64,000 nt of DNA from Phycisphaerales bacterium (lineage in GTDB: Bacteria; Planctomycetota; Phycisphaerae; Phycisphaerales; UBA1924): positions 407,003-471,002 of the forward strand of contig JAHDXL010000001.1 in NCBI GenBank assembly GCA_023382935.1. Reading direction: 5' to 3'. Within the stretch, counting starts at the first letter, position 1, and every line of letters begins with the position of its first letter. The position numbers and the translations under genes are program-made. The notes beneath the pieces are model-generated. The model saw nothing but the letters and a program-made list of their open reading frames with translations. It made no database searches and had not been told where the DNA came from. Of this stretch, positions 1-64,000 are shown in pieces.

Positions 1-75
1 CCATGACCTGCGCCCAAAGCCACCTTGAGCAACGTCCCAAGCCGGACATCGCTGCCACGACTGTTCGTGCCGCGC

Positions 76-1128
76 TCAACCGCCTTCGTGGTGCGACTCC
101 TGCAGGTGCCGCACCAGCATGCCAGTGCCGAAGTCGCTCTCGGCGTCGCGCCAGACCGTGTGCACGTGGTTGCCGCCCTGCGTGTTGTCGAGTTCGATCG
201 CCCAGCCGGGCCCCTGAATGCGGTAATAGTGCGGCTGCCCGCGCTCGATGCTCCCGATCCAGGCGAAATATACCTCCCCGGGATCGGCGCTGCCCAGGCG
301 CGCCAGACGCTCGGTGGCCAGATCGTGCTGGAACCGGTTGGCGTAGACAGCCACCAGTTGCCCAAAGACCCGGACCTGCTCGTCGTCCATGGCGGCGGCG
401 GAAAGCCCGCGCGGTTCGCCGAGTTCGCCCAGGCTCTTGCCCGGCCCAAGCAGGATGTCGCCGCGACCGATCGGCCCGATGACGACCTGAGCACGCTGCA
501 CGTCACTAAGAGCGTGCAGCAGACGGAATGCAATCTCCTCCTCTTCCGCGAGGATCTCCAGCCCGGCCTGCTCTCCCGTGGGCACAATCGCCGGATTGGC
601 GCCCAGGAAAGTGGGCGTCAGCGCGACCGAACCGTCGCCCGCAACCAGCACATTGAGCGAGATGTGGTGCCCTTCCAGTCGCCAGGCCCACGGACGCTGA
701 TCGGGTGAACCGAAGAAGGTGTAGGTGTAGGCGCCGGGGTCGCGCGAGGCGCCGTCTCCCCCGGCCGCACGCTCGATGTCGCGCAGCGTGCCCTCGAGGT
801 CCATGATCGACGTCACCTCGAGATAACCGTGCCCGCTCAGGATGGCGCGAAGCAGTTCGTGCGCCAGGTGCTTCTGCGCATCGCCAAGCACATCGATTCG
901 CACCCCGCGTCGCTGGCGTGGCACATAGTGCCAGTCCATCCGATACGCATCGTCAAAACCCAGCACCGCGGCTGCACGCTGGCTCTCCGACAGTGCGGCG
1001 ACAAAGGCGCGGGCCGCCGACTCGATGCGCTCGCCCGGCAAGCGACCCGGCGCCAGGTCGCGCAGGGCCAGCGACGCCGAGGCGAGAAAGGCCAGCACGC
1101 ACATGCCGACAGCGAATCTCCTGGTCAC
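76..1128 (-). CDS. DUF3500 family secreted protein
   Basis: A 350-residue protein of the DUF3500 family, recognised by its overall pattern: W-H-Y-V-P near the N-terminus, a G-H-H-I-S-L-N segment, F-L-G-A-N-P, and the C-terminal D-N-T-Q...H-x-H-x-V-W-R-D block. The biochemical role of the family is not established. I chose the GTG at 1128 because a GAGGGAG ribosome binding site lies just upstream and the protein then begins with a basic N-terminus and a hydrophobic stretch typical of a signal peptide or anchor; longer in-frame starts up to 1203 would add an Arg-rich leader with no signal. It follows the family 2 glycoside hydrolase by 79 bases on the same strand, so the two may be co-transcribed. 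The function is unknown; export is inferred. Confidence 0.82.
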   Translation of the reverse strand: MTRRFAVGMCVLAFLASASLALRDLAPGRLPGERIESAARAFVAALSESQRAAAVLGFDDAYRMDWHYVPRQRRGVRIDVLGDAQKHLAHELLRAILSGHGYLEVTSIMDLEGTLRDIERAAGGDGASRDPGAYTYTFFGSPDQRPWAWRLEGHHISLNVLVAGDGSVALTPTFLGANPAIVPTGEQAGLEILAEEEEIAFRLLHALSDVQRAQVVIGPIGRGDILLGPGKSLGELGEPRGLSAAAMDDEQVRVFGQLVAVYANRFQHDLATERLARLGSADPGEVYFAWIGSIERGQPHYYRIQGPGWAIELDNTQGGNHVHTVWRDAESDFGTGMLVRHLQESHHEGG

Positions 1129-1207
1129 GATTTCTCCCTCTCTGTGCCACGGCCGTCTCCGCCGTGCGCACCCGCTTGACGCGAGCAAGACCCTGTGCCG
1201 CACCCTT

Positions 1208-3445
1208 CTATTCGCCCTTCTCGATCAACTCCACGATCCCCACGTCGATGAACTGTCCGCCGCTCGTCTGCCGACAGTGCACAGCGATCAGGTTCTCGCC
1301 GCGACGCAGCACGCTGGAGTCAATCGGCCCGAACTCGGTGTACCCCACCGTCCAGCCGGTGGTTTGGATGACACGCGCGCCGTTGATGAACACTTCGGCG
1401 CCCTCGTCGTGGTGCATGCGGAGAAACACGCGGCCGCCGGCATCGTCAACCTGCACACGCCGCCGCAACCAGATGTCCCCGCCGCTCCACTCGGTCCCGA
1501 CTACCGCCCCGGGCGTGCCGCGCGTCCCGAAGCCCCCGGGCGCCTGTGCCCACCCGGCATCGTCGAAGCCCGGCGACTCCCACTCGGCCCCGGGATCGGA
1601 AGTCGTGAATCGCCACGACTGCGGCCGCTCCTCGCTGGTCGGCACGATCACGCGCGTCTCCGGCGGCGGCAGAAACACACGCCGGTTGATCCCGCGCAAC
1701 ACCGACGGATCAATCTTCATGACCTTGCGGTCGTAGGTCATCAGCCCGTTCACCTCGATCTCGACGTCGGTGGTCTGCGTGTACACCGCGGCCGCAAGCC
1801 CGCGGGCCACCAGCGGACGCAAACGCTCCACCAGTTGCTCATACGCCTGGCGCAGAGCCTCGCTCGATTCGTACGAGCGATAGCCCCAGTTGTCGCGCTC
1901 CTGCCACAGGTGTCCGCTGACCACCAGCCCGAGTCCGCCGAACTCGCCGAGCACGCTGGCTCGCTCCGCGCTCGTGGGGAACATCGAAGGCCCGGGATAA
2001 GCGTGCATGTCGTGCATGTCGCCGCCGGCGCGATCGGTCCACCCGCTGGGCCCGTCCACCACTCGCGTCGGGTCGAGCGACTTGGTCCATGCCAGTATCT
2101 CGTTGGTCTTGAACTGCCCCCACCCTTCGTTGAAGGGCACCCACACGACCACACAGGGATGAGGGTGCAGTTCCTCGATGATCTCGCTCCACTCGCGACG
2201 GAAAATCTCCTCCGACTCCGGCGTGCGCTCGATGTCGGCCTCGGCCGGCCCGATGTACCGGTCCCCGCTGGGCATGTCCTGCCAGACCATCAGCCCCAGG
2301 CGATCGGCCCAGTAATACCACCGCTGCGGCTCCACCTTCACATGCTTGCGGCACATGTTGAAGCCCATCGCTCGCGTCTGCTCGATGTCAAAACGCAGCG
2401 CCTCGTCCGTGGGCGCGGTGTACAGCCCGTCGGGCCACCAGCCCTGGTCGAGCGGGCCGAAGTGAAACAGCGGCCGCCCGTTGAGAAAGAGTCGATTGAC
2501 GCCCTGATCGTCCGACTTGACCTCGATGGTCCGGAAGGCAAAGTACGAGCGGACGACATCGCGCACGCCGTCGGCACGCGAGAGGAGCACCTCGAGTTCA
2601 TACAGCGTCGGGCTGTCAGGTGACCACGCTCGCGGGCGATCGACGCGCAGTCGCAGAGGACGTGCGCCCTCGCCGGCCGCGCTGGCGACCGATTGCCCGT
2701 TGAAAAGCACACGCGCCTCGACGCGGACCATCGACTTCTCCCCGGCCAGCACCGGGCGAAGCAGGACTTCACCCGTGACCACGCTCGCCTCGACTTCCAG
2801 AGAGTCGATCCACGTGCCGGGAACAGTCTCCAGCCACACAGTCTGCCAGATGCCCGACACGGCCGTGTACCAGATGCCGTTGGGCTCCAGTACCTGCTTC
2901 CCGCGCGGCTGCACGCCTTCGTCGGTCGGATCCTGCACCCGCACCACGATCTCGATCTCCTCGTCCTCCCCGGCCGCCTCGGTGATGTCCAGCGCAAAAG
3001 CGTCGTACCCCCCGATGTGCGAGCCGACCTCACGCCCGTTCACCCACACGTCGGCACGCCAGTCCACCGCCCCGAAGTGCAACAACAGCCGCTCGCCGGG
3101 AGCCCGCGGCGACACTTCGACCGAGCGGCGATACCACAGGAACTGCTCCGGCTTGAGGGCCCGCTGCACTCCGGATAGGGCACTCTCGACGCAGAACGGC
3201 ACCAAGATCTGTCCATCCCAGCCCTCGGGTGCCTCGCCCGAACCAGTGATGGCATACTCCCACATGCCGTTGAGGTTGGCCCACGCATCACGCACAAGAT
3301 GTGGACGCGGGTGCTCAGGCAGGGGGATCGGCTGCTCGGGCGTCCAGATGCTGCGAAGCCCCGCGGGCCGACCCTCCTGAGCATGACTGAAAAAGGCCGG
3401 CATGGCAACTCCCAGTACGGCGACGAGCAGCATCATCTTGACCAT
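1208..3445 (-). CDS. Secreted glycoside hydrolase family 2 enzyme
   Basis: A 745-residue glycoside hydrolase of family 2 (beta-galactosidase, glucuronidase or mannosidase type) that would hydrolyse a terminal beta-linked sugar outside the cytoplasm. Residues 1-23 form a signal peptide. The jelly-roll sugar-binding domain covers about 30-215, the immunoglobulin-like domain about 216-310 and the TIM barrel from about 315. The acid/base glutamate is seen in V-P-F-N-E-G-W (E440) and the nucleophile in L-G-E-F-G-G (E501). The last ~130 residues look like an added galactose-binding-type beta-sandwich (W-R-F-T-T-S-D-P, then V-F-I-N-G-A-R-V). The ATG at 3445 is preferred since it starts the signal peptide; longer in-frame extension adds polar residues. 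The substrate cannot be named from the sequence. Confidence 0.9.
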   Translation of the reverse strand: MVKMMLLVAVLGVAMPAFFSHAQEGRPAGLRSIWTPEQPIPLPEHPRPHLVRDAWANLNGMWEYAITGSGEAPEGWDGQILVPFCVESALSGVQRALKPEQFLWYRRSVEVSPRAPGERLLLHFGAVDWRADVWVNGREVGSHIGGYDAFALDITEAAGEDEEIEIVVRVQDPTDEGVQPRGKQVLEPNGIWYTAVSGIWQTVWLETVPGTWIDSLEVEASVVTGEVLLRPVLAGEKSMVRVEARVLFNGQSVASAAGEGARPLRLRVDRPRAWSPDSPTLYELEVLLSRADGVRDVVRSYFAFRTIEVKSDDQGVNRLFLNGRPLFHFGPLDQGWWPDGLYTAPTDEALRFDIEQTRAMGFNMCRKHVKVEPQRWYYWADRLGLMVWQDMPSGDRYIGPAEADIERTPESEEIFRREWSEIIEELHPHPCVVVWVPFNEGWGQFKTNEILAWTKSLDPTRVVDGPSGWTDRAGGDMHDMHAYPGPSMFPTSAERASVLGEFGGLGLVVSGHLWQERDNWGYRSYESSEALRQAYEQLVERLRPLVARGLAAAVYTQTTDVEIEVNGLMTYDRKVMKIDPSVLRGINRRVFLPPPETRVIVPTSEERPQSWRFTTSDPGAEWESPGFDDAGWAQAPGGFGTRGTPGAVVGTEWSGGDIWLRRRVQVDDAGGRVFLRMHHDEGAEVFINGARVIQTTGWTVGYTEFGPIDSSVLRRGENLIAVHCRQTSGGQFIDVGIVELIEKGE

Positions 3446-3492
3446 GTCATCAGAATAGCGGGACGGGTGGTTTGGAACCGGGCGGGTTGTGG

Positions 3493-3498
3493 TATGAT
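3493..3498 (+). promoter_or_regulatory. Extended -10 promoter element for the RRM gene
   Basis: TATGAT preceded by TGG gives an extended -10 element (TGN-TATGAT). A -35 match is poor (TTGGAA at 15 bp), which is usual for extended -10 promoters. It would give a leader of about 105 nt that contains the hairpin at 3551-3596. This is pattern-based inference. Confidence 0.4.
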
Positions 3499-3550
3499 CC
3501 TCCCGCCGGGCCGCATTCGGCATCCTTGCCCGGCGACGGATCGACGAGCC

Positions 3551-3596
3551 TCCTGCCCGAATCGGCGCGGATCTGGCATCATGGTTTCGGGCAGGA
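3551..3596 (+). promoter_or_regulatory. Hairpin in the leader of the RRM gene
   Basis: A perfect 11-bp inverted repeat (TCCTGCCCGAA at 3551-3561, TTCGGGCAGGA at 3586-3596) with a 24-nt loop ends 15 nt before the start codon at 3612. In the transcript it would form a stable stem next to the ribosome binding region of an RNA-binding protein gene, so autoregulation or temperature control is possible. Function is inferred only. Confidence 0.45.
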
Positions 3597-3611
3597 TGGG
3601 TTTGAGAGCAG

Positions 3612-4019
3612 ATGAAGCTCTACGTCGGCAATCTCCCGTACAGCGTCAATGATGAGGAACTGCGGCAGATGTTCGAGCCGCACGGAAACGTGGCCTCGGC
3701 TTCCGTGGTCATCGATCGTGAAACCGGACGCTCGCGAGGCTTCGGTTTCGTCGAGATGAACGACGACAACCAGGCACGCGCCGCCATCGAGGCCATGCAT
3801 GGACAGGAAATGAACGGACGAAACCTCACGGTCAATGAGGCCCGGCCAAAGGCGCCACGCTCCGGCGGATTCGGGGGCGGCGGAGGCGGATACGGCGGAG
3901 GCGGGGGTGGTCGTGGCAACTTCGGCGGCGGACGGGGCGACCGCGGCGATCGTGGCTACGGCGGCGGCGGACGCGGCGACCGCGGCGACCGCGGCGACCG
4001 ACAGGGCGGCGGCTGGTAA
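3612..4019 (+). CDS. RNA-binding protein with one RRM and a glycine-rich RGD/RGG tail
   Basis: A 135-residue single-RRM protein of the type found in cyanobacteria and planctomycetes. The RNP2 motif (L-Y-V-G-N-L) is at residues 2-7 and RNP1 (R-G-F-G-F-V-E-M) near residue 41, with the RRM ending around residue 78. From about residue 84 the tail is almost wholly Gly with Arg and Asp (G-G-Y-G-G-G-G, R-G-D-R-G-D repeats). Such proteins bind single-stranded RNA in the cytoplasm and in cyanobacteria several are cold-induced. The gene stands alone, with an extended -10 promoter, a leader hairpin and a GC-rich terminator. RNA targets are unknown. Confidence 0.93.
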   Translation: MKLYVGNLPYSVNDEELRQMFEPHGNVASASVVIDRETGRSRGFGFVEMNDDNQARAAIEAMHGQEMNGRNLTVNEARPKAPRSGGFGGGGGGYGGGGGGRGNFGGGRGDRGDRGYGGGGRGDRGDRGDRQGGGW

Positions 4020-4046
4020 TCCACCCCGACAACTCGATCGATCACA

Positions 4047-4074
4047 GCGGCCGGAACACCCGGCCGCATTTCAT
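4047..4074 (+). terminator. Probable terminator after the RRM gene
   Basis: GCGGCCGG (4047-4054), a 5-nt loop and CCGGCCGC (4060-4067) followed by ATTTCATT. A strong 8-bp GC stem with a modest T-rich tail, 28 bases after the RRM stop codon. It lies between convergent genes. Confidence 0.6.
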
Positions 4075-4101
4075 TCTCGCTCACTCAGTCCCCGCAGTCC
4101 T

Positions 4102-5328
4102 TCACACGCACCCGGCCGAAAACGCCAGCAGAAACCGCTGCACGTCAAAGAAGTCAAGGTGCCCGTCGGCGTTCAGATCGGCGCTCAAATCCCCGCCTGC
4201 GAACCGCGCCAGAAACATCTGCACGTCAAAAAAATCGACGTTCCCATCAAGGTTGGTGTCGGCCAGACACAACTCCGGGAGAATCGCCACCCACGCTTCG
4301 CGCATGCCCTGCGGATTGGTCCCTTCCCCTGCGATCACCCGGCCGTCGTTCGAAATCCCCTGCGCCAGCGTCAGCGTCCATCCGCTCAATCCCGTCGCGC
4401 CGGTGGCGTTGAGGTACGCCTGAAGGTCGACCATGCCCCGGCCCTGGGTCCAGATGAACGCCTTGAAGCCGCCGGCATCACGCGACGTGCCCACAATCGT
4501 CGAGCCGTCGGCCGTCACCGCCGAAGCCGAACTGCGAAACGTCCCACCTGGCAGATCGCCCAGCCCAACCATGCCGGTGCTCGCCGTCCAGCGAAATGCC
4601 TCAACCCCCGAGCCGGAGTTTCCAAACCCGACTACCACGCTGCCGTCGGCGCTGATGTCCGTCGCTTGGCTGGCAAACGTGCCCCCCGCCAAATCGCCCA
4701 GCCCGACCAATCCTCCCGCCTGCGTCCATCGCGTCGCCTGTCCGCCCGACGCCGAGACTCCATACCCGGCGATCACCAGCCCGTCGTCGCTGACGCCCGT
4801 GGCGAAACTGGAGAAGGCCCCGCCGCTCAGGTCACCCAGCCCGACCATGCCCGAGCCGGCCGTCCACCGGAAGGCCTCCTGTCCGTGGCTCGATGAGCCG
4901 TATCCCACCACCGTCGAGCCGCTCGCGTTCACCGCATATCCGACACTGTCAATCAGCCCGCCGGGAAGATCGCCGATGGCCGTCATCCCGCCACCCGCCG
5001 TCCAGCGAAAGGCAATGGCCCCGTCCGTGGTGCTGCTCCATCCGACAACAACCGATCCGTCGCCATTGCAGTCCCATGCGAAACTCTGCTCGATCCCACC
5101 GGGAAGATCCCCAAGCCCGACCATGTCGGTCGACTCTTCCCAACGGAAAGCAATCTGACCCGCCGCCGTCGTCCCGAAACCGACCACCACGCGCCCATCG
5201 CCGGACACCGCGTAGACGCTGCTGTCATGCGTCCCGCCGGGCAGATCCCCCAGCGGGATGAAGCGGGACAGCCCAGCCTGACCGACGGCTCCGGCCGTCA
5301 GCACGGCAGCAGCAATGCACTCAATCAA
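4102..5328 (-). CDS. HAF-repeat secreted protein with GC-type dockerin tail
   Basis: A 408-residue exported protein made of about seven repeats of roughly 47 residues, each with the L-G-D-L-P-G-G motif followed by a V-V-V-G-F/Y-G turn and A-F-R-W, the pattern of HAF (extracellular beta-propeller-like) repeats. Residues 1-20 are a likely signal peptide. The C-terminal ~60 residues hold two dockerin-like calcium loops (D-T-N-L-D-G-N-V-D-F-F-D-V-Q and the same with N-A-D-G-H) and end in S-A-G-C-V. The start is TTG at 5328, supported by AAGGGGG six bases upstream. The same tail ends the proteins at 20942 and 25095, which suggests a shared surface-sorting route. The ligand or activity is unknown. 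Confidence 0.82.
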   Translation of the reverse strand: MIECIAAAVLTAGAVGQAGLSRFIPLGDLPGGTHDSSVYAVSGDGRVVVGFGTTAAGQIAFRWEESTDMVGLGDLPGGIEQSFAWDCNGDGSVVVGWSSTTDGAIAFRWTAGGGMTAIGDLPGGLIDSVGYAVNASGSTVVGYGSSSHGQEAFRWTAGSGMVGLGDLSGGAFSSFATGVSDDGLVIAGYGVSASGGQATRWTQAGGLVGLGDLAGGTFASQATDISADGSVVVGFGNSGSGVEAFRWTASTGMVGLGDLPGGTFRSSASAVTADGSTIVGTSRDAGGFKAFIWTQGRGMVDLQAYLNATGATGLSGWTLTLAQGISNDGRVIAGEGTNPQGMREAWVAILPELCLADTNLDGNVDFFDVQMFLARFAGGDLSADLNADGHLDFFDVQRFLLAFSAGCV

Positions 5329-5441
5329 GCAATCCCCCTTGCTGTCCTGCGCGCACGGACCGCGCGGTCAACCAAGTGTATCAGAACTACCGCCCTCGAC
5401 CCACCACAAATTCCGGAGAGAAGCCAACTTAGCGGACGACC

Positions 5442-7559
5442 TTGCACCTGCAGGCCGACGACTCCCCCACATCCCTACCATCGCCCGTGCGCGACGTTCT
5501 GACACAGACCGGCGCCGTTGCCAAACTTCTCGGACAGCGCTTCGAGTCGCGCCCCCAACAGTTGGCCATGGCCGACTCGGTCGCCAGAGCGATGGCCTCC
5601 AAGTCCACCGCCATCATCGAGGCCGGCACCGGCGTCGGCAAGAGTTTCGCCTACCTCGTGCCCGCCATCGAGCGCTGCGCGTTTCACAATGAGAAGGTCG
5701 TCGTCGCGACCAACACCATCGCCCTGCAGGAGCAACTGGTCGCCAAGGACATCCCCCTGCTGGAACAGGCTCTCGGCGACCGACTCTACGACGACAAGGG
5801 CAAGGCACGCCTCCGGGCCGTGCTGGTCAAGGGACGCGGCAACTACGTCTCCCTGCGCCGACTCAAATTGGCCAGCGAACGCCAGACCCAGATCCTCCCC
5901 GACGCCCCCTCGCGCCGTTCACTGAACGTCATCGAAGACTGGGCCGCCACCACCGACGACGGCACGCTCTCCACGCTGCCCGAACTCGAACGCCCGGCCA
6001 TCTGGGACCGTGTGCAGTCCGACTCGGGCAACTGCATGGGCCGCCGCTGCCCGAACTACGAAGCCTGCTTCTACCAGTCCGCCCGGCGCGAGATGGAAAA
6101 GGCCAACCTGCTGATCTGCAACCACGCCCTGTTCTTCTCCGACCTGGCACTGCGAGCCCAGGATGTCGGCTTCCTGCCCAGGTACGACCATGTGATTCTC
6201 GACGAAGCGCACTGCGTCGAGGACGTCGCCGCCGAGCACTTCGGCCTCAGCCTCACGCAGGGCCGCGTCGCGCACCTGCTCGCCTCGCTCTATCACCAGC
6301 GCACCCGCAAGGGCTATCTCGCACAACTCGCACACCTCGGCATGGATCTCGATCTGGTCAACCGCGCCATCGAGTTGGTCGCACAGGCCGACGAGGCCTC
6401 ACGCCTGTTCTTCGACGACCTCGTACATCTCTACCGCTCGCCCGAGGTGCGCAACGGGCGCGTCCGCCGCCCCGACTCCATCGCCAACCCGCTCACCCCC
6501 GCGATGAACGACCTGGCTCTGCGCCTCCGCCGCCTCCGCGAAGAAGTCACCAACGACCCCGACCGCTTTGAACTCAACGCCTACGCGGCCCGGGCGGGCG
6601 ATATCGCCGACGCCGCCGAAGCCCTGGTCGCCCAAACCGCCCCCGGCGCGTGCTACTGGATCGATCTCTCCGACCGCCTCGCCGGCCCCCCCCGCGTCTC
6701 CATCGCCTGCAGCCCCATCGACGTGGCGCCGCTGCTCCGCCAGCATCTCTTCACCGGCCAGACCAGCGTCATCCTCACCAGCGCCACGCTGGCCACACGA
6801 ACCATCGACGACCTCGAGCCGACGGAGCGCGCCGAGACGGCCTTCGCTCACACAATCTCACGCCTCGGGTGCGAGGGCGCTTCAACCCTCCAACTCGGCA
6901 GCCCCTTCGACCACGCCTCGCAGGTCGAACTGCACGTCGACCGCACCATGCCCCAGCCCAACAAGGGCGAACTCGAACCGGCCTACCTCCGCGAACTGGT
7001 CTCACGCATCCACGACCACATCGTCGCCACCGACGGCGGCGCCTTCATCCTCTTCACCTCCTTCAAACTCCTCTACGCCGTCGCCGACCTGCTGCAAGGC
7101 CCGCTCGAATCGCTGGGGATGCCCGTGTTCGTGCAGGGCCGCGGCGGCTCCCGCACCACCCTCCTCGAAACCTTCCGTTCCACCGACCGAGGCGTGCTGC
7201 TCGGGGCGGCCTCCTTCTGGCAGGGCGTCGACGTGCAGGGCGACACCCTCCGCAACGTCATCATCACCCGCCTTCCCTTCGACCCGCCCGACCGCCCGCT
7301 CACCGAGGCACGTCTCGAACGCATCGCCGACCGCGGCGGAAACCCGTTCATGGAAGACTCGCTCCCACGCGCCATCATCCGCTTCAAGCAGGGCTTCGGC
7401 CGACTCATCCGCTCCAAGACCGACACCGGCCGCGTGGTTGTCCTCGACCCGCGGATCGTCACCAAGCAGTACGGACGGCTGTTTCTGCAGGCGCTGCCCG
7501 AGGGCACGCAGATCATCGACGTGGGCGCGAACCACCAGCCCGACTTCGACGACTTCTGA
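5442..7559 (+). CDS. dinG: DinG-type ATP-dependent DNA helicase (XPD-like, Fe-S)
   Basis: A 705-residue superfamily 2 helicase of the XPD/DinG group, expected to unwind DNA 5' to 3' during repair or clearing of R-loops. Walker A is A-G-T-G-V-G-K-S (residues 61-68), and the DEAH box is D-E-A-H-C-V-E-D near residue 250. Four cysteines in N-C-M-G-R-R-C, E-A-C-F and L-I-C-N-H between these motifs match the 4Fe-4S ligands of the family. C-terminal motifs include S-A-T-L-A-T, W-Q-G-V-D-V-Q-G-D and Q-G-F-G-R-L-I-R. Length is close to E. coli DinG. The start is uncertain: TTG at 5442 has no close ribosome binding site and GTG at 5487 is an alternative. Confidence 0.92.
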   Translation: MHLQADDSPTSLPSPVRDVLTQTGAVAKLLGQRFESRPQQLAMADSVARAMASKSTAIIEAGTGVGKSFAYLVPAIERCAFHNEKVVVATNTIALQEQLVAKDIPLLEQALGDRLYDDKGKARLRAVLVKGRGNYVSLRRLKLASERQTQILPDAPSRRSLNVIEDWAATTDDGTLSTLPELERPAIWDRVQSDSGNCMGRRCPNYEACFYQSARREMEKANLLICNHALFFSDLALRAQDVGFLPRYDHVILDEAHCVEDVAAEHFGLSLTQGRVAHLLASLYHQRTRKGYLAQLAHLGMDLDLVNRAIELVAQADEASRLFFDDLVHLYRSPEVRNGRVRRPDSIANPLTPAMNDLALRLRRLREEVTNDPDRFELNAYAARAGDIADAAEALVAQTAPGACYWIDLSDRLAGPPRVSIACSPIDVAPLLRQHLFTGQTSVILTSATLATRTIDDLEPTERAETAFAHTISRLGCEGASTLQLGSPFDHASQVELHVDRTMPQPNKGELEPAYLRELVSRIHDHIVATDGGAFILFTSFKLLYAVADLLQGPLESLGMPVFVQGRGGSRTTLLETFRSTDRGVLLGAASFWQGVDVQGDTLRNVIITRLPFDPPDRPLTEARLERIADRGGNPFMEDSLPRAIIRFKQGFGRLIRSKTDTGRVVVLDPRIVTKQYGRLFLQALPEGTQIIDVGANHQPDFDDF

Positions 7560-7698
7560 TCCGGTGGCGCAGGTTTCCAGTCTCACCGTGATGGCCCGAA
7601 CGCTGAGCCTCTGTCCCCTACCTCCCCCCCCCGGGGGCACAACCGCCACCCTCACGCTCGCTTCCAAGGGGTTCTGCCCAACCGTCTTGCCGCCTGGT

Positions 7699-8169
7699 CT
7701 ACTTCAGCATCAACTTCACCACTTCGCGCGCCAGGAACCGTTCCGTCGCCGCCTCATGCTCACGAGACACTTCCACAAACCCGTTCCGCCGTAACGCTCG
7801 CAGCGACGCCACGTTGTCCGCCGCCGCCTGCGCATGAAGCGGACGCAGCGGCACCTCCGCCAGCAGCAGCGCGATCGCACGCCCCGCGATACCACGCCCC
7901 CAGTGTTCCCGAGCGATCCAGTACCCGATCGCGTCCACCTCACCCATCTTGAAGATGTTGATCGACCCCACCACCACCCCGTCGGCCTCGATCACCCTCG
8001 CCACCACCCCCGGATCGACCAGCACCTTCTCCCAGTGCGCATAAAACACCGGCCGATCGCGCGGCTTCGTCCCGGCCATCTCGTTCGACGCCGGATCCTT
8101 CTGGAACGCGAAGAGCGTCTCGATGTCGGCCGGTACCGTCGGCCGCAGCCGGATGTCGGGTGTGGGCAT
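7699..8169 (-). CDS. GNAT family N-acetyltransferase (RimJ/RimL-like)
   Basis: A 156-residue GNAT acetyltransferase. The fold is visible from the N-terminal R-L-R-P-T-V-P-A-D strand, the central G-Y-W-I-A-R-E-H-W-G-R-G-I-A segment (acetyl-CoA binding motif A, with the R-G-x-A/G turn) and the C-terminal A-S-L-R-A-L-R-R-N-G-F-V-E-V motif typical of the RimJ/RimL group that acetylates protein N-termini or small molecules. The gene lies divergent from the aminotransferase at 8261 with 91 bases between the starts, and convergent with dinG. Substrate not predictable. Confidence 0.85.
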   Translation of the reverse strand: MPTPDIRLRPTVPADIETLFAFQKDPASNEMAGTKPRDRPVFYAHWEKVLVDPGVVARVIEADGVVVGSINIFKMGEVDAIGYWIAREHWGRGIAGRAIALLLAEVPLRPLHAQAAADNVASLRALRRNGFVEVSREHEAATERFLAREVVKLMLK

Positions 8170-8260
8170 GTGCCAACAATATGGACACCTCGAATGGCGC
8201 GAACAGGGCTCGTGCCGACTTGACTATTTCGCCGCTCCTCCCCTCCGCTACGCTTCTCCC

Positions 8261-9439
8261 ATGTCCCAGACCGCCGCTTCGCTTCGTCCCTTCGGCACCT
8301 CCATCTTCGCTGAAATGACCGCGCTCGCGATTGAACACAAGGCCGTCAATCTCTCGCAGGGTTTCCCTGATTTTGACGGGCCGGAGTTCGTGCGGGTCGC
8401 GGCCGTGCGGGCCATCAACGAATCGCAGAACCAGTACGCACCGATGCCGGGTCTTCCCGCGCTGCGCCAGGCCGTCGCGGAGTGGTGGCACACGCACACC
8501 GGACTTTCCGCCGATCCCACGACCGAAATCACCATCACCAGCGGGTGCACCGGCGCTCTCGCGGCCTCGTTGCTCGGGCTGTGCAACCCCGGCGACGAAG
8601 TCGTGATGTTCGAGCCCTTCTACGACGCCTATCGCCCCGACTGCGCCATGGCCGGCGCGGTGCCACGCCACGTCACGCTCCGCCCGCGCGAGGGACGCTT
8701 CGTGTATGAACCGGCCGAACTCGAGGCCGCGTTCAGCGATCGCACCCGCGCGATCCTCCTCAACACCCCCCACAACCCGACCGGCAAGGTCTTTACACGC
8801 GCCGAACTCGAACACATCGCCGCCCTGTGCATCCACCACGACTGCTTGGCCATCACCGACGAGGTCTACGAGCGCCTCACCTTCGAACCTGATCGCCCGC
8901 ACATATCACTGGCGACGATCCCCGGCATGCGCGATCGCACGCTCACGCTCTCCAGCCTGGGCAAGACCTTCAGCCTCACCGGCTGGAAGATCGGCTGGGC
9001 CATCGGCGCCCCCGCGCTCACCAGCGCCGTGCGGGCGGCCCACCAGTTCCTCATCTACTGCAACCCCGCGCCATTCCAGATCGGCGCCGCCGAGGCCCTG
9101 CGAAACGGGCACGACTCCATCGCCGCCCTCCAGCGCCATTACGCCGAATCACGGCGCATGCTGTCGGACGTGCTGTCGGAGGTCGGCTTCGACGTGCTCA
9201 GCCCCGAGGGCACCTACTTCATCATGTGCGCGCACGCCCGCGTGGCCGAGCGCCTCGGCGCACGCACCGACGTGGAGTTATGCCGCATCCTCACACGCGA
9301 CTTCGGCGTCGCCGCCATCCCGCCCAGCGCCTTCTACCACGACCCGACCGACGGTGCCGGCATGCTCCGCTTCGCCTTCTGCAAGACCACCGCCACGCTC
9401 GACGAAGCGGCCCGACGCCTGCGCCGCATTCCCCGCTGA
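8261..9439 (+). CDS. PLP-dependent aminotransferase (methionine/kynurenine aminotransferase type)
   Basis: A 392-residue class I/II aminotransferase that would exchange an amino group between an amino acid and a 2-oxo acid. The sequence follows the YbdL/kynurenine aminotransferase subgroup: N-L-S-Q-G-F-P-D-F-D near the N-terminus, N-T-P-H-N-P-T-G-K for the cofactor aspartate region, D-E-V-Y-E, and S-S-L-G-K-T-F-S-L-T-G-W-K-I-G-W, whose first Lys is the Schiff-base residue. I start at ATG 8261 since upstream in-frame sequence runs into the GNAT promoter and has no family similarity. A methionine-type substrate is inferred from the subgroup only. Confidence 0.9.
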   Translation: MSQTAASLRPFGTSIFAEMTALAIEHKAVNLSQGFPDFDGPEFVRVAAVRAINESQNQYAPMPGLPALRQAVAEWWHTHTGLSADPTTEITITSGCTGALAASLLGLCNPGDEVVMFEPFYDAYRPDCAMAGAVPRHVTLRPREGRFVYEPAELEAAFSDRTRAILLNTPHNPTGKVFTRAELEHIAALCIHHDCLAITDEVYERLTFEPDRPHISLATIPGMRDRTLTLSSLGKTFSLTGWKIGWAIGAPALTSAVRAAHQFLIYCNPAPFQIGAAEALRNGHDSIAALQRHYAESRRMLSDVLSEVGFDVLSPEGTYFIMCAHARVAERLGARTDVELCRILTRDFGVAAIPPSAFYHDPTDGAGMLRFAFCKTTATLDEAARRLRRIPR

Positions 9440-9476
9440 CCTCGCGATCCCGGTCCCCTCTCTACCCGTCCGGCGA

Positions 9477-10397
9477 TCAACGCCCCCGCACCTCGTCAGT
9501 TTCCACGCGGTACAGCGTCGCCCGCGATTCGTCGGCCACCAGCAGCGTCTTGTCCGTCTCGAAGCAGATCGACTCGCTATCGCTCGCCTCGCCGTCGGGC
9601 ATGGCATACCTCCGACTGCTCACCTGCCCATCGAAGAACGCCACGCTGGTGCTCTCCCGTTCAAAGAGCCAGATCCGGTCATACGTCAGCACCGCCAGCC
9701 GCAGACCATCGTCGCTCGCGTCGGCCCCGGTCACCCGGCCCTGCACCTCGTAGTCCCCCAGGCGCTCCAGTTCGTTCACCACGTCCGACTCCCGCGACGA
9801 CAACCGATACAGCGTCGTCTTCGTGTCCGACCGATGCTTGGTGAGAATGAACACCTCGTCCCCGACCGTGTACACCGCCTCGGCGTCGAAGTTGCGGTTC
9901 GACCTCGGCGCCGGCACACCCGGCTGGTCGGGATAGCGCACCATCACCTTGCTGGTGAAGGTCGTGCGGCCCTCCTTCGGCTCGGGCTCCTCGATGAAGT
10001 AAAGACAGAGGTCCGCCCGCGCGTTCGAGTTGTTGCCAAGGTCCGCCACGATCAGCCGCCCCGAAGCATCCAGCGCGATGTCCTCCCAGTCGCAGTTGAT
10101 CGCCCCGCCCACCAGCGTGCCCGGCGCCTCCGGCTCGCGCTCCGACGCGATCACCGACCCGTCCGCCCGGATCGGATACACGCGCGGCTCATCGCCTGAG
10201 TCGTTGACCGTCCAGAACACCGCCGCATCCCGACGGCTGCGCACGATCCCGGAAATCTCCTTCCCCGCACCGGCCCCCAGTTTGCCCACCGGATGCAGCA
10301 CCAGCGCCTCTTCCCGCTCATGCTGCGGACCTTCCGCACCCCGAACGACCGCGCCGCCCCACGCCACCACGCACACGCTTATCACTTGCTTGAGCAT
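9477..10397 (-). CDS. Secreted beta-propeller-like protein of unknown function
   Basis: A 306-residue protein with a signal peptide at residues 1-21. The remaining sequence reads like a six-bladed propeller of the SMP-30/esterase-like phytase type: E-I-S-G-I-V-R-S-R with F-W-T-V-N-D-S-G-D, D-W-E-D-I-A-L-D, N-F-D-A-E-A-V-Y and D-S-E-S-I-C-F-E, repeated acidic turns often seen in calcium-binding propellers. No catalytic site can be assigned. The gene is divergent from the class V aminotransferase at 10492 and convergent with the gene ending at 9439. The start at 10397 opens the signal peptide; longer in-frame sequence is the antisense of the neighbour. Confidence 0.72.
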   Translation of the reverse strand: MLKQVISVCVVAWGGAVVRGAEGPQHEREEALVLHPVGKLGAGAGKEISGIVRSRRDAAVFWTVNDSGDEPRVYPIRADGSVIASEREPEAPGTLVGGAINCDWEDIALDASGRLIVADLGNNSNARADLCLYFIEEPEPKEGRTTFTSKVMVRYPDQPGVPAPRSNRNFDAEAVYTVGDEVFILTKHRSDTKTTLYRLSSRESDVVNELERLGDYEVQGRVTGADASDDGLRLAVLTYDRIWLFERESTSVAFFDGQVSSRRYAMPDGEASDSESICFETDKTLLVADESRATLYRVETDEVRGR

Positions 10398-10491
10398 GTC
10401 GTGCTTATAGCCCGACGCAGTCGGCCGCAGCAACAGCGACCCGTGAGGATTTCGTGAAACTGCTTCCGACTGCCTCCCTACCCTCGCTCTC

Positions 10492-11715
10492 ATGCAACTG
10501 CCCTCTCCCTCCCCCCTCGCCTCGGCCTGGGCACTCGACCCCGACGTCGTCTTCCTCAACAACGGCTCCTTCGGCGCCTGCCCGCGCGCCGTCATGCAGC
10601 GCCGACAGCAACTGCTCGAACGCTCCGAGGCCGAGCCCATCCGCTTCATGCTCCACGAGGCCCCCGAACTGATCGACCGCGCCCGCCGCACCCTGGGCCC
10701 GATCGTTGGCGCCGAGCCGCACGACATCGTCTTCGTGCCCAACGTCACCATCGCCGTCGCCACCGTGGCCGCCAATCTCAGACTCAGGCCCGGCGACGAA
10801 ATCCTTGTCAACACCCACGAATACCCCGCCTGCCTGGCCATCTTCGAGCGCCTGTGCGCGCAGACCGGCGCCACCGTCGTCTTCGCCGACCTGCCGTTTC
10901 CCGTGCCCGGCGAAGAAGCCGTGTTTCACGCGATCATGTCAAAGGCCACCGATCGCACACGCCTGTGCCTGCTGAGCCACGTCACCAGTCCCAGCGCGAT
11001 GATCTTGCCGGCCGCCCGCATCGTCGCCGCCCTCCGGCAGCGCGGGGTCGAGACGCTGGTGGACGGTGCGCACGCGCCGGGCTTCTGCGAACTCGACATC
11101 GCCGCGATCAACCCGGCCTATTACACCGCCAACTGCCACAAGTGGCTCGGCTCACCGCGCGGCTCCGGCTTCCTCTACGTCCGCCGAGACCTCCAGGAAA
11201 ACTTCCGCCCGCTGGCTCTGTCGGTCTACGCGAAAAAGCCCCCCGCCGGAAAATCCTTCTTCAACGTCGAGTTCGACTTCATCGGCACCCAGGACTACAC
11301 GCCCATCATGTGCATCCCCGACGCCATCGAACACCTGCCCACGCTCATTCACTCCGACTGGTCGGGCGTGCGCACGCGAAACCACGCGCTGGCCCTCCGC
11401 GCCCGCGACCTGCTGTGCGATCGTCTGGGCATCGATGCGCCCGTGCCCGACCACATGCTCGGCTCCATGGCCACCATCCCGCTCCCCTCGCCCCCCGCCA
11501 CCTGGAACCCAGGCCCCACGCGCTACCACGACGCGCTGCAAGATCGACTGGTCAGCAAGCACCGCATTCAGGTGCCGCTGTGGTTCATCGCCGACGAATC
11601 CGGCAAGCCGCGCGTCCGCTTTGTCCGAATCAGCGCGCAACTCTACAACGCCATCGAGCAGTACGAGTACCTGGCGCACTGCCTGCGGCGCGAACTGGCC
11701 GCCGAAAACGCCTGA
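10492..11715 (+). CDS. Class V aminotransferase (isopenicillin N epimerase-like)
   Basis: A 407-residue PLP enzyme of the class V family, subgroup annotated as isopenicillin N epimerase-like or cysteine desulfurase-like. Typical motifs are F-L-N-N-G-S-F-G-A-C-P near the start, L-V-D-G-A-H-A-P-G-F for the cofactor Asp/His pair and C-H-K-W-L-G-S-P-R-G, whose Lys forms the Schiff base. The class covers desulfurases, lyases, epimerases and transaminases, so the reaction cannot be fixed; no other beta-lactam gene is near and a true epimerase role is unlikely. The ATG at 10492 gives the family length. Confidence 0.85.
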   Translation: MQLPSPSPLASAWALDPDVVFLNNGSFGACPRAVMQRRQQLLERSEAEPIRFMLHEAPELIDRARRTLGPIVGAEPHDIVFVPNVTIAVATVAANLRLRPGDEILVNTHEYPACLAIFERLCAQTGATVVFADLPFPVPGEEAVFHAIMSKATDRTRLCLLSHVTSPSAMILPAARIVAALRQRGVETLVDGAHAPGFCELDIAAINPAYYTANCHKWLGSPRGSGFLYVRRDLQENFRPLALSVYAKKPPAGKSFFNVEFDFIGTQDYTPIMCIPDAIEHLPTLIHSDWSGVRTRNHALALRARDLLCDRLGIDAPVPDHMLGSMATIPLPSPPATWNPGPTRYHDALQDRLVSKHRIQVPLWFIADESGKPRVRFVRISAQLYNAIEQYEYLAHCLRRELAAENA

Positions 11716-11748
11716 CCCGCCTCCCCGCACTCAACGCCCTACCTCTCC

Positions 11749-12396
11749 TCACACCTCCACCAACTCGCTCACCCCGATCTCGCGCAGCGAGCCCACCACC
11801 CGGTGCGCCCGACCCACGCGCTCCGGAGGGCCCACCCCCAGCACACGCATCCCCGCCGCCAGGCCCGCCTCTACTCCTGATTCCGCGTCTTCCACCACCA
11901 CGCACACGCCCGGTTCAACCCCCAGCCGCTCGGCCGCGATCAGAAACACCTGCGGATCGGGCTTCGACCGAGTGATGTCGTTCCCGTCCACCACCACGCT
12001 CATGCGCGCCCGCAGCCCCGTGCGTTCGAGAATCAGCCCCGCGTTGCGGCTCGAACTGGCCACCGCGTACGGCACCCCCATCGCGTCCAGTCCGTCCAGC
12101 GTCTCGACCGCGCCGGGAAGAATCTCCCCCGCCCCGATCCGCTCCAGCGCGGCCCGATAAATCGCATTCTTCTCATCCGCCAGGCGTTCACGCTCGACGC
12201 TCGAATACCCCCGCGACGCGCCTTCCAGAATGATCGCCAGGCTCTCCATCCGGCTCACCCCGCGAAGACGATGATTCACCTCGCGGTCAAAGAAAATCCC
12301 CTCCCGATCGGCCATCTGCTTCCACGCGCAATAGTGCAACTCGTCCGTCGTCACCAGCACCCCGTCGAGATCGAAGATTACCGCGTGTGCGCTCAT
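11749..12396 (-). CDS. pgmB: Beta-phosphoglucomutase (HAD family)
   Basis: A 215-residue HAD-superfamily phosphomutase that converts beta-glucose 1-phosphate to glucose 6-phosphate. The nucleophile motif is D-L-D-G-V-L-V-T-T at residues 9-17 with D-E-L-H-Y next to it, the pattern of beta-phosphoglucomutases. The motif II Ser-Ser-Arg and motif IV V-V-E-D-A-E-S-G-V-E-A are present. Its ATG overlaps the stop codon of the GH65 gene by four bases (ATGA), so translation is probably coupled: the phosphorylase makes beta-glucose 1-phosphate and this enzyme passes it to glycolysis. The start at 12396 is fixed by the overlap and by the conserved A-V-I-F-D-L-D-G-V start. Confidence 0.92.
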   Translation of the reverse strand: MSAHAVIFDLDGVLVTTDELHYCAWKQMADREGIFFDREVNHRLRGVSRMESLAIILEGASRGYSSVERERLADEKNAIYRAALERIGAGEILPGAVETLDGLDAMGVPYAVASSSRNAGLILERTGLRARMSVVVDGNDITRSKPDPQVFLIAAERLGVEPGVCVVVEDAESGVEAGLAAGMRVLGVGPPERVGRAHRVVGSLREIGVSELVEV

Positions 12397-14585
12397 CGCC
12401 CGCTCCATTCCTCGCTCGCTCCCGCGCGCAGGCGCCGCCGCTGCCCGCCCACGTTCACCTCCAGCCCCGGCCCGTCCTCGTGCTCGACCCTCACACGCCC
12501 GCCCTCGATCTCCACCCGCACCCGAGAACCACGCCAGCATAGCGGAAAACGCATCGCCTTCCACCGCGCCGGAAGGCGCGGCCCGATCGTCAGCACCTCC
12601 GTCTCCAGCGCGCTCTTCACCCCCGCAAATCCGTACACCGCCATCTGCCACATCGCCCCGCACGCGGCGATGTGCACTCCCTCGGCCGCGCCCCCGTGCG
12701 ACACGTCCAGGTCCAGCCCCTGGCCTCGCAGCCAGAAGTCCCACGCCTCCTCCTGCCTGCCCAGCCGCAGCGCCACCAGCGCGTGCGCCCCCGGCGACAG
12801 CGACGAGTCATGCGTCGTATACGGAACGTACTCACGCCACGCCGCCGCCACCTCCGCATCCGAAAACTCGTGCGGCAACATCGCCATCAGCATCAGCACA
12901 TCCGCCTGCTTGAGACACTTCGAGCGATACAGCCGCTCCTGCGAAACCTGCGCCGCATAGGTCCGCCCCCGGTCCGGCCATGACCTCTCAAACTCCGGCT
13001 CACCCAGCAGCGGCCACTCCTCGCACTGCAACACCAGATCCCCCGCTCGCGGCAGCCAGAGCCCGCGTGCCACCGCCCCGAAACGCTCACGCTCACCCGC
13101 GTCATCTGCCAGCCGGGCCGCCAGCGCCAGCGCCCGCGCCACCATCCGGTTCGTGTACGAGTTGTTGCTCGAAATCGGCGTGTATTCGTCCGGGCCCATC
13201 ACGCCCAGCAGATGCACACGCCCGTCGCCGGCACGCCGGCTTACACGCCCAAGCCAGTAGCGGGCCGTCTCCAGCACCACCTCGCGGGCCTCTCCTTTCA
13301 AGAACGCCTCGTCTCCGGTCGCCCGCCCGTAGTGCTCGAACCCATGAACCACGTCGGCCGTCACATGCACCTCGTGATCCGCGTACTGCCAGTTCGGGCA
13401 GCACTCGATCCCCCGATGGTCGCTCTCCCACGCATAGCGCGCCCCGGCGTACCCATATCGCCTCGCGTTCGCCCGCGCCCCCTCCAGCGTGTGCACGCGA
13501 AAAGCGCACAACTGCCGCGCCAGGTCCGGCCGCGTGTGCATGTAAAACGGAAGCAGATAGGCCTCCGTATCCCAGAAGAACCTGCCCCAGTACGCCTCGC
13601 CCGCATACCCCTTGGCGTCAATCGCCACCGCCGACCTGCGCGGGTGCGCGCGGATCAGGTGATACAGCGCCGCCCGCATCGCCAGTTGCGAGCCTTCATC
13701 GCCTTCAATCTCCACATCGCAGCAGTCCCACTCCCGCTGCATTGCCTCACCCTGCTCACGCAGCAGTTCGTCAAACGCCGGCACGTCCCTCGGGCTCGGA
13801 GGCGGCGCTTCTCCCCGGCGCACGAACGTGATCTTCTCGGCACGCGCCTCCTTCGGCCCGGCCTCCACCACCGCCCGCCACGCCCCACGCCGCGCATCCA
13901 GTTCAACCTGCGTGCCCTCGCCATCGTGCCGCAGCGCGCACGCCGTGCGAACCAAATCCTCGCCGTCCGTCCGCACGTCACAGGTGATCCACGCCCCGCG
14001 CGCTCCGAACTGCACCGACTCGAAATGATCGTGCCCGTTCGTGCGCACCTGCGCGTCGATCCCCGCGACCAGTTCCACCCCGCACCGCTCGCTCGCCTTC
14101 ATCTTCACGCGCTGCGCGATCAGCCCTTCACGCACGCACGAAACAAACCGCTCAAAAACCAACTCCACCTGCCGCCCCCCAACACACCACTGCACCTCGC
14201 GCCTCAGCACGCCCGTCCGAAGGTCCAGCCGCCGCAGGTCGTGATCGGCAGAACCGGCTTCCGACCGCCCTCCCGGCTCCAACTCCACCCCATCCACCAC
14301 CACCCGAAACTCCAGCGGCCACGGCAGGTTCACCATCTCCGCGTTCAGCGTCGGATGAGGACCGAACACCCCGGGCACATAGCAGCCCCACTTGCTCACC
14401 CGCTCGCGAAACTTCTCCGACGTGACGTTCGCCGCTCGTCGCTCGTACGCCGCATCCTGCTCCTCGCCCGGCACGCCCTGCTCATACGAGCCGCGGACGT
14501 GCACCCACGACCATCCCTGCGTGAACAGCCCCTCAAACGCCTTGGCCGTCGCCGGGTCGAAACCGCTCTGTTCTAGTGTCCACAT
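12393..14585 (-). CDS. Glycoside hydrolase family 65 disaccharide phosphorylase
   Basis: A 730-residue GH65 enzyme (maltose, kojibiose, nigerose or trehalose phosphorylase). It would cleave an alpha-linked glucose disaccharide with inorganic phosphate, giving beta-glucose 1-phosphate and glucose. The N-terminal beta-sandwich covers about 1-260 and the (alpha/alpha)6 barrel the centre, with W-G-R-F-F-W-D-T-E-A-Y near residue 335 and the proton-donor Glu in G-P-D-E-Y-T-P near residue 470. The H-I-A-A-C-G-A-M-W-Q motif precedes the C-terminal sandwich. The next gene is a beta-phosphoglucomutase overlapping by four bases, the usual partner of inverting disaccharide phosphorylases. The exact linkage is not predictable. 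Confidence 0.92.
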   Translation of the reverse strand: MWTLEQSGFDPATAKAFEGLFTQGWSWVHVRGSYEQGVPGEEQDAAYERRAANVTSEKFRERVSKWGCYVPGVFGPHPTLNAEMVNLPWPLEFRVVVDGVELEPGGRSEAGSADHDLRRLDLRTGVLRREVQWCVGGRQVELVFERFVSCVREGLIAQRVKMKASERCGVELVAGIDAQVRTNGHDHFESVQFGARGAWITCDVRTDGEDLVRTACALRHDGEGTQVELDARRGAWRAVVEAGPKEARAEKITFVRRGEAPPPSPRDVPAFDELLREQGEAMQREWDCCDVEIEGDEGSQLAMRAALYHLIRAHPRRSAVAIDAKGYAGEAYWGRFFWDTEAYLLPFYMHTRPDLARQLCAFRVHTLEGARANARRYGYAGARYAWESDHRGIECCPNWQYADHEVHVTADVVHGFEHYGRATGDEAFLKGEAREVVLETARYWLGRVSRRAGDGRVHLLGVMGPDEYTPISSNNSYTNRMVARALALAARLADDAGERERFGAVARGLWLPRAGDLVLQCEEWPLLGEPEFERSWPDRGRTYAAQVSQERLYRSKCLKQADVLMLMAMLPHEFSDAEVAAAWREYVPYTTHDSSLSPGAHALVALRLGRQEEAWDFWLRGQGLDLDVSHGGAAEGVHIAACGAMWQMAVYGFAGVKSALETEVLTIGPRLPARWKAMRFPLCWRGSRVRVEIEGGRVRVEHEDGPGLEVNVGGQRRRLRAGASEEWSGR

Positions 14586-14703
14586 CGCCTACAGCGTAGC
14601 GATGCACCGGGCCATGCCCACAGGAAACACGCGCACAGGAAGGCGCAGTCAATCCGCGCAGCGGGGCGGCCTCCAGCCGCCCGTACCCGCAGCACCCATC
14701 CAC

Positions 14704-14994
14704 CTACGCCGCCCGCGAACTCTCCTCGCCCGCGTATGCATCGACCACGTCGAACATCTCGCTCACCCGCCTCACCGGCAACCCGTCCCACTTCGCGTGC
14801 TCGTGGATCAACTCCCTGCTCGGCGGCATGAACAGGCAGGACAGGCTCTCCCCGGTCACGTAACTCTCGATCAGTTTCACCTCCGGCACCAGTTCACGGC
14901 TGATCAGCCGCGAAGTCTCGCTCGCCCCAGCCAACTGCTCCCCTGAAAACCGGCCAACTCCGGGAATGTCACGCTCGGCCACGTACTTCGGAAT
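14704..14994 (-). CDS. DUF4242 small protein with an apparent ATT start codon
   Basis: A 96-residue protein of the DUF4242 (SCO4226-like) family, whose members start with M-P-K-[FY]-V-x-E-R-[DE]-[IL]-P-G. Here the same P-K-Y-V-A-E-R-D-I-P-G block is preceded exactly at the Met position by ATT, and AGGAG lies at 15002-15006, seven bases upstream. ATT is therefore the most likely start codon. Fallback is the GTG three codons into the block, or the reading frame's more distant starts up to 15150, which lack family similarity. The family is a small ferredoxin-like fold; one Streptomyces member binds nickel. The role here is unknown. Confidence 0.7.
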   Translation of the reverse strand: MPKYVAERDIPGVGRFSGEQLAGASETSRLISRELVPEVKLIESYVTGESLSCLFMPPSRELIHEHAKWDGLPVRRVSEMFDVVDAYAGEESSRAA

Positions 14995-15133
14995 CCGCGG
15001 ACTCCTGTTCGTCGTCCCCAACCACACTGCCGACACGCTGACAGCGTGCTCCCGATGCCGCGTGGGTCTTCCCCTGCCCAGAACTTCCAGATTCAGGCCA
15101 GCGCCGCTGATTCCGGGGGGCATGCAGCCCCGG

Positions 15134-16084
15134 TCAGCTGCGGTCAGCACTCAACCAACGCTCCATGAACGCCGCCGACGCATCCAGCACGCGATCGTCC
15201 TCCCGGTGCGGCGTGTGTCCGGCCCCCGGCACCATCAACAACTCGCCCACGCCTCCAACTCCCTCGGCGATCGCCCGCGCGTGCTGCTCCGTCGCGTACT
15301 CATCCCGCTCGCCCTGCACCACCAGCACCGGACACACCACCTCCCTCAAATCCCCCATTATCTCCCAGTCCCGAAACGCCGGTGAAAGCCAGGTCCGCGT
15401 CCACACACCGAAAACGTCCGCCGCCTTGTCCCCGTGATACCGCTCCACACGTCGGCGAAAACCCGCATCCTCCCACCACGGCAGCGCATCACGCAGCCCC
15501 GCCAGCGTGCGCTCCTCCACATAGACGTGCGCCCCCTCGGCGATCACCCCCGCACACCATGCCGGCCGCAACGCCGCCCCCAGCAACGCCACCGTCCCTC
15601 CATCACTGTGCCCGAACAGGAACACACACCCCCCGGGGGGCGCCGCATCCGCCCGCTCGTCAGATCCTCCCCCTCGGGGGCAGGTGTTTGGCGCAGCCGG
15701 ACGGAGGGGGTCTTCTTCCATCCGTCGATCTGTCACTTCGTCGCTCTTTCCCTCGATCGACTCCCCAAGGCCCCTGCACTGCTCCACCAACTCCACCAGC
15801 ACCCGCGCCTGCACATGCAGATACCTCCTGTCGCGCTCCAGGCGCCGCGCCGACGAATGTCCGTATCCCTCGCGGTCGTAGATCAATCCGTCGCACCGCG
15901 ACCGAGCGCACAATCGCAGCGGAAAGTCCCGCCATGTCTCGATCGATCCCAGCGAATCGTGCAGAAACACGATCGTCCCGCGCGCCCCGCCCTGCAGCCG
16001 CAGCCGCCGCACGCGGAGACGCGCCCCGTCTACCTCGACATCAAAGTCCTCACGCTCAAACGCGCACGCTGCCTGCCCATGCAT
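15134..16084 (-). CDS. Alpha/beta hydrolase with a coding repeat insert
   Basis: A 316-residue alpha/beta hydrolase. The oxyanion loop is V-F-L-H-D-S-L-G at residues 39-46, the nucleophile elbow G-H-S-D-G-G has Ser160, the acid is near V-Q-G-E-R-D-E and the His is in P-G-A-G-H-T-P-H-R-E. Between helix A and the nucleophile strand an extra ~45-residue loop (about 104-152) breaks the normal fold. Residues 122-152 are encoded by a dispersed repeat (15629-15719) also found near 28.8 and 29.4 kb. The repeat keeps the frame open, so the protein may still fold with a surface loop. The ATG at 16084 is preferred over in-frame starts up to 16240 that lie in the promoter of the divergent M20 gene. Confidence 0.85.
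   Translation of the reverse strand: MHGQAACAFEREDFDVEVDGARLRVRRLRLQGGARGTIVFLHDSLGSIETWRDFPLRLCARSRCDGLIYDREGYGHSSARRLERDRRYLHVQARVLVELVEQCRGLGESIEGKSDEVTDRRMEEDPLRPAAPNTCPRGGGSDERADAAPPGGCVFLFGHSDGGTVALLGAALRPAWCAGVIAEGAHVYVEERTLAGLRDALPWWEDAGFRRRVERYHGDKAADVFGVWTRTWLSPAFRDWEIMGDLREVVCPVLVVQGERDEYATEQHARAIAEGVGGVGELLMVPGAGHTPHREDDRVLDASAAFMERWLSADRS
15629..15719. repeat. Dispersed GC-rich repeat, copy A (inside a gene)
   Basis: Contains the core that begins GATCCTCC, has a C-rich/G-rich turn, then AGGTG, TGGCGCAG, CGGAGGGGG and TTCTTCC (15663-15719). The same ordered blocks occur at 28812-28862 and 29426-29479. A first half with CCCCCCGGGGGG precedes the core at 15629-15640. This copy lies in frame within the alpha/beta hydrolase gene. 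Confidence 0.65.
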
Positions 16085-16242
16085 GACTCGACTGTACGCG
16101 GCCGCTTGCCGCGGGCATCGCACGAACGACCACGCCCCGGAGATGCCTACCCGCGTGCGCCTGCCAATGATCCCCAAGCGTCGACTCGCAGAGCCGACAC
16201 GCCCAGCACCATCGGCCCGCCGCGCCGAACGAGGAGGCACTC

Positions 16243-17649
16243 ATGTCCGCTCAACACGCCGCCGACTGGCTCAAATCGCACGAGAAGGAATGTCTGGACC
16301 GCCTCCTCGAATGGCTGCGCATCCCCAGCATCTCCACAGACCCCGCCTACAAGAAAGACGTCGAGCGCGCCGCCGTCTGGGCCGCCGACCACCTCACCAC
16401 CAGCGGCTTCAAGACCGAAATCCTCCCCACCGGCGATCCACCCGGCGCCGGACATCCCGTCGTCCTCGCTCACGTTGATGGCGACCCCGCCGCACCCCAC
16501 ATCCTCTTCTATGGGCACTACGACGTGCAGCCCGTGGATCCCCTCAACCTCTGGCACACCCCCCCCTTCGAGCCGACCATCAAGCCCGATCCCCAGCGCA
16601 TCGTCGCTCGAGGAGCCGTCGACGACAAAGGACAGGTCTCCACCTTCCTGGAAGCCTGCCGCGCCTGGAAGCAGACCAGCGGCCACCCCACCAACAACAT
16701 CCGCATGACCGTCCTCCTCGAAGGCGAAGAAGAGTCCGGCTCGGCCAACCTCGAACGCTTCGTCCGACAGCACGCCGACACCCTCCGCAAGGCCGACGTC
16801 TGCGTCATCTCCGACACCGGAATGCTCAGCCGCGGCAAGCCCGCCATCACCTATGGCGTCCGCGGGCTCGCCTACACCGAGGTTGTCCTGCACGGGCCCG
16901 ACCACGATCTCCACTCCGGCATGTGGGGCGGAAAAGCCCCCAATCCCATCAACGAACTGGTCAAGGTGCTCGCTCGCCTCTGGGATGCCGACCGCCGCGT
17001 CACCATCCCCCGCTTCTACGACTCCGTCCGACCCATCGCCCAGAGCGAACGCGAACAGTGGGCCGATCTGGGCATCGACGAGGTCGAGCAACTCAGATCC
17101 GTCGGCTACGGGCCCCAGGCTTCCGTCGGCGAAAAGGGCTTCACCTTCACCGAACGCGAGTGGGCACGCCCCACCGCCGAGATCAACGGCATCGTCGGGG
17201 GATACACCGGAAAGGGCGCCAAGACCGTCATCCCCTCGCACGCCAGCGCCAAGGTTAGTTTCCGCCTCGTCGCAGACCAGGATCCGCGCGTCATCACCGA
17301 GTCTTTCTTCGCCTGGCTCAACGCCCACACCCCGCCCGGATGCCGCTGGGAGTTCATCGACCACGGGGGCGGACACCCCGCCACCGTCGCCACCGACTCC
17401 CAGCCGCTCGCCGCCGCCCGTCGCGCTCTCCAGAAGGCCTCCGGCGTCGCACCCGCCCTCATCAAGACCGGCGGCTCCATCCCCGTCGCCGGCATGCTCA
17501 AGCAGCAACTCGGCCTCGAAACAATCTTCATGGGCTTCGGGCTCGATGACGACCGCGTCCACTCTCCCAACGAGAAGTTCGAAATCGACTGCTGGCGCCT
17601 CGGAGCCAAAGCCCACGCTTTCCTCCTCGAAGAACTCCGAAACCACTGA
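16243..17649 (+). CDS. M20 family metallopeptidase (dipeptidase)
   Basis: A 468-residue di-zinc peptidase of family M20 (ArgE/DapE/CNDP dipeptidase group), expected to release amino acids from dipeptides or acylated amino acids in the cytoplasm. Zinc ligands appear in Y-G-H-Y-D-V-Q-P-V (His and bridging context), R-G-A-V-D-D-K-G-Q and the catalytic pair in E-G-E-E-E-S-G-S; the later D-T in V-I-S-D-T-G-M and a C-terminal H-S-P-N-E-K complete the set. The dimerisation lid domain lies in the centre. The start at 16243 has GAGGAGG upstream. Substrate unknown. Confidence 0.92.
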   Translation: MSAQHAADWLKSHEKECLDRLLEWLRIPSISTDPAYKKDVERAAVWAADHLTTSGFKTEILPTGDPPGAGHPVVLAHVDGDPAAPHILFYGHYDVQPVDPLNLWHTPPFEPTIKPDPQRIVARGAVDDKGQVSTFLEACRAWKQTSGHPTNNIRMTVLLEGEEESGSANLERFVRQHADTLRKADVCVISDTGMLSRGKPAITYGVRGLAYTEVVLHGPDHDLHSGMWGGKAPNPINELVKVLARLWDADRRVTIPRFYDSVRPIAQSEREQWADLGIDEVEQLRSVGYGPQASVGEKGFTFTEREWARPTAEINGIVGGYTGKGAKTVIPSHASAKVSFRLVADQDPRVITESFFAWLNAHTPPGCRWEFIDHGGGHPATVATDSQPLAAARRALQKASGVAPALIKTGGSIPVAGMLKQQLGLETIFMGFGLDDDRVHSPNEKFEIDCWRLGAKAHAFLLEELRNH

Positions 17650-17864
17650 TCCTCTCGCCGCCGACCAGTCCGCCGGTCGGCGGCACCTCTCATTCCTCCG
17701 AACCCCATGCGAGCCGGGTAAACACCCAATCCTTCAGCCCCGACCTACGGTCCGAAAACCTCTTCCCCACAAACGACTGCAAATTCCCCCCACCAACCCT
17801 CCGACATCCGCTAATTTGAGTCGAAATATCGGCTGCCGTCCGCGGCCGCATCGAGGAGGGGTTC

Positions 17865-20800
17865 ATGACTTCACAAAGGGGAGTACGCATGTCGCATCGT
17901 CGTTCCGTCGTCGCGCTCGTCACCGCTATCGCCGGGCTCGCCTGTTCCGCCGGCGCTCAGGTCCAGTGGCGTTCCTCGCCTGATGGTGTTCTGGACATCG
18001 AAATGCCCGCCGCGGTTCACCAGCAGATGGTCGCTCTGGCCTCCCGCCCGACCGACAAGCGCGTCGTCATCGAGTTCGGACGCGCCCTCTCTCAGGCCGA
18101 ACGCACCAGCCTGGCCGCGATCGGCGTGCGCACGCTGACCGCTCTCGGCGGCGGGGCCTACTTCGCCTCGCTCGACAGCGCCCAACTCGACGCAGCCCGC
18201 GTCCTTGCCACCGCGCAGGTCCGCCGCGTCCGCGCCATCGACTCGACATGGAAACTCCACGAAATGCTCGCCGTCGGCGAACGCACTCCCTGGGCCGAGG
18301 TCGGAGGTACCCCCGAAAACCCCGTCATCGGCGCCTACGTCCGCCTCCATGATGACGCCCCGCTCGATGCTTCCTCCGAGCAGATCGTCACCGCGCTCGG
18401 CGGCATCATCCGCGACGTGCTCGTCAGCGCCAACGGATACGTCATCGAGATCCCGCGCGACCGCATCCTCGCACTGGCCTCCAACGACGCCGTCCAGTGG
18501 ATCGAGCCCGCCCTCCCGCGCATGAGCGAGGTGGCCCTCCTCCGAAACAATGAAAACCGCGCCCTCACCGGTGCCGACACCGCACAGAGCGTCTACGGGC
18601 TTGACGGCACCGGCGTCAAGGCACTCATCTACGACGGCGGCACCGCCCTCTCCACCCACACCTTCTACGGCGGGCGACTGACCACCTTGGACAGTTCCGG
18701 CGTCATCGCGCACGCCACTCACGTCGCCGCAACCGTCGGCGGCTCCGGCGTCATCGGCACCGGAAACCACCGCGGAATGGCCCCCAACGCCACTCTCTTC
18801 TCCGCCGGCTTCCAGAGCGACGGCACCGGCACCTTCCTCTACACCAACCCCGGTGACATCGAGTCCGACTACGGAAACGCCATCAACAACCGCGGTGTCG
18901 TCCTCACCAACAACTCCATCGGCACCAACACCGAAACCAACGGCTTCCCCTGCTCCATCCAGGGCGACTACGGAATGACCGACGTCGTCATCGACTCCAT
19001 CGCGCGCGGATCCATCGGCAACGCCCCCATCATCGTCTGGGCCGCCGGAAACGAACGCCAAGGCACTCGCTGCAACGTCGAAGGCTTCGGTTCCTACTAC
19101 TCCTCCGCGCCCCCCGCCGGCGCCAAAAACCACCTCTGCATCGGCGCCGTCAACGCCAACGACGACTCCATGACCTCCTTCTCCTCCTGGGGCCCCACCG
19201 ACGACGGACGCATGAAGCCAGACTTCTCCGCACCCGGCTGCCAGAGCAACGGCGACGGCGGCGTCACCAGCGCCAGCAACTCGAGCACCACCGCCACCAC
19301 CACCATGTGCGGCACCTCCATGGCCTCCCCCACCGCCTGCGGCATCGTCGCACTCATGCTCCAGGACCATCGCACCCAGTTCCCCGGACGCCTTGATCCT
19401 CTCTCCTCCACCGTCAAGGCCATCCTCGCTCACACCGCCGTCGACCGTGGCATCATCGGGCCAGACTACCAGTTCGGCTACGGCTCCATCCGCGCCGTCG
19501 CCGCCATCGACCAGATGCGCCTCGATGCTCACTCCGAGGTCGCCGTCGAGCAGGGCGAAATTCGCAACTTCATCTTCGACGTCGCTCCCGGTCAGACCTC
19601 CATCAAGGTCACCGCCGCTTGGGCCGACGTCCCAGCAGCCGCAAACGCCACCAACGCACTCATCAACGACATCGACATCCGCCTCATCTCCCCCAGCGGC
19701 GTCACCTTCTACCCCTGGACACTCAATCCCGCCTCGCCTTCTTCCGCGGCCGTGCGCACCGCCGCCAACCACCGCGACAACATCGAACAGGTGCTCGTCG
19801 ACAACCCGCAGTCCGGACAGTGGCGATGCGAAGTCGTCGGCTTCTCCGTCCCCAGCGGACCGCAGACCGTCTCCATCGTCGGCCCCGCCGGCATGGTCGA
19901 ACGCGGTGTCCGCGTCCAGGTCGCCACCGTTCCTTCCCTCGTCGACCCAGGCACCGTCCTCACCGCCAACGTCAACGTCATCGTCGTCGAAGACACCCTC
20001 GTCCCCAACTCCGTCCAACTCCACGCCCGAAACGACGGCGGCGCCTTCAACACCACCCAGTTGACCTTCCTCGGCGGCAACTCCTACTCGGCTCAACTCC
20101 CCGCCGTCCTCTGCGCCGACCCCATGGAGTTCTACGTCACCGCTCAGGGCGTCCTATCCGGCCTGGTCTCTTCCCCCACCGCTGGGCCCAACGCCCCCTA
20201 CGCCGTCGAAGCCGGCATCTACACCACCGGCTTTGCCGACAACTTCCAGACTGACACCGGCTGGACCGTCACCAATGACGCCAACCTCACCGACGGACCG
20301 TGGACCCGCGGCGTCCCCGTCGGCGGCGGCACCCGCGGCGACCCCGCCACCGACTTCGACGGCTCCGGCGCCTGCTACCTCACCGACAACGTCGCCGGGA
20401 ACTCCGACGTCGACGGCGGGACCACCACCCTCACCAGCCCCACCTTCGACGGCTCGCAGGGAGACTCCTACATCAACTACGCCCGCTGGTTCCACAACGC
20501 CGCGGGCGATAACCCCGGCACCGAGACCTTCGTCATCGAAGTCTCCAACAACGACGGCGCCTCTTGGGTCAATCTCGAGACCATCGGGCCAGCCGGCACC
20601 GGCACCACCGGCGGCTGGTTCTACGTCTCTCACCGCATCGCCGACGTCATCACCCCCACCAACACCATGCGCGTCCGCTACAAGGCCTCCGACCTCGGCC
20701 TTCAGGGCGTCATCGAGGCCGCCGTCGATGCGTTCTCCATCACCACCTTCTCCTGCGTCGACCCCGAGCCTGACTGCCCCGCCGACTTCAACAACGACAA

Positions 20801-20942
20801 CACCCTCGACTTCTTCGATGTCCAGGCTTTCCTCGCCGCCTTCTCCGCACAGCAGCCCGCCGCCGACTTCAATCACGACAGTGCCTTCAACTTCTTCGAC
20901 GTGCAGGCCTTCCTCCAGGCCTTTGCCAACGGCTGCCCCTGA
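17865..20942 (+). CDS. Secreted subtilisin-like protease with GC-type dockerin tail
   Basis: A 1025-residue exported S8 peptidase. A signal peptide ends near residue 31 (S-A-G-A-Q). The catalytic triad can be read as Asp in A-L-I-Y-D-G-G (~256), His in H-A-T-H-V-A-A (~284) and Ser in C-G-T-S-M-A-S-P (~484). After the protease domain come a galactose-binding-like beta-sandwich (~555-670) and further beta-rich modules. The last ~60 residues carry two dockerin-like loops (D-F-N-N-D-N-T-L-D-F-F-D-V-Q and D-F-N-H-D-S-A-F-N-F-F-D-V-Q) and end in N-G-C-P. Start at 17865 follows GAGGAGGGG; ATG 17889 with GGGGAG is nearly as good. A strong terminator follows at 20988. Confidence 0.92.
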   Translation: MTSQRGVRMSHRRSVVALVTAIAGLACSAGAQVQWRSSPDGVLDIEMPAAVHQQMVALASRPTDKRVVIEFGRALSQAERTSLAAIGVRTLTALGGGAYFASLDSAQLDAARVLATAQVRRVRAIDSTWKLHEMLAVGERTPWAEVGGTPENPVIGAYVRLHDDAPLDASSEQIVTALGGIIRDVLVSANGYVIEIPRDRILALASNDAVQWIEPALPRMSEVALLRNNENRALTGADTAQSVYGLDGTGVKALIYDGGTALSTHTFYGGRLTTLDSSGVIAHATHVAATVGGSGVIGTGNHRGMAPNATLFSAGFQSDGTGTFLYTNPGDIESDYGNAINNRGVVLTNNSIGTNTETNGFPCSIQGDYGMTDVVIDSIARGSIGNAPIIVWAAGNERQGTRCNVEGFGSYYSSAPPAGAKNHLCIGAVNANDDSMTSFSSWGPTDDGRMKPDFSAPGCQSNGDGGVTSASNSSTTATTTMCGTSMASPTACGIVALMLQDHRTQFPGRLDPLSSTVKAILAHTAVDRGIIGPDYQFGYGSIRAVAAIDQMRLDAHSEVAVEQGEIRNFIFDVAPGQTSIKVTAAWADVPAAANATNALINDIDIRLISPSGVTFYPWTLNPASPSSAAVRTAANHRDNIEQVLVDNPQSGQWRCEVVGFSVPSGPQTVSIVGPAGMVERGVRVQVATVPSLVDPGTVLTANVNVIVVEDTLVPNSVQLHARNDGGAFNTTQLTFLGGNSYSAQLPAVLCADPMEFYVTAQGVLSGLVSSPTAGPNAPYAVEAGIYTTGFADNFQTDTGWTVTNDANLTDGPWTRGVPVGGGTRGDPATDFDGSGACYLTDNVAGNSDVDGGTTTLTSPTFDGSQGDSYINYARWFHNAAGDNPGTETFVIEVSNNDGASWVNLETIGPAGTGTTGGWFYVSHRIADVITPTNTMRVRYKASDLGLQGVIEAAVDAFSITTFSCVDPEPDCPADFNNDNTLDFFDVQAFLAAFSAQQPAADFNHDSAFNFFDVQAFLQAFANGCP

Positions 20943-20987
20943 TCGGTAGGACCAGTTTTCAACCGGTCAGAGACTGAAACGCCAGCC

Positions 20988-21024
20988 ACAGGGTGGACCT
21001 GCGTCCACCCTGTTTCGTTTTTCT
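20988..21024 (+). terminator. Rho-independent terminator of the subtilase gene
   Basis: An 11-bp perfect stem (ACAGGGTGGAC, 20988-20998; GTCCACCCTGT, 21003-21013) with a 4-nt loop, followed by TTCGTTTTTCTC. It is 46 bases after the stop codon and argues that the downstream Fe-S gene begins beyond it. Confidence 0.88.
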
Positions 21025-21064
21025 CTCCCCGCGCCCAACTCCCTCTTGCGTCCCTTCCTCGTTT

Positions 21065-21080
21065 TGGATACTTTTATCCA
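21065..21080. promoter_or_regulatory. TGGATA-N4-TATCCA palindrome before the Fe-S/TPR gene
   Basis: A perfect 6-4-6 inverted repeat, 36 bases before the proposed GTG start at 21116. The geometry resembles sites of Crp/Fnr-type dimeric regulators, but the half-site is not the standard one. A weak promoter (TTGCGT at 21046, 17-bp spacing) would place the -10 region inside it. Regulator unknown. Confidence 0.4.
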
Positions 21081-21115
21081 TAATCATTGCCCCGCAGGTT
21101 CCCGGAGCGCCCCGC

Positions 21116-23122
21116 GTGCCTCACGCCGATCGCCATGCCCGCACGCCCCACCGGCCGGCGCGAGCACGCGCCACTCCAAGCCCCTCGCCGATCTCCCTGT
21201 CGGTGCTTCCCAACCACCCGCCGGACGACCTCGAACTTCGCCTGCATCGCATCCGTCGCTGGCGACTCCGAGCACTGGTCTTCGTCCACCTGCTCATCCT
21301 CGCGCACCTCGCCCACTGGCTCATCCGCGGCACCACCATCGGGCGGTTCGTCTTGTCCGACTCCATGGACACACTCGAACTCGGTCGCGTAAACCCCGGG
21401 TTCATTCTCTTTGCGCTCGCCGCCATCACCACGGCCATCTGCGGCCGATGGCTCTGCGGATGGGCATGCCACATGGGCGCCCTCCAAGACGCCTGCGCCT
21501 ACCTCCTGCGCCGGGTTGGCATGCGCCCCCGCGTCCTCCGGTTCCGTCTTCTCGGCTACGTGCCCATCGCCCTCGCTCTCTACATGTTCGTCTGGCCCAC
21601 ATTCCGCCGCGATCTGCTCTCACCCGTGATTGCCAGGATCGCACCCCACGCCCGCCTTGCCTCGACTCCACCCTTCCCCGGCTTCCACTCTGCCTTGACC
21701 AGTGATGACCTCTGGCGCGGCATGCCCAGCCTGCCGGTCGCCATTGCCTTCCTGCTCGTCTGCGGCGGTGCCACCGTCTACTTCCTCGGCAGCCGCGGCT
21801 TCTGCCGCTACGGGTGCCCCTACGGCGGGCTGTTCACCCCGCTCGAACGCCTCGCCCCCTTCCGCATCACCCTCAACCCCGATGCTTGCGACGGATGCGG
21901 CAAATGCACCGCCGCATGCAGTTCCGGCGTCCGCGTACACGAAGAGGTCCGCGCCTTCGGCCGCGTCGTCTCTCCCCACTGCGCCAAGACCCTCGACTGC
22001 AAGGCCGCCTGTCCCCACGACGCCCTCACCCTCGCTTTCACTCGCCCCTCGCTCTCACAGTCGCTCTCCCGAACATCGCCGCCATCCCGCCCGCTCTTCG
22101 ATGCTTCACTCAAAGGTGAAATGACGCTGCTGGCCATCTTCGCCGCCTCCTTCTTCGTCTCACGCGGGTTGTACGCCGCCATTCCCATGCTCATGGCCGT
22201 CGGCATCAGCATCTCCGGGTGCGGCATCGCGTGGTTCGCGTGGCACACCCTCCGCCACTCCAACACGCGCCTCGGCCCGCTCCAACTCAAGCGCGCCGGC
22301 GCCCTCACGACGCCTGGTCGCATCTTCCTCACGCTGACGCTGCTTGCGGCACTCTTGCTCGCCCACTCCGCATTGGTGCGCGGACTGCATTGGCGGGCCT
22401 CCCGCCTCGACGCGACCGTGTCGGCGTCCGCGGAAGCAGCCTTCTCCCCCGCTCCCGTACCCCTCTCTCATGATGAACGCGCCGCGGCTAAAAAAGCACT
22501 CTCTCTCTACAGACTTGGTTCTTCATTCCGTCACGGAGGGCTCGCCCTCCTCGACACTCATCCAATCCTCGTCCGCACCGCATGGCTGAAACTCGTTCTT
22601 GGTGACGCCACCGGCGCCGAGGCCGTGCTCCGCCGCGCGCTGGCCATCCAGGAAACCGATCCGCTCAGCATCGACCTGGCGCGACTCCTCCTCCGACAGA
22701 ACCGGCCCGATGATGCTCAGAATCACCTCCGCCACATCCTCCACCGCCACGACGACTTTGAACAATCTCGAGCGATGCTCGCCACCCTGCTCGTTTGGCA
22801 AGACCGCCCCGACGATGCCCTCACGCTCTATCAGGATCACCTCGTGGCCCACCCCGACGACGCGGCATCACGCGCCGCTTTCGGCTCACTCCTCCTTTCC
22901 CTTGGACACATCGAACCGGGTCGTGCTCAACTGCGCCAAGCCATCGCGCACAACCCCCGCCTGCCACGCCCTCGCCTCGATCTGGCCGCTTCCTACGCCC
23001 TCGTCGGTGACGTCCGCTCGGCCCTGGAGGTGCTTGAACAGGCCGCGCTCGACCTGCCCGCCGACGCCCCCAACTTCCACGCACACGCCGCCCAACTTCG
23101 GGCCGCGCTCCGTCAGGACTGA
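21116..23122 (+). CDS. Membrane 4Fe-4S protein with C-terminal TPR domain
   Basis: A 668-residue integral membrane protein of the NapH/NosR/CcoG-like class fused to tetratricopeptide repeats. Four membrane helices surround a C-G-R-W-L-C-G-W-A-C-H motif (~residue 107) and an F-C-R-Y-G-C-P-Y-G motif. A ferredoxin domain follows (~258-310) with C-D-G-C-G-K-C-T-A-A-C and C-A-K-T-L-D-C-K-A-A-C-P, enough for two 4Fe-4S clusters. Two to three more helices (~340-435) lead to a TPR region (~450-660). It would move electrons across or along the membrane. I chose GTG 21116 because GGAG sits eight bases upstream and the in-frame start at 20993 lies within the upstream terminator; GTG at 21206 is an alternative. 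The next gene is a multiheme cytochrome. Confidence 0.83.
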   Translation: MPHADRHARTPHRPARARATPSPSPISLSVLPNHPPDDLELRLHRIRRWRLRALVFVHLLILAHLAHWLIRGTTIGRFVLSDSMDTLELGRVNPGFILFALAAITTAICGRWLCGWACHMGALQDACAYLLRRVGMRPRVLRFRLLGYVPIALALYMFVWPTFRRDLLSPVIARIAPHARLASTPPFPGFHSALTSDDLWRGMPSLPVAIAFLLVCGGATVYFLGSRGFCRYGCPYGGLFTPLERLAPFRITLNPDACDGCGKCTAACSSGVRVHEEVRAFGRVVSPHCAKTLDCKAACPHDALTLAFTRPSLSQSLSRTSPPSRPLFDASLKGEMTLLAIFAASFFVSRGLYAAIPMLMAVGISISGCGIAWFAWHTLRHSNTRLGPLQLKRAGALTTPGRIFLTLTLLAALLLAHSALVRGLHWRASRLDATVSASAEAAFSPAPVPLSHDERAAAKKALSLYRLGSSFRHGGLALLDTHPILVRTAWLKLVLGDATGAEAVLRRALAIQETDPLSIDLARLLLRQNRPDDAQNHLRHILHRHDDFEQSRAMLATLLVWQDRPDDALTLYQDHLVAHPDDAASRAAFGSLLLSLGHIEPGRAQLRQAIAHNPRLPRPRLDLAASYALVGDVRSALEVLEQAALDLPADAPNFHAHAAQLRAALRQD

Positions 23123-23181
23123 TAACCACCAGCCCCGGCTCGGTCGGACGCCCTGATCCGTCCCCCACGCCCTCTTCGCCC

Positions 23182-23210
23182 TTGCACCCCTGCTTCACTC
23201 CTGTTATACT
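23182..23210 (+). promoter_or_regulatory. Sigma-70-type promoter of the cytochrome c gene
   Basis: TTGCAC (23182-23187), a 17-bp spacer and TATACT (23205-23210). The start point would be near 23217, giving a leader of about 43 nt to the ATG at 23260. The cytochrome can thus be expressed apart from the upstream Fe-S gene. Confidence 0.6.
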
Positions 23211-23259
23211 CATCTATTCTGGATAAAAAGGTACAGAACAACGGAATCAGGAGATGCAC

Positions 23260-25095
23260 ATGACTGGGCACGCCAAGACGTTCGCCTCCAGGAAGGGTCT
23301 CGCTCTCGGCGGGCTCATCGCTGCTCTGGCCGCCGTTGCCGGGGCCGTCTACTTCGACATGACGCTGGCGGACTTCCACGTCCCCGGCACGCAATACGGC
23401 GACCTCGAAGTCGGCGCCATCGAACACTCCGAATCCTGCACACTCTGCCACGGCAACGTCGACGTGGGCAACGACCCCACCTCCACCTGGGCCGGAAGCA
23501 AAATGGCACACGCCGGACGCAATCCGCTCTTCTTCGCTCAGATGACCCTGGCCAACCAGGACGTCGCCAATGTCGGCTACTACTGCATGCGCTGCCACAT
23601 CCCCTACTCCATCGTCTCCGGCTCGGCACTCATCCCCGACGGCAGCGCCCTCACCCACGACGACCGCGACGGCGTCACTTGTCACCTCTGTCACGCCATG
23701 GTGGATCCGATCTACAAGCCCGGCGTTAGCCCCGTCGAAGACCTGCCCATTCTCGCCGCGCTCGATGACGTCCCCACCTTCTACGGCAACGCCATGTTCG
23801 TCCTCGATCCCACCGGCACACGCCGCGGCACCATCCGCCCCGACACCTACGCACTCCACGACGTCATCCCCTCGCCCTTCCATTCCTCCGGCTCCATGTG
23901 CGGCACCTGCCATGACGTCGGCAACCTCGCAGTCACCGCCCAGCCCAACGGCACCTTCCGCTACAACGCCCTCGACGAGCCCTCCCCCACTCAGGATCCC
24001 TGGCAGATGTTCCCCCTCGAACGCACCTACACCGAGTGGGCCCTGAGTTCCTTTGCCAATGGCGGCGTCGACATGGGTGGACGCTTCGGCGGCGTGGGTG
24101 CCTCCACTGTGTCCACCTGCCAGGACTGCCACATGCCCCGCGCACAGGGCCGAATGTGCTTCTTCGCACCCCAACGCCCTGATGCCCGTCGCCACGAATT
24201 CGCCGGCAGCGGCGCCCAGACGCTCGACATCATCGCCGCCTACGCGGCCGAAGACCCCGACGTCGATCTGGATGCCATCGCACGCGCCCGCGCTGCCGCG
24301 GTCGACATGCTTCAACGCGCCGCCTCCCTCGATGTCCAGCAGGCCGGATCGCGCGTTCGCGTTCGCGTCACCAACCAATCCGGACACAAGATCCCCACCG
24401 GCCACATCGAAGGCCGCCGCATCTGGGTCAACCTCCGCTTCCTCGACCACGCCGGACAGGTCATCGACGAGGTCGGGCACTACGACCTCGCCGAAGCCGA
24501 TCTGCACCTCGAGGGCACCACCGTCTTCGAAATGCACGTCGGCCTGAGCGACGACGCCGCCGCGGCCACCGGCCTGCCCGCCGGGCTCACCCAGCACATG
24601 GCCCTGGCCGACACCATCGTCAAGGACACACGCATCCCGCCTCGTGGCTGGAACAACGCCGCCTTCGCCGCCGCCGGCGCTCCCGCCGTCGGTGCCGAAT
24701 ACCCCGACGGCCAGTTCTGGCACGACAGTTGGTACGTCATCCCTGCCGGCGCCGCCACCGTCGAAGCCCGCCTCTTCTACCAGAGCACTCCAAAGGAATA
24801 CATCGAGCATCTCCGCGACGCCAACGTCACCGACCACTGGGGACAGACGCTTCACGATCTCTGGGTTCAGACCGGCCGCGGCACGCCGATCGAAATGGCC
24901 TCGCTGACCTCCAGCATCACCTGCGTCGCTGACCTGGCGCAACCCACGGGCACGCTCGACTTCTTCGACGTGGCCGCCTTCCTCACCGCCTTCTCAGCCC
25001 ACCAGTCCCCCGCCGATCTGGCACTGCCTTACGGCGTGTGGGACTTCTTCGATGTCCAAGCCTTCCTCGCCGCCTTCTCCGCCGGATGCCCCTGA
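23260..25095 (+). CDS. Five-heme cytochrome c with GC-type dockerin tail
   Basis: A 611-residue exported cytochrome with five C-x-x-C-H heme sites: C-T-L-C-H, C-M-R-C-H, C-H-L-C-H, C-G-T-C-H and C-Q-D-C-H, all in the first ~290 residues. A single membrane-spanning or signal segment is at about 12-30. The middle region (~340-540) is beta-rich without hemes. The C-terminal ~60 residues repeat the dockerin pattern (D-F-F-D-V-A-A-F-L-T-A-F, W-D-F-F-D-V-Q-A-F-L) and end in S-A-G-C-P. ATG 23260 is preferred because AGGAG ends right at the alternative ATG 23254. It follows the membrane Fe-S protein and probably accepts electrons from it on the outer face; the terminal acceptor is unknown. Confidence 0.87.
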   Translation: MTGHAKTFASRKGLALGGLIAALAAVAGAVYFDMTLADFHVPGTQYGDLEVGAIEHSESCTLCHGNVDVGNDPTSTWAGSKMAHAGRNPLFFAQMTLANQDVANVGYYCMRCHIPYSIVSGSALIPDGSALTHDDRDGVTCHLCHAMVDPIYKPGVSPVEDLPILAALDDVPTFYGNAMFVLDPTGTRRGTIRPDTYALHDVIPSPFHSSGSMCGTCHDVGNLAVTAQPNGTFRYNALDEPSPTQDPWQMFPLERTYTEWALSSFANGGVDMGGRFGGVGASTVSTCQDCHMPRAQGRMCFFAPQRPDARRHEFAGSGAQTLDIIAAYAAEDPDVDLDAIARARAAAVDMLQRAASLDVQQAGSRVRVRVTNQSGHKIPTGHIEGRRIWVNLRFLDHAGQVIDEVGHYDLAEADLHLEGTTVFEMHVGLSDDAAAATGLPAGLTQHMALADTIVKDTRIPPRGWNNAAFAAAGAPAVGAEYPDGQFWHDSWYVIPAGAATVEARLFYQSTPKEYIEHLRDANVTDHWGQTLHDLWVQTGRGTPIEMASLTSSITCVADLAQPTGTLDFFDVAAFLTAFSAHQSPADLALPYGVWDFFDVQAFLAAFSAGCP

Positions 25096-25176
25096 TGCGG
25101 AGAGGTCGGGCCCCCTGCACACATCGACCGCCTCTGCGGCCTCGGTGGACCTCCGCGCCCCCCCTACCATCCCTCG

Positions 25177-25965
25177 ATGACCCTCGAGGCCACGTCGCTG
25201 TCGTTTGCCTACCGCAAGCCCGTGCTGCGCGATCTTTCCCTTCGCTTCGCCCCCGGTCGCATCGCCCTGGTCCTCGGCCCCAACGGCTCTGGCAAGTCTA
25301 CTCTCCTCCGGCTCCTGCTCGGGCTCCTCAACCCCCCCGAGCCTGCGGCCTGCACCCTCGCCGGATCGCCCGTCCACGCTCTCGCGCCCTCGCGCCGCGC
25401 CGAGCATCTGGCCTACGTACCCCACCACCCCCACGTCGGCTACGCGTACACCGTGCGCCAATACGTCTCCTTCTCTCTGGCCGCCCGCGCCCCCTCCGCT
25501 GACTCGGTCGAAACCGCACTCGATCAACTCGAACTGCGTGGCTTGGCCGACGTCCCGATCGCTGAACTCTCCGCCGGCCAGACGCAACGCGCCTCGATTG
25601 CCCGCGCTCTGGCGCAGATCACCACCTCGTCGGCTTCCCCGCGATTCCTGCTGGCCGACGAACCCACCAGCGCCCTCGACCCGCGCCACGTCGCGCACGT
25701 GTTGTCGCTCTTTCGCTCGCTGTCGCGCGGCGGCGTGGGCGTCATCCTCACCATGCACGATCTGGCCACCGCCGCCTCCATCGCCGACGACGTGTACGTG
25801 CTCAACTCCGAGGGCCAACTGGCCGCGCAGGGTCCGCCTGATCTCGTGCTTGTGCCGTCGGTGCTCGAAAACGTGTTCAGCACCGGGTTCGACCTCGTCG
25901 AGTCCCACGGCCGCCGCGTCATCTTCCGCCGCGATTTTCACTCCGACGCCGCCGCGATGAGGTAA
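25177..25965 (+). CDS. ABC transporter ATP-binding protein (FecE/BtuD type)
   Basis: A 262-residue ABC ATPase of the iron-complex/cobalamin importer family. Walker A is G-P-N-G-S-G-K-S-T (about 33-41), the signature L-S-A-G-Q-T-Q-R, Walker B F-L-L-A-D-E-P-T-S-A-L-D and the switch His in T-M-H-D-L-A-T. It would power uptake of a chelated metal or corrinoid. No permease or binding protein gene lies next to it, so it must pair with subunits encoded elsewhere or serve another role. The following gene starts ten bases after its stop. Confidence 0.88.
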   Translation: MTLEATSLSFAYRKPVLRDLSLRFAPGRIALVLGPNGSGKSTLLRLLLGLLNPPEPAACTLAGSPVHALAPSRRAEHLAYVPHHPHVGYAYTVRQYVSFSLAARAPSADSVETALDQLELRGLADVPIAELSAGQTQRASIARALAQITTSSASPRFLLADEPTSALDPRHVAHVLSLFRSLSRGGVGVILTMHDLATAASIADDVYVLNSEGQLAAQGPPDLVLVPSVLENVFSTGFDLVESHGRRVIFRRDFHSDAAAMR

Positions 25966-25974
25966 ACTCTCCCC

Positions 25975-26727
25975 GTGGGACAGTGGCAGAACTACATCCA
26001 GTTCATCATCTTTGCGCTGTTCATCGGCTTCAGCGTCTTCGCGTGGGTCGCACGCAAACTGGCCGAAGAACGGGTCAAACGCCGCCTCCAGTTGGAGGCC
26101 GAGCGACGGCGCATCGAGGCCCTGCGCACCGGACGCATGCCCGATCACACCCCTCCGCAGCCGCCTCAGTCGGCCGAGCAGCGCCTCGCCGAAATCGCAC
26201 GCCGTCGTCAGGCCGAAATCGCACGCCAGCGTCAGGCCCAGGCCCCCCCGCCCCAGGTGCGCGTTCCTCTGCCCTCGCCTGTGCGCAAGCCTCCGCTTCC
26301 TCGACCCATGCGCCCGACCACGCCGGGAGGTCCGGCCGCGCCCAGGCCTCCTCAGCGCACCGCCTCACCACGCCCACCCCAGGGCACCCAATCGCCGCGG
26401 CCGTTCCCAACTAGACAGCCCGGCCCCTCGAAACCCACCCCTGTCCTCACGCCCGCCCAGCGCCGCGCCAAGGTGCTCGAAGCACGCCGCCGCGATCTGG
26501 CCGCCCGCGCGAGCACGCCCCCCGAGCCACCCACCCCGCAACCACTTTCCCACGTCGCCCCGCCCAGCGCACCCCTCAGCGCTGGCTCGGCCGCATCGCC
26601 TCGGCCCGCCTCCGCCCTCCCGTCCCCCATCGATCCCCTACGCCTCGACACCCGCTCGCTCCGCACGGCCTTCATCCTCAAGGAAGTCCTCGACCCCCCG
26701 GTCAGCCTCCGCGATCAACCCCTCTGA
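25975..26727 (+). CDS. Membrane-anchored proline-rich protein of unknown function
   Basis: A 250-residue protein that begins with one membrane helix (residues ~8-26, I-I-F-A-L-F-I-G-F-S-V-F), a basic amphipathic helix (L-A-E-E-R-V-K-R-R-L-Q-L-E-A-E-R-R-R) and then a long disordered region rich in Pro, Arg and Gln (A-E-I-A-R-x-R-Q-A repeats). The last 25 residues (S-L-R-T-A-F-I-L-K-E-V-L-D-P-P) look ordered and are a common ending of planctomycete proteins of this shape. GTG at 25975 is the only start that keeps the helix. It is ten bases after the ABC ATPase, so co-transcription is likely. Function unknown. Confidence 0.7.
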   Translation: MGQWQNYIQFIIFALFIGFSVFAWVARKLAEERVKRRLQLEAERRRIEALRTGRMPDHTPPQPPQSAEQRLAEIARRRQAEIARQRQAQAPPPQVRVPLPSPVRKPPLPRPMRPTTPGGPAAPRPPQRTASPRPPQGTQSPRPFPTRQPGPSKPTPVLTPAQRRAKVLEARRRDLAARASTPPEPPTPQPLSHVAPPSAPLSAGSAASPRPASALPSPIDPLRLDTRSLRTAFILKEVLDPPVSLRDQPL

Positions 26728-26747
26728 TCGCGTACACTGTCCAGCCA

Positions 26748-27539
26748 ATGGCCACCCGAAACGCCGGCATCGCGTTCGCGTGCTCCGCCCTGCTTCTGGC
26801 AGGCTGCGACACCTTTGAAAACGCCCGCGGCGCCAAGAGCATCCTCGCACTCACGCGCGGCCCCTCCATCACCGACGCCGCCGCTTGGGCCGTCAACGAG
26901 TACAACGCCAACGACCGATATCGCGGCATCATGATCCTCGCAAACCAGCCCTTCGGCGGCGATCCGGTCTACATGCAGTTGTACGTCGACGCCATCACCG
27001 ACTCCGACTCCGGCGTCCGGGCCGCTGGCGTCCGGGGCCTCGCTCTCCACGGCAGCCCCGAGCACGTCCCACTGCTCATCGACACCCTCGACGATGAAGA
27101 CGTCATCGTCCGCCTCGATTCCGCACGCGCCCTCCAACGCATCCACAACCCCGTCGCCATCGAGCCCCTCCTGGCCCGCACCCGCATCGAAAACGAAGAA
27201 AACGAACTCGTCCGCGCCGAAGCGGCCCGCGCCCTCGGCCAATATCCACAGTCTCGCATCGTCGATGCACTTATCGCCGCACTCGACGACCCGAACCTTG
27301 GCGTCAACGAGGCCGCTCGCTCCAGTCTGCGCACCCTCACCGGGCAGGACTTCGGCGTCGACATCGCCGGATGGGTCAACTGGACTAAGCAATCCAACTC
27401 ACTCTTCGCTGCCCGCTCCGCCTACATGTACCCCGCCTTCTACCGCGATTGGCGCCTCATCGAGTACCTTCCCTTCGTCCCCAACCCCCCCAACGAATCG
27501 GCCTCCCTCCCCGTCGGAATGTCCCCCGCCATCGAGTGA
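26748..27539 (+). CDS. HEAT-repeat lipoprotein
   Basis: A 263-residue lipoprotein. The signal peptide ends in a lipobox, L-L-L-A-G-C, with Cys20 as the lipid-modified residue. From about residue 75 the sequence is helical with HEAT/PBS-lyase-type repeats (D-S-G-V-R-A-A-G-V-R-G-L, D-V-I-V-R-L-D-S-A-R-A-L, E-L-V-R-A-E-A-A-R-A-L-G, N-L-G-V-N-E-A-A-R-S-S-L). Such repeats make protein-binding scaffolds. A second HEAT lipoprotein is encoded at 50240-51340. It is 20 bases after the preceding gene. Partner unknown. Confidence 0.82.
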   Translation: MATRNAGIAFACSALLLAGCDTFENARGAKSILALTRGPSITDAAAWAVNEYNANDRYRGIMILANQPFGGDPVYMQLYVDAITDSDSGVRAAGVRGLALHGSPEHVPLLIDTLDDEDVIVRLDSARALQRIHNPVAIEPLLARTRIENEENELVRAEAARALGQYPQSRIVDALIAALDDPNLGVNEAARSSLRTLTGQDFGVDIAGWVNWTKQSNSLFAARSAYMYPAFYRDWRLIEYLPFVPNPPNESASLPVGMSPAIE

Positions 27540-27655
27540 CTTCCAAGGCCCCAGGCTTGGATCTTCTCGCCCCGTGCCCGTTGCCGCACGCCCGCTGCTC
27601 CAATTCTCACGCCCCGCGCACCTATCGCCCGATCTTGCCCATATGGAGGCCCACC

Positions 27656-28648
27656 GTGCGCGCCCTGACGTTTGACGGCTCCAACGTCCGCCTCGCACGC
27701 GACCACCCCGAGCCGTCGCTCCAGCCCGGCTGGGCCCTCGTCCGTCCCACCCTCCTGGCCATCGACGCCACAGACCTCGCCTTGGTCAAGGGTCAGATCC
27801 CCCATCGCGGCGTCATCGGCCACCTCTTCGTCGGCATCGTCGAACAGGTCCGCCCCGACTCCGCCGGCGGAGAGCACATCCGGGGACGCCGCGTCGTCGC
27901 CGCCATCAACATCGTCCCCCACGACTCCGAACTCGCTCGCCGCGGCCTGGGCAACCACGCCCACGAACGCCGCATCCTCGGCCTGCGCCACATGGACGGT
28001 TGCTTCGCCGATCATTTCGCCATCCCCCTCCACAACCTCATTCCAGTCCCCGAGACCATCTCCGACGAACAGGCCGTCCTCACAGAGCCCCTCGCCGCCG
28101 CCCTCCACGCCAGCCGCATCACACGCATCGAGGGCAAGCCCTACGTCACCATCCTCGGCGATGACCCCGTCGCCCTGCTCTCCGCCCAACTCATGACGCG
28201 CCTCAACGCCTCCGTCCGCGTCCTCGGTGCCAGCCCCACCAGCCTCGCGCTGTGCGAGAAATGGCAGATCAAGCATCGCCCCGTTGACGAGGCCGGCCTG
28301 CGACAGGATCAGGACATCGTCATCGAGTGCACCGGGCACCCCGCTTCCGTCGCCCGCGCCATGCACATGGTCCGCCCCCGGGGCCGCATCGTCCTCCGCA
28401 GCCCCGTCCTCCCCACCCCCGACGCCGAACCGACCGGACCCGGCCCCAACCTCACCCCCGTCATCCTCAACGAAATCGAACTGCTCGGCGCCCGCTGCGG
28501 CAACATGTCCGAGGCCCTCTCCGTCCTCTCACGCCAACCCATCGACCTCGTCTCGCTCATCACACGCCGCTTCCGCTTCGACGACGCACTCGAAGCCCTC
28601 CGCGCCGCCTCTGAACCCGGCGCCATGTTCGTCGTCATGGAATCGTAA
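27656..28648 (+). CDS. Zinc-less MDR/alcohol dehydrogenase-like protein
   Basis: A 330-residue medium-chain dehydrogenase that aligns along its length with zinc alcohol dehydrogenases but lacks the zinc ligands. At the catalytic site the usual G-I-C-x-T-D reads A-I-D-A-T-D (Cys to Asp37) and G-H-E reads G-H-L (Glu to Leu57). In the structural-zinc lobe (83-110: N-I-V-P-H-D-S-E-L-A...G-L-G-N-H-A-H) all four cysteines are absent. The Rossmann part keeps I-E-C-T-G-H-P-A-S-V and M-V-R-P-R-G-R-I-V-L-R-S-P but its nucleotide loop is L-G-D-D-P-V-A. GTG 27656 has GGAGG six bases upstream. It may still be a reductase using NAD(P)H without zinc, or a non-catalytic relative. Confidence 0.82.
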   Translation: MRALTFDGSNVRLARDHPEPSLQPGWALVRPTLLAIDATDLALVKGQIPHRGVIGHLFVGIVEQVRPDSAGGEHIRGRRVVAAINIVPHDSELARRGLGNHAHERRILGLRHMDGCFADHFAIPLHNLIPVPETISDEQAVLTEPLAAALHASRITRIEGKPYVTILGDDPVALLSAQLMTRLNASVRVLGASPTSLALCEKWQIKHRPVDEAGLRQDQDIVIECTGHPASVARAMHMVRPRGRIVLRSPVLPTPDAEPTGPGPNLTPVILNEIELLGARCGNMSEALSVLSRQPIDLVSLITRRFRFDDALEALRAASEPGAMFVVMES

Positions 28649-28973
28649 TGCACGCTCATCCGCAGGCGGGTGCCACGCCTTGACCGAGTCTTCGAGGCAA
28701 GGCGTGCTTCGATGGGTGCCTCGACGCGCCGAGATGGATCAGACGCCTTTGGGCCTCTCCTCCGGGGGAGGTGCGACCGCGACCGGCCCGATTCTGTCTG
28801 CTCCGACCTCCGATCCTCCTCCGGGGAGGTGCCTGGCGCAGGCAGGCGGAGGGGGTTCTTCCAGAGCCCTCGCTCACGCTGCAGCCTCCTCCGCCTCCCC
28901 ACCTCTTTTCCGCGCGCGCACATGCGCGCCCCTCCGCCCACTTCCCCTTGCACCCGCTCCGCCGACCTGCAAC
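28649..28973. other. Intergenic region with dispersed repeat
   Basis: No convincing gene. About a third is repeat copy B (28754-28862). It begins 6 bases after the dehydrogenase stop with a segment rich in CTTCG-type words. No clear promoter or ribosome binding site was seen for the following gene. Confidence 0.5.
28754..28862. repeat. Dispersed GC-rich repeat, copy B (intergenic)
   Basis: Two related halves: CCTCTCCTCCGGGGGAGGTG (28754-28773) and the core beginning GATCCTCC with GGGGAGGTG, CTGGCGCAGG, CGGAGGGGG and TTCTTCC (28812-28862). The core matches copies A and C block by block. Each half is itself an imperfect palindrome around the C-rich/G-rich turn. Confidence 0.65.
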
Positions 28974-29777
28974 ATGACTTCCATGATGCTGCAAACCCAA
29001 CTCGACCGCGTGAAGCCGAGCCGCGAACAACTCGACCGCGAGACCCAGACCCAGATCCTCGATCTCTTCCTCCAGGGGCAGATGGACCTCGCCGCCATCG
29101 CCGACCTGTGCTCGATCACCTTCGACCAACTCGTCGACTTCCTCGACTCTCCACGCGTCGCCGAACGCCTCGACGCGATCCAGCGCCTCTCCGAGCGCCG
29201 CGCCGCGATACTCGCGGCCGAAGCGCGCTGCGTCGCGCTGGCGCGTCTGCGCGCCATCGCCGAGCACCAGCCCGAGCCGCGCTTCACGCCCCCCAGACTC
29301 TTCTCGCGTGAACTCGAAACCGCCCGCAAGGCCGCCGCTCAACTCCTCCGCCTCCACCGGCATCCTTCTCCCCCTGGGGCAGAAAATGCCTCGACACTCC
29401 GCGTCGAAACGGATGAGAAGTCTTTGATTCTCCCTTCCGGAGGAGGTGCCTGGCCAAGCCGGGCGGAGCGGCTTCTTCCCGAGCCCTCACGCCCGCGGGG
29501 ATCTCCATGTGCGAATCGAAAGCCCGCGACTCGTGATCTTCCTCGTTCAGCGACGGCTCGGGTTAAACCAGCAGTGCCGCCGGGCTTTCCAGCAGTTCCT
29601 TCACCGTGTTCAGGTACGCCGCCGCCATCGCGCCGTCCACCACGCGATGGTCGCTCGACATCGTCATCGCCATCTCGTGCCCGACCACCAGTTCCGGCTC
29701 GCCGTCCTCGTTGTACTCCACGAACGGCCTCTCGATCGCGCGCCCCACCGCCAGAATCGCCACGTTCGGCGGATTGA
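28974..29777 (+). CDS. Helical HTH-like hypothetical protein extended by a repeat
   Basis: A 267-codon frame. Only the first ~130 residues look like a real protein: a helical domain with Q-I-L-D-L-F-L-Q-G-Q-M-D-L-A-A-I-A-D and a helix-turn-helix-like L-C-S-I-T-F-D-Q-L-V-D-F-L, then R-R-A-A-I-L-A-A-E-A-R and a final helix R-E-L-E-T-A-R-K-A-A-A-Q-L-L-R-L-H. Residues 131-169 are encoded by repeat copy C, and the rest (Pro/Ser/Arg-rich) is antisense of the E2 gene, so the original stop seems to have been lost to the repeat. No ribosome binding site is seen; ATG 28983 or 28986 are alternatives. DNA binding is a guess from the helical pattern. Confidence 0.5.
   Translation: MTSMMLQTQLDRVKPSREQLDRETQTQILDLFLQGQMDLAAIADLCSITFDQLVDFLDSPRVAERLDAIQRLSERRAAILAAEARCVALARLRAIAEHQPEPRFTPPRLFSRELETARKAAAQLLRLHRHPSPPGAENASTLRVETDEKSLILPSGGGAWPSRAERLLPEPSRPRGSPCANRKPATRDLPRSATARVKPAVPPGFPAVPSPCSGTPPPSRRPPRDGRSTSSSPSRARPPVPARRPRCTPRTASRSRAPPPESPRSAD
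29364..29479. repeat. Dispersed GC-rich repeat, copy C
   Basis: First half CCTTCTCCCCCTGGGG (29364-29379), then a ~45-nt link and a core (29426-29479) with CTCCCTTCCGGAGG, AGGTGCCTGGC, GGGCGGAG and TTCTTCC, in the same order as copies A and B. It lies at the 3' part of the reading frame that starts at 28974 and leaves it open. Confidence 0.62.
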
Positions 29778-30990
29778 TGATCGCCGTGAAATGGTCCACC
29801 CCGAACATGCCCAGATTCGAAATTGTGAACGTCGCGTCGGCCATCTCGTCCAGCGTCAGGCCCTTCTCACGCGCCTTCTTGGCAAGTCGCCGTGTTTCGG
29901 CCGAAATCTGCCGCAGGCCCGCGTGGTCGGCGTCGCGCAGCGTCGCCACCACCAGCCCCCCGCCTCGCTCCTCCGGCAGCGCGATCGCCACGCCGATGTT
30001 CACCCGCCCGTGCAGTTTGATCGCCGGTCCCTTCGGCTCCCATGAACTGTTGACGTAGGGGTGCTGGTGCATCGCCAGCGCGCAGGCACGCACCAGGAAA
30101 TCGTTGACACTCAGTTTGACGCCCTGCGACTCCAACTGCTCATTCAACTGCTCGCGCAGGCCCATCAGTGCGTCCATCCGCACCGACACCGTCACCTGGT
30201 AGTGCGGGATCGTGGTCTTCGACTCCACCAGCCGCCTGGCGATCGTCTCACGCATCCCGCTCAGCGGCACCGTCTTCTCTTCCAATGCCGCTCCCCGCGC
30301 CGGCAGCGTCACACGCGGCGCCGCACGCTCTTCACGGCCGCCGCGCCCGGACGCCCCGCTCGCCAGCGCCTCCTCGACGTCCTTGCGGACGATCCGCCCG
30401 CCCGGGCCCGTGCCGGTCAGACCTTCCAGCGACACCCCTTCCTCGGCCGCAATCTTGCGGGCCAGCGGACTGGCAAACACACGTTCGCCTCCCGAACCGC
30501 TGTCCCCGCGCCCATGTCCGCCCGTCGTCGGTCGATGAGTCCGCGCGACGACGTTCGACACCCCGTGCTCGGCCGCGTCCACCACGCGCCGATGGAAGCC
30601 GACACCTTCGATGGCGCGCTTCACGCCGACGTCCTCTTCCGGCTCATCGCTGCGCACGCGGGCGCCGGGCGTGTGCTGCTCGCGGGGCTTGCCTGACCTG
30701 CTGCCCGAGGCCTCGCCCCCGCCGCCCTTCGCAACTTCTTCCACGCTCTCGCCCTTGCCCGCCAGGATCAGGATCGTTGTCCCCACCGGCACCTGCGATC
30801 CTTCGCCCACGGCCAGTTTGGCGACCGTCCCGTCGTCAAAGGTCTGGAGTTCCATGGTGGCCTTGTCGGTCTCAATGTCCGCGATCACGTCGCCAGACGA
30901 AACCGTGTCGCCCTCCTTGACGTGCCAGGAGACGACAGTGCCTTTCTCCATGGTGTCGGAGAGACGGGGCATGGTGATTTCAACGGGCAT
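29563..30990 (-). CDS. 2-oxoacid dehydrogenase E2 (dihydrolipoyl acyltransferase)
   Basis: A 475-residue E2 core subunit of a pyruvate or branched-chain 2-oxoacid dehydrogenase. The lipoyl domain (~1-78) carries the lipoylated Lys in E-T-D-K-A-T-M-E. A Gly/Arg/Glu-rich linker follows, then the E1/E3-binding domain (~170-206: A-S-P-L-A-R-K-I-A-A-E...G-T-G-P-G-G-R-I). The catalytic domain fills the C-terminal ~230 residues and ends with S-S-D-H-R-V-V-D-G-A, which has the His and Asp of the acyltransferase site. ATG 30990 is chosen with GAGGAT upstream over TTG 30996. It follows the E1-beta gene by 59 bases. The domain order and partner E1-beta favour pyruvate dehydrogenase of the alpha2beta2 type. 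Confidence 0.93.
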   Translation of the reverse strand: MPVEITMPRLSDTMEKGTVVSWHVKEGDTVSSGDVIADIETDKATMELQTFDDGTVAKLAVGEGSQVPVGTTILILAGKGESVEEVAKGGGGEASGSRSGKPREQHTPGARVRSDEPEEDVGVKRAIEGVGFHRRVVDAAEHGVSNVVARTHRPTTGGHGRGDSGSGGERVFASPLARKIAAEEGVSLEGLTGTGPGGRIVRKDVEEALASGASGRGGREERAAPRVTLPARGAALEEKTVPLSGMRETIARRLVESKTTIPHYQVTVSVRMDALMGLREQLNEQLESQGVKLSVNDFLVRACALAMHQHPYVNSSWEPKGPAIKLHGRVNIGVAIALPEERGGGLVVATLRDADHAGLRQISAETRRLAKKAREKGLTLDEMADATFTISNLGMFGVDHFTAIINPPNVAILAVGRAIERPFVEYNEDGEPELVVGHEMAMTMSSDHRVVDGAMAAAYLNTVKELLESPAALLV

Positions 30991-31049
30991 GGGCAATCCT
31001 CAGAGCGTCAAGTCTTCAAGGCACCAAAACCATCGGCTGCTTTGCGAGA

Positions 31050-32111
31050 TTACCTCATCGCACGCCGCACCGCTTCGACGATCCGCGCGGCATTGGGCAG
31101 GTACGCGGCTTCGAGGCCCTTGGCGTAGGGCGTCGGCACGTCGCGGGTGTTGACACGCACGGGCGGGTGATCCAGCCAGTCAAAGGCATGCTCGCAGATC
31201 TGGGCCATCACCTCGCTGGCCACGGAGCCGAACGGCCAGCACTGGTCGACCACGACGACGCGGTTGGTGCGGCGCACGCTCTCGACGATCGAGTCGATGT
31301 CCAGCGGGCGGATGGTGCGCATGTCCAGCACGTCGCACTCGATGCCCTCGCCGGCCAGTTGCTCTGCCGCGTCGAGGCAGAAGTTGACCGGACGCCCGAA
31401 ACTCACGAGCGTCACGGCGTCTCCCTCGCGGGCCAGGTGCGCCTGGCCGAACGGAATGTAGTACTCCTCTTCCGGCACGTGCCCCTTGTCGCCGAGCATA
31501 CGCTCGCTCTCGAGGAAGAACACGGGATCAGGGTCACGGATGGCAGTCTTGAGCAGTCCCTTGGCGTCATATGGATTGCTCGGAATGGCCATCTTCAGGC
31601 CAGGCACGTTGGAGAACATGCCTTCGACGGTCCACGAGTGGGTCGAGCCCAACTGACCACCCGCGCCGTCGTTGCCGCGGAAGACGATGGGGCATCCGAA
31701 CTGTCCGCCGGACATGTAGAGCATCTTCGGCGCGTTGTTGAGAATCGGGTCGGCGGCCACCAGGCTGAACGACCAACTCATGAACTCGACGATCGGGCGC
31801 AGGCCCATCATGGCGGCGCCGATGGCCATGCCGGCAAAGCCGTTCTCGGAGATGGGAGTGTCGATGACACGTTTGGGCCCGAACTCTTCGAGCATGCCCT
31901 GGCTGACCTTGTAGGCCCCGTGATACTCGGCCACCTCCTCACCGAGCAGGATGACGCGCCGGTCGCGGCGCATCTCTTCGCTCATCGCTTCGCGCAGCGC
32001 CTCGCGGAACTGGATGATGCGATCGCCCTGGCGGCTGGGCAGGGGCCTGGAAAAGTCCGGCAGTTCCCAGTCGCCCACCGCCGGATGGATGTGTGTGTCG
32101 ATCAACGTCAT
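31050..32111 (-). CDS. 2-oxoacid (pyruvate) dehydrogenase E1 beta subunit
   Basis: A 353-residue E1-beta subunit, which with E1-alpha decarboxylates a 2-oxo acid using thiamine diphosphate and passes the acyl group to E2. Recognised from F-R-E-A-L-R-E-A-M-S-E-E, L-G-E-E-V-A-E-Y-H-G-A-Y-K-V (ThDP-contact Glu), D-T-P-I-S-E-N-G-F-A-G and the C-terminal V-V-V-D-Q-C-W-P-F-G. The first ~30 residues are an extra N-terminal stretch compared with standard subunits. It precedes the E2 gene in the same direction. No E1-alpha or E3 gene is in the window: the upstream neighbour is a protease gene, so E1-alpha must lie elsewhere. Confidence 0.92.
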   Translation of the reverse strand: MTLIDTHIHPAVGDWELPDFSRPLPSRQGDRIIQFREALREAMSEEMRRDRRVILLGEEVAEYHGAYKVSQGMLEEFGPKRVIDTPISENGFAGMAIGAAMMGLRPIVEFMSWSFSLVAADPILNNAPKMLYMSGGQFGCPIVFRGNDGAGGQLGSTHSWTVEGMFSNVPGLKMAIPSNPYDAKGLLKTAIRDPDPVFFLESERMLGDKGHVPEEEYYIPFGQAHLAREGDAVTLVSFGRPVNFCLDAAEQLAGEGIECDVLDMRTIRPLDIDSIVESVRRTNRVVVVDQCWPFGSVASEVMAQICEHAFDWLDHPPVRVNTRDVPTPYAKGLEAAYLPNAARIVEAVRRAMR

Positions 32112-32450
32112 CGTGCCAGCACCTCGCCGGAATCACCCCGGAAATCACCGATCAGAGACTGAACCCGCCGGCCGCGCGTACACACACCGCGGCCCCGGAC
32201 GGCGATTGTAGCGCGGTCGCCCCGGTTCCCGGGTGTGATGCCGCGTAGTTGACAGGCCGGCCTGCCGAACGTGGGTGGCTGGGCACCAACTCAAGGTCCA
32301 TGCTGCCGTGGGCTTGCCCCCGGCAACGAGGCTCTCCCGCATCGGGACAAGACGGCGCGCCGATGGTCAGTGTGAGTTGGAAATGAAACAGGGCGGCCGA
32401 GACCGCCCTGTTGCAACTGTCAAGTTGCTCCACCGCCGGGCCGAAGTTGC
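32112..32450. other. Intergenic region between two minus-strand genes
   Basis: Holds the terminator of the upstream protease (32387-32412) and presumably the promoter of the E1-beta/E2 operon; no promoter stands out and no gene was seen. Confidence 0.5.
32387..32412 (-). terminator. Stem-loop terminator of the protease gene at 32451
   Basis: A perfect 10-bp stem (AACAGGGCGG, 32387-32396; CCGCCCTGTT, 32403-32412) with a 6-nt loop, 39 bases beyond the stop codon. On the minus strand it is followed by TCATTTCC, a weak T-rich tail. Confidence 0.7.
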
Positions 32451-34760
32451 TCAGCCTGCGCCGCCGGGGGTGATCGGGCGGCCGTTGTCGCCACCGCCGG
32501 GGAGCGGACGGCCGCCGGGCCCATCGTTGTTGGGGCTGGGGCAGAATCCGGGGCGGAAGGAGTTGAAGAACTGGAGGAGGTCGTCGTAGTTGATGACGCC
32601 GTCGCCGTTGAGGTCGCAGAAGGGATCACCCGCCTGGTACAACTGGAGGAAGAACCAGAGGTCAAGCGGAGAGACGATACCGTCGCCGTTGAGGTCGCCC
32701 GGGCACGACTGGTTGTTGATGTCGCACAGGTAGGGCTCGGGGTTGGGGATCTCGGTGCCGTACATCCTGATGCGATACTCGGTGAGGGTCTTCTCGCCGG
32801 CGCCGTCGATGCCGTCAAGGCCGTAGGGCGAGAGGTCGACGGTGGCGTCTTCCACATCGAAGGGCCCGTCAGGGATCCAGTCGGTGAACTGGAGGGACCA
32901 TTCGCCGGCGGAGAGTTCGCCCCAGTGCTTGAGTGTGGTGAAGACATAGCGGTCGTAGGTGCCGGGGTCGGGGCGCGGGAGTGCGAGGGGGGATACGGTG
33001 CCGTAGGGGCTGATGAGGAGGATTTCGACGTCTCCCGCCCAGTCTCCGGTGGCGGTGATCTCGACCTCGATGGCTTCGAGGCGAATCTCGGGCTTGACGC
33101 AGAAGGGGATGGTGAGCGAGCCGCCGCCGCCATAGGTGAGGACGTTGTTGATGAGGTATGAGCCGCTGCCGGATGGAACCTCGATGAACTCGGCACCGGG
33201 GATGGCACCGTCGGCCGGAACGACGGCGTAGGTGTCGAGGACCTGGAGTTGGGGGCTTCCGCTCCAGGTGAGCGCGGCGTTGACGGCAGCCTCAGCGTCA
33301 ATGATGCCGAAGCCGTATTCGTCGCTGTGGCGCTTGAACGCGCCGTTGACCTGCCACCAAGTGTCGCCCATGAGCGGGAACCCGGCGCCCATCATGTAGG
33401 TCGATCCATTGGTGAAGTTGGTGACCACCGCGGTGTCGGCGATGATGTGCTGGACATCGCGGTAGGTCAGGCCTGGGTTGGCCTCGAGCATCAGTGCCAC
33501 CACTCCGGCGGCGATGGGGGCCGCGGCGCTGGTTCCCGTGAACGTGTTGGTGTAGTCGCTGTCGGCATTGGTGGTGGTGATGCGACGGCGCACGGGGCTG
33601 GGCAGTTCCGGACCGGAGTAGCATGTGGCAAAGAGGCTGGTGCCGCCCTGGCTGTAGCCGGCGATGTTCATGGCTTCATCGACGGCACCGACGGAAATCG
33701 TCAAGCGACTCGCGCCGAGCGGTTCATAGTCGGAGCGATCAACCGGCCCATCGTTGCCGGAGGCAAAGACGAAGACGACTCCCTTGCCCCCGCGGCCGTA
33801 CATGTTGGCCCGCTGGAGTGATTCCATCACGAAGTCGTCTTCGGTGTGGGCGGGGAAGAGGAATGGCGGGTTGACCGGACCCCAGGAGTTGGTCTGGATG
33901 TGCACCTGATTGTTCTTCCAGGTCAGCGCACGTCCGCGGACAATCGGCGTCCCGTTGCGCAGGCGTGCCAGCGTCGAGCCATAGGCAACGCCCGCGCCGC
34001 CTTCGCCGTTGTTGGCCACGGCCGCGACGAGCCCGGCGACCGAGGTGGGATGCTGGCGACCCAGGAGCGTGCTGAAGGGCGTGGTTTCCTGAGACAAAAC
34101 CTGATTCCAGTTGCCCGCCAGGTCGGGGTGATCGATCTGGAAGTTGTCGTCAAAGGCTTCGAGAACGCCGACCACGACGCCCGCGCCGGTGTACCCCATC
34201 GCATACACCGCCGAAGCGTTGATGTCGCCCGGACGGGCGGTGGTGTTTTCCAGGTGCCACTGGTCGGCGACGAGCGGATCGGTGGGCAAATCGCGGTTGG
34301 CGCGAGGATTGTCGATCTCAACCGAGACGGAGGGGAACAGCCCGGTGGCGCGCAGCGCTTCGGCGACTTCCGTCGCTTCGCGCACCGTCGTTGCGTTCAC
34401 GATCCACCAGCCTGGCAGATCGGTGGGGGTCACGGTGGGTGGCTCAAGGGCGATGCCCTGACCGCGAGCGGCGGCCGCCTGGCGCACCTGCTCGATGGTG
34501 CCCCCCTTGACCAGCACACGGTTGTGCAGCGTGTATCCCGGGGCCTCGATGCCGGTGGAGCCGTAGACCATCACGGCCCGGGACTGGGTCGCGTCGGGTT
34601 TCTCGGCCATGAATTTCTTGACAAATCCGTTCTGGACCACGTCAAGAGGAACCGCCACCGCCGCTTGCCCCCCGCCTTGCGGGTGCCGGACCTGCCCGAG
34701 GGCCACACTCGTCGCCGCGCCGGCGACCATCGCGATGACAAGACTGCTCTTCCGCATCAT
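32451..34760 (-). CDS. Secreted subtilisin-like protease with P-domain and dockerin
   Basis: A 769-residue exported S8 peptidase. The signal peptide is residues 1-22. A pro-region (~23-165) precedes the protease domain, where Asp is in L-E-A-F-D-D-N-F, His in R-Q-H-P-T-S-V-A-G and Ser in T-G-T-S-A-A-A-P-I-A-A-G. A proprotein-convertase P-domain follows (~590-700, I-S-P-Y-G-T and S-A-G-E-W-S-L-Q-F-T-D). Near the C-terminus two classical dockerin loops (D-L-N-G-D-G-I-V-S-P-L-D and D-L-N-G-D-G-V-I-N-Y-D-D) sit before a Gly/Pro-rich tail; this differs from the GC-type tails elsewhere in the window. ATG 34760 has GGAAGGAA upstream. It is divergent from isocitrate dehydrogenase. Confidence 0.9.
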   Translation of the reverse strand: MMRKSSLVIAMVAGAATSVALGQVRHPQGGGQAAVAVPLDVVQNGFVKKFMAEKPDATQSRAVMVYGSTGIEAPGYTLHNRVLVKGGTIEQVRQAAAARGQGIALEPPTVTPTDLPGWWIVNATTVREATEVAEALRATGLFPSVSVEIDNPRANRDLPTDPLVADQWHLENTTARPGDINASAVYAMGYTGAGVVVGVLEAFDDNFQIDHPDLAGNWNQVLSQETTPFSTLLGRQHPTSVAGLVAAVANNGEGGAGVAYGSTLARLRNGTPIVRGRALTWKNNQVHIQTNSWGPVNPPFLFPAHTEDDFVMESLQRANMYGRGGKGVVFVFASGNDGPVDRSDYEPLGASRLTISVGAVDEAMNIAGYSQGGTSLFATCYSGPELPSPVRRRITTTNADSDYTNTFTGTSAAAPIAAGVVALMLEANPGLTYRDVQHIIADTAVVTNFTNGSTYMMGAGFPLMGDTWWQVNGAFKRHSDEYGFGIIDAEAAVNAALTWSGSPQLQVLDTYAVVPADGAIPGAEFIEVPSGSGSYLINNVLTYGGGGSLTIPFCVKPEIRLEAIEVEITATGDWAGDVEILLISPYGTVSPLALPRPDPGTYDRYVFTTLKHWGELSAGEWSLQFTDWIPDGPFDVEDATVDLSPYGLDGIDGAGEKTLTEYRIRMYGTEIPNPEPYLCDINNQSCPGDLNGDGIVSPLDLWFFLQLYQAGDPFCDLNGDGVINYDDLLQFFNSFRPGFCPSPNNDGPGGRPLPGGGDNGRPITPGGAG

Positions 34761-35085
34761 CAGTTCCTTCCGCTCAATCCCACCGTGAGTCTGTGCCCGC
34801 TTCACCCCAGGGGCGTCTCGACCTGTGGCCGAGCCTGCTCTCCGATCACGGGGCCATCGGCCACCGTCGCGGCGGGGCCGGCCCAGCCGCACCCTCAGTC
34901 TACTACATCTGACCGAGTCAAGCGATCCGGGGCGCTGACCATTCGCACCCACATCCCCCCGGGTTCCCAACTTTCCGCGGCCCGGACCGGCCAGACGAGA
35001 CTGGGCGGGCCATCCGGTGTTCCTTCGGCGCAGAAATTCCTGCCCCGCTATCATCTTTCCACTTCATTCCAGAGAGGTTGTGACC
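34761..35085. other. Divergent intergenic region, protease and icd
   Basis: A 325-base region that must hold promoters for both flanking genes. I could not pick convincing -35/-10 pairs. No gene or repeat was seen. Confidence 0.45.
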
Positions 35086-36414
35086 ATGACCACCGCCGCC
35101 GCTGCTTCTCCCATCACCATGACCGACGCGGGACTGCACGTTCCCAATCACCCCATCATTCCCTTTATCGAGGGTGACGGCACCGGCCCGGATATCTGGA
35201 ACGGGTCTGTGCGCGTCTTCGACGCCGCGGTGGCCAAGGCTTACGGCGGCGAACGGAAGATCTCCTGGCACGAAGTGCTGGCTGGCGAGAAGGCCTTCAA
35301 CCAGACCGGAGAATGGCTCCCCAGCCAGACCCTCGAAGACTTCCGCAAGTACCTGGTCGGGATCAAGGGCCCGCTGACCACCCCGGTCGGCGGTGGCATC
35401 CGCTCGCTCAACGTGGCGCTGCGGCAGATTCTCGATCTCTACACCTGTCTGCGCCCCGTCCGCTACTTTGACGGCGTCCCCAGCCCCGTGAAAGCCCCGG
35501 AACTGACCGACATGGTCATCTTCCGCGAGAACTCCGAGGACATCTACGCCGGCATCGAGTTCCAGGCGGGCACCGACGATTGCGAGGAGTTCCGCAAACT
35601 GTTCAAGAAGAACTTCGAGGAGCGGTACAACAAGGTGCGCTTCCCCAAGACCACCGGCTTCGGCATCAAGCCCATCTCGCAGAAGGGCACCGAGCGGATC
35701 ATGAAGGCGGCCATCGAGTACGCCCTGGCCAACGGACGCACCAGCGTCACGATCGTGCACAAGGGCAACATCATGAAGTACACGGAGGGGGCCTTCCGTG
35801 ACTGGGCGTATCAGACGGCGGTGGACCACTTCGGCGCCACGCCGCTGGACGGCGGGCCCTGGCACGTCATCGACTGCTCGCAGATGTCTTCGTGCTGTTG
35901 CGGCGGCGGCGGGTGCGGGCGGCAGATCACGCACCGCCCCACTCTGGCCGGCAAGGCCAAGGCCGACCCCTCCAAACTCATCATCAAGGACGTCATCGCC
36001 GACGCCTTCCTCCAGCAGATCCTGACGCGCCCCGCCGAGTACGACGTGGTCTGCACCATGAACCTCAACGGCGACTACATCTCCGACGCCCTGGCCGCCT
36101 GCGTGGGCGGCATCGGCATCGCCCCGGGCGCCAACATCAACTACGACACCGGCCACGCGATCTTCGAAGCCACCCACGGCACCGCCCCCAAGTACGCCGG
36201 CAAGGACCAGGTCAACCCCGGCTCGGTCATCCTCTCCGGCGAGATGATGTTCCGCTACATGGGCTGGACCGAGGCGGCCGACCTCATCATCAAGGGCATC
36301 GAAGGCGCCATCGCCGCCAAGACCGTCACCTACGACTTCGAGCGCCTCATGTCGGGCGCCAAACTCCTCAAGTGCTCGGAGTTCGGCGACGCGATCGTGA
36401 AGCACATGGGGTAA
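35086..36414 (+). CDS. icd: Isocitrate dehydrogenase, NADP type, with a Cys-Gly insert
   Basis: A 442-residue isocitrate dehydrogenase of the bacterial type I family, oxidising isocitrate to 2-oxoglutarate and CO2 in the TCA cycle. The substrate loop [12 protein letters not shown] matches the E. coli phosphorylation-site loop, and H-G-T-A-P-K-Y-A-G keeps the Lys-Tyr pair that selects NADP. At about residues 264-285 an extra stretch of some 25 residues, [15 protein letters not shown], replaces the short loop before [13 protein letters not shown] 35086 follows GAGAGG and gives the family N-terminus. Two hairpins follow the stop codon. The gene is divergent from the protease at 34760. Confidence 0.95.
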
Positions 36415-36460
36415 CGAGGCAGGGCGGGCAGGGTGGCATCAATCGCCCACTTGCCCGTGC

Positions 36461-36488
36461 CACCGAAGTCCGTCTTCGGACTTCGGTG
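36461..36488 (+). terminator. Hairpin after icd, probable terminator
   Basis: A 12-bp perfect stem, CACCGAAGTCCG (36461-36472) and CGGACTTCGGTG (36477-36488), with a 4-nt loop, 47 bases after the icd stop. The T-tract is weak (CTTCTCC). Confidence 0.6.
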
Positions 36489-36507
36489 CTTCTCCCCGCA
36501 AAACGAC

Positions 36508-36531
36508 CACGGGAGGCCCGTGCCTCCCGTG
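36508..36531. repeat. Second hairpin downstream of icd
   Basis: A perfect 10-bp stem, CACGGGAGGC (36508-36517) and GCCTCCCGTG (36522-36531), with a 4-nt loop, between the convergent genes ending at 36414 and 36596. No T-tract on either strand. It may be a dispersed palindromic element or act as a transcript end. Confidence 0.5.
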
Positions 36532-36595
36532 ACCGAGAAAGGATGCCGCCGCCCGTTCCCTTCTCACGGCGGCCATGGCTCAAACTCAGCGCGGC

Positions 36596-37288
36596 TCACG
36601 CCGCCATCTTGACCGCCACCGCGTCGCTGGTCACGCTGGCGATGGTGCCGGCGCCCGCCCCGGTGCCAAACGTCACCGTGAACTGGGCCGGGTTGCCGCG
36701 GGTGGTGGAGCGCGCCGCGGTGATCTGATAGGTCACCGAGGCGGCCCCGGCCGGCACGCCGGCGTCAACGAACTGGCGCTGGCCGGGCGCGTCCAGGTAG
36801 GAGAACGGACCCGAGCCGACCCGGCGCATGATTTCATACACCGTGCCCGAGGCGCCCGACGGATTGTGACACTTCCACTTCAGTTCCAGCGCCCCGTTCT
36901 GGAGCAGGCCGACCTTGAAGGCAAACGGAGTCCCGGGCGCGGGCACCGGGCCGGGCGTGGCCGGCGGGGGGATCTGCGCGAGAACGTAGACATTGGGATT
37001 GTTGCTGCTCTGCGCAAAGGCGCGGATGGTCCGGATCATGTCAGAGCCCGCGCCCGGCCCCGCGTGCATGGCCGCGACCTTGTCATAATAATTGGCGGTC
37101 GCCGCGCGGGCCGCGGCCTGGGCCGCGACGTGCGCGTTGTAGGCCGTCCGCGCCGCGGCGGTCAGCGTGGCCAAACTGGTCACCGATCCGGCGGTCAGTC
37201 CGATGGCCACGGCGTTGGTCCCCCACGCGGGCAGGTGCGATTCATAAAACTCGATCTTGCCGAGATTCGTCGTCGGCACGGTGGCCAT
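36596..37288 (-). CDS. Hypothetical protein with a fibronectin III-like C-terminal half
   Basis: A 230-residue protein with no family I can name. The first ~110 residues are helical and Ala-rich (A-A-R-T-A-Y-N-A-H-V-A-A-Q-A-A-A-R), preceded by I-E-F-Y-E-S-H-L-P-A-W. The C-terminal half looks like one fibronectin type III or Ig-like domain (F-K-V-G-L-L-Q-N-G-A-L-E-L-K-W-K-C, Y-E-I-M-R-R-V-G, Y-Q-I-T-A-A-R). There is no signal peptide. ATG 37288 has AGGAGG ten bases upstream, which fixes the start. It stands at the left edge of the accessory region, just before the tandem repeats. Function unknown. Confidence 0.72.
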   Translation of the reverse strand: MATVPTTNLGKIEFYESHLPAWGTNAVAIGLTAGSVTSLATLTAAARTAYNAHVAAQAAARAATANYYDKVAAMHAGPGAGSDMIRTIRAFAQSSNNPNVYVLAQIPPPATPGPVPAPGTPFAFKVGLLQNGALELKWKCHNPSGASGTVYEIMRRVGSGPFSYLDAPGQRQFVDAGVPAGAASVTYQITAARSTTRGNPAQFTVTFGTGAGAGTIASVTSDAVAVKMAA

Positions 37289-37457
37289 GTCGATGCCTCC
37301 TGCGGGCTCGGCCCGCGGCTGAGCGCGGGGCACACCCGCGCGGGTGCGGGCTTGGCCCGCGTGCTGGTTCGACTCGGGCATCGACCGGCAGATGGAGGGC
37401 CCGCGAGTTTCGAGCCACGTCGCACGTCCCCGGAACGCCCCCCGGCACTTCCTGCGC

Positions 37458-37592
37458 CCCCCCGGAACCCCCGGACCCCCGGAACCCCCGGAACCCCCGG
37501 AACCCCGGACCCCCGGAACCCCGGACCCCCGGAACCCCGGACCCCCGGAACCCCCGGAACCCCGGACCCCCGGAACCCCCGGAACCCCCCGG
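37458..37592. repeat. Short C/G-rich tandem repeat block
   Basis: About 15 units of a 9-bp word alternating CCCCCGGAA and CCCCCGGAC types with small length changes. On the minus strand it could encode collagen-like Gly-x-y triplets (G-V-P-G-V-R-G-S-G-G), but no start signal supports translation. Confidence 0.8.
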
Positions 37593-37642
37593 CTCGCCGG
37601 CGCTTCCACCTGGCATCCCTCCCTGCCTGCCGGCCGGCCGTG

Positions 37643-37810
37643 AGGCCCTTCACAACGCCTATCAGGCCCTTCACAACGCCTATCAGGCCCTTCACAACGC
37701 TTGTCAGGCCCTTCACAACGCCTATCAAGCCCTTCACAATGCTTGTCAAGCCCTTCACAACGCTTGTCAAGCCCTTCACAATGCTTGTCAAGCCCTTCAC
37801 AACGCTTGTG
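37643..37810. repeat. Eight tandem copies of a 21-bp unit
   Basis: Eight head-to-tail units of AGGCCCTTCACAACGCCTATC type. Variation is confined to a few positions (AGG/AAG at the start, AAC/AAT, CCTATC/CTTGTC). The 21-bp period keeps a 7-residue repeat open in all frames, for example V-V-K-G-L-T-S on the minus strand. There are no spacers, so it is not a CRISPR array. Confidence 0.9.
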
Positions 37811-37816
37811 AAGGGC
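37792..37816. other. Perfect hairpin at the end of the 21-bp repeats
   Basis: The last repeat unit forms an 11-bp stem, GCCCTTCACAA (37792-37802) and TTGTGAAGGGC (37806-37816), with a 3-nt loop. No T-tract. It may stop transcription into or out of the metal-resistance module. Confidence 0.55.
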
Positions 37817-38101
37817 CGCCGCGCGGATCGGGCGCCACCGCGCGCCACCCCTCCAGGGGGCGGCGCCGTGGTGGATGGGCTCAGGCCATGCACCAAGGCC
37901 GGCGCGGCGCCGCGTGGGAGCCGTGTGGTCCGGCATGTCTGGGGTGGCCGCCAGTTGCGGCGCCCCCGCCGGCTGTGCGGGGCACCCGGGGCACGGGTGC
38001 GGGTTTCCGGCCCGAGGGAGGCAGGGTGTCACCGTCGGTCCGGCCTGGCAGGCGGCGCCGGCTTTGCGAAGAAGTCTTGTGGACGCCCGGACTGCCAGCG
38101 G

Positions 38102-38130
38102 TTGACCGACGCATCAGGGGTCCGTATACT
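38102..38130 (+). promoter_or_regulatory. Promoter of the RND efflux operon
   Basis: TTGACC (38102-38107), exactly 17 bp, TATACT (38125-38130): a near-consensus sigma-70 promoter. The start point would be near 38137, only a few bases before the ATG at 38141. The metal operator at 38126-38142 covers its -10 region and start point. Confidence 0.75.
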
Positions 38131-38142
38131 CCCCCGCAGTAT
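38126..38142. promoter_or_regulatory. CsoR-type operator 1 (efflux operon)
   Basis: ATACTCCCCCGCAGTAT: ATACT and AGTAT arms around a C-rich heptamer. It matches the operator at 45871-45887 (read on the other strand) at 16 of 17 positions. The A/T-arm plus G/C-tract design is that of CsoR-family sites, and a CsoR gene is nearby. It overlaps the -10 element, so binding would block RNA polymerase. Confidence 0.75.
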
Positions 38143-38674
38143 GATGTGCGCCTCCAGCAGCCCCGTTCGCACCTTGGTCAGCCTGCTCCTGGCCTGTGCG
38201 CTGCCGTGGTGCTGCTGCAACGTCGGCATGGTGCTCGGCGGCGGCCGGTCGTGTCTGAACGGCACGCTGCCGCAGGACAGGGCCGGTGTGGCCGGCCTGA
38301 TCGTCACGGCCGCCCCCGCCCCGGCCGCGGCCCCCGCCCCCGCCGCGGCCCCGGCCCCGGCCCCGGCCCCGGCGACGCGGACCTGTTGTCACGGCCCATC
38401 GGCAAGCCAGGGCACGCACCGGCAATCCCCCTCGGAGAAGGCCCCCGCAGACCACCCCAAGGACTGCCCGTGTGGGCACGCCGGCGGCAAGATGCTCGCG
38501 GCCGAGAAGTCGAACCTGGAGGCGCCGGCGCAGGTCGTCGAGGCGGTCCTGAACTGGGGCCGGCGGCGCGAAATCCGTCCGCACGAGTGGGCCGGAGGCC
38601 GCTGGCGCGTGGATGAGGCATTTCCGCGACCTCTGACGTCGCTGGTGCGCATGCACTGCGCGCTGATCGTCTAG
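38141..38674 (+). CDS. Cys-rich secreted protein at the head of the efflux operon
   Basis: A 177-residue protein with an N-terminal hydrophobic segment (L-V-S-L-L-L-A-C-A-L-P-W-C-C-C) that acts as signal peptide or anchor, an Ala-Pro repeat linker (~58-82), and a Cys/His-rich part (T-C-C-H-G-P, D-C-P-C-G-H-A-G-G) that could bind a soft metal. No known family is recognised. The promoter puts the transcript start about four bases before the ATG at 38141 (ATG 38144 follows at once), so the message would be almost leaderless. It precedes the CusC/CusB/CusA-like genes and probably helps in metal binding outside the cytoplasm. Confidence 0.68.
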   Translation: MMCASSSPVRTLVSLLLACALPWCCCNVGMVLGGGRSCLNGTLPQDRAGVAGLIVTAAPAPAAAPAPAAAPAPAPAPATRTCCHGPSASQGTHRQSPSEKAPADHPKDCPCGHAGGKMLAAEKSNLEAPAQVVEAVLNWGRRREIRPHEWAGGRWRVDEAFPRPLTSLVRMHCALIV

Positions 38675-38965
38675 CAGGTCGGCCCGGCCGGTGCCCAGGG
38701 TCGTCCTGCGACGTTCCCGCGCAGAGCATGGGCGCCGGACTGCCAGAGAACCCACATTTCCATGCGCTGTTCGCGCGCTGGCGTGGCCGGTGGTTTCCCC
38801 GGTTGACGGAGGTTGCACATGATCGTTGGCACATCCATCGCTCTGGCCGCGGTCCTTGCCGTGGGCGTGGTGCTCACCGGCGCTGCCCGGCCCGAGCATC
38901 AGGACCATCGCGCCCATGCACTGGACCTTCGGCGATGCCGCCGTGGCGCGCAAGGCAGGCCGGCC
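38675..38965. other. Gap before the outer-membrane efflux gene
   Basis: A 291-base stretch. The frame of the next gene stays open back to an ATG at 38819, encoding a hydrophobic leader (I-V-G-T-S-I-A-L-A-A-V-L-A-V-G), so a small or degraded upstream gene is possible. No ribosome binding site is clear. Confidence 0.4.
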
Positions 38966-40354
38966 ATGAGACGGACCGTTCTTGGCCGGGGCCGTGCCGT
39001 GGTCATCGTGCTTTCCGCGGCTCTGCTGGCCGGCTGTGCCGGCAGGCCCATCGCAAGCCAGCGCCAGGCGAGGGCTGACCTGGAGAGTGTCCGATCGGTG
39101 TACCGGCCCGGCGACGCGAAGCCAACCCTTCCCCCGCTCACGACCGAGTCGCCGCTGGCCGAGTACCTGCGGTACGCCATCCTCAACAATCCGCGTGTCG
39201 AGGCGTCGTACTACGCGTGGGCGGGCTCGGTCGAGCGCATCACCCCGGCACGGTCGTTGCCTGATCCGCGGCTGACCTTCGAGGCCGACATCACCGACAT
39301 GCTGGAGGCGGTGATGCCCGGTCTGATGCTCGACCTGCCCGGACCCGGCAAGTTGCGCGCCGCCGCAGACGTGGCCGCGGCCGAGGCGCAGGTGGGGTAC
39401 TTCGGATTCCAGCGCCAGGTGCTGGCAACCGCGTATGCCACCAAGTCCGCGTACATCCGGCTGCACTTTCTGAGCGACACCATCCGAGTTCAGCGCGACG
39501 CGCTGGCGCTGCTTGAAGATGTTGAGTTGCAGGCCCAGCAGCAGGTCGGCGCCGGCCGGGGCACGATCCAGGATGTGCTGCGTGCTCAGATCGAGCGTGA
39601 TCAACTCGCCAACCAGATCGCCAACCTGGAGGATTCGCGCAGCGTTCTGGAGGCTGAGTTTCGGGCCGCCCTCGGTCACTCGCCGGCCGACACGTCCGTG
39701 CCCATCCCCGGCACGTTCGAGGGCGGCACGCCGCCCCCATCTGCGGACGCGGTGCTGGTGATGGCCGCGGAGCGCAACCCCGTGCTTCGGCAGATGGAGG
39801 CCGACGTGCGGCGGGGCGAGGCGATGCTTGGCCTGGCGCGGACGAGCCGGGTGCCCGACTTGACGATCGGCATCGAGGCGGACGTGAAGGCCAGCCCGAT
39901 CATGTGGCGACCCATCGCAAGCATGACCCTTCCGATCTGGCGCGACAAGATCGAGGCCGAGATCGCCGCGGCACAGGCGGACAAGCGGTCGGCCGAGGCC
40001 CGGCTGTCGGCCGAGCAGATCGCGATTGCGGCCGAGTTGGCCTCGATGCTCTACATGTACCGGGAGAGCGGACGGAACGCGACGTTGTTCGGATCGACGC
40101 TTCTTCCCAAAGCGCAGCAGTCGCTGGAGGCCGCGCGCTCGGGCTACGCGAGCGGGCGATCCACGTTCCTCGATGTGATCGATGCGCAGCGTCGATTGCT
40201 CGAGTTCGAACTCGCCGCCATTGAAGCGAAGGCCCAGCGCGAACTGGCCATCGCGTCGATTTCTCTTGTGATTGCCGGCGCGACACCGGACGGAGCGCCG
40301 GTGCTGCCCGTGAACGCCTCGAAGTCTTCGGAGCCCAAGGAGGCCCGTCCATGA
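38966..40354 (+). CDS. Outer-membrane efflux lipoprotein (TolC/CusC type)
   Basis: A 462-residue outer-membrane factor that forms the exit duct of a tripartite metal efflux pump. The lipobox L-L-A-G-C at residues 17-21 fits the lipoprotein nature of CusC/CzcC. The helical TolC repeats are seen as L-R-Y-A-I-L-N-N-P-R-V-E-A and, in the second half, V-L-V-M-A-A-E-R-N-P-V-L-R, each followed by the long coiled-coil hairpin. ATG 38966 is preferred because it opens the lipoprotein signal; the frame extends up to 38813. Its stop overlaps the start of the adaptor gene by four bases. CusC rather than CzcC is inferred from the neighbours. Confidence 0.88.
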   Translation: MRRTVLGRGRAVVIVLSAALLAGCAGRPIASQRQARADLESVRSVYRPGDAKPTLPPLTTESPLAEYLRYAILNNPRVEASYYAWAGSVERITPARSLPDPRLTFEADITDMLEAVMPGLMLDLPGPGKLRAAADVAAAEAQVGYFGFQRQVLATAYATKSAYIRLHFLSDTIRVQRDALALLEDVELQAQQQVGAGRGTIQDVLRAQIERDQLANQIANLEDSRSVLEAEFRAALGHSPADTSVPIPGTFEGGTPPPSADAVLVMAAERNPVLRQMEADVRRGEAMLGLARTSRVPDLTIGIEADVKASPIMWRPIASMTLPIWRDKIEAEIAAAQADKRSAEARLSAEQIAIAAELASMLYMYRESGRNATLFGSTLLPKAQQSLEAARSGYASGRSTFLDVIDAQRRLLEFELAAIEAKAQRELAIASISLVIAGATPDGAPVLPVNASKSSEPKEARP

Positions 40355-42054
40355 AGCGAAGCACCGCCATTGTGTCGATCGTTGCCGTGATCGTGCTTGC
40401 CGCCGCCGGAGGGTATTGGCTGGGGCGAGGAAGCGGCGCACGGCCCACATCCGGCGTGGCGGCGTCCGGCCAGGCCGTTCCCGCGCCCGCCAAGCAGGTC
40501 TACACCTGCTCGATGCACCCGCAGGTCCGGCTGGATCGCCCGGGCGACTGCCCGATCTGCGAGATGCCGCTCATTCCGGCGGCCTCGGCGGCGGCGAACG
40601 CGGCCGGCGAGGTTCCCACGCTTCAACTCTCCGAACACGCGCTTGCGATGGCGAGCGTGGAGACGGTGGCTGTCGAGCATCGCCCGCTGTCGCGTGAACT
40701 CCAGGCCGTCGGACGCATCGAGTACAACGAGTCCTCGCTGGCCACGATCACGGCGCGGGTGGACGGGTACGCCGAGAGGCTGTTCGTGAACTTCACCGGC
40801 GTGGAGATTCGCAAGGGCGACCACCTGGCGGAGGTCTATAGCCCCGAACTGCTGGTGGCGCAACAGGAACTTCTCATTTCCTTGCAAGCCGGCGGGGCGG
40901 GGGAGGCACTGGCGAACGTTGCCAAGACCCGGCTCCGTCTGCTCGGGCTCACCGATGCGCAGATCGCCAGCCTGGTCGACCAGAAGCAGACGACCGACCG
41001 CGTCACGCTCTATTCGCCGATCAGCGGCACAGTCATTGAAAAGGCGATCGTGCAGAATGCGTCCTTCAGGGCCGGGGACATGCTCTACCGGATCGCCAAC
41101 CTTGATTCGGTCTGGGTGTACCTGGAGGTGTACGAGTTCGACCTTCCGTGGATCCGGTACGGCCAGAAGGTGCGGCTGTCAGCGGAGGCCATTCCCGGTC
41201 GCACGTTCGAAGGGTTGGTCACGTTCGTGCAACCGATCGTGAACGAACCGTCCCGGACGATTCGCATCCCGGTCCACATCGACAACCACGACCACGCGCT
41301 CAAGCCGGGGATGTTCGTGACGGCGTCGATCTCGGCGACGCTGACCTCCGAGGGACGGGCCGCGCCGACGGGCGTCGAGGGCAAGTTCACCTGCCCGATG
41401 CACCCTCAGGTGCTCACGGAAGCAGACGGGGCCTGCCCGATCTGCGAGATGCCCCTGGAACAGATCCCGGGCGAGCCGACGGGCAGCCCCGCACATCACG
41501 CCGAACACGCCGCGCACAGTGACGAGCACGGCGATACATCTGTGGCAACGCCGTCGCCGGCGGCCAGGTACCTCTGTCCGATGAAGTGCGAGGGCGAGAA
41601 GACATACGACGAACCGGGACGCTGCCCGGTGTGCAGGATGAAACTCAAGGAGGTCGAAGCGGCTCCCGCGGAGGCGGCACGCACCGGTGGCGGCGTGCTG
41701 TCGGTGCCCGTGGTGGCCGTGCTGGATGCTGGTACCCGCCAGATCGTGTACGTGGAGAAGGCTCGCGGCCTGTTCGAGCCGCGAGAACTCACGCTCGGGC
41801 CGAGGGCGGGCGCGTACTTCCCCGTGCTGTCGGGCCTGTCGGCGGGGGAGCGCGTGGTGACCCGCGGCAACTTCCTGATCGACAGCCAGTTCCAGGTCAC
41901 CGGGCACCCGAGCCTCTTCTACCCCGGCGGGCTGCACGCAACGATGGGCCATGACCACGGAGGAACCGCAAAGCAAGCCGGCACGCCGGCGCAGCCCGGT
42001 GCTGACGCGATGCCATCAACAACGCCCGCGCCAACCGGCGGCCACAAGCACTGA
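40351..42054 (+). CDS. cusB: RND periplasmic adaptor (CusB type) with three metal-binding domains
   Basis: A 567-residue membrane-fusion protein linking the inner-membrane pump and outer-membrane duct. A signal/anchor segment lies at ~5-24. Three heavy-metal-binding (HMBD) motifs are seen: Y-T-C-S-M-H-P-Q-V...C-P-I-C-E-M-P-L at ~50, F-T-C-P-M-H-P-Q-V...C-P-I-C-E-M-P-L at ~346, and Y-L-C-P-M-K-C...C-P-V-C-R-M-K-L at ~406. The adaptor core with the biotinyl-lipoyl half-motifs (I-S-G-T-V-I-E-K) and beta-barrel lies between ~80 and 330 and after ~450. Most CusB proteins carry one such motif or none, so three, two of them splitting the core, is notable. A His-rich tail ends the protein. Silver/copper specificity is inferred. 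Confidence 0.9.
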   Translation: MKRSTAIVSIVAVIVLAAAGGYWLGRGSGARPTSGVAASGQAVPAPAKQVYTCSMHPQVRLDRPGDCPICEMPLIPAASAAANAAGEVPTLQLSEHALAMASVETVAVEHRPLSRELQAVGRIEYNESSLATITARVDGYAERLFVNFTGVEIRKGDHLAEVYSPELLVAQQELLISLQAGGAGEALANVAKTRLRLLGLTDAQIASLVDQKQTTDRVTLYSPISGTVIEKAIVQNASFRAGDMLYRIANLDSVWVYLEVYEFDLPWIRYGQKVRLSAEAIPGRTFEGLVTFVQPIVNEPSRTIRIPVHIDNHDHALKPGMFVTASISATLTSEGRAAPTGVEGKFTCPMHPQVLTEADGACPICEMPLEQIPGEPTGSPAHHAEHAAHSDEHGDTSVATPSPAARYLCPMKCEGEKTYDEPGRCPVCRMKLKEVEAAPAEAARTGGGVLSVPVVAVLDAGTRQIVYVEKARGLFEPRELTLGPRAGAYFPVLSGLSAGERVVTRGNFLIDSQFQVTGHPSLFYPGGLHATMGHDHGGTAKQAGTPAQPGADAMPSTTPAPTGGHKH

Positions 42055-42069
42055 GCGGAGGAACCACCC

Positions 42070-45000
42070 ATGGTCAACGCCGTCATTGGCTGGTGCATGA
42101 AGAACACGTTCCTGATGACACTCATCATCCTCGGCATCTGTGCTGCCGGGTACTGGACCATTCTCCGGCTGCCAGTGGACGCGATTCCCGACATCGGCGA
42201 GAAGCAGGTGATCGTGTACGCCGACTGGGAGGGGCGCAGCCCGCAGGACGTTGACGATCAGGTGACCTATCCGCTCACGACAAGCCTGACCGGCACGCCC
42301 GGGGTGAAGGCGATCCGATCCATGTCCGGCTTCGGGTTCTCGATGGTCTTCGTGATCTTCGAGGACAGCGTGGATTACTACTGGGCGCGGGCGCGCGTGC
42401 TCGAGCGGATGAACGTCGCCCAGCAGCGACTGCCCGCGGGCGTGACCCCTGTGCTCGGCCCGGACGCCACCGCGCTCGGTCAGATCTACTGGTACACGGT
42501 CGAGGGGGAAGGGTTCGACCTCGCCGAACTGCGATCGATCCAGGACTGGTACATACGCTACCAACTGCAGACGGTGCCGGGCGTGAGCGAGGTCGCGAGC
42601 GTCGGCGGCTTCGTCAAGCAGTACCAGATCGACATCAACCCGGACAAGATGCGGGCTCACGGGGTGACGTTGATGGAGATTGTCGAGGCTGTCGGCAAGA
42701 GCAACATCGACGTTGGTGCGAAGGTCATTGAGCAGAACGGCGTCGAGTACTTCATACGCGGGCTGGGGTTCATCAAGTCCGTGGACGATCTTGAGCGGGT
42801 CGTGATCCGCCAGGAGGAGGGCACGCCTCTGTACCTGCGCAGCGTGGCGACGGTCCATCTTGGCCCTGATTTCCGGCGCGGCGCGCTGGACAGGGGCGGC
42901 GTTGAGGCGGTCGGCGGCGTGGTGCTCATGCGGTACGGCGAGAACCCGCGTGAGGTGATCGCGCGTGTCAAGGAGAAGATCGCCCTGCTCGAGGCAGGTC
43001 TTCCCCGCAAGACGCTCGCTGACGGGCGGGTGTCGGGCGTGAGGCTTGTACCGTTCTATGACCGCACCACCATCGTGCAGGAGACCATCGACACGCTGAA
43101 GAGGGCGTTGTTTGAAGAGGCGCTGATCGCCGGGGTCGTCGTGCTGTTCTTCCTGATGCACCTGCGTTCGACGGCGACCGTCCTGCCGACGCTCCCGCTG
43201 GCCCTGGCGGGGTCATTCATCCTGATGTACGTGGTCGGCGTGGACAGCAACATCATGTCGCTGGCGGGCCTGGCGATCGCCATCGGCAGCATCACGGACA
43301 TGGGCATCATCATGACGGAGAACATCTACCGCCGAATCGCCACCGCGTCGGCGGAAGAACGGCAGGAGAAGGGGCACTTCGGCCTGGTGTACGATGGTGC
43401 GGCGGAGGTCGGCGGCGCGATCCTCACGGCCGTCACGAACACGATCGTCTCGTTCATCCCGGTGTTCTTCCTGACCGACCAGGAAGGCAAACTCTTCAAG
43501 CCGCTGGCCTTTACCAAGACGTTTGCGATCGGGTCGTCGGTGATCCTCGCCATCACGGTGGTTCCCTTCCTGTGCTACCTGCTCTATCGGCCGGTGGCGT
43601 GGAAGCACCGGACTACAGTCGCGGTCGCGGTTGGCGTCGGGCTTCTGGCCACGCTCGCGACACACCTGGCCTTCATGTGGGGGCTGGGAGGGGCCCACGA
43701 TCGTGGATGGCTGGCGGCGGCCGGTGTGGGGATTGGGGTCGGGTTGTGCGCGATTCGAATGACGCGCGAGAAGTTCCACCCGATGGAGCGAAACCCGGTG
43801 TCGCGGGTCATCGCCCGGGGATACGTGCCGACGCTCCGCTGGGTGCTGGACCACAAGAGGCTCTTCATGGTGGCGCCGGTTCTGATCCTCTTTGCCGGGC
43901 TCTCGGTGTGGCTCGGCATCCACCGCACCCTGGCGCCCGTCGAGTGGGTGGTGAACGCGTTTGCATCAGAGCAGGCCTCACCGCAACTCAAGCACGCCAT
44001 GTACGAGCCGGGGGACGCCGACATCACGCGGCCACTTCTGGAACTCGATCAACTCCGCTGGCAGCGTGTCCGCGATGCGAAAGGCGCCGAGAGGATCCGT
44101 CTTCTCTGGCGTCGCCAGGATCCCGCAGAGCGCGACGCCGAGTCGGGCGCTGGTCTTGAGGTTCTCAAGGAGGGACGCATCCTCCCCGGCCTGGGCCGGG
44201 AGTTCATGCCGCCCTTGGACGAAGGCTCGCTTCTGTACATGCCGTCGCTGCTGCCCCAGGCATCCCTGTCCCAGGCGGTCGAGGTCAACAGCAAGCAGGA
44301 TCTGGCCATCGCGAGTGTACCGGAGGTGGAGAGCGTCGTCGGCAAGATCGGGCGTGCCGAATCCGCACTGGACCCCGCGCCCATCGGGATGATGGAATCC
44401 ATCGTCATCTTGAAGCCCGAGAGCCAGTGGCGCACCTACAGGGTTGAACGGTTCTTCTCCGACTGGCCGGGCGTCATCCGCACGCCGCTCTCGTGGATCT
44501 GGCCCGAGGAGCGGCGGATCACCAAGCAGGAGATCATTGCTGAACTCCAGGAGAAAACCGCCATCCCCGGGGTGCTTCCCACGTGGCTCCAGCCGATCCA
44601 GACACGGCTGGTCATGCTCCAGACCGGCTTCCGCGCCATGATGGGCGTGAAGATCTACGGGAGCGATCTCCGCGAGATCGAGAAGATCGGACTCCAGATC
44701 GAGCAGTTGCTCAGGGAAGTGCCGGGCGCGACGGACATCGTTGCGGACCGCATCGTCGGCAAGCCGTACATCCAGATCGAGATCGACCGCGAGCGGATCG
44801 CCCGCTACGGCGTCAACATCCGCGACGTGCAGGACGTCATCGAGATGGCGCTGGGCGGGATGAACCTCATGGAGTCGGTCGAGGGGCGTGAGCGGTACCC
44901 AATCCGGGTTCGGCTCGCGCGCGACTTCCGCGAGGACATGGACGCGATCCAGCGAATCAACGTGCCGTCGTCCACCGGTGCGCAGGTGCCGCTCGCACAA

Positions 45001-45756
45001 CTTGCGAGCATCTCGACGGTGCTCGGCCCGCAGGAGATCAAGGGCGAACGTGGGCTGCTGGTCGGCTACGTGACCATGAACACGCGTGATCGCGACGAGG
45101 TCTCCGTGGTTCAGGACGCCGAGCGTGTTCTGCGTCAGGCGCTCACGGACGGGCGGCTGACGCTCCCACCCGGTTACTACTGGGAGTGGTCGGGGCAGTT
45201 TGAAAACCAGGTCCGCGCCACCAAGCGGATGCAGATCCTCGTTCCCATCACGCTCACGATCATGTTCGTGATGCTGTACCTGGGCTTCTCGCGCTGGTGG
45301 ATCGCACCGGTCATCTTCTTCGGCGTAATCATCTCGGCATCGGGCGGGTTCATCATGCTCGCCCTCTGGGGTGTCAACCTCTCGGTCGCGGTGTGGGTCG
45401 GCTTCCTGGTGCTCTTCGGAGTCGTAGACGACGACGGCGTGGTCATGTCGACCTACCTCGAAGCAATCTTCAAGGACCGCAGGTTCGCCTCGGTCCGCGA
45501 GATCCGCGAGGCGGTGATCGAAGCCGGGCTCAAGCGCATCCGTCCTTGTCTCATGACCAGCGCCACCACCATCTTCGCACTCATGCCGATCTTCTGGGCC
45601 ACCGGGCGCGGCGCGGACATCATGCAGCCGATGGCCATTCCGTCGGTGGGAGGCATGACCGTGTCGCTGATCACGCTGTTCATCGTGCCGTGCGCGTTCT
45701 GCGCGGTCGAGGAGTGGAAGTGGAAGCGTCAGGTGCGCAGCGAGGCGATCCGGTGA
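42070..45756 (+). CDS. cusA: Heavy-metal RND efflux pump (CusA type), extra-long
   Basis: A 1228-residue HME-RND proton antiporter; E. coli CusA has 1047. Seen are the N-terminal helix with L-P-V-D-A-I-P-D-I, the TM4 segment A-I-A-I-G-S-I-T-D-M-G-I-I-M-T-E-N, a periplasmic region with M-M-G-V-K-I-Y-G-S-D-L, and the last helices with D-D-D-G-V-V-M. Two additions explain the length: a pair of extra hydrophobic helices after TM6 (43610-43760) and about 80 residues of polar sequence after TM7 (43920-44200). GGAGGA precedes the ATG. It ends the efflux operon. Copper/silver export is inferred from CsoR, the HMA protein and the operators. Confidence 0.92.
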   Translation: MVNAVIGWCMKNTFLMTLIILGICAAGYWTILRLPVDAIPDIGEKQVIVYADWEGRSPQDVDDQVTYPLTTSLTGTPGVKAIRSMSGFGFSMVFVIFEDSVDYYWARARVLERMNVAQQRLPAGVTPVLGPDATALGQIYWYTVEGEGFDLAELRSIQDWYIRYQLQTVPGVSEVASVGGFVKQYQIDINPDKMRAHGVTLMEIVEAVGKSNIDVGAKVIEQNGVEYFIRGLGFIKSVDDLERVVIRQEEGTPLYLRSVATVHLGPDFRRGALDRGGVEAVGGVVLMRYGENPREVIARVKEKIALLEAGLPRKTLADGRVSGVRLVPFYDRTTIVQETIDTLKRALFEEALIAGVVVLFFLMHLRSTATVLPTLPLALAGSFILMYVVGVDSNIMSLAGLAIAIGSITDMGIIMTENIYRRIATASAEERQEKGHFGLVYDGAAEVGGAILTAVTNTIVSFIPVFFLTDQEGKLFKPLAFTKTFAIGSSVILAITVVPFLCYLLYRPVAWKHRTTVAVAVGVGLLATLATHLAFMWGLGGAHDRGWLAAAGVGIGVGLCAIRMTREKFHPMERNPVSRVIARGYVPTLRWVLDHKRLFMVAPVLILFAGLSVWLGIHRTLAPVEWVVNAFASEQASPQLKHAMYEPGDADITRPLLELDQLRWQRVRDAKGAERIRLLWRRQDPAERDAESGAGLEVLKEGRILPGLGREFMPPLDEGSLLYMPSLLPQASLSQAVEVNSKQDLAIASVPEVESVVGKIGRAESALDPAPIGMMESIVILKPESQWRTYRVERFFSDWPGVIRTPLSWIWPEERRITKQEIIAELQEKTAIPGVLPTWLQPIQTRLVMLQTGFRAMMGVKIYGSDLREIEKIGLQIEQLLREVPGATDIVADRIVGKPYIQIEIDRERIARYGVNIRDVQDVIEMALGGMNLMESVEGRERYPIRVRLARDFREDMDAIQRINVPSSTGAQVPLAQLASISTVLGPQEIKGERGLLVGYVTMNTRDRDEVSVVQDAERVLRQALTDGRLTLPPGYYWEWSGQFENQVRATKRMQILVPITLTIMFVMLYLGFSRWWIAPVIFFGVIISASGGFIMLALWGVNLSVAVWVGFLVLFGVVDDDGVVMSTYLEAIFKDRRFASVREIREAVIEAGLKRIRPCLMTSATTIFALMPIFWATGRGADIMQPMAIPSVGGMTVSLITLFIVPCAFCAVEEWKWKRQVRSEAIR

Positions 45757-45861
45757 GCGGTGCAGAAGAGGGTCACTTTCGGCCGCTCCGTGCGGGGGAA
45801 TCGGCCCTGGGTGTGCTCGCTGGTGCTCCCACAAACATGATGGCTTGAGTTGACATGTCTG

Positions 45862-45890
45862 TTGACATATATACTGGGGGGGAGTATCAT
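45862..45890 (+). promoter_or_regulatory. Promoter of the HMA-csoR operon
   Basis: TTGACA (45862-45867), 17 bp, TATCAT (45885-45890). The operator lies between the two elements. The start point near 45897 leaves a leader of about 12 nt that contains the GGGAG ribosome binding site. A second TTGACA twelve bases upstream (45850) is at poor spacing. Confidence 0.75.
45871..45887. promoter_or_regulatory. CsoR-type operator 2 (HMA-csoR operon)
   Basis: ATACTGGGGGGGAGTAT; its reverse complement differs from operator 1 at a single base. It fills the spacer of the promoter at 45862-45890, so bound repressor would block polymerase. Autoregulation by the CsoR encoded 290 bases downstream is inferred. 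Confidence 0.78.
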
Positions 45891-45908
45891 CCACAAGGGA
45901 GATTCGGG

Positions 45909-46124
45909 ATGAGTTCGACCAATACTGCACCTTCCAACCACACCTCGTTCACACTCACCATCGACGACATGACGTGCGGGCACTGCGTGCAGAGCGTGAC
46001 GAACGCAGTGGTCGGGGTACAAGGCGTGGCCGTCCGGTCGGTCGCAGCGGGCAGCGCGACGAAGAGCGCATTGTGCTGGGTTGGAATGAACCAGAACGCC
46101 GCCCGCGGCGAGTGTTGCGGGTAA
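45909..46124 (+). CDS. Small HMA-domain metal chaperone
   Basis: A 71-residue protein with the heavy-metal-associated motif D-D-M-T-C-G-H-C-V-Q-S-V (Cys23 and Cys26), as in CopZ-type copper chaperones that carry Cu(I) to pumps or sensors in the cytoplasm. GGGAG lies seven bases before the ATG. The first helix and strand (to G-V-Q-G-V-A-V) look normal, but the C-terminal third (A-T-K-S-A-L-C-W-V-G-M-N-Q-N) does not resemble the last two strands of the fold, so a frameshift or decay in that part is possible. It opens the operon with csoR. Confidence 0.75.
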   Translation: MSSTNTAPSNHTSFTLTIDDMTCGHCVQSVTNAVVGVQGVAVRSVAAGSATKSALCWVGMNQNAARGECCG

Positions 46125-46175
46125 CGATGCAGTCTAGGGTGAGCGTCAACGGATACTCACAAGGAATGAGCAGTC

Positions 46176-46601
46176 ATGAAGAAGCGGGACGCGGCAAAGA
46201 GGGGGCGGGGCGGCAAGGGTGCGGCGGCGGCATCTGACAGGGGCGCAGCGGCGTGCTGCGGGTGCGGTGTAGCGGCCGGCTTGGAGGCCGCGCGCGATGG
46301 TGTCGGCCCGGGCGCGCACGCGTCAGGCGTGGATGCGGCCATCAAGTCGGCGAACCTCAAGCACCTCAGGCGGATCGAGGGGCAGGTCCGGGGTATCGCC
46401 GCCATGATCGAGGACGATCGGTACTGCGCCGACATCATCCAGCAGTGCGCGGCAGTGCAGGAGTCGCTGCGGTCTGTCGCCAAGAACCTGCTGCGAAACC
46501 ACCTCTCCCACTGCGCCAACCACGCCATGCACGGCGACAAGGACCAGCAGGCAGCGATGGTGGAGGAAATTGTCGAACTGGTTGGGAGGATTGCGAGGTA
46601 A
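46176..46601 (+). CDS. csoR: CsoR family copper-sensing repressor
   Basis: A 141-residue DUF156/CsoR repressor. The four-helix core runs from ~58 to 141 (L-K-H-L-R-R-I-E-G-Q-V-R-G-I-A-A-M-I-E-D). The metal ligands are Cys84, His109 and Cys113, with exactly the spacing of Cys36, His61 and Cys65 in M. tuberculosis CsoR. An extra N-terminal extension (1-57) is Lys/Gly/Ala-rich and includes a C-C-G-C motif that could hold more metal. Apo-repressor would bind the operators at 38126 and 45871 and release them on Cu(I). It sits between the HMA gene and the decayed ATPase. Confidence 0.92.
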   Translation: MKKRDAAKRGRGGKGAAAASDRGAAACCGCGVAAGLEAARDGVGPGAHASGVDAAIKSANLKHLRRIEGQVRGIAAMIEDDRYCADIIQQCAAVQESLRSVAKNLLRNHLSHCANHAMHGDKDQQAAMVEEIVELVGRIAR

Positions 46602-46634
46602 TCAGTCCAGGACCGATCGCCTGGGACAACGCGC

Positions 46635-47870
46635 ATGAGCACCGAGAATCACGACGCGTCCCCGGCGCACACGCACGGGGCAGCGGCCGCTCGCACGTTG
46701 GCGACGTCACAAGTGCGCTGCGACCTGCCGGTCCAGGGCATGACCTGGGCCTCATGCGCAAACCCGATCGAGAAGCGGCTCGCCAGGCAGCCCGGCGCCT
46801 CTTCGGCGAGCGTGAACTTCGCCACCAGGGTGGCGACGGTAAAGCATGAGCCCACAGCGACGCGACCGGAGACGCTTGCCAAGGCAGTGGACAACAGACA
46901 AGGCAATCTTGCCGCAGGTGACAGTCCGAGCGATGAAACCTCCGCGCGGGCACGTGGGGCACGACCACGAGCCGATGCTGGCGGCACTGAGAGCCGGAGC
47001 ACACGCTGGGCACGCGATGCGCGGCGGCGGGTGCGCCGACGACCACGCGACCCACATGAACGTGGGCGAAATTGAGACCCGGCGACTGCCCCGAAAAGCG
47101 ATCGTCGGCGCGGCGATGCCACTGCCCGTACTTGCCATCGCCATGTCGCACGGGAAGATCGAGGCGCTCAACGTTCCCCGGATCAACAGGCTCCAGTTCG
47201 CGCTCACGACGCCGGTGATTTTCTGGTGCGGGTGGCAGTTCTTCCGATCCGCGTGGAAGGGTCTGCGGCACTTCAGCGCCAACATGGACACGCTCGTGGC
47301 GATGCGCACGGGCGCGGAGTACCTCTACTCGCTCGCCGCGGCGATCGTCTGTGAGGCCACGGCACGCGAACGATCGCTCGCCGAACCCATCGGCTTCCGG
47401 GCCGTGGTCGGGCACGGCGTCGAGGCCACGGTGGACGGGCACGCCGTGCTGGCCGGCAAGGCGGCGTTGCTGGCTCAGCGCGGTAACCGGTCCGCGCTGG
47501 CGGAGAAGACCGCGGCTTTGGAGGCGAAGGGGCGCACGCCAGTGTACGTCGCGATGGATGGCCGCGGTGCGGGGATCGTGGCCGTGTCTGACACGGTACG
47601 GCCCGAATCGACGGATGCCATCGCCACGATCAACGCACTGAGGCGGCGCGTGGTGATGATGACTGGCGACAACCAGCGAACGGCCGAGGTGGCCGCCTCA
47701 CAAGTCGGCGTCGATGTGGCCTTCGCCGACGTGCTGCCCAAGGGCTGGGCGGACAAGGTTAAAGACCTCCAGGCCGAGGTCACGTCGTGGGCATGGTCGT
47801 CGACGGCATCCACGATGCCCCGGCGCTCGCACAGGCCGATATCGGCCTCGCGGCCGCGGGCATCGCCGTC
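46635..47870 (+). pseudogene. Decayed copper-translocating P-type ATPase
   Basis: Remains of a CopA-type ATPase. The N-terminal HMA domain is present but reads G-M-T-W-A-S-C-A, with the first metal Cys changed to Trp. After A-K-A-V (about 46890) the similarity moves to the +1 frame: a His-rich linker, then membrane segments (R-L-Q-F-A-L-T-T-P-V-I-F-W-C-G-W, N-M-D-T-L-V-A-M). At about 47350 it jumps from the third helix straight to the nucleotide-binding domain (G-V-E-A-T-V-D-G), losing the C-P-C helix and the D-K-T-G-T phosphorylation site. M-M-T-G-D-N-Q-R-T-A follows, then a return to the first frame at ~47790 for V-D-G-I-H-D-A-P-A-L. It ends at a junction with an integrase. It cannot pump copper. 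Confidence 0.85.
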
Positions 47871-48426
47871 CGCGACGAGGCCGGGCGCGTCATCGACTTC
47901 CACGCCCTGCGGCACACGTTCATCACGCGGCTCGCCCGCTCGGGCGTGACGCCGAAGGTCGCGCAGACGCTGGCCCGCCACTCGACCATCACGCTGACGA
48001 TGGACCGCTGCGCCCAGGTCGCGCTGGCGGATACGTCGAAGGCGCTCGACGCGCTGCCCGCTCTCCCCCTAGCCAACAGCGCCGCCGCCGAGGCCGCCGT
48101 TGCCGCCACGGGGACGCACGGGCGGGAAGGGGCCCAACGGGCAGGGTCGGCGGCTCGTTCCGCCCACGGGCCAACGTCGCCCAACGGGGCGGGGACTGGC
48201 CCGACATCCGCGCTGCGAATCACGCCCAAAGGCCGCCAGGAATCGCAGCGCCCGCAGCAGCGCGCAGATTCAATCCCGGCCAATCCGCGTCATCCCCCGC
48301 CAACGACGCGAGCGCAGCAAAACGCACCGCGGCGGCCTCGGAAGGCCGCCGCAACTCGCGTAAAGGTCGGGATTTGTGCGCTCTTGGGCGCGCCGTGTCA
48401 TCGGCTGCCAACGCGGCGTTTTCAAG
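47871..48426 (+). pseudogene. C-terminal fragment of a tyrosine recombinase (integrase)
   Basis: Only the end of the catalytic domain is left: F-H-A-L-R-H-T-F-I-T-R-L-A-R-S-G-V (box II Arg and His), L-A-R-H-S-T-I-T-L-T-M-D (His) and the place of the catalytic Tyr, which reads D-R-C-A-Q instead of D-R-Y-x-H. The segment is fused in frame to the end of the ATPase fragment. After L-D-A-L-P it becomes Ala/Arg-rich and the frame stays open through the antisense of tRNA-Asp. With the N-terminal domain missing and Tyr replaced by Cys it should be inactive. Its place at the tRNA 3' end suggests it once served integration there. Confidence 0.8.
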
Positions 48427-48500
<74 letters not shown>

Positions 48501-48883
48501 AACGTGTCGCCGACAGCATCGCTCCCGGCAACGCGAAATGTAGCCCTGCGCTCCGGCGAGTCAAGCATTTCCGGCCAGTCCGCCCATCTGCGCGCGTGCC
48601 CTCGCCACGCAGACCCCCGGCCGGCAGCCGGTTGAACCGGCCCGTGCGGCCATCGCCACCACGCCCCGCCGCTGGGTTTCCGGGTCATCGGTCCCGGCCC
48701 GGGGCCCACAGCGGGCACCCCTCACCCCAAAAACAACAGCCCCCGCCGCGTCGGCGAGGGCCGCGTTTGTTCTTGAATCTCGGGCTTCGCACCCGCCGCA
48801 GAGCCTCAAACCCCGGCGTCCAAGGCCGGGACGTCCGGGGGCGGGGCCGCGCCGCGGGGTCTTGGCCACCGCCTGACCCCTTA
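48501..48883. other. Intergenic region right of the tRNA
   Basis: Holds the terminator at 48729-48761 for the minus-strand genes to the right and presumably the tRNA promoter near 48505-48560. No gene is supported; the open frames here are low-complexity. Confidence 0.5.
48729..48761 (-). terminator. Rho-independent terminator of the 48884-49962 operon
   Basis: A 23-base hairpin (48739-48761) with arms GCCCCCGCCG and CGGCGAGGGC (one mismatch, 3-nt loop). On the minus strand it is followed by TGTTGTTTTTGG, a clear T-tract. Confidence 0.78.
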
Positions 48884-49084
48884 TTAGCGCTTCAATTGAA
48901 TCCGCCCCTGCTGTTGCAACTCGAACGGGCTTCCGTTGACGCCCACCTTTGAGGCATTGATCCACAGCACCGCGCAGGCCGTGGCCAGCGCCACGACGGC
49001 GACGAACATCAGGGCCGTGTACACGTCGGGCACCGGGCCGCGTGACTGCCTCCCGCCGGGCATCTGCATTCCGAACTGGCTCAT
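48884..49084 (-). CDS. Small single-helix membrane protein, unknown function
   Basis: A 66-residue protein with a Gly/Pro-rich N-terminus (M-S-Q-F-G-M-Q-M-P-G-G-R), one membrane helix (~24-44, T-A-L-M-F-V-A-V-V-A-L-A-T-A-C-A-V-L-W) and a short polar tail. AGGAAAGGA precedes the ATG. It is 29 bases downstream of the coiled-coil protein gene and shares its terminator, so the two probably act together. I do not recognise a family. Confidence 0.72.
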   Translation of the reverse strand: MSQFGMQMPGGRQSRGPVPDVYTALMFVAVVALATACAVLWINASKVGVNGSPFELQQQGRIQLKR

Positions 49085-49113
49085 GTCCTGATCCTTTCCT
49101 TGCAGAGTGCGCG

Positions 49114-49962
49114 TCAGGGCTGCAATTTCGACACCACGGTGTCACCGGCCTGCACGACCTTGCCGGCCTGCAGGAGCGTCACACGGGCGGTTGACACGTT
49201 CAGGTCGCTGCTGATGACCACCACATCGGCGATGTACTCGTTGCCCCGGGTGATGATCAACTTGTTGTTGCGATTGACCCGGTCATTCTGCCCCAGGTTG
49301 ACCTGGACGACGTACTGCCCCATGGCCGAGTCAAACGTGACGTTCTGCACCAGGCCGCGGATGACCGCACCGGGAATCTCCTGCGGCTCGGTGGGTCCAC
49401 CGGTCTGGGCCGGCCTGCTTCCCACGCCCTGAAGGTTGGCGATCTGCTCCTGCAGCGCCCGGTTGCTGGCCTCCATCACCTGAATGCGTGAGATCTCGTT
49501 GCTGAGGCGTTCTTCCAACTGGAGCATCTGCTCGCGGGCCTGCAGTTCGTTGTTCCGCAACTGGGTCACTTCGTTCTTGTAGGCCTCGATGATCAAGGCC
49601 TGTGCCTTGGTCGCCTCGAGCGCCCCCTGCACGCGGCGGTCGGCCGCCGCCTTGTCGGCCTGCACGCCGCGAAGGTCGGTCTGAAGGCGCCCGTTGGCCG
49701 ACTCGAGATCGCGCATCGCCGCCGTGTTCGCCTGCAACTGGGCCCGCAGCGACTGGATCTCCGAGTCCTTTTCGCGGCTGACCAGTTCGTGCTGGGCCGT
49801 CTGCGCCCGCAGCGACTCCGAGGCCACCTCCGCCGACGCCAGCGCGTCGTTGTAGTTGGACACGATCTGGTCCGTGTTGATCGTGTACGAAATCGTCAGC
49901 GCCGACAGCATGATGCTCAGCACCGCCGCGAACAGCACGAATACCTTCGTCAAGATATGCAC
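49114..49962 (-). CDS. Membrane-anchored coiled-coil protein
   Basis: A 282-residue protein with one N-terminal membrane helix (~6-28), a long coiled coil (~35-185; repeated E/Q/L/A heptads such as L-R-A-Q-L-Q-A-N and L-Q-L-E-E-R-L-S-N-E-I) and a C-terminal beta domain (~200-282) with V-I-R-G-L-V-Q-N-V-T-F and V-S-K-L-Q-P at the end. The layout resembles periplasmic structural proteins such as MreC, but MreC-specific motifs are not clear, so I leave it unnamed. It forms an operon with the small membrane protein at 48884. Confidence 0.78.
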   Translation of the reverse strand: MHILTKVFVLFAAVLSIMLSALTISYTINTDQIVSNYNDALASAEVASESLRAQTAQHELVSREKDSEIQSLRAQLQANTAAMRDLESANGRLQTDLRGVQADKAAADRRVQGALEATKAQALIIEAYKNEVTQLRNNELQAREQMLQLEERLSNEISRIQVMEASNRALQEQIANLQGVGSRPAQTGGPTEPQEIPGAVIRGLVQNVTFDSAMGQYVVQVNLGQNDRVNRNNKLIITRGNEYIADVVVISSDLNVSTARVTLLQAGKVVQAGDTVVSKLQP

Positions 49963-50239
49963 GCCTGACTCCTCGCCTGAGTCGGGCCGATGTGCTCGGC
50001 CCTCGTTTGCCCTGCCCGCGACGATTCACCCCTTCGCCGGGCCCCAACCCGCCTGTCGCCCCGACTCCATCCGGAAGCCGGAGGACTCAAAGCATAGCGG
50101 CCGCTTCGTGCCAATGCGTGATCGCCAGCCTGCCCAAACTCTTTCCGCCTCTGCACACAGCACCACATGCCCGCTCGGCGGGGGAACCATACGCCTCCAA
50201 CACCTTTGCAGATCGACCCCGACGGTCCTTTTTCGCCCC
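49963..50239. other. Intergenic region
   Basis: A 277-base gap between two minus-strand genes. It should hold the promoter for the coiled-coil gene. No gene, repeat or clear promoter was seen. Confidence 0.45.
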
Positions 50240-51340
50240 CTACAGCCCCGCCGAAGCCTGGTCCTGCTTCAAAATCCTCAGCACCGCCGTAGCCGCCGAC
50301 ACCCGCGTCAGCCCGCTCTCATCCCCCAGCAGCGCGTCCAACCTGCCGAGGTTGTCCACACGACCGATCTGGCCATACACAAAGGCCGCCTGCGCCCGCA
50401 CGGCCTCTTGCCCGCTGCCAACATACCGGTCGGCCACAAACGTCCCGTCGGGCACGCCCAGCGTGCTCAGGGCCCCCGCCACTGCCAGCATCACCTCGGC
50501 CGGGGGCTCTGTCCCCTGCTGACCCCGATAGGCCGACAGGTTGATGAGACGGTCAATCGATTCCCGGTCCTGCAGCGACCCGATGATCTGCGCCGCCAGC
50601 GCCGCCGACTCGAGCATCTCTGGGCTCGAGGGCAGCAACGCGGCACGGATCGGGTCTAATTGCGACCTTTCCCCCAGTTTGACCATCGCCTCGGCGATCT
50701 GAAGTTCCAGCACCTTCTGCTCGGCCTGCGTGGCGCCCGGGGTCCGCTGGCGGGCCGCCTCGGAGAGCATCGGCAATGCCGACCTGTCCCCCAACTCGCC
50801 CAGAATGAACGCCGCGTGCGCCCGCTTCCGCGTCGAACGATCGTCAAACAGCAGGTCGGACAACGGCGTGCGATCCGGATCCTCTCCCAGGCGCGTCAAC
50901 GCGAAGATCGCAGAAGCACGGACATACGCCGATGAGTCGGTCAGCATCGGCCTGACCGACGCCGCCAGCGACCCGAGGCGCGCTCGCCCCACCACCATCG
51001 CCGCGACCGATCGCACGCCCTCGTTCTCGTCCTTCAGACCCGCCGCCGCGATGGCCTCCACGCGCGATGGGGCCTCCAGCAGCCCCTCGATCGCGTTGGC
51101 CCGCTCCAGCGCCCACTCACTCGAAGCCGCCCTCATCAACTCATCGAGCGCCCGCTCCCGCAACTGCGACCGCACCACCGGGTCGGAATACGCCAGTGTG
51201 GTAGCCGGGGGGGTCACGGTTTCCCTCGGCTTGGAGGTGTTCCCCGTCGAGCTGCTCGTGGCGCAGCCGCCCGCCAAGGCCGCCACGCAGAGCCCCGCCT
51301 TCATCCACGTCGCCCAGTTCCGCATCATTCGCTTCCTCAT
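50240..51340 (-). CDS. HEAT-repeat lipoprotein
   Basis: A 366-residue lipoprotein; the signal ends with the lipobox L-A-G-G-C. Most of the chain is HEAT/PBS-lyase-like helical repeats (N-E-G-V-R-S-V-A-A-M-V-V-G, S-A-Y-V-R-A-S-A-I-F-A-L, R-K-R-A-H-A-A-F-I-L-G-E-L-G-D, E-A-V-R-A-Q-A-A-F-V-Y-G). It probably works as a protein-binding scaffold on a membrane surface. The start may be 51340 or one of the two ATG codons at 51328/51325, which have AGGAAG just upstream; I give the longest form with a normal signal peptide. Partner unknown. Confidence 0.8.
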   Translation of the reverse strand: MRKRMMRNWATWMKAGLCVAALAGGCATSSSTGNTSKPRETVTPPATTLAYSDPVVRSQLRERALDELMRAASSEWALERANAIEGLLEAPSRVEAIAAAGLKDENEGVRSVAAMVVGRARLGSLAASVRPMLTDSSAYVRASAIFALTRLGEDPDRTPLSDLLFDDRSTRKRAHAAFILGELGDRSALPMLSEAARQRTPGATQAEQKVLELQIAEAMVKLGERSQLDPIRAALLPSSPEMLESAALAAQIIGSLQDRESIDRLINLSAYRGQQGTEPPAEVMLAVAGALSTLGVPDGTFVADRYVGSGQEAVRAQAAFVYGQIGRVDNLGRLDALLGDESGLTRVSAATAVLRILKQDQASAGL

Positions 51341-51432
51341 TCCACCGCCTGACTTCACGACGCCCGATCTGCGTCCGGAGTTCGCCCGACGCACCCATCT
51401 CCCAGCGGCAACCTCTTCCAGACGCCCTTCTG

Positions 51433-53154
51433 CTACCCCGCCTTTTCCCCGCGCTTTGATCGGCCTCTCACCGCCGCCGCCAGCACAAGTCCCGCGCTGG
51501 CCCCCAGGCACCCCCACCCCGCCACATCTCCCACGCGCGCATACATCGTTCGCCCCGACACCGTCGGAATCTCCATCACCGCCACCCCCGATCCCCGCCC
51601 GGGAACTTCGCGCCCGACCGCATCCACCACTCCCTGTGCGACCACTCGTCCGCGCTGGTCAAACGCCCCGCTGATGCCCGTGTTGGCCACCCGCACCATC
51701 GGCACGCCCAGTTCCAGGCACCGCCACCGGGCCGTCAGCATGTGGTGCTCACGCCCCGGCTCCCACCAGCCGAACCACCCGTCGTTGGTCAGGTTGATCA
51801 TTGCCTGGGCCGACCCTGCCCTGCCCACCACTCGACGACAGACCGAGGGCATCGTCGCTTCGAAACACACCGGCGCCGCCACCGACACCGTCCGCCCATC
51901 GGCCAGCCTGACCTCCAGCGGTTCGGCCCGCTTTCCCGCGTCCAGGTCAAACTGCATCCCCGACGCCCCGATCCCCAGCAACTGCTTCTCCAGCCAGTCC
52001 GAGCGCGAGATGTAGGGCATGTACTCGCCAAACGGCGTCAACGCCACCTTATCATATCGCTTGGTCGGCGCTTGCCCATCCTCGATCACGAACACCGAGT
52101 TGTATCGCTCCTCGGCCAGGTACCAGAAACGCCGATGCTCGTCGGGCTCGATGTGCAACCCCTCGAATCCCGGTCCGCCAATCATGATCGGCGTCCGCAA
52201 CGCGCCCTGCATCAGGATCAACTCATCGGCGAACAGCGTCACCGGGTAGCGCTCCATCACCCCATCGGGCCCGCGCCGTTCAAACTCGAGCATCTTCCGC
52301 CGCTCGTGCTCGAGCGACACCGCGTCAAGCGTCCAACCCGGGCTCATCGCCTCGGGCAGCGCGATCAGGTCAGGCTCCAGTGCCCCCGCCTGCGCGATCA
52401 ACGCCTTCATCGCCTGCCAGTCCTCGAAACGCTGACCCATCGCCCAGTCGATCTTGATGTCCTGCGGCACGTCGGTCTGCACCACGCCCACGCGCAGATG
52501 GCCAGTCGCCTCAGGCCACGGGTCCACCGCCACCCCCGCGACCACCCACGCCAGGCACACGCCCGCCCATGCCCATGCCACGCGACGCCGCCCGATGCTC
52601 CAAGCCACCAGCGCCGTCGCCGGCAGCGTCACCAGCAGACTGACCGCATACGTCCCCGCCATCGCCGCGGGCCAGGCCAGAAAACGCTGCCCCGCCAGCG
52701 GATGTGCCAGGAAGTACCACGCATACCCGCCCGCGAGAATCTGCCCGCGCAGAAACTCAAACCCGACCCAGATCAGCCCCCACGTCCACACCGACCACGC
52801 AAACCGCCGTTGCACGCCCGCGACGGCCCACACCGCCGCACCCGTCAGCGCCGACAGGACGATCACCAGCGGCACGACCCCGAACGCCGACACCCGGGCA
52901 ACCCAGATGTGCGCCAGGAGCCACCACGGCGACACGCCGATCGCGCACCAGAAGGCGCACGTCAGCGCCCGCTCCCGCGCGTGCCAACTGACCAGCACCA
53001 GCGGCAGCGGCGCCACGAACACCAGCCCCCACAGCCACACCGGGGGGTAGGCCAACGCCATCAACAGCCCGAAAGCCATCCCCGCCAGCAACCCGCTCAC
53101 CCGCGGGCGCGACGCGATCCACCGCCCCAGCGCCTCGAAGTCACCCGCCCGCAT
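51433..53154 (-). CDS. lnt: Apolipoprotein N-acyltransferase
   Basis: A 573-residue inner-membrane enzyme that adds the third acyl chain to lipoproteins. Six to seven membrane helices fill the first ~215 residues and one more lies near the C-terminus. The nitrilase-like domain shows the catalytic triad: Glu in I-A-L-P-E-A-M, Lys in Y-D-K-V-A-L-T-P-F-G-E-Y and Cys in V-C-F-E-A-T. N-L-T-N-D-G-W-F-G is the usual motif. It overlaps accD by 14 bases. Lipoproteins with clear lipoboxes are encoded in this window (26748, 38966, 50240), in line with its role in Gram-negative-type cells. Confidence 0.94.
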   Translation of the reverse strand: MRAGDFEALGRWIASRPRVSGLLAGMAFGLLMALAYPPVWLWGLVFVAPLPLVLVSWHARERALTCAFWCAIGVSPWWLLAHIWVARVSAFGVVPLVIVLSALTGAAVWAVAGVQRRFAWSVWTWGLIWVGFEFLRGQILAGGYAWYFLAHPLAGQRFLAWPAAMAGTYAVSLLVTLPATALVAWSIGRRRVAWAWAGVCLAWVVAGVAVDPWPEATGHLRVGVVQTDVPQDIKIDWAMGQRFEDWQAMKALIAQAGALEPDLIALPEAMSPGWTLDAVSLEHERRKMLEFERRGPDGVMERYPVTLFADELILMQGALRTPIMIGGPGFEGLHIEPDEHRRFWYLAEERYNSVFVIEDGQAPTKRYDKVALTPFGEYMPYISRSDWLEKQLLGIGASGMQFDLDAGKRAEPLEVRLADGRTVSVAAPVCFEATMPSVCRRVVGRAGSAQAMINLTNDGWFGWWEPGREHHMLTARWRCLELGVPMVRVANTGISGAFDQRGRVVAQGVVDAVGREVPGRGSGVAVMEIPTVSGRTMYARVGDVAGWGCLGASAGLVLAAAVRGRSKRGEKAG

Positions 53155-54001
53155 AGTCGATCAGGCGCGCAATCTCCGTGCGCAAGTCCTTGCGGGCCAC
53201 CACGCGGTCGACCAGTCCCGACTGCATCAGGAACTCGGCCCGCTGGAACCCGTCGGGCAGATCCTGTCGGATCGTCTGCCGGATCACCCGGGGCCCGGCA
53301 AACCCGATCAGCGCCTTCGGCTCGGCGAGTATCACGTCTCCCAGCATCGCAAAACTGGCCGTCACCCCGCCGGTGGTGGGGTCGGTCAGCACGCTGATGA
53401 ACAGCCCGCCGGCGTGATCAAAGCGAGCCAGGGCCGCCGACGTCTTGGCCATCTGCATCAGGCTCAGCCCGGACTCCTGCATCCGCGCCCCGCCCGAGCA
53501 ACTGACGATCACCAGCGGCAACTTCTGCTCCATCGCCGACTCGATTGTGCGCGTCACCGTCTCGCCGACCACGCAGCCCATCGACCCCATCATGAACGTC
53601 AGGTCCAGGCAGCACACCATCGTGGGACGGCCCTTGACGAAGCAGCGCCCGGCCACCACCGCATCGTCCTGGCCCGTCCGCCGCTGCTCGCTGGCCAGGC
53701 GTTCCGAGTAGGACTTGAGATCGCAGAACTGGAGTGGGTCGGTCGATGTCAGCCCGGTGAACATCGCCTCGAAGGTGCCGGGGTCGCTCAACTGGTTGAC
53801 GCGCTCCGTCGCCGAAATGCGGAAGTGGTGCTGACACTCCGGGCATACATGGAGATTGGCTTCCATCTGCCGCCGGTACACCATCTGTCCACAACTGGGG
53901 CAACGCAGCCACAAACCTTCGGGGATCGCCGAGCGACGGGCCGGCTTGAGTTCCGCCCACGTCCGTGCAGCCACATTGGTCATGCCGATGTTCCGTTTCA
54001 A
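53141..54001 (-). CDS. accD: Acetyl-CoA carboxylase carboxyltransferase beta subunit
   Basis: A 286-residue AccD. With AccA it moves the carboxyl group from biotin to acetyl-CoA to make malonyl-CoA. The N-terminal four-cysteine zinc ribbon is visible (C-P-S-C at ~35 and C-P-E-C at ~54), then the crotonase-type core with C-S-G-G-A-R-M-Q-E-S-G and I-L-A-E-P-K-A-L-I-G-F-A-G-P-R-V. Length and motif order are standard. Its 3' end overlaps lnt by 14 bases, so the two are co-transcribed. The first seven residues before an inner Met are uncertain. Confidence 0.96.
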   Translation of the reverse strand: MKRNIGMTNVAARTWAELKPARRSAIPEGLWLRCPSCGQMVYRRQMEANLHVCPECQHHFRISATERVNQLSDPGTFEAMFTGLTSTDPLQFCDLKSYSERLASEQRRTGQDDAVVAGRCFVKGRPTMVCCLDLTFMMGSMGCVVGETVTRTIESAMEQKLPLVIVSCSGGARMQESGLSLMQMAKTSAALARFDHAGGLFISVLTDPTTGGVTASFAMLGDVILAEPKALIGFAGPRVIRQTIRQDLPDGFQRAEFLMQSGLVDRVVARKDLRTEIARLIDYAGG

Positions 54002-54060
54002 GATCGGCCCCCACAGAACCGACCCCGCCTGATTTCTTCCACTACTTCCGAGTCAACGGC

Positions 54061-54684
54061 TCACGATTCCGAATCCGTCGAACCGGCGGCGCTGAGCAAC
54101 TGCCCAAGGTCCGCTTCGTGCCATGCCAAGAGCGGGGCATCACGCAACGCCTCCCAGACCTGACTCGACGGCATCGATCCAAGCCAACAGCGTAGCACCG
54201 CCCAAGCCATCGGGCGCACCACCACCCCAATCCGGGTATTCCTGGCGCGGGACTTCTCCATCGCCCGCACAAGCCCATCGACAATCCGCTCCCGCGCCCC
54301 GTGAAACGACTCGCCCCCCGGCACCTGCACCGAGCCAGGGTCGGCCTGCCATTGACGAAAAGCGGTCGGATAGCGCTCGGCCAATTGATCCGCCTGCAGC
54401 CCTTCCCACAGCCCGAGGTGAATGTCGGCAAGGCTCTCCACGACTCTAACCCTGGCGTTGGTGCTCCCGGCCACCAGTTCGGCAATCTGCACCGAACTCT
54501 CGTCCGGCGAACTGAAAACCAGGTCCAGATCGATCGGGCCCATCGCATCCAGCGCCTGCTCGAGGCGTCCGCGCCCCGACTCGCACAGCGGCAGGTCACT
54601 CGAACCCACCAGCCGCCCGCAATCGTCCCACTCCGTCGCACACGAGCGGATCAGCAGTAACGTGAAATCGCGAGCCTTGGCCAT
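54061..54684 (-). CDS. Histidine-phosphatase-fold protein without catalytic histidines
   Basis: A 207-residue protein with the phosphoglycerate-mutase/histidine-phosphatase fold. The usual L-I-R-H-G-E-T-E-W reads L-I-R-S-C-A-T-E-W, so the phospho-accepting His is Ser14. The later G-D-L-P-L-x-x-x-G-R segment (S-S-D-L-P-L-C-E-S-G-R) and G-L-W-E-G-L are kept, but the second catalytic His (V-S-H-G-G) reads V-R-P-M-A (Pro158). It should therefore lack normal phosphatase or mutase activity and may bind a ligand or protein. It lies 59 bases upstream of accD in the same direction. Confidence 0.82.
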   Translation of the reverse strand: MAKARDFTLLLIRSCATEWDDCGRLVGSSDLPLCESGRGRLEQALDAMGPIDLDLVFSSPDESSVQIAELVAGSTNARVRVVESLADIHLGLWEGLQADQLAERYPTAFRQWQADPGSVQVPGGESFHGARERIVDGLVRAMEKSRARNTRIGVVVRPMAWAVLRCWLGSMPSSQVWEALRDAPLLAWHEADLGQLLSAAGSTDSES

Positions 54685-54850
54685 AGACGTTCGTTCTCAG
54701 GCGAACCCCAATCCCGCCAGCGCGAGAATCCTATCAACACCACCATCGGCAGCAAACACCCGAATCGATCATCCGCTCCACAGCGGTGTACGGTGTCTGT
54801 TAGAAACTTCCGCTCTGGCAGGTCAAAGAACCGCGATTGTCTCCTTTCTG

Positions 54851-55537
54851 TCATTCCCCCGAACTGCGGAGACCGGAAATCGCCCCAGGGCGATTATCGG
54901 GCGGCAGTCCGAAGATCGCCGACGCCGCGACCAGCACGTCGACCCCGGCCCCTCGCACCTGCGCGGCGTTTTTCGGGCCCACCCCCCCGTCCATCTGGAT
55001 CCACCCGCGATATCCCTGCTCGCGCAGCCGCCGCGCCTTCTCCAGCACCTCGGGCCGAAACGCCTGTCCGGAAAACCCCGGCTGGACGCTCATCACCAGG
55101 ATCATCTCGAACTGATCGGCGATGGAGAGCACCGGCTCGATCGGTGTCATCGGATTGACCGCAAGTCCGGCGGTAACTCCCAACTGGCGCACGTCGTCGG
55201 CCAGCGCGGCCGCCTTGTCCGAATTCATCACCTCGAGATGGAACGTCAGGTGATCGGCCCCGGCCTGCGCAAAGGGCTCAAAAAACTGCTCGGGATAACT
55301 CACCATGAGGTGCACGTCGAGACAGGCATCGGCAAAGCGAGCGCGCAAACACCGGCACACGTCCGGGCCCATCGTCAGATTTGGCACGAAGTGCCCGTCC
55401 ATCACGTCCAGGTGCAGCCCATCGGCGCCGGATTGGAGCACCCCGGCGCTCTCTTCGCCCAGGCTCGCGAAATCGGCCGACAGGATCGAGGGAAAAACCA
55501 GTGTGTGCCCGTCGGTGCGCTTGAGTCGATCACGCAT
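54851..55537 (-). CDS. rpe: Ribulose-phosphate 3-epimerase
   Basis: A 228-residue TIM-barrel enzyme interconverting ribulose 5-phosphate and xylulose 5-phosphate in the pentose phosphate pathway. Metal and catalytic residues are visible in P-S-I-L-S-A-D-F, H-L-D-V-M-D-G-H-F-V-P-N, D-V-H-L-M-V and the final M-D-G-G-V-G-P-K-N. The phosphate site G-F-S-G-Q is also present. Standard length. The ATG overlaps on the opposite strand with a possible start of the neighbour at 55536. Confidence 0.95.
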   Translation of the reverse strand: MRDRLKRTDGHTLVFPSILSADFASLGEESAGVLQSGADGLHLDVMDGHFVPNLTMGPDVCRCLRARFADACLDVHLMVSYPEQFFEPFAQAGADHLTFHLEVMNSDKAAALADDVRQLGVTAGLAVNPMTPIEPVLSIADQFEMILVMSVQPGFSGQAFRPEVLEKARRLREQGYRGWIQMDGGVGPKNAAQVRGAGVDVLVAASAIFGLPPDNRPGAISGLRSSGE

Positions 55538-55589
55538 GCCAGACTCTACTCCCGTCTACCATCGACCACACCCCGACGGAGACGCGATC

Positions 55590-57008
55590 GTGTCCAGAAT
55601 CGACCAACTCCGCTCCCGACTCGAAGCGGTCGGGCAGTCGCACCTGCTCACCTTCGCCTCGGACCTGAGCGAGTCGGAACTGGCGGCTCTGGTCGTCCAG
55701 GTCGAGGCGATCGACCTGCACCAACTGCCCGCGCTGATCGACCGGTACGTCCGCTCCGAAGCGCCGGCCTCCGTCCCGAACGATCTCGAACCGGCCCCCT
55801 ATTACGCCCGCAATGCGCGAGACTGGGACGCGCGGCACTACCGCGCTTTGGGCGAAGACCTGCTCGAAGCCGGTCGCGTCGCCTGCTTCACCGTGGCGGG
55901 TGGACAGGGAAGCCGCCTGGGGTACGAAGGCCCCAAGGGGTGCTATCCGACGGCGCCCGTGAGCGGCAAGAGCCTGTTCCAGATCTTCGCCGAGAAGATC
56001 CGCGGGGCCGAGCGCACCTACGGCGCCGACGTGCCGTGGTACGTGATGACCAGCCCGATCAACCACGACGAAACTCGTCGCTACTTTGCGCGCTGGGACT
56101 ATTTTGACCTGGACCCGCAAAACATCATGTTCTTCACCCAGGGCACCATGCCCTCGTTTGACAAGGTGAGCGGGCGCATCCTGCTGGCCGAGAAGGGCAC
56201 CATCGCGACCAATCCCGATGGACACGGCGGGGCGCTTCGCGCCCTGCACGTCTCGGGCGCACTGGCCGACATGAAACGCCGGGGCATCGAGGTGCTCAGT
56301 TACTTCCAGGTGGACAACCCAAACGTGAACATCACGGACCCGGTGTTCATCGGGCTGCACGCGGCCGCGCCCGATTCCTCGGGCGAGATGTCCAGCAAGA
56401 TGGTCCCCAAGACCGGACCGGACGAAAAGGTTGGCGTGTTCTGTCGCTCGGGCGGCAAACTCCATGTGATCGAATACTCCGACCTGCCTTCCTCGCTGGC
56501 CCAGGCGCGTGATGCAAACGGGCAACTGCGCTTCCTGGCCGGCTCGATCGCGATTCACCTGCTCAGCGTGTCATTCGTGGACAAGGTCAATGCCGATCCG
56601 TCGTTCGCGCTGCCCTGGCACCGCGCGGTGAAGAAGGTGCCATACATCGACCTTCAGACCGGCCAGCGAGTGGATCCGAAGGAGCCCAACGCGGTCAAAC
56701 TCGAGCGATTTGTCTTTGACGCCATTCCGCTGGCGCGCTCGTCGATCGTGCTGGAGACCGACCGGGTGGAGGAGTTCGCGCCGGTGAAAAACGCGACTGG
56801 CGTCGACAGCATCGAGACCAGTCGGCAGTTGCAGACCGAAAAAGCCGCCCGCTGGCTCGAAGCCGTCGGCGTCAAGGTTCCGCGCCGCGCCGACGGGCGC
56901 CCGGATTGCGTGCTCGAACTGTCCGGCGTCACCGCCATCGAGCCTGAGCGCCTCGACCGACAGTCGCTTCCGCAGTCGATCGACCCCGGATCGGTGGTGG
57001 CCATCTGA
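55590..57008 (+). CDS. UDP-sugar pyrophosphorylase (UDPGP/UAP family)
   Basis: A 472-residue nucleotidyltransferase of the eukaryote-like UDPGP family, which makes UDP-N-acetylglucosamine or UDP-glucose from UTP and the sugar 1-phosphate. The nucleotide loop is A-G-G-Q-G-S-R-L-G-Y-E-G-P-K-G at ~103, followed by V-D-N-P-N-V-N-I-T-D-P (metal-binding Asp) and S-S-K-M-V-P-K. The N-terminal helical region (I-D-Q-L-R-S-R-L-E-A-V-G-Q-S-H-L) matches UAP enzymes. GTG 55590 has GGAG eight bases upstream; an ATG at 55536 overlaps the rpe start. The substrate is probably GlcNAc-1-phosphate but is not certain. Confidence 0.87.
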   Translation: MSRIDQLRSRLEAVGQSHLLTFASDLSESELAALVVQVEAIDLHQLPALIDRYVRSEAPASVPNDLEPAPYYARNARDWDARHYRALGEDLLEAGRVACFTVAGGQGSRLGYEGPKGCYPTAPVSGKSLFQIFAEKIRGAERTYGADVPWYVMTSPINHDETRRYFARWDYFDLDPQNIMFFTQGTMPSFDKVSGRILLAEKGTIATNPDGHGGALRALHVSGALADMKRRGIEVLSYFQVDNPNVNITDPVFIGLHAAAPDSSGEMSSKMVPKTGPDEKVGVFCRSGGKLHVIEYSDLPSSLAQARDANGQLRFLAGSIAIHLLSVSFVDKVNADPSFALPWHRAVKKVPYIDLQTGQRVDPKEPNAVKLERFVFDAIPLARSSIVLETDRVEEFAPVKNATGVDSIETSRQLQTEKAARWLEAVGVKVPRRADGRPDCVLELSGVTAIEPERLDRQSLPQSIDPGSVVAI

Positions 57009-57826
57009 TGACCAACCGCTTTCACGAACTTCCGCGATTTCTGGCTGAACGTTCGCGCTTCACCACGCTGGGGCCGGCCCCGGCGCTCCTGGCGCACCCC
57101 GACTGGGAGTCCGAGGCCCCGGTCCTGCTGTGGATGCACGGGCGCACGGCGCACAAGGAACTGGACCCCGGGCGCTACACCCGTCTGCTCCGCGCCGGCA
57201 TCGCCTGCTGCGCCATCGACCTGCCCGCCCACGGGCAGCGCCGCGACGAGCGATCAGACGACCCGGCGCACTCCATCGCGTTGGTCGACCAGACCGTCGG
57301 CGAAATCGACATGATCGTCTCGACATTGGCACGCCTCGAAGGCGGGCGCTTCAACACCAGCCGCATGGGTATCGGCGGCATGTCGATGGGCGGCATGGTC
57401 GCGCTGCGCCGCCTGTGCGAGCCGCACCCGTTCGTTGCCGCCGCCGTCGACGCCTCGTGCGGCAACCTGTCCGAACTCTACTTCCCCGCCGACGGCTCTC
57501 CGGGCCCCTGGAAGGTGAGCCACGACCGGGCCGAGGTGGCGCGCGTCGATCCATCGCAGCACCTGGCGGGCTGGACACCCATTCCGCTGCTGGCGGTGCA
57601 CAGCCGCGGCGATCGCGTGGTGCCTTGGCAGGCGCAGGAGAAGTTCCTCGATCAACTGGCCGATCACTACCGGCAGGTCGGCGCTGATCCGGGCCTGATC
57701 GAGCGTTGTGTTTTTGACAAAACCGGGGCGGCCATGGAGCACCTCGGCTTCGGCACACATGCGACCGAGGCCAAGAACACGCAGGCCGAGTTCCTCGCCC
57801 GGCATCTCCTTTCCCGAGGTGCCTGA
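57008..57826 (+). CDS. Alpha/beta hydrolase coupled to the pyrophosphorylase
   Basis: A 272-residue alpha/beta hydrolase. The oxyanion region is L-W-M-H-G-R-T, the nucleophile elbow G-M-S-M-G-G (Ser ~127) and the catalytic acid near H-S-R-G-D-R-V-V-P. The C-terminal His is probably in M-E-H-L-G-F-G-T-H. Its ATG shares one base with the stop codon of the preceding gene, so translation is coupled. Esterase, peptidase or thioesterase activity is possible; nothing in the sequence decides. No link in function to the pyrophosphorylase is known. Confidence 0.82.
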   Translation: MTNRFHELPRFLAERSRFTTLGPAPALLAHPDWESEAPVLLWMHGRTAHKELDPGRYTRLLRAGIACCAIDLPAHGQRRDERSDDPAHSIALVDQTVGEIDMIVSTLARLEGGRFNTSRMGIGGMSMGGMVALRRLCEPHPFVAAAVDASCGNLSELYFPADGSPGPWKVSHDRAEVARVDPSQHLAGWTPIPLLAVHSRGDRVVPWQAQEKFLDQLADHYRQVGADPGLIERCVFDKTGAAMEHLGFGTHATEAKNTQAEFLARHLLSRGA

Positions 57827-57941
57827 GCAATCGGGCTGTCGGTCTGCGGAATAAACCCTTTGGCCGACGGGTACTGGTCCCTACGATGGATCGACCGGGG
57901 TAGGGCCTTCGCGGCCGAGCATCCCCCAAGGAGAACCGAGC

Positions 57942-59225
57942 ATGAGTCGGAAGAGTCTTTGCTGCAGGGCGTTTGCCGTTTTGGCCACGTTCAACGCGGT
58001 GGCCTTTGCTCAACCCGACCAGGCGACGCTGAAGGCCAAGGTGCGTCAGTTTGAGGAGGGCATGCGCGACGCCCCGCGGCAGGAGGCAGCCGCCAGGCAG
58101 AAGCAACTGGCCATGCAGCTGCTGGCCGACGAGAATTTCAGCGAATACACGCCCGCGCAAATCGCCACGATCATGCCGCTGCTGCAGGCGGCCCCGGAAC
58201 GCAAGGACGCGGCCCTCAGCCACCTCAAGCAACTGTCCACCGAGTCCAGCCGTGGGGGTCTGCACGCACAGGTGCTCGTCGCCATGCTGGATCGGGCGAA
58301 CCCCTACACGCCGCCGTCGCAGGAGGCTCTGGACAAGATCCTCACCAGCGAGCACCTGCCGGCGTTGATCGCATCGGGCGAGGGCTTTGAACTGTTCGTG
58401 CTTCTTCAGTCGGCCAAGCCCGAGATGTACGCCGCCCACACCGATCAATTGCTCAAGGTCGTCAGCGTCCTGCCCGAGAAGATCGACGAATCAGGCGTCG
58501 AGCCGGTGTCCAACTTCTACCGCACGATGGCCTACGCCGTGCCCGACCCGGCGAGGCAACTCGAATCGCTCCGCACGCGCAGCCTGGCCTACCTCGATCC
58601 GCTGATCGAGAGCCTCAAAAAGCAGGAGGGACAGGGACCGGCGCGTCGCGTCGCGTCGCTCGAACGCACGCGGGCCCAACTGGCCGCGGTCAACGAGCCG
58701 GCCCCGCAGATGAACTTCCTGTGGTCCTCGGGCGACGGGCAACTCAAGTCGCTGGCCGACCTCAAGGGCAAGGTCGTCCTCATCGATTTCTGGGCCACCT
58801 GGTGCGGGCCGTGCATCGCCGCCTTCCCCAAGGTCCGCCAGTTGCAGGCTCACTACGAGGGCTACCCGGTGGTGGTGCTCGGGCTGACCAGCATCCAGGG
58901 CAGCCACACCAAGGTCGACCCGGCCTCGGGCAAGCGCGAACGCATCGACACGCGCGACAACCCCCAGAAGGAGTTTGAACTCATGCCCGAGTTCATGAGC
59001 GCCCTGCAGATGACCTGGCCGGTGGCCTTCTCCAGTGAGAACGTCTTTGACCCGCGCTTCGGCGTCTACGGCATCCCGCACATTGCCATCATCGACCCGG
59101 CGGGCAACGTCCGCGTCAACGGGCTGAACCCGCACTTCCTCACTGAAACACAGGAGCACGCGCTGATCGACACGATCCTGCGCGAGTTCAACCTGCCGAC
59201 GCCGCAAGTCTCGCCGGAGGGATGA
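57942..59225 (+). CDS. Secreted TlpA-like thioredoxin-domain protein
   Basis: A 427-residue protein with a signal peptide (residues ~1-24). The first ~250 residues form a helical domain that is not a named family. The C-terminal part is a TlpA/ResA-like thioredoxin domain with F-W-A-T-W-C-G-P-C-I-A-A-F-P at ~283-296, so the W-C-G-P-C pair can do thiol-disulfide exchange outside the cytoplasm. A cis-Pro is present in Y-G-I-P-H-I. AAGGAG precedes the ATG and a strong terminator follows. Role in cytochrome maturation or disulfide reduction is possible but not shown. Confidence 0.88.
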   Translation: MSRKSLCCRAFAVLATFNAVAFAQPDQATLKAKVRQFEEGMRDAPRQEAAARQKQLAMQLLADENFSEYTPAQIATIMPLLQAAPERKDAALSHLKQLSTESSRGGLHAQVLVAMLDRANPYTPPSQEALDKILTSEHLPALIASGEGFELFVLLQSAKPEMYAAHTDQLLKVVSVLPEKIDESGVEPVSNFYRTMAYAVPDPARQLESLRTRSLAYLDPLIESLKKQEGQGPARRVASLERTRAQLAAVNEPAPQMNFLWSSGDGQLKSLADLKGKVVLIDFWATWCGPCIAAFPKVRQLQAHYEGYPVVVLGLTSIQGSHTKVDPASGKRERIDTRDNPQKEFELMPEFMSALQMTWPVAFSSENVFDPRFGVYGIPHIAIIDPAGNVRVNGLNPHFLTETQEHALIDTILREFNLPTPQVSPEG

Positions 59226-59256
59226 GCGCGGCGGTCGGAGAGTCGTTAGACGCGAG

Positions 59257-59284
59257 CCCCGCCCCTTCCCGGGCGGGGTCTTTT
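59257..59284 (+). terminator. Rho-independent terminator of the thioredoxin-domain gene
   Basis: CCCCGCCC (59257-59264), a 6-nt loop and GGGCGGGG (59271-59278), then TCTTTT. It lies 32 bases after the stop codon. Confidence 0.88.
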
Positions 59285-59353
59285 CATGGACGCCCCGTGG
59301 GTGTTGCCGGCGCCCGGAATCCGTTGGCCTTCCCTTCCGCTACCCTCTCCGAC

Positions 59354-60652
59354 ATGCCATTCCCCCTCAATCCCTTCCGAGGCCTGCCCAACGGGCGCGA
59401 GGTGTGGGCCTGGGGCATGTATGACCTGGCCAACCAGTCGTTTCAACTGCTCATCAACACGCTGCTGTTCAGCCTCTTCGTCGCCAACGTCATCGCCCCC
59501 ACCCGCCAGGCCGGGCTTGCGATGTGGAGCCAGATGGGGGCGGCCGCGATGATCCTGGTCGTCCTGCTCAGCCCCATCGCCGGCGCCCTGGCCGACCAGC
59601 GCGCGTGGAAGCGCGAGATCCTGCTCACCACCGGCATCGTCTGCGCCGCGCTAACCACCTCGCTCGCCCTGCTCGCCCCCGGACAGATCGCGCTGACGTG
59701 GGTGCTCTATCTCTCGGCTGCGGTGGCGTGCGGACTGGGCGAGAACTTTCTCGGCTCGTTTCTACCCGAGATTTCGACGGCAAGGAACGTCGGGCGCGTC
59801 TCCGCGATCGGCTGGACCATGAGTTACGTCGGCGCGCTGCTGCTGCTGGGCGTGACAGCCGCCTACACGCTCGTGTTCCAGCGCGGCGAGATTGAGCAGA
59901 TGCGCCCGATGTTCGTCTTTAGCGGGCTGTGGTTCGCCGCGGGAATTCTGCCCGCGTTCTTCCTGCTGCGCGAGAGGGCCGCCCCGCAGAGCGGGCGCGC
60001 CGCCAGCGCCATCGCGGCCGCGTTTGTGCGCCTGGCTGAATCGGCCCGACAATCTGCCCGCTATCGGCAACTGGTCCGCTTCTTCCTCGCCTTCTTCGTC
60101 TACAGCATGGGCGTGCTGACGATGGTCTACTTCCTGGGGCTGATCGGCGACCGGCTGGGCTTCCAACTTCCGCAACTGATCGTGCTGGCGCTGGTCATCG
60201 CCGTCACCGCCGGCGCCGCGGCCGCCGTCGTCGCTCGCGTGCAGGACCGCGTCGGACACAAACGCACCATCGCCGCGTTCCTGCTCGCGTGGATTGCCGC
60301 GACGCTGGCCATGGCCGGCGCCGAACTCTTCCATGTGCCCGCCGCGGCCTACTGGGTCGTGGCGGCGCTGATCGGCGTGGCCCTGGGCGGCGTCGGCACC
60401 GCCAGCCGCGCCATGGTCGGCGCCTTCACGCCCCCGCAGCGCGCCGGCGAGTTCTTCGGGCTGTGGGGCATGGTCTACAAACTCGGCGGCATCGCCGGGG
60501 TGCTGGCCTTCGGACTGCTTGCCTCGGCGCTGGGGCAGCCGGCCGCCCTGCTCATCGTGGCCGCTTGGTTCACCGCCGGCCTGCTGCTGCTGCAGCGCGT
60601 CGATGAACGCGAAGGAGTCGAGGCGGCAGCAGGCATGCCGTCGGTCGGGTAG
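59354..60652 (+). CDS. MFS transporter, UMF1/Atg22-like
   Basis: A 432-residue membrane protein with about twelve helices. The N-terminal [11 protein letters not shown] motif and [11 protein letters not shown] loop are typical of the UMF1 (Atg22-like) branch of the major facilitator superfamily. Family members in bacteria have unknown substrates; efflux of amino acids is known only from the yeast relative. ATG 59354 gives the usual N-terminus and clears the upstream terminator. It is 61 bases before trpB and may be co-transcribed. Confidence 0.88.
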
Positions 60653-60713
60653 TCCGCCGCGTCCGCCTTCGTCGCTCCGTCGCATCGTGCCTGTCTCCCT
60701 ACACTCCCCAGCC

Positions 60714-62069
<1,356 letters not shown>

Positions 62070-62132
62070 CACGCTCGCGCCGGCAATTTGTCTTCCAGGC
62101 TGCTGCCCTGCTCGCCAGTTGCAGCGTTGTCA

Positions 62133-62160
62133 CAGCAACCTTCGAAGACGAAGGTTGCTG
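62133..62160. terminator. Long perfect hairpin between convergent trpB and citrate synthase genes
   Basis: A perfect 12-bp stem, CAGCAACCTTCG (62133-62144) and CGAAGGTTGCTG (62149-62160), with loop AAGA. It ends only six bases from the stop codon of the citrate synthase gene and has no T-tract on either strand. It could end or protect both transcripts. Confidence 0.55.
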
Positions 62161-62166
62161 GCGCGC

Positions 62167-63297
62167 TCACCGCTGGTCCATCGGGATGTATGGCGCGTTG
62201 TGCGGGCCGATATACTCGGCCTTGGGGCGGAACAGGCGGTTGTCATGCAACTGCTCGATGATGTGTCCGCTCCACCCCCCGAGGCGCGACATCGCGAACA
62301 TCGGCGTGAACAGGTCCAGCCGCAGACCGATGCAGTGGTACGTCGTCGCGCTGTAGAAGTCGACGTTCGGGTAGATCCCCTTGGCCGCCACTTCGCGCTC
62401 CATGATCTCCTCGATCCTGCTGCTCTTGATGTACAACTCCTCGTTGCCGGTGTCCTTGGCCAGTTGCGCGGCCAGTTTCTTGAGCGCCAGAGCCCGCGGG
62501 TCACGCGTCTTGTAAACGCGGTGCCCGAAGCCCATGATCTTCTCCTTGCGTTCCAATTTGCCCTTGACGTAATCCTCGACCGCGTCGATCGACGGAATCT
62601 CATTGAGCATCTTCATCACGCCCTCGTTGGCCCCGCCGTGCAGAGGCCCGCGCAGCGAGCCCAGCGCCCCCGTCAGCGCCGAATACACGTCCGACATGGT
62701 CGAAATGATGACCCTGGCGGCAAACGTCGAGTTGTTCAGCCCGTGGTCGGCGTGCAGGATCATGCAGATGTCGAACGCGCGCTCCATCGTGGGCGTCGGC
62801 TTCTCCCCGTTGAGCATGTACAGGAAGTTGGCCGCGAATGACAGGGACGGGTCCGGCTCGATGAGGTGCAGCCCACGGCGATAGCGGTCAAAGTGCGCGA
62901 TGATCGCCGGCGCCCGCGCCAGGATGAACAGCGACTTGATCCGCGCCGACTCCACGTCGTTCGCGTCCGGGTGCTCATCGTGCATCGACAGCGCCGACAC
63001 CATCGTCCGCAGCACGTGCATCGGCTCGGCCTTCATCGGCAGGGCCATCAGTCGGTTGGCCATGCCCGCCGGAAGGTAGTACCGCGAACGCAGTTCACGC
63101 TGGAACTGCGCCAGTTCGTCCTTCTTGGGCAGACGCCGGTTCCAGAGCAGGTACACCGTTTCCTCGAAGGTGCTCTTCTCGCTCAACTCGCCGATCGGGA
63201 TGCCGACGTATTCCAAGATTCCCTGCTGCCCGTCGATGAAAGACATCTCCGTTTGCGCGGCGACGACACCCTCGAGACCCTTGACGAACGTGCTCAT
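62167..63297 (-). CDS. gltA: Citrate synthase
   Basis: A 376-residue citrate synthase, condensing oxaloacetate and acetyl-CoA at the head of the TCA cycle. Catalytic residues are seen as His in L-H-A-D-H-G-L-N-N-S, His in G-P-L-H-G-G-A-N-E-G and Asp in N-V-D-F-Y-S, with M-G-F-G-H-R-V-Y-K for substrate binding. The length fits the shorter Gram-positive/archaeal-like dimeric type rather than the long NADH-regulated hexameric form. Start at 63297. Isocitrate dehydrogenase of the same cycle is at 35086. Confidence 0.95.
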   Translation of the reverse strand: MSTFVKGLEGVVAAQTEMSFIDGQQGILEYVGIPIGELSEKSTFEETVYLLWNRRLPKKDELAQFQRELRSRYYLPAGMANRLMALPMKAEPMHVLRTMVSALSMHDEHPDANDVESARIKSLFILARAPAIIAHFDRYRRGLHLIEPDPSLSFAANFLYMLNGEKPTPTMERAFDICMILHADHGLNNSTFAARVIISTMSDVYSALTGALGSLRGPLHGGANEGVMKMLNEIPSIDAVEDYVKGKLERKEKIMGFGHRVYKTRDPRALALKKLAAQLAKDTGNEELYIKSSRIEEIMEREVAAKGIYPNVDFYSATTYHCIGLRLDLFTPMFAMSRLGGWSGHIIEQLHDNRLFRPKAEYIGPHNAPYIPMDQR

Positions 63298-63443
63298 GCT
63301 CTATTCCCTTGAGTGTGGGACAAGCCCGGGCATCCGACCAAACGCGACAACACCATCCCCTTCGCCCCCGGCTCGAGATGCGATCATAGTGCCCACAAAC
63401 TCCACACTCCACCGACGCGACTCGTGCGACTTACCATCCGGCC

Positions 63444-64000
63444 GTGCTCATCCCCCTCGGAACCGAACAGGCCGCCCGACGCTCTCCGGTCCTTACCGGC
63501 GTCCTCCTCGCGCTCACGGTCACCGCCCACCTGTTTATGGCCACCCTCACCCACGCCGACCCCGACCTGCACGCCCGCATCCTCGGGCTCTTCAAACTCG
63601 GGGTCGGGACCGACTTCCGCTGGTGGGGACTGTTCACCTGCACCCTCCTGCACGCCAACTGGATCCACCTGGCCGGCAACATGTTCTTCTTCTGGACCTT
63701 CGCCCCGGCCATCGAAGACCGCTTCGGACGCCTCGGCTTCCTGGTCTTTTACCTCGCCGGAGCGGCTGCCTCGAGCGGGGCCCACGCCGCACTTGAATCC
63801 GTCCCGGCGATCGGGGCGTCAGGGGCCATCGCCGCCGTCACCGGGGCCTACCTCGTCCTGTTCCCCTTCACTCGAGTCCGGTGCCTGTGGCTTTTCGGCG
63901 CGACCATCATCCACCCTCCGGCGTGGTGGCTGATCAGTCTCGGCATCGCCTGGAACATCATCGCCCGCGGCCTCGGTGCCGAGCAAGGCGTCGCCCACGT
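63444..64000 (+). CDS. Rhomboid family intramembrane serine protease (partial)
   Basis: The 5' part (185 codons) of a rhomboid protease, cut by the window end. The structural motif H-A-N-W-I-H-L-A-G-N-M-F-F-F-W-T-F is near residue 70, and the catalytic Ser is in I-G-A-S-G-A-I-A-A-V-T-G (~123). The catalytic His would lie on a later helix beyond the window. The usual W-R-xx-T entry reads W-W-G-L-F-T-C. GTG 63444 is the only start that gives the short N-terminal tail seen in the family; no strong ribosome binding site precedes it. It cleaves membrane protein substrates inside the bilayer; the target is unknown. Confidence 0.88.
   Translation, partial: MLIPLGTEQAARRSPVLTGVLLALTVTAHLFMATLTHADPDLHARILGLFKLGVGTDFRWWGLFTCTLLHANWIHLAGNMFFFWTFAPAIEDRFGRLGFLVFYLAGAAASSGAHAALESVPAIGASGAIAAVTGAYLVLFPFTRVRCLWLFGATIIHPPAWWLISLGIAWNIIARGLGAEQGVAH

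Follow-up and report, generated by a model that had tools for sequence, protein, structure and literature searches.

A membrane ferredoxin stands directly upstream of a pentaheme cytochrome with a C-terminal dockerin tail in a Phycisphaerales genome, which raises the question of whether the two form an electron route that ends on a surface-sorted cytochrome, as the original prediction proposed. The window, that is, the whole stretch of DNA analyzed, comprises 64,000 nucleotides (contig JAHDXL010000001.1, positions 407,003 to 471,002). Our preferred reading, whose probability we place somewhat short of even, is a respiratory side branch that is fed by quinol, co-regulated with the nitrous-oxide reductase (nos) genes and terminated by the tail-tethered cytochrome. 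The first gene and its upstream region contain the following features.

20988..21013, + strand: terminator-like hairpin in the gap that separates gene 1 from the subtilase gene (one found, where shuffled sequences average 1.6; weak by itself)
21065..21080, unstranded: 6-4-6 palindrome TGGATACTTTTATCCA (TGGATA-CTTT-TATCCA), proposed operator, conserved in a congener and enriched before paired-type ferredoxin, close cytochrome and nos genes
about 21116..23122, + strand: gene 1, NapH/NosR-like membrane ferredoxin with a tetratricopeptide repeat (TPR) domain, with a GTG start proposed from alignment with the congener L101
21887..22015, + strand: two-cluster ferredoxin motifs of gene 1 (residues 299-341 of P0001)
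22601..23101, + strand: TPR region of gene 1 (residue 537 onward, Pfam)

Gene 1 is real and has the character predicted for it, with six hydrophobic segments in a simple count, Fer4_5/Fer4_10 ferredoxin motifs in Pfam and the TPR tail. The palindrome was also found as predicted; position 21065 marks its first base rather than the start of the gene. The longest reading frame (P0001) begins at 20993, and the GTG at 21116, 35 bases past the palindrome, is favored as the start because of the alignment with the congener. Structure prediction for three sequences gave a mean pLDDT of 56, with high confidence in the TPR region and values mostly below 50 in the membrane part, and the topology therefore rests on hydropathy. 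Gene 1 scored below the NapH cut-offs (TIGR02163, 46.1 versus 213 bits; NF007013, 37.6 versus 234 bits) and reached 12.6 bits against the NosR model (NF046105, cut-off 1000). The FMN-binding domain is a feature of NosR, and it was not seen in gene 1, for which the top 25 of 27 Pfam matches were inspected. The second ferredoxin motif reads C330-x5-C336-x3-C340-P, with Thr333 in place of the Cys of the common subfamily. In the ferredoxins of the paired subfamilies, residue 333 is Thr, Ser or Asp, so that one cluster cysteine is gone, and Cys333 is absent from all six ferredoxins that adjoin a close cytochrome. Since three ferredoxins of the common subfamily also carry Thr333 (the second copies in G000 and G002, and that of G050), the loss extends beyond the paired subfamilies; the residue-333 type of G062-G070 was taken from the motif and not from a tree. 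Gene 1 would probably oxidize quinol and move the electrons through its iron-sulfur centers; the TPR domain probably faces the outer side of the membrane and may dock an extracytoplasmic partner.

The region of the second gene contains the following features.

23220..23235, + strand: operator-like site TGGATAAAAAGGTACA before gene 2, with three mismatches to the palindrome
23254..25095, + strand: gene 2, pentaheme c-type cytochrome with an N-terminal hydrophobic helix, heme region, beta domain and dockerin tail (sequence, profiles and model)
23437..24132, + strand: five CxxCH heme motifs of gene 2 (residues 62-293)
24922..25092, + strand: GC-type dockerin tail of gene 2 (residues about 557-613; NCBIfam NF041540, 39.3 bits, cut-off 29)

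Gene 2 likewise bears out the prediction of a five-heme cytochrome with a dockerin tail. With five c-heme motifs and a predicted model in the c552 fold, it belongs to the pentaheme c552/PHC fold group. The only solved structure with a Foldseek E-value below 0.001 was 5ZE8 (E 1.7e-12), which aligned to the model with a Z of 23.4 over 336 residues at 2.8 A and 23% identity. The score against the ExtKL equivalog (NF040886) was 15.1 bits, with a cut-off of 250. In the parts of the literature consulted, ExtKL and its relatives are linked, as proposals, to extracellular electron transfer or selenite reduction (PMC11976967, PMC5877670). Residue 84 is Met in 53 of 56 family members (His in two, Lys in one), and a His of c552 is placed opposite this conserved Met84 in the profile alignment. 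Gene 2 would take up the electrons of gene 1 and then either pass them on or reduce a small substrate at an open heme.

The tail had been regarded as unusual for a multiheme cytochrome and as a meaningful tie to the upstream protease, and neither view held. Among the best 80 of 441 cytochrome matches (79 loci, of which one follow-up set took 55), 47 of the 79 relatives carry dockerin-like tails. The upstream subtilase (17865-20942) has the same NF041540 tail (39.9 bits), and the genome contains 112 such matches, eight of them under the cut-off; a special link between cytochrome and subtilase was therefore rejected, a weak terminator-like hairpin also lying between them. Calcium-binding loops of type I dockerins usually show the residues D-x-[ND]-x-[DN]. 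Both loops of the gene 2 tail read DLAxPxG, without this pattern in either, and dockerin type I (PF00404) was not among the three Pfam families that match P0002 at an E-value of 0.1 or less. Surface sorting, another part of the original prediction, gained indirect support. The cut-off for the T9SS type A sorting domain was passed by all five relatives tested, which were picked by eye and include three longer members with six CxxCH motifs (L225, L234 and L252), and sorting to the surface thus looks like a trait of the family. In addition, 22 cytochromes share their locus with a similarly tailed neighbor, and in 12 of these the tail resembles the neighbor's more than that of any other cytochrome (duplicates L181, L186 and L195 omitted, together with rows that contain X or are open-ended). 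These results suggest that the exported cytochrome could be held at the envelope surface by a lineage-specific sorting module, namely dockerin dialects in Planctomycetota and T9SS tails in some other phyla. Counting against our preferred reading, a single cohesin match was found in the genome as a possible receptor of the tail (C8:57736, with a dockerin match of the same open-frame length 2 kb on).

Nine genomes have a member of the closest cytochrome clade, and in six of them the two genes lie side by side, in three different arrangements; they are also adjacent in L183. The paired ferredoxin type is present in 8/9 of these genomes versus 3/52 others, fragmentary gene 1 matches in G029 and G058 being counted as lacking it (Fisher p 4.8e-7, an optimistic value because the genomes are related). 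Seven genomes outside Planctomycetota have a close cytochrome, and in none of them was a full-length gene 1 relative found (G074 has a 24.5-bit match), so the cytochrome can evidently work without gene 1. Among 14 genomes beyond these seven that have a close cytochrome (13 Planctomycetota and G063), the paired-type ferredoxin is absent from two, G009 (87% complete) and G065. The converse, the ferredoxin with no close cytochrome, was seen in G011, G033 and G059. These absences count against our preferred reading; the pairing is real but limited.

The palindrome is the only site with zero or one mismatch in its own genome, and the site before gene 2 resembles TGGATAACCAGATACA, which precedes the nos operon of the same genome. 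Allowing at most two mismatches and excluding the window, we found sites before 4/14 paired-type ferredoxins (0.03 expected), 6/29 nos operons (0.23 expected) and 2/19 close cytochromes (0.03 expected), versus 0/36 common ferredoxins (0.05 expected) and 0/65 other cytochromes (0.20 expected). For nos, the region scanned lay 700-1500 bases upstream of the nosZ match, around the start of the leading cytochrome gene; the counts omit L155 (too short), L262, L264, L267, L270 and L271, and those for ferredoxins and nos include L300 and L301. At this threshold, 10/14 paired-type ferredoxins, 17/19 close cytochromes and 23/29 nos operons have no site, which counts against our preferred reading. A separate control gave a site in 11 of 543 control genes, which include nos genes and the overlapping L111 and L179 and so are not all independent. 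In G032, where the two genes are unlinked, each has a site with one mismatch near its start. We therefore propose that the palindrome is a conserved operator, also present before some nos operons and absent from the paralogue controls, and that gene 1, gene 2 and the nos operon may form a small regulon under an operator of the TGGATA-N4-TATCCA type. The Rrf2 gene beside the nos operon is only a candidate for the regulator. An FNR or NsrR box was rejected, as the motifs given in the pertinent part of PMC1274295, TTGATnnnnATCAA and gATGyAT-N5-ATrCATc, are spaced differently, and PMC9338935 contributed nothing further. The relaxed pattern TRGATRNNNNYATCYA was discarded as a whole-genome regulon finder, since many exact matches appear inside reading frames. 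The good promoter predicted before gene 2 did not materialize as a sigma-70-type promoter in a scan of 20900-25300, and the hairpin at 20988..21013 may separate the transcripts of the subtilase and gene 1.

The nos cluster stretch that was read in this genome encodes rrf2, a cytochrome c with three CxxCH motifs, NosZ (TIGR04246), a 236-aa protein, NosD, an ABC ATPase and an ABC permease, and no NosR or NosGH was recognized in that one stretch. Gene 1 might accordingly be the missing electron donor of the clade II nitrous-oxide reductase, a NosR/NosGH analogue, with the cytochrome as an auxiliary of the same pathway. Ferredoxins of a clade of eight accompany NosZ in 8/8 genomes versus 19/53 others (p 7.5e-4), the T/S333 ferredoxins of G062 and G064 do so too, and the operator is common to gene 1 relatives and nos operons. 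The gene order in G028 is cytochrome, ferredoxin, diheme cytochrome c, NosZ, which puts the gene 1 relative two genes away from nosZ; in G011 the distance is about 9 kb. Against this, 19 NosZ genomes lack a clade-of-eight ferredoxin, D333 ferredoxins accompany NosZ in only one of five genomes (G033, and not G047, G059, G063 or G070), and the FMN-binding domain of NosR was not seen among the Pfam matches noted above. More broadly, and counting also against our preferred reading, NosZ has a near full-length match in 27/61 genomes and in none of the four Pseudomonadota genomes with a close cytochrome, and is tied to neither gene. Stop codons within NosZ were considered and dismissed: eight of nine loci have no internal stop, and the ninth has one only where the match overruns the gene end. 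We consider the donor role unlikely. A bolder version, in which this TPR-bearing NapH-like protein with its modified, cysteine-poor cluster replaces NosR/NosGH in Phycisphaerales and feeds both the clade II reductase and the surface-tethered cytochrome in one operator-defined regulon, joining N-oxide respiration and extracellular electron transfer on a single quinol outlet, seems distinctly unlikely.

The cytochrome could instead act alone as a surface oxidoreductase or electron conduit, and lie beside gene 1 only as a secondary convenience in some Phycisphaerales. The seven non-Planctomycetota genomes and the many family members with other sorting tails among the best 80 of 441 relatives are consistent with this, but the adjacency is kept in three arrangements, co-occurrence among the 61 genomes is strong, and operator sites precede both genes, unlinked pairs included; we regard this account as rather doubtful. 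Gene 1 might also help tail-bearing redox proteins to mature or be exported, and not transfer electrons to the cytochrome, a role suggested by gene 1 relatives that adjoin tail-bearing glucose/sorbosone dehydrogenases (L110, L113 and L115 by Pfam, L151 by clustering only) or a tail-bearing family of about 550 aa (L114, L144, L145, L148, L153 and L156). Such neighbors accompany the other, Cys333 ferredoxin subfamily, and many gene 1 relatives have none; we regard this role as very improbable.

If right, the respiratory side branch would partly answer how clade II nitrous-oxide reducers of Planctomycetota handle quinol electrons, and would extend the known electron-transfer proteins by a family of pentaheme cytochromes that is widespread and apparently sorted to the surface. 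The swapping of dockerin-dialect and T9SS tails on the same enzyme body amounts to a natural experiment in tail function, and the palindrome offers a direct expression test of the regulon. Our literature search found no paper on 'GC-type dockerin', and searches on Planctomycetes dockerins and multiheme cytochromes, NapH with tetratricopeptide and nos/NsrR showed no description of the gene pair.

Several known systems resemble parts of this locus. As in the Planctosome model of freshwater Planctomycetes, whose relevant passages concern peptidases (PMC6461901), and in ANME archaea, where passages describe dockerin proteins that are ABC-transporter substrate-binding or S-layer proteins (PMC9012536), gene 2 has a non-cellulosomal dockerin on a secreted protein, but those passages describe no dockerin-tailed cytochrome fed by a membrane ferredoxin. 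The tail exceeds the GC-type dockerin cut-off, yet the calcium-loop ligands are replaced in both repeats. With the pentaheme cytochrome c552 of Thermochromatium tepidum (PDB 5ZE8), gene 2 shares five c hemes and the overall fold, but it differs in its low identity, its additional dockerin tail and Met84 in place of His, and it scores far under the ExtKL cut-off of the PHC/ExtKL group of cable bacteria and Geobacter. Gene 1 has the two CX3C motifs and the two-cluster ferredoxin segment amid hydrophobic helices of the NapH, NosR and MauN membrane ferredoxins, and differs from them in its C-terminal TPR domain, the lack of a visible FMN domain, scores far under the NapH cut-offs and, in the paired subfamilies, one missing cluster cysteine.

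The gene pair is best explained as a branch fed by quinol, which would be regulated jointly with nitrous-oxide reduction and would deliver electrons to a pentaheme cytochrome presumably tethered by its tail. The features concerned are as follows (G-numbers denote genomes, L-numbers single loci):

21065-21080, palindrome TGGATA-CTTT-TATCCA, proposed operator 5' of gene 1
20993-23122, longest open reading frame of gene 1, membrane ferredoxin with TPR
23254-25095, gene 2, pentaheme cytochrome with dockerin tail

For gene 1, a GTG at 21116 is proposed as the start because alignment with the congener G002 shows a conserved start region at VPHA. A simple count gave six hydrophobic segments, and Pfam identified the ferredoxin motifs Fer4_5 and Fer4_10 as well as TPR repeats from residue 537 onward. 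In a tree of 43 rows, including the window and omitting the residue-333 column, the family was split into a common subfamily and two further clades, one with eight members (SH-aLRT 97) and the other, divergent, with three (SH-aLRT 100). All 11 members of these two clades had lost the second of the cysteines in cluster motif two (T, S, or D at 333; paired-type), and all six ferredoxins adjoining the cytochrome belonged to them. Thr333 was also found in three common-subfamily members. The CxxDxxC pattern of ferredoxins holding [3Fe-4S] clusters occurred in G047, G063, and G070.

Both families were searched in 61 genomes (the window's own and 60 relatives), and a close-clade cytochrome (identity of 55% or more) was present in nine (G000, G002, G004, G005, G009, G028, G032, G046, and G047). 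It adjoined a gene 1 relative in six of these, with gene 1 leading in G000, G002, and G004, the cytochrome leading in G028 and G046, and a divergent arrangement in G047; an extra adjacent pair, at L183, had its gene 1 relative split over two frames. Paired-type ferredoxins were found in eight of the nine close-clade genomes vs. 3 of the 52 others (p 4.8e-7, kinship ignored). Among carriers of close cytochromes in a wider scan, G062, G063, G064, and G070 also had one and G065 had none, while the seven such genomes outside Planctomycetota gave no gene 1 match in six cases and only a 24.5-bit match in G074. The core idea of the original prediction, an electron route onto a surface-sorted cytochrome, is upheld in part.

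Additionally, the G046 pair is followed by two further genes:

L107:12143-14458, five-heme Cytochrome_C554 protein with four hydrophobic segments
L107:14442-16232, UnbV/ASPIC FG-GAP protein

Common-subfamily ferredoxins were adjoined in six genomes (L114, L144, L145, L148, L153, and L156) by a tail-bearing secreted family of ~550 aa, with no clear Pfam domain besides tail-type matches. Tail-bearing glucose/sorbosone dehydrogenases adjoined the ferredoxin in L110, L113, and L115.

The palindrome was kept 5' of gene 1 in G002 (one mismatch) and preceded the cytochrome in G046 (no mismatches). In G032, where the genes are unlinked, a one-mismatch site lay close to the start of each, inside the longest ORFs and 176 and 163 bases 5' of the conserved coding region. 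With up to two mismatches allowed in upstream regions, the window left out, and expectations drawn from Markov sequences, sites were identified for 4 of the 14 ferredoxins of the paired type (expectation 0.03), 2 of the 19 close cytochromes (0.03), and 6 of the 29 nos operons (0.23), and for none of the 36 common ferredoxins (0.05) or 65 other cytochromes (0.20). A separate count gave 5/17 target genes vs. 11/543 other ORFs (p 4.9e-5). The good promoter originally claimed before gene 2 falls. Next to the nos cluster of G011, two further genes had two-mismatch, operator-like sites upstream:

L111:5856-7289, beta-eliminating lyase gene
L111:10517-12292, diheme cytochrome c with ethylbenzene-dehydrogenase-type domain

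The nos operon of the window's own genome (L177) is preceded, ~47 bases from its first gene, by a two-mismatch site, and an Rrf2 protein (PF02082) is encoded just upstream. Its NosZ is of the Sec-dependent type (TIGR04246), and neither NosR nor NosGH was recognised in the examined stretch of the cluster. For one protein between nosZ and nosD, neither Pfam nor NCBIfam gave a match at E 0.001:

L177:9765-10475, 236-aa protein with four hydrophobic segments

In G028, the cytochrome, gene 1 relative, a diheme cytochrome c, and NosZ stand in a row. NosZ accompanied the clade-of-eight ferredoxins in 8/8 genomes vs. 19/53 others (p 7.5e-4); T/S333 ferredoxins and NosZ also occurred together in G062 and G064, and D333 ferredoxins and NosZ in one of five genomes. 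In the wider scan, NosZ was present in 7 of 14 genomes with a close cytochrome (two being repeats of G004 and G005) and in 4 of the 16 that carried a different member of the family.

As predicted, gene 2 encodes five CxxCH motifs and a tail that scores above the cut-off for the GC-type dockerin. The window's genome contained 112 tail-family matches (8 below cut-off), three of them full-length cytochromes of this family, and one cohesin. This lone Pfam cohesin (L178, G000:C8, C8:57736-58017) and a type I dockerin match at C8:59746 had equal open-frame lengths (1084 aa) and may represent an adaptor for tail-bearing proteins. Such multiheme cytochromes had been considered rare, a claim contradicted by dockerin-like tails in 47 of 79 relatives (best 80 of 441 matches, 79 loci; profile built from tails seen here), and the tails of L206, L211, and L221 also looked dockerin-like by eye. 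Other ends comprised C-terminal [ND]GF[ED] in four cytochromes (Lysobacterales L187, L188, and L189, and another Pseudomonadota, L192), T9SS type A sorting domains above cut-off in all five tested because their tails looked T9SS-like (L235, Bacteroidota; L225, L230, L234, and L252), and tailless ends in L190, L193, L194, and G047. For 22 of the 91 cytochromes compared, the same locus encoded another protein whose C-terminus was similar (score of at least 100); its tail was closer than any other cytochrome's in 12 and not so in 10, for some of which, e.g., the window (L119), the best rival came from the same genome or genus. These sequence comparisons indicate that one cytochrome body takes on its host's sorting tag, and such host-matched tails lend indirect support to surface sorting.

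Immediately upstream of the pair, an S8 subtilase (17865-20942) has a matching GC-type dockerin tail. Elsewhere in the window (40351-45756), a 567-aa protein precedes one of 1228 aa in which 12 hydrophobic segments were counted; the two are perhaps an RND efflux pair, judged by size and order.

All Pfam matches of gene 2 were below their cut-offs. Its predicted structure (mean pLDDT 91.3, from 56 sequences) matched a sole solved structure at Foldseek E < 0.001, the pentaheme c552 of T. tepidum, on which VIA-align superposed 336 residues at 2.8 A (Z 23.4); the second-best row had Z 9.6, and further rows shown aligned mainly with the C-terminal beta domain. Non-motif histidines 202, 314, and 378 were invariant (56/56) in the family alignment, and position 448 was His in 53/56. 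Position 84 was Met in 53, His in two, and Lys in one, and M84 falls opposite a c552 His in the profile alignment, suggesting that one heme may carry Met instead of His. PMC11976967 groups cable-bacteria sPHC and lPHC with ExtKL and Gsu2801 as a single family, describes sPHC as homologous to c552, and cites a relatedness to archaeal cytochrome nanowires.
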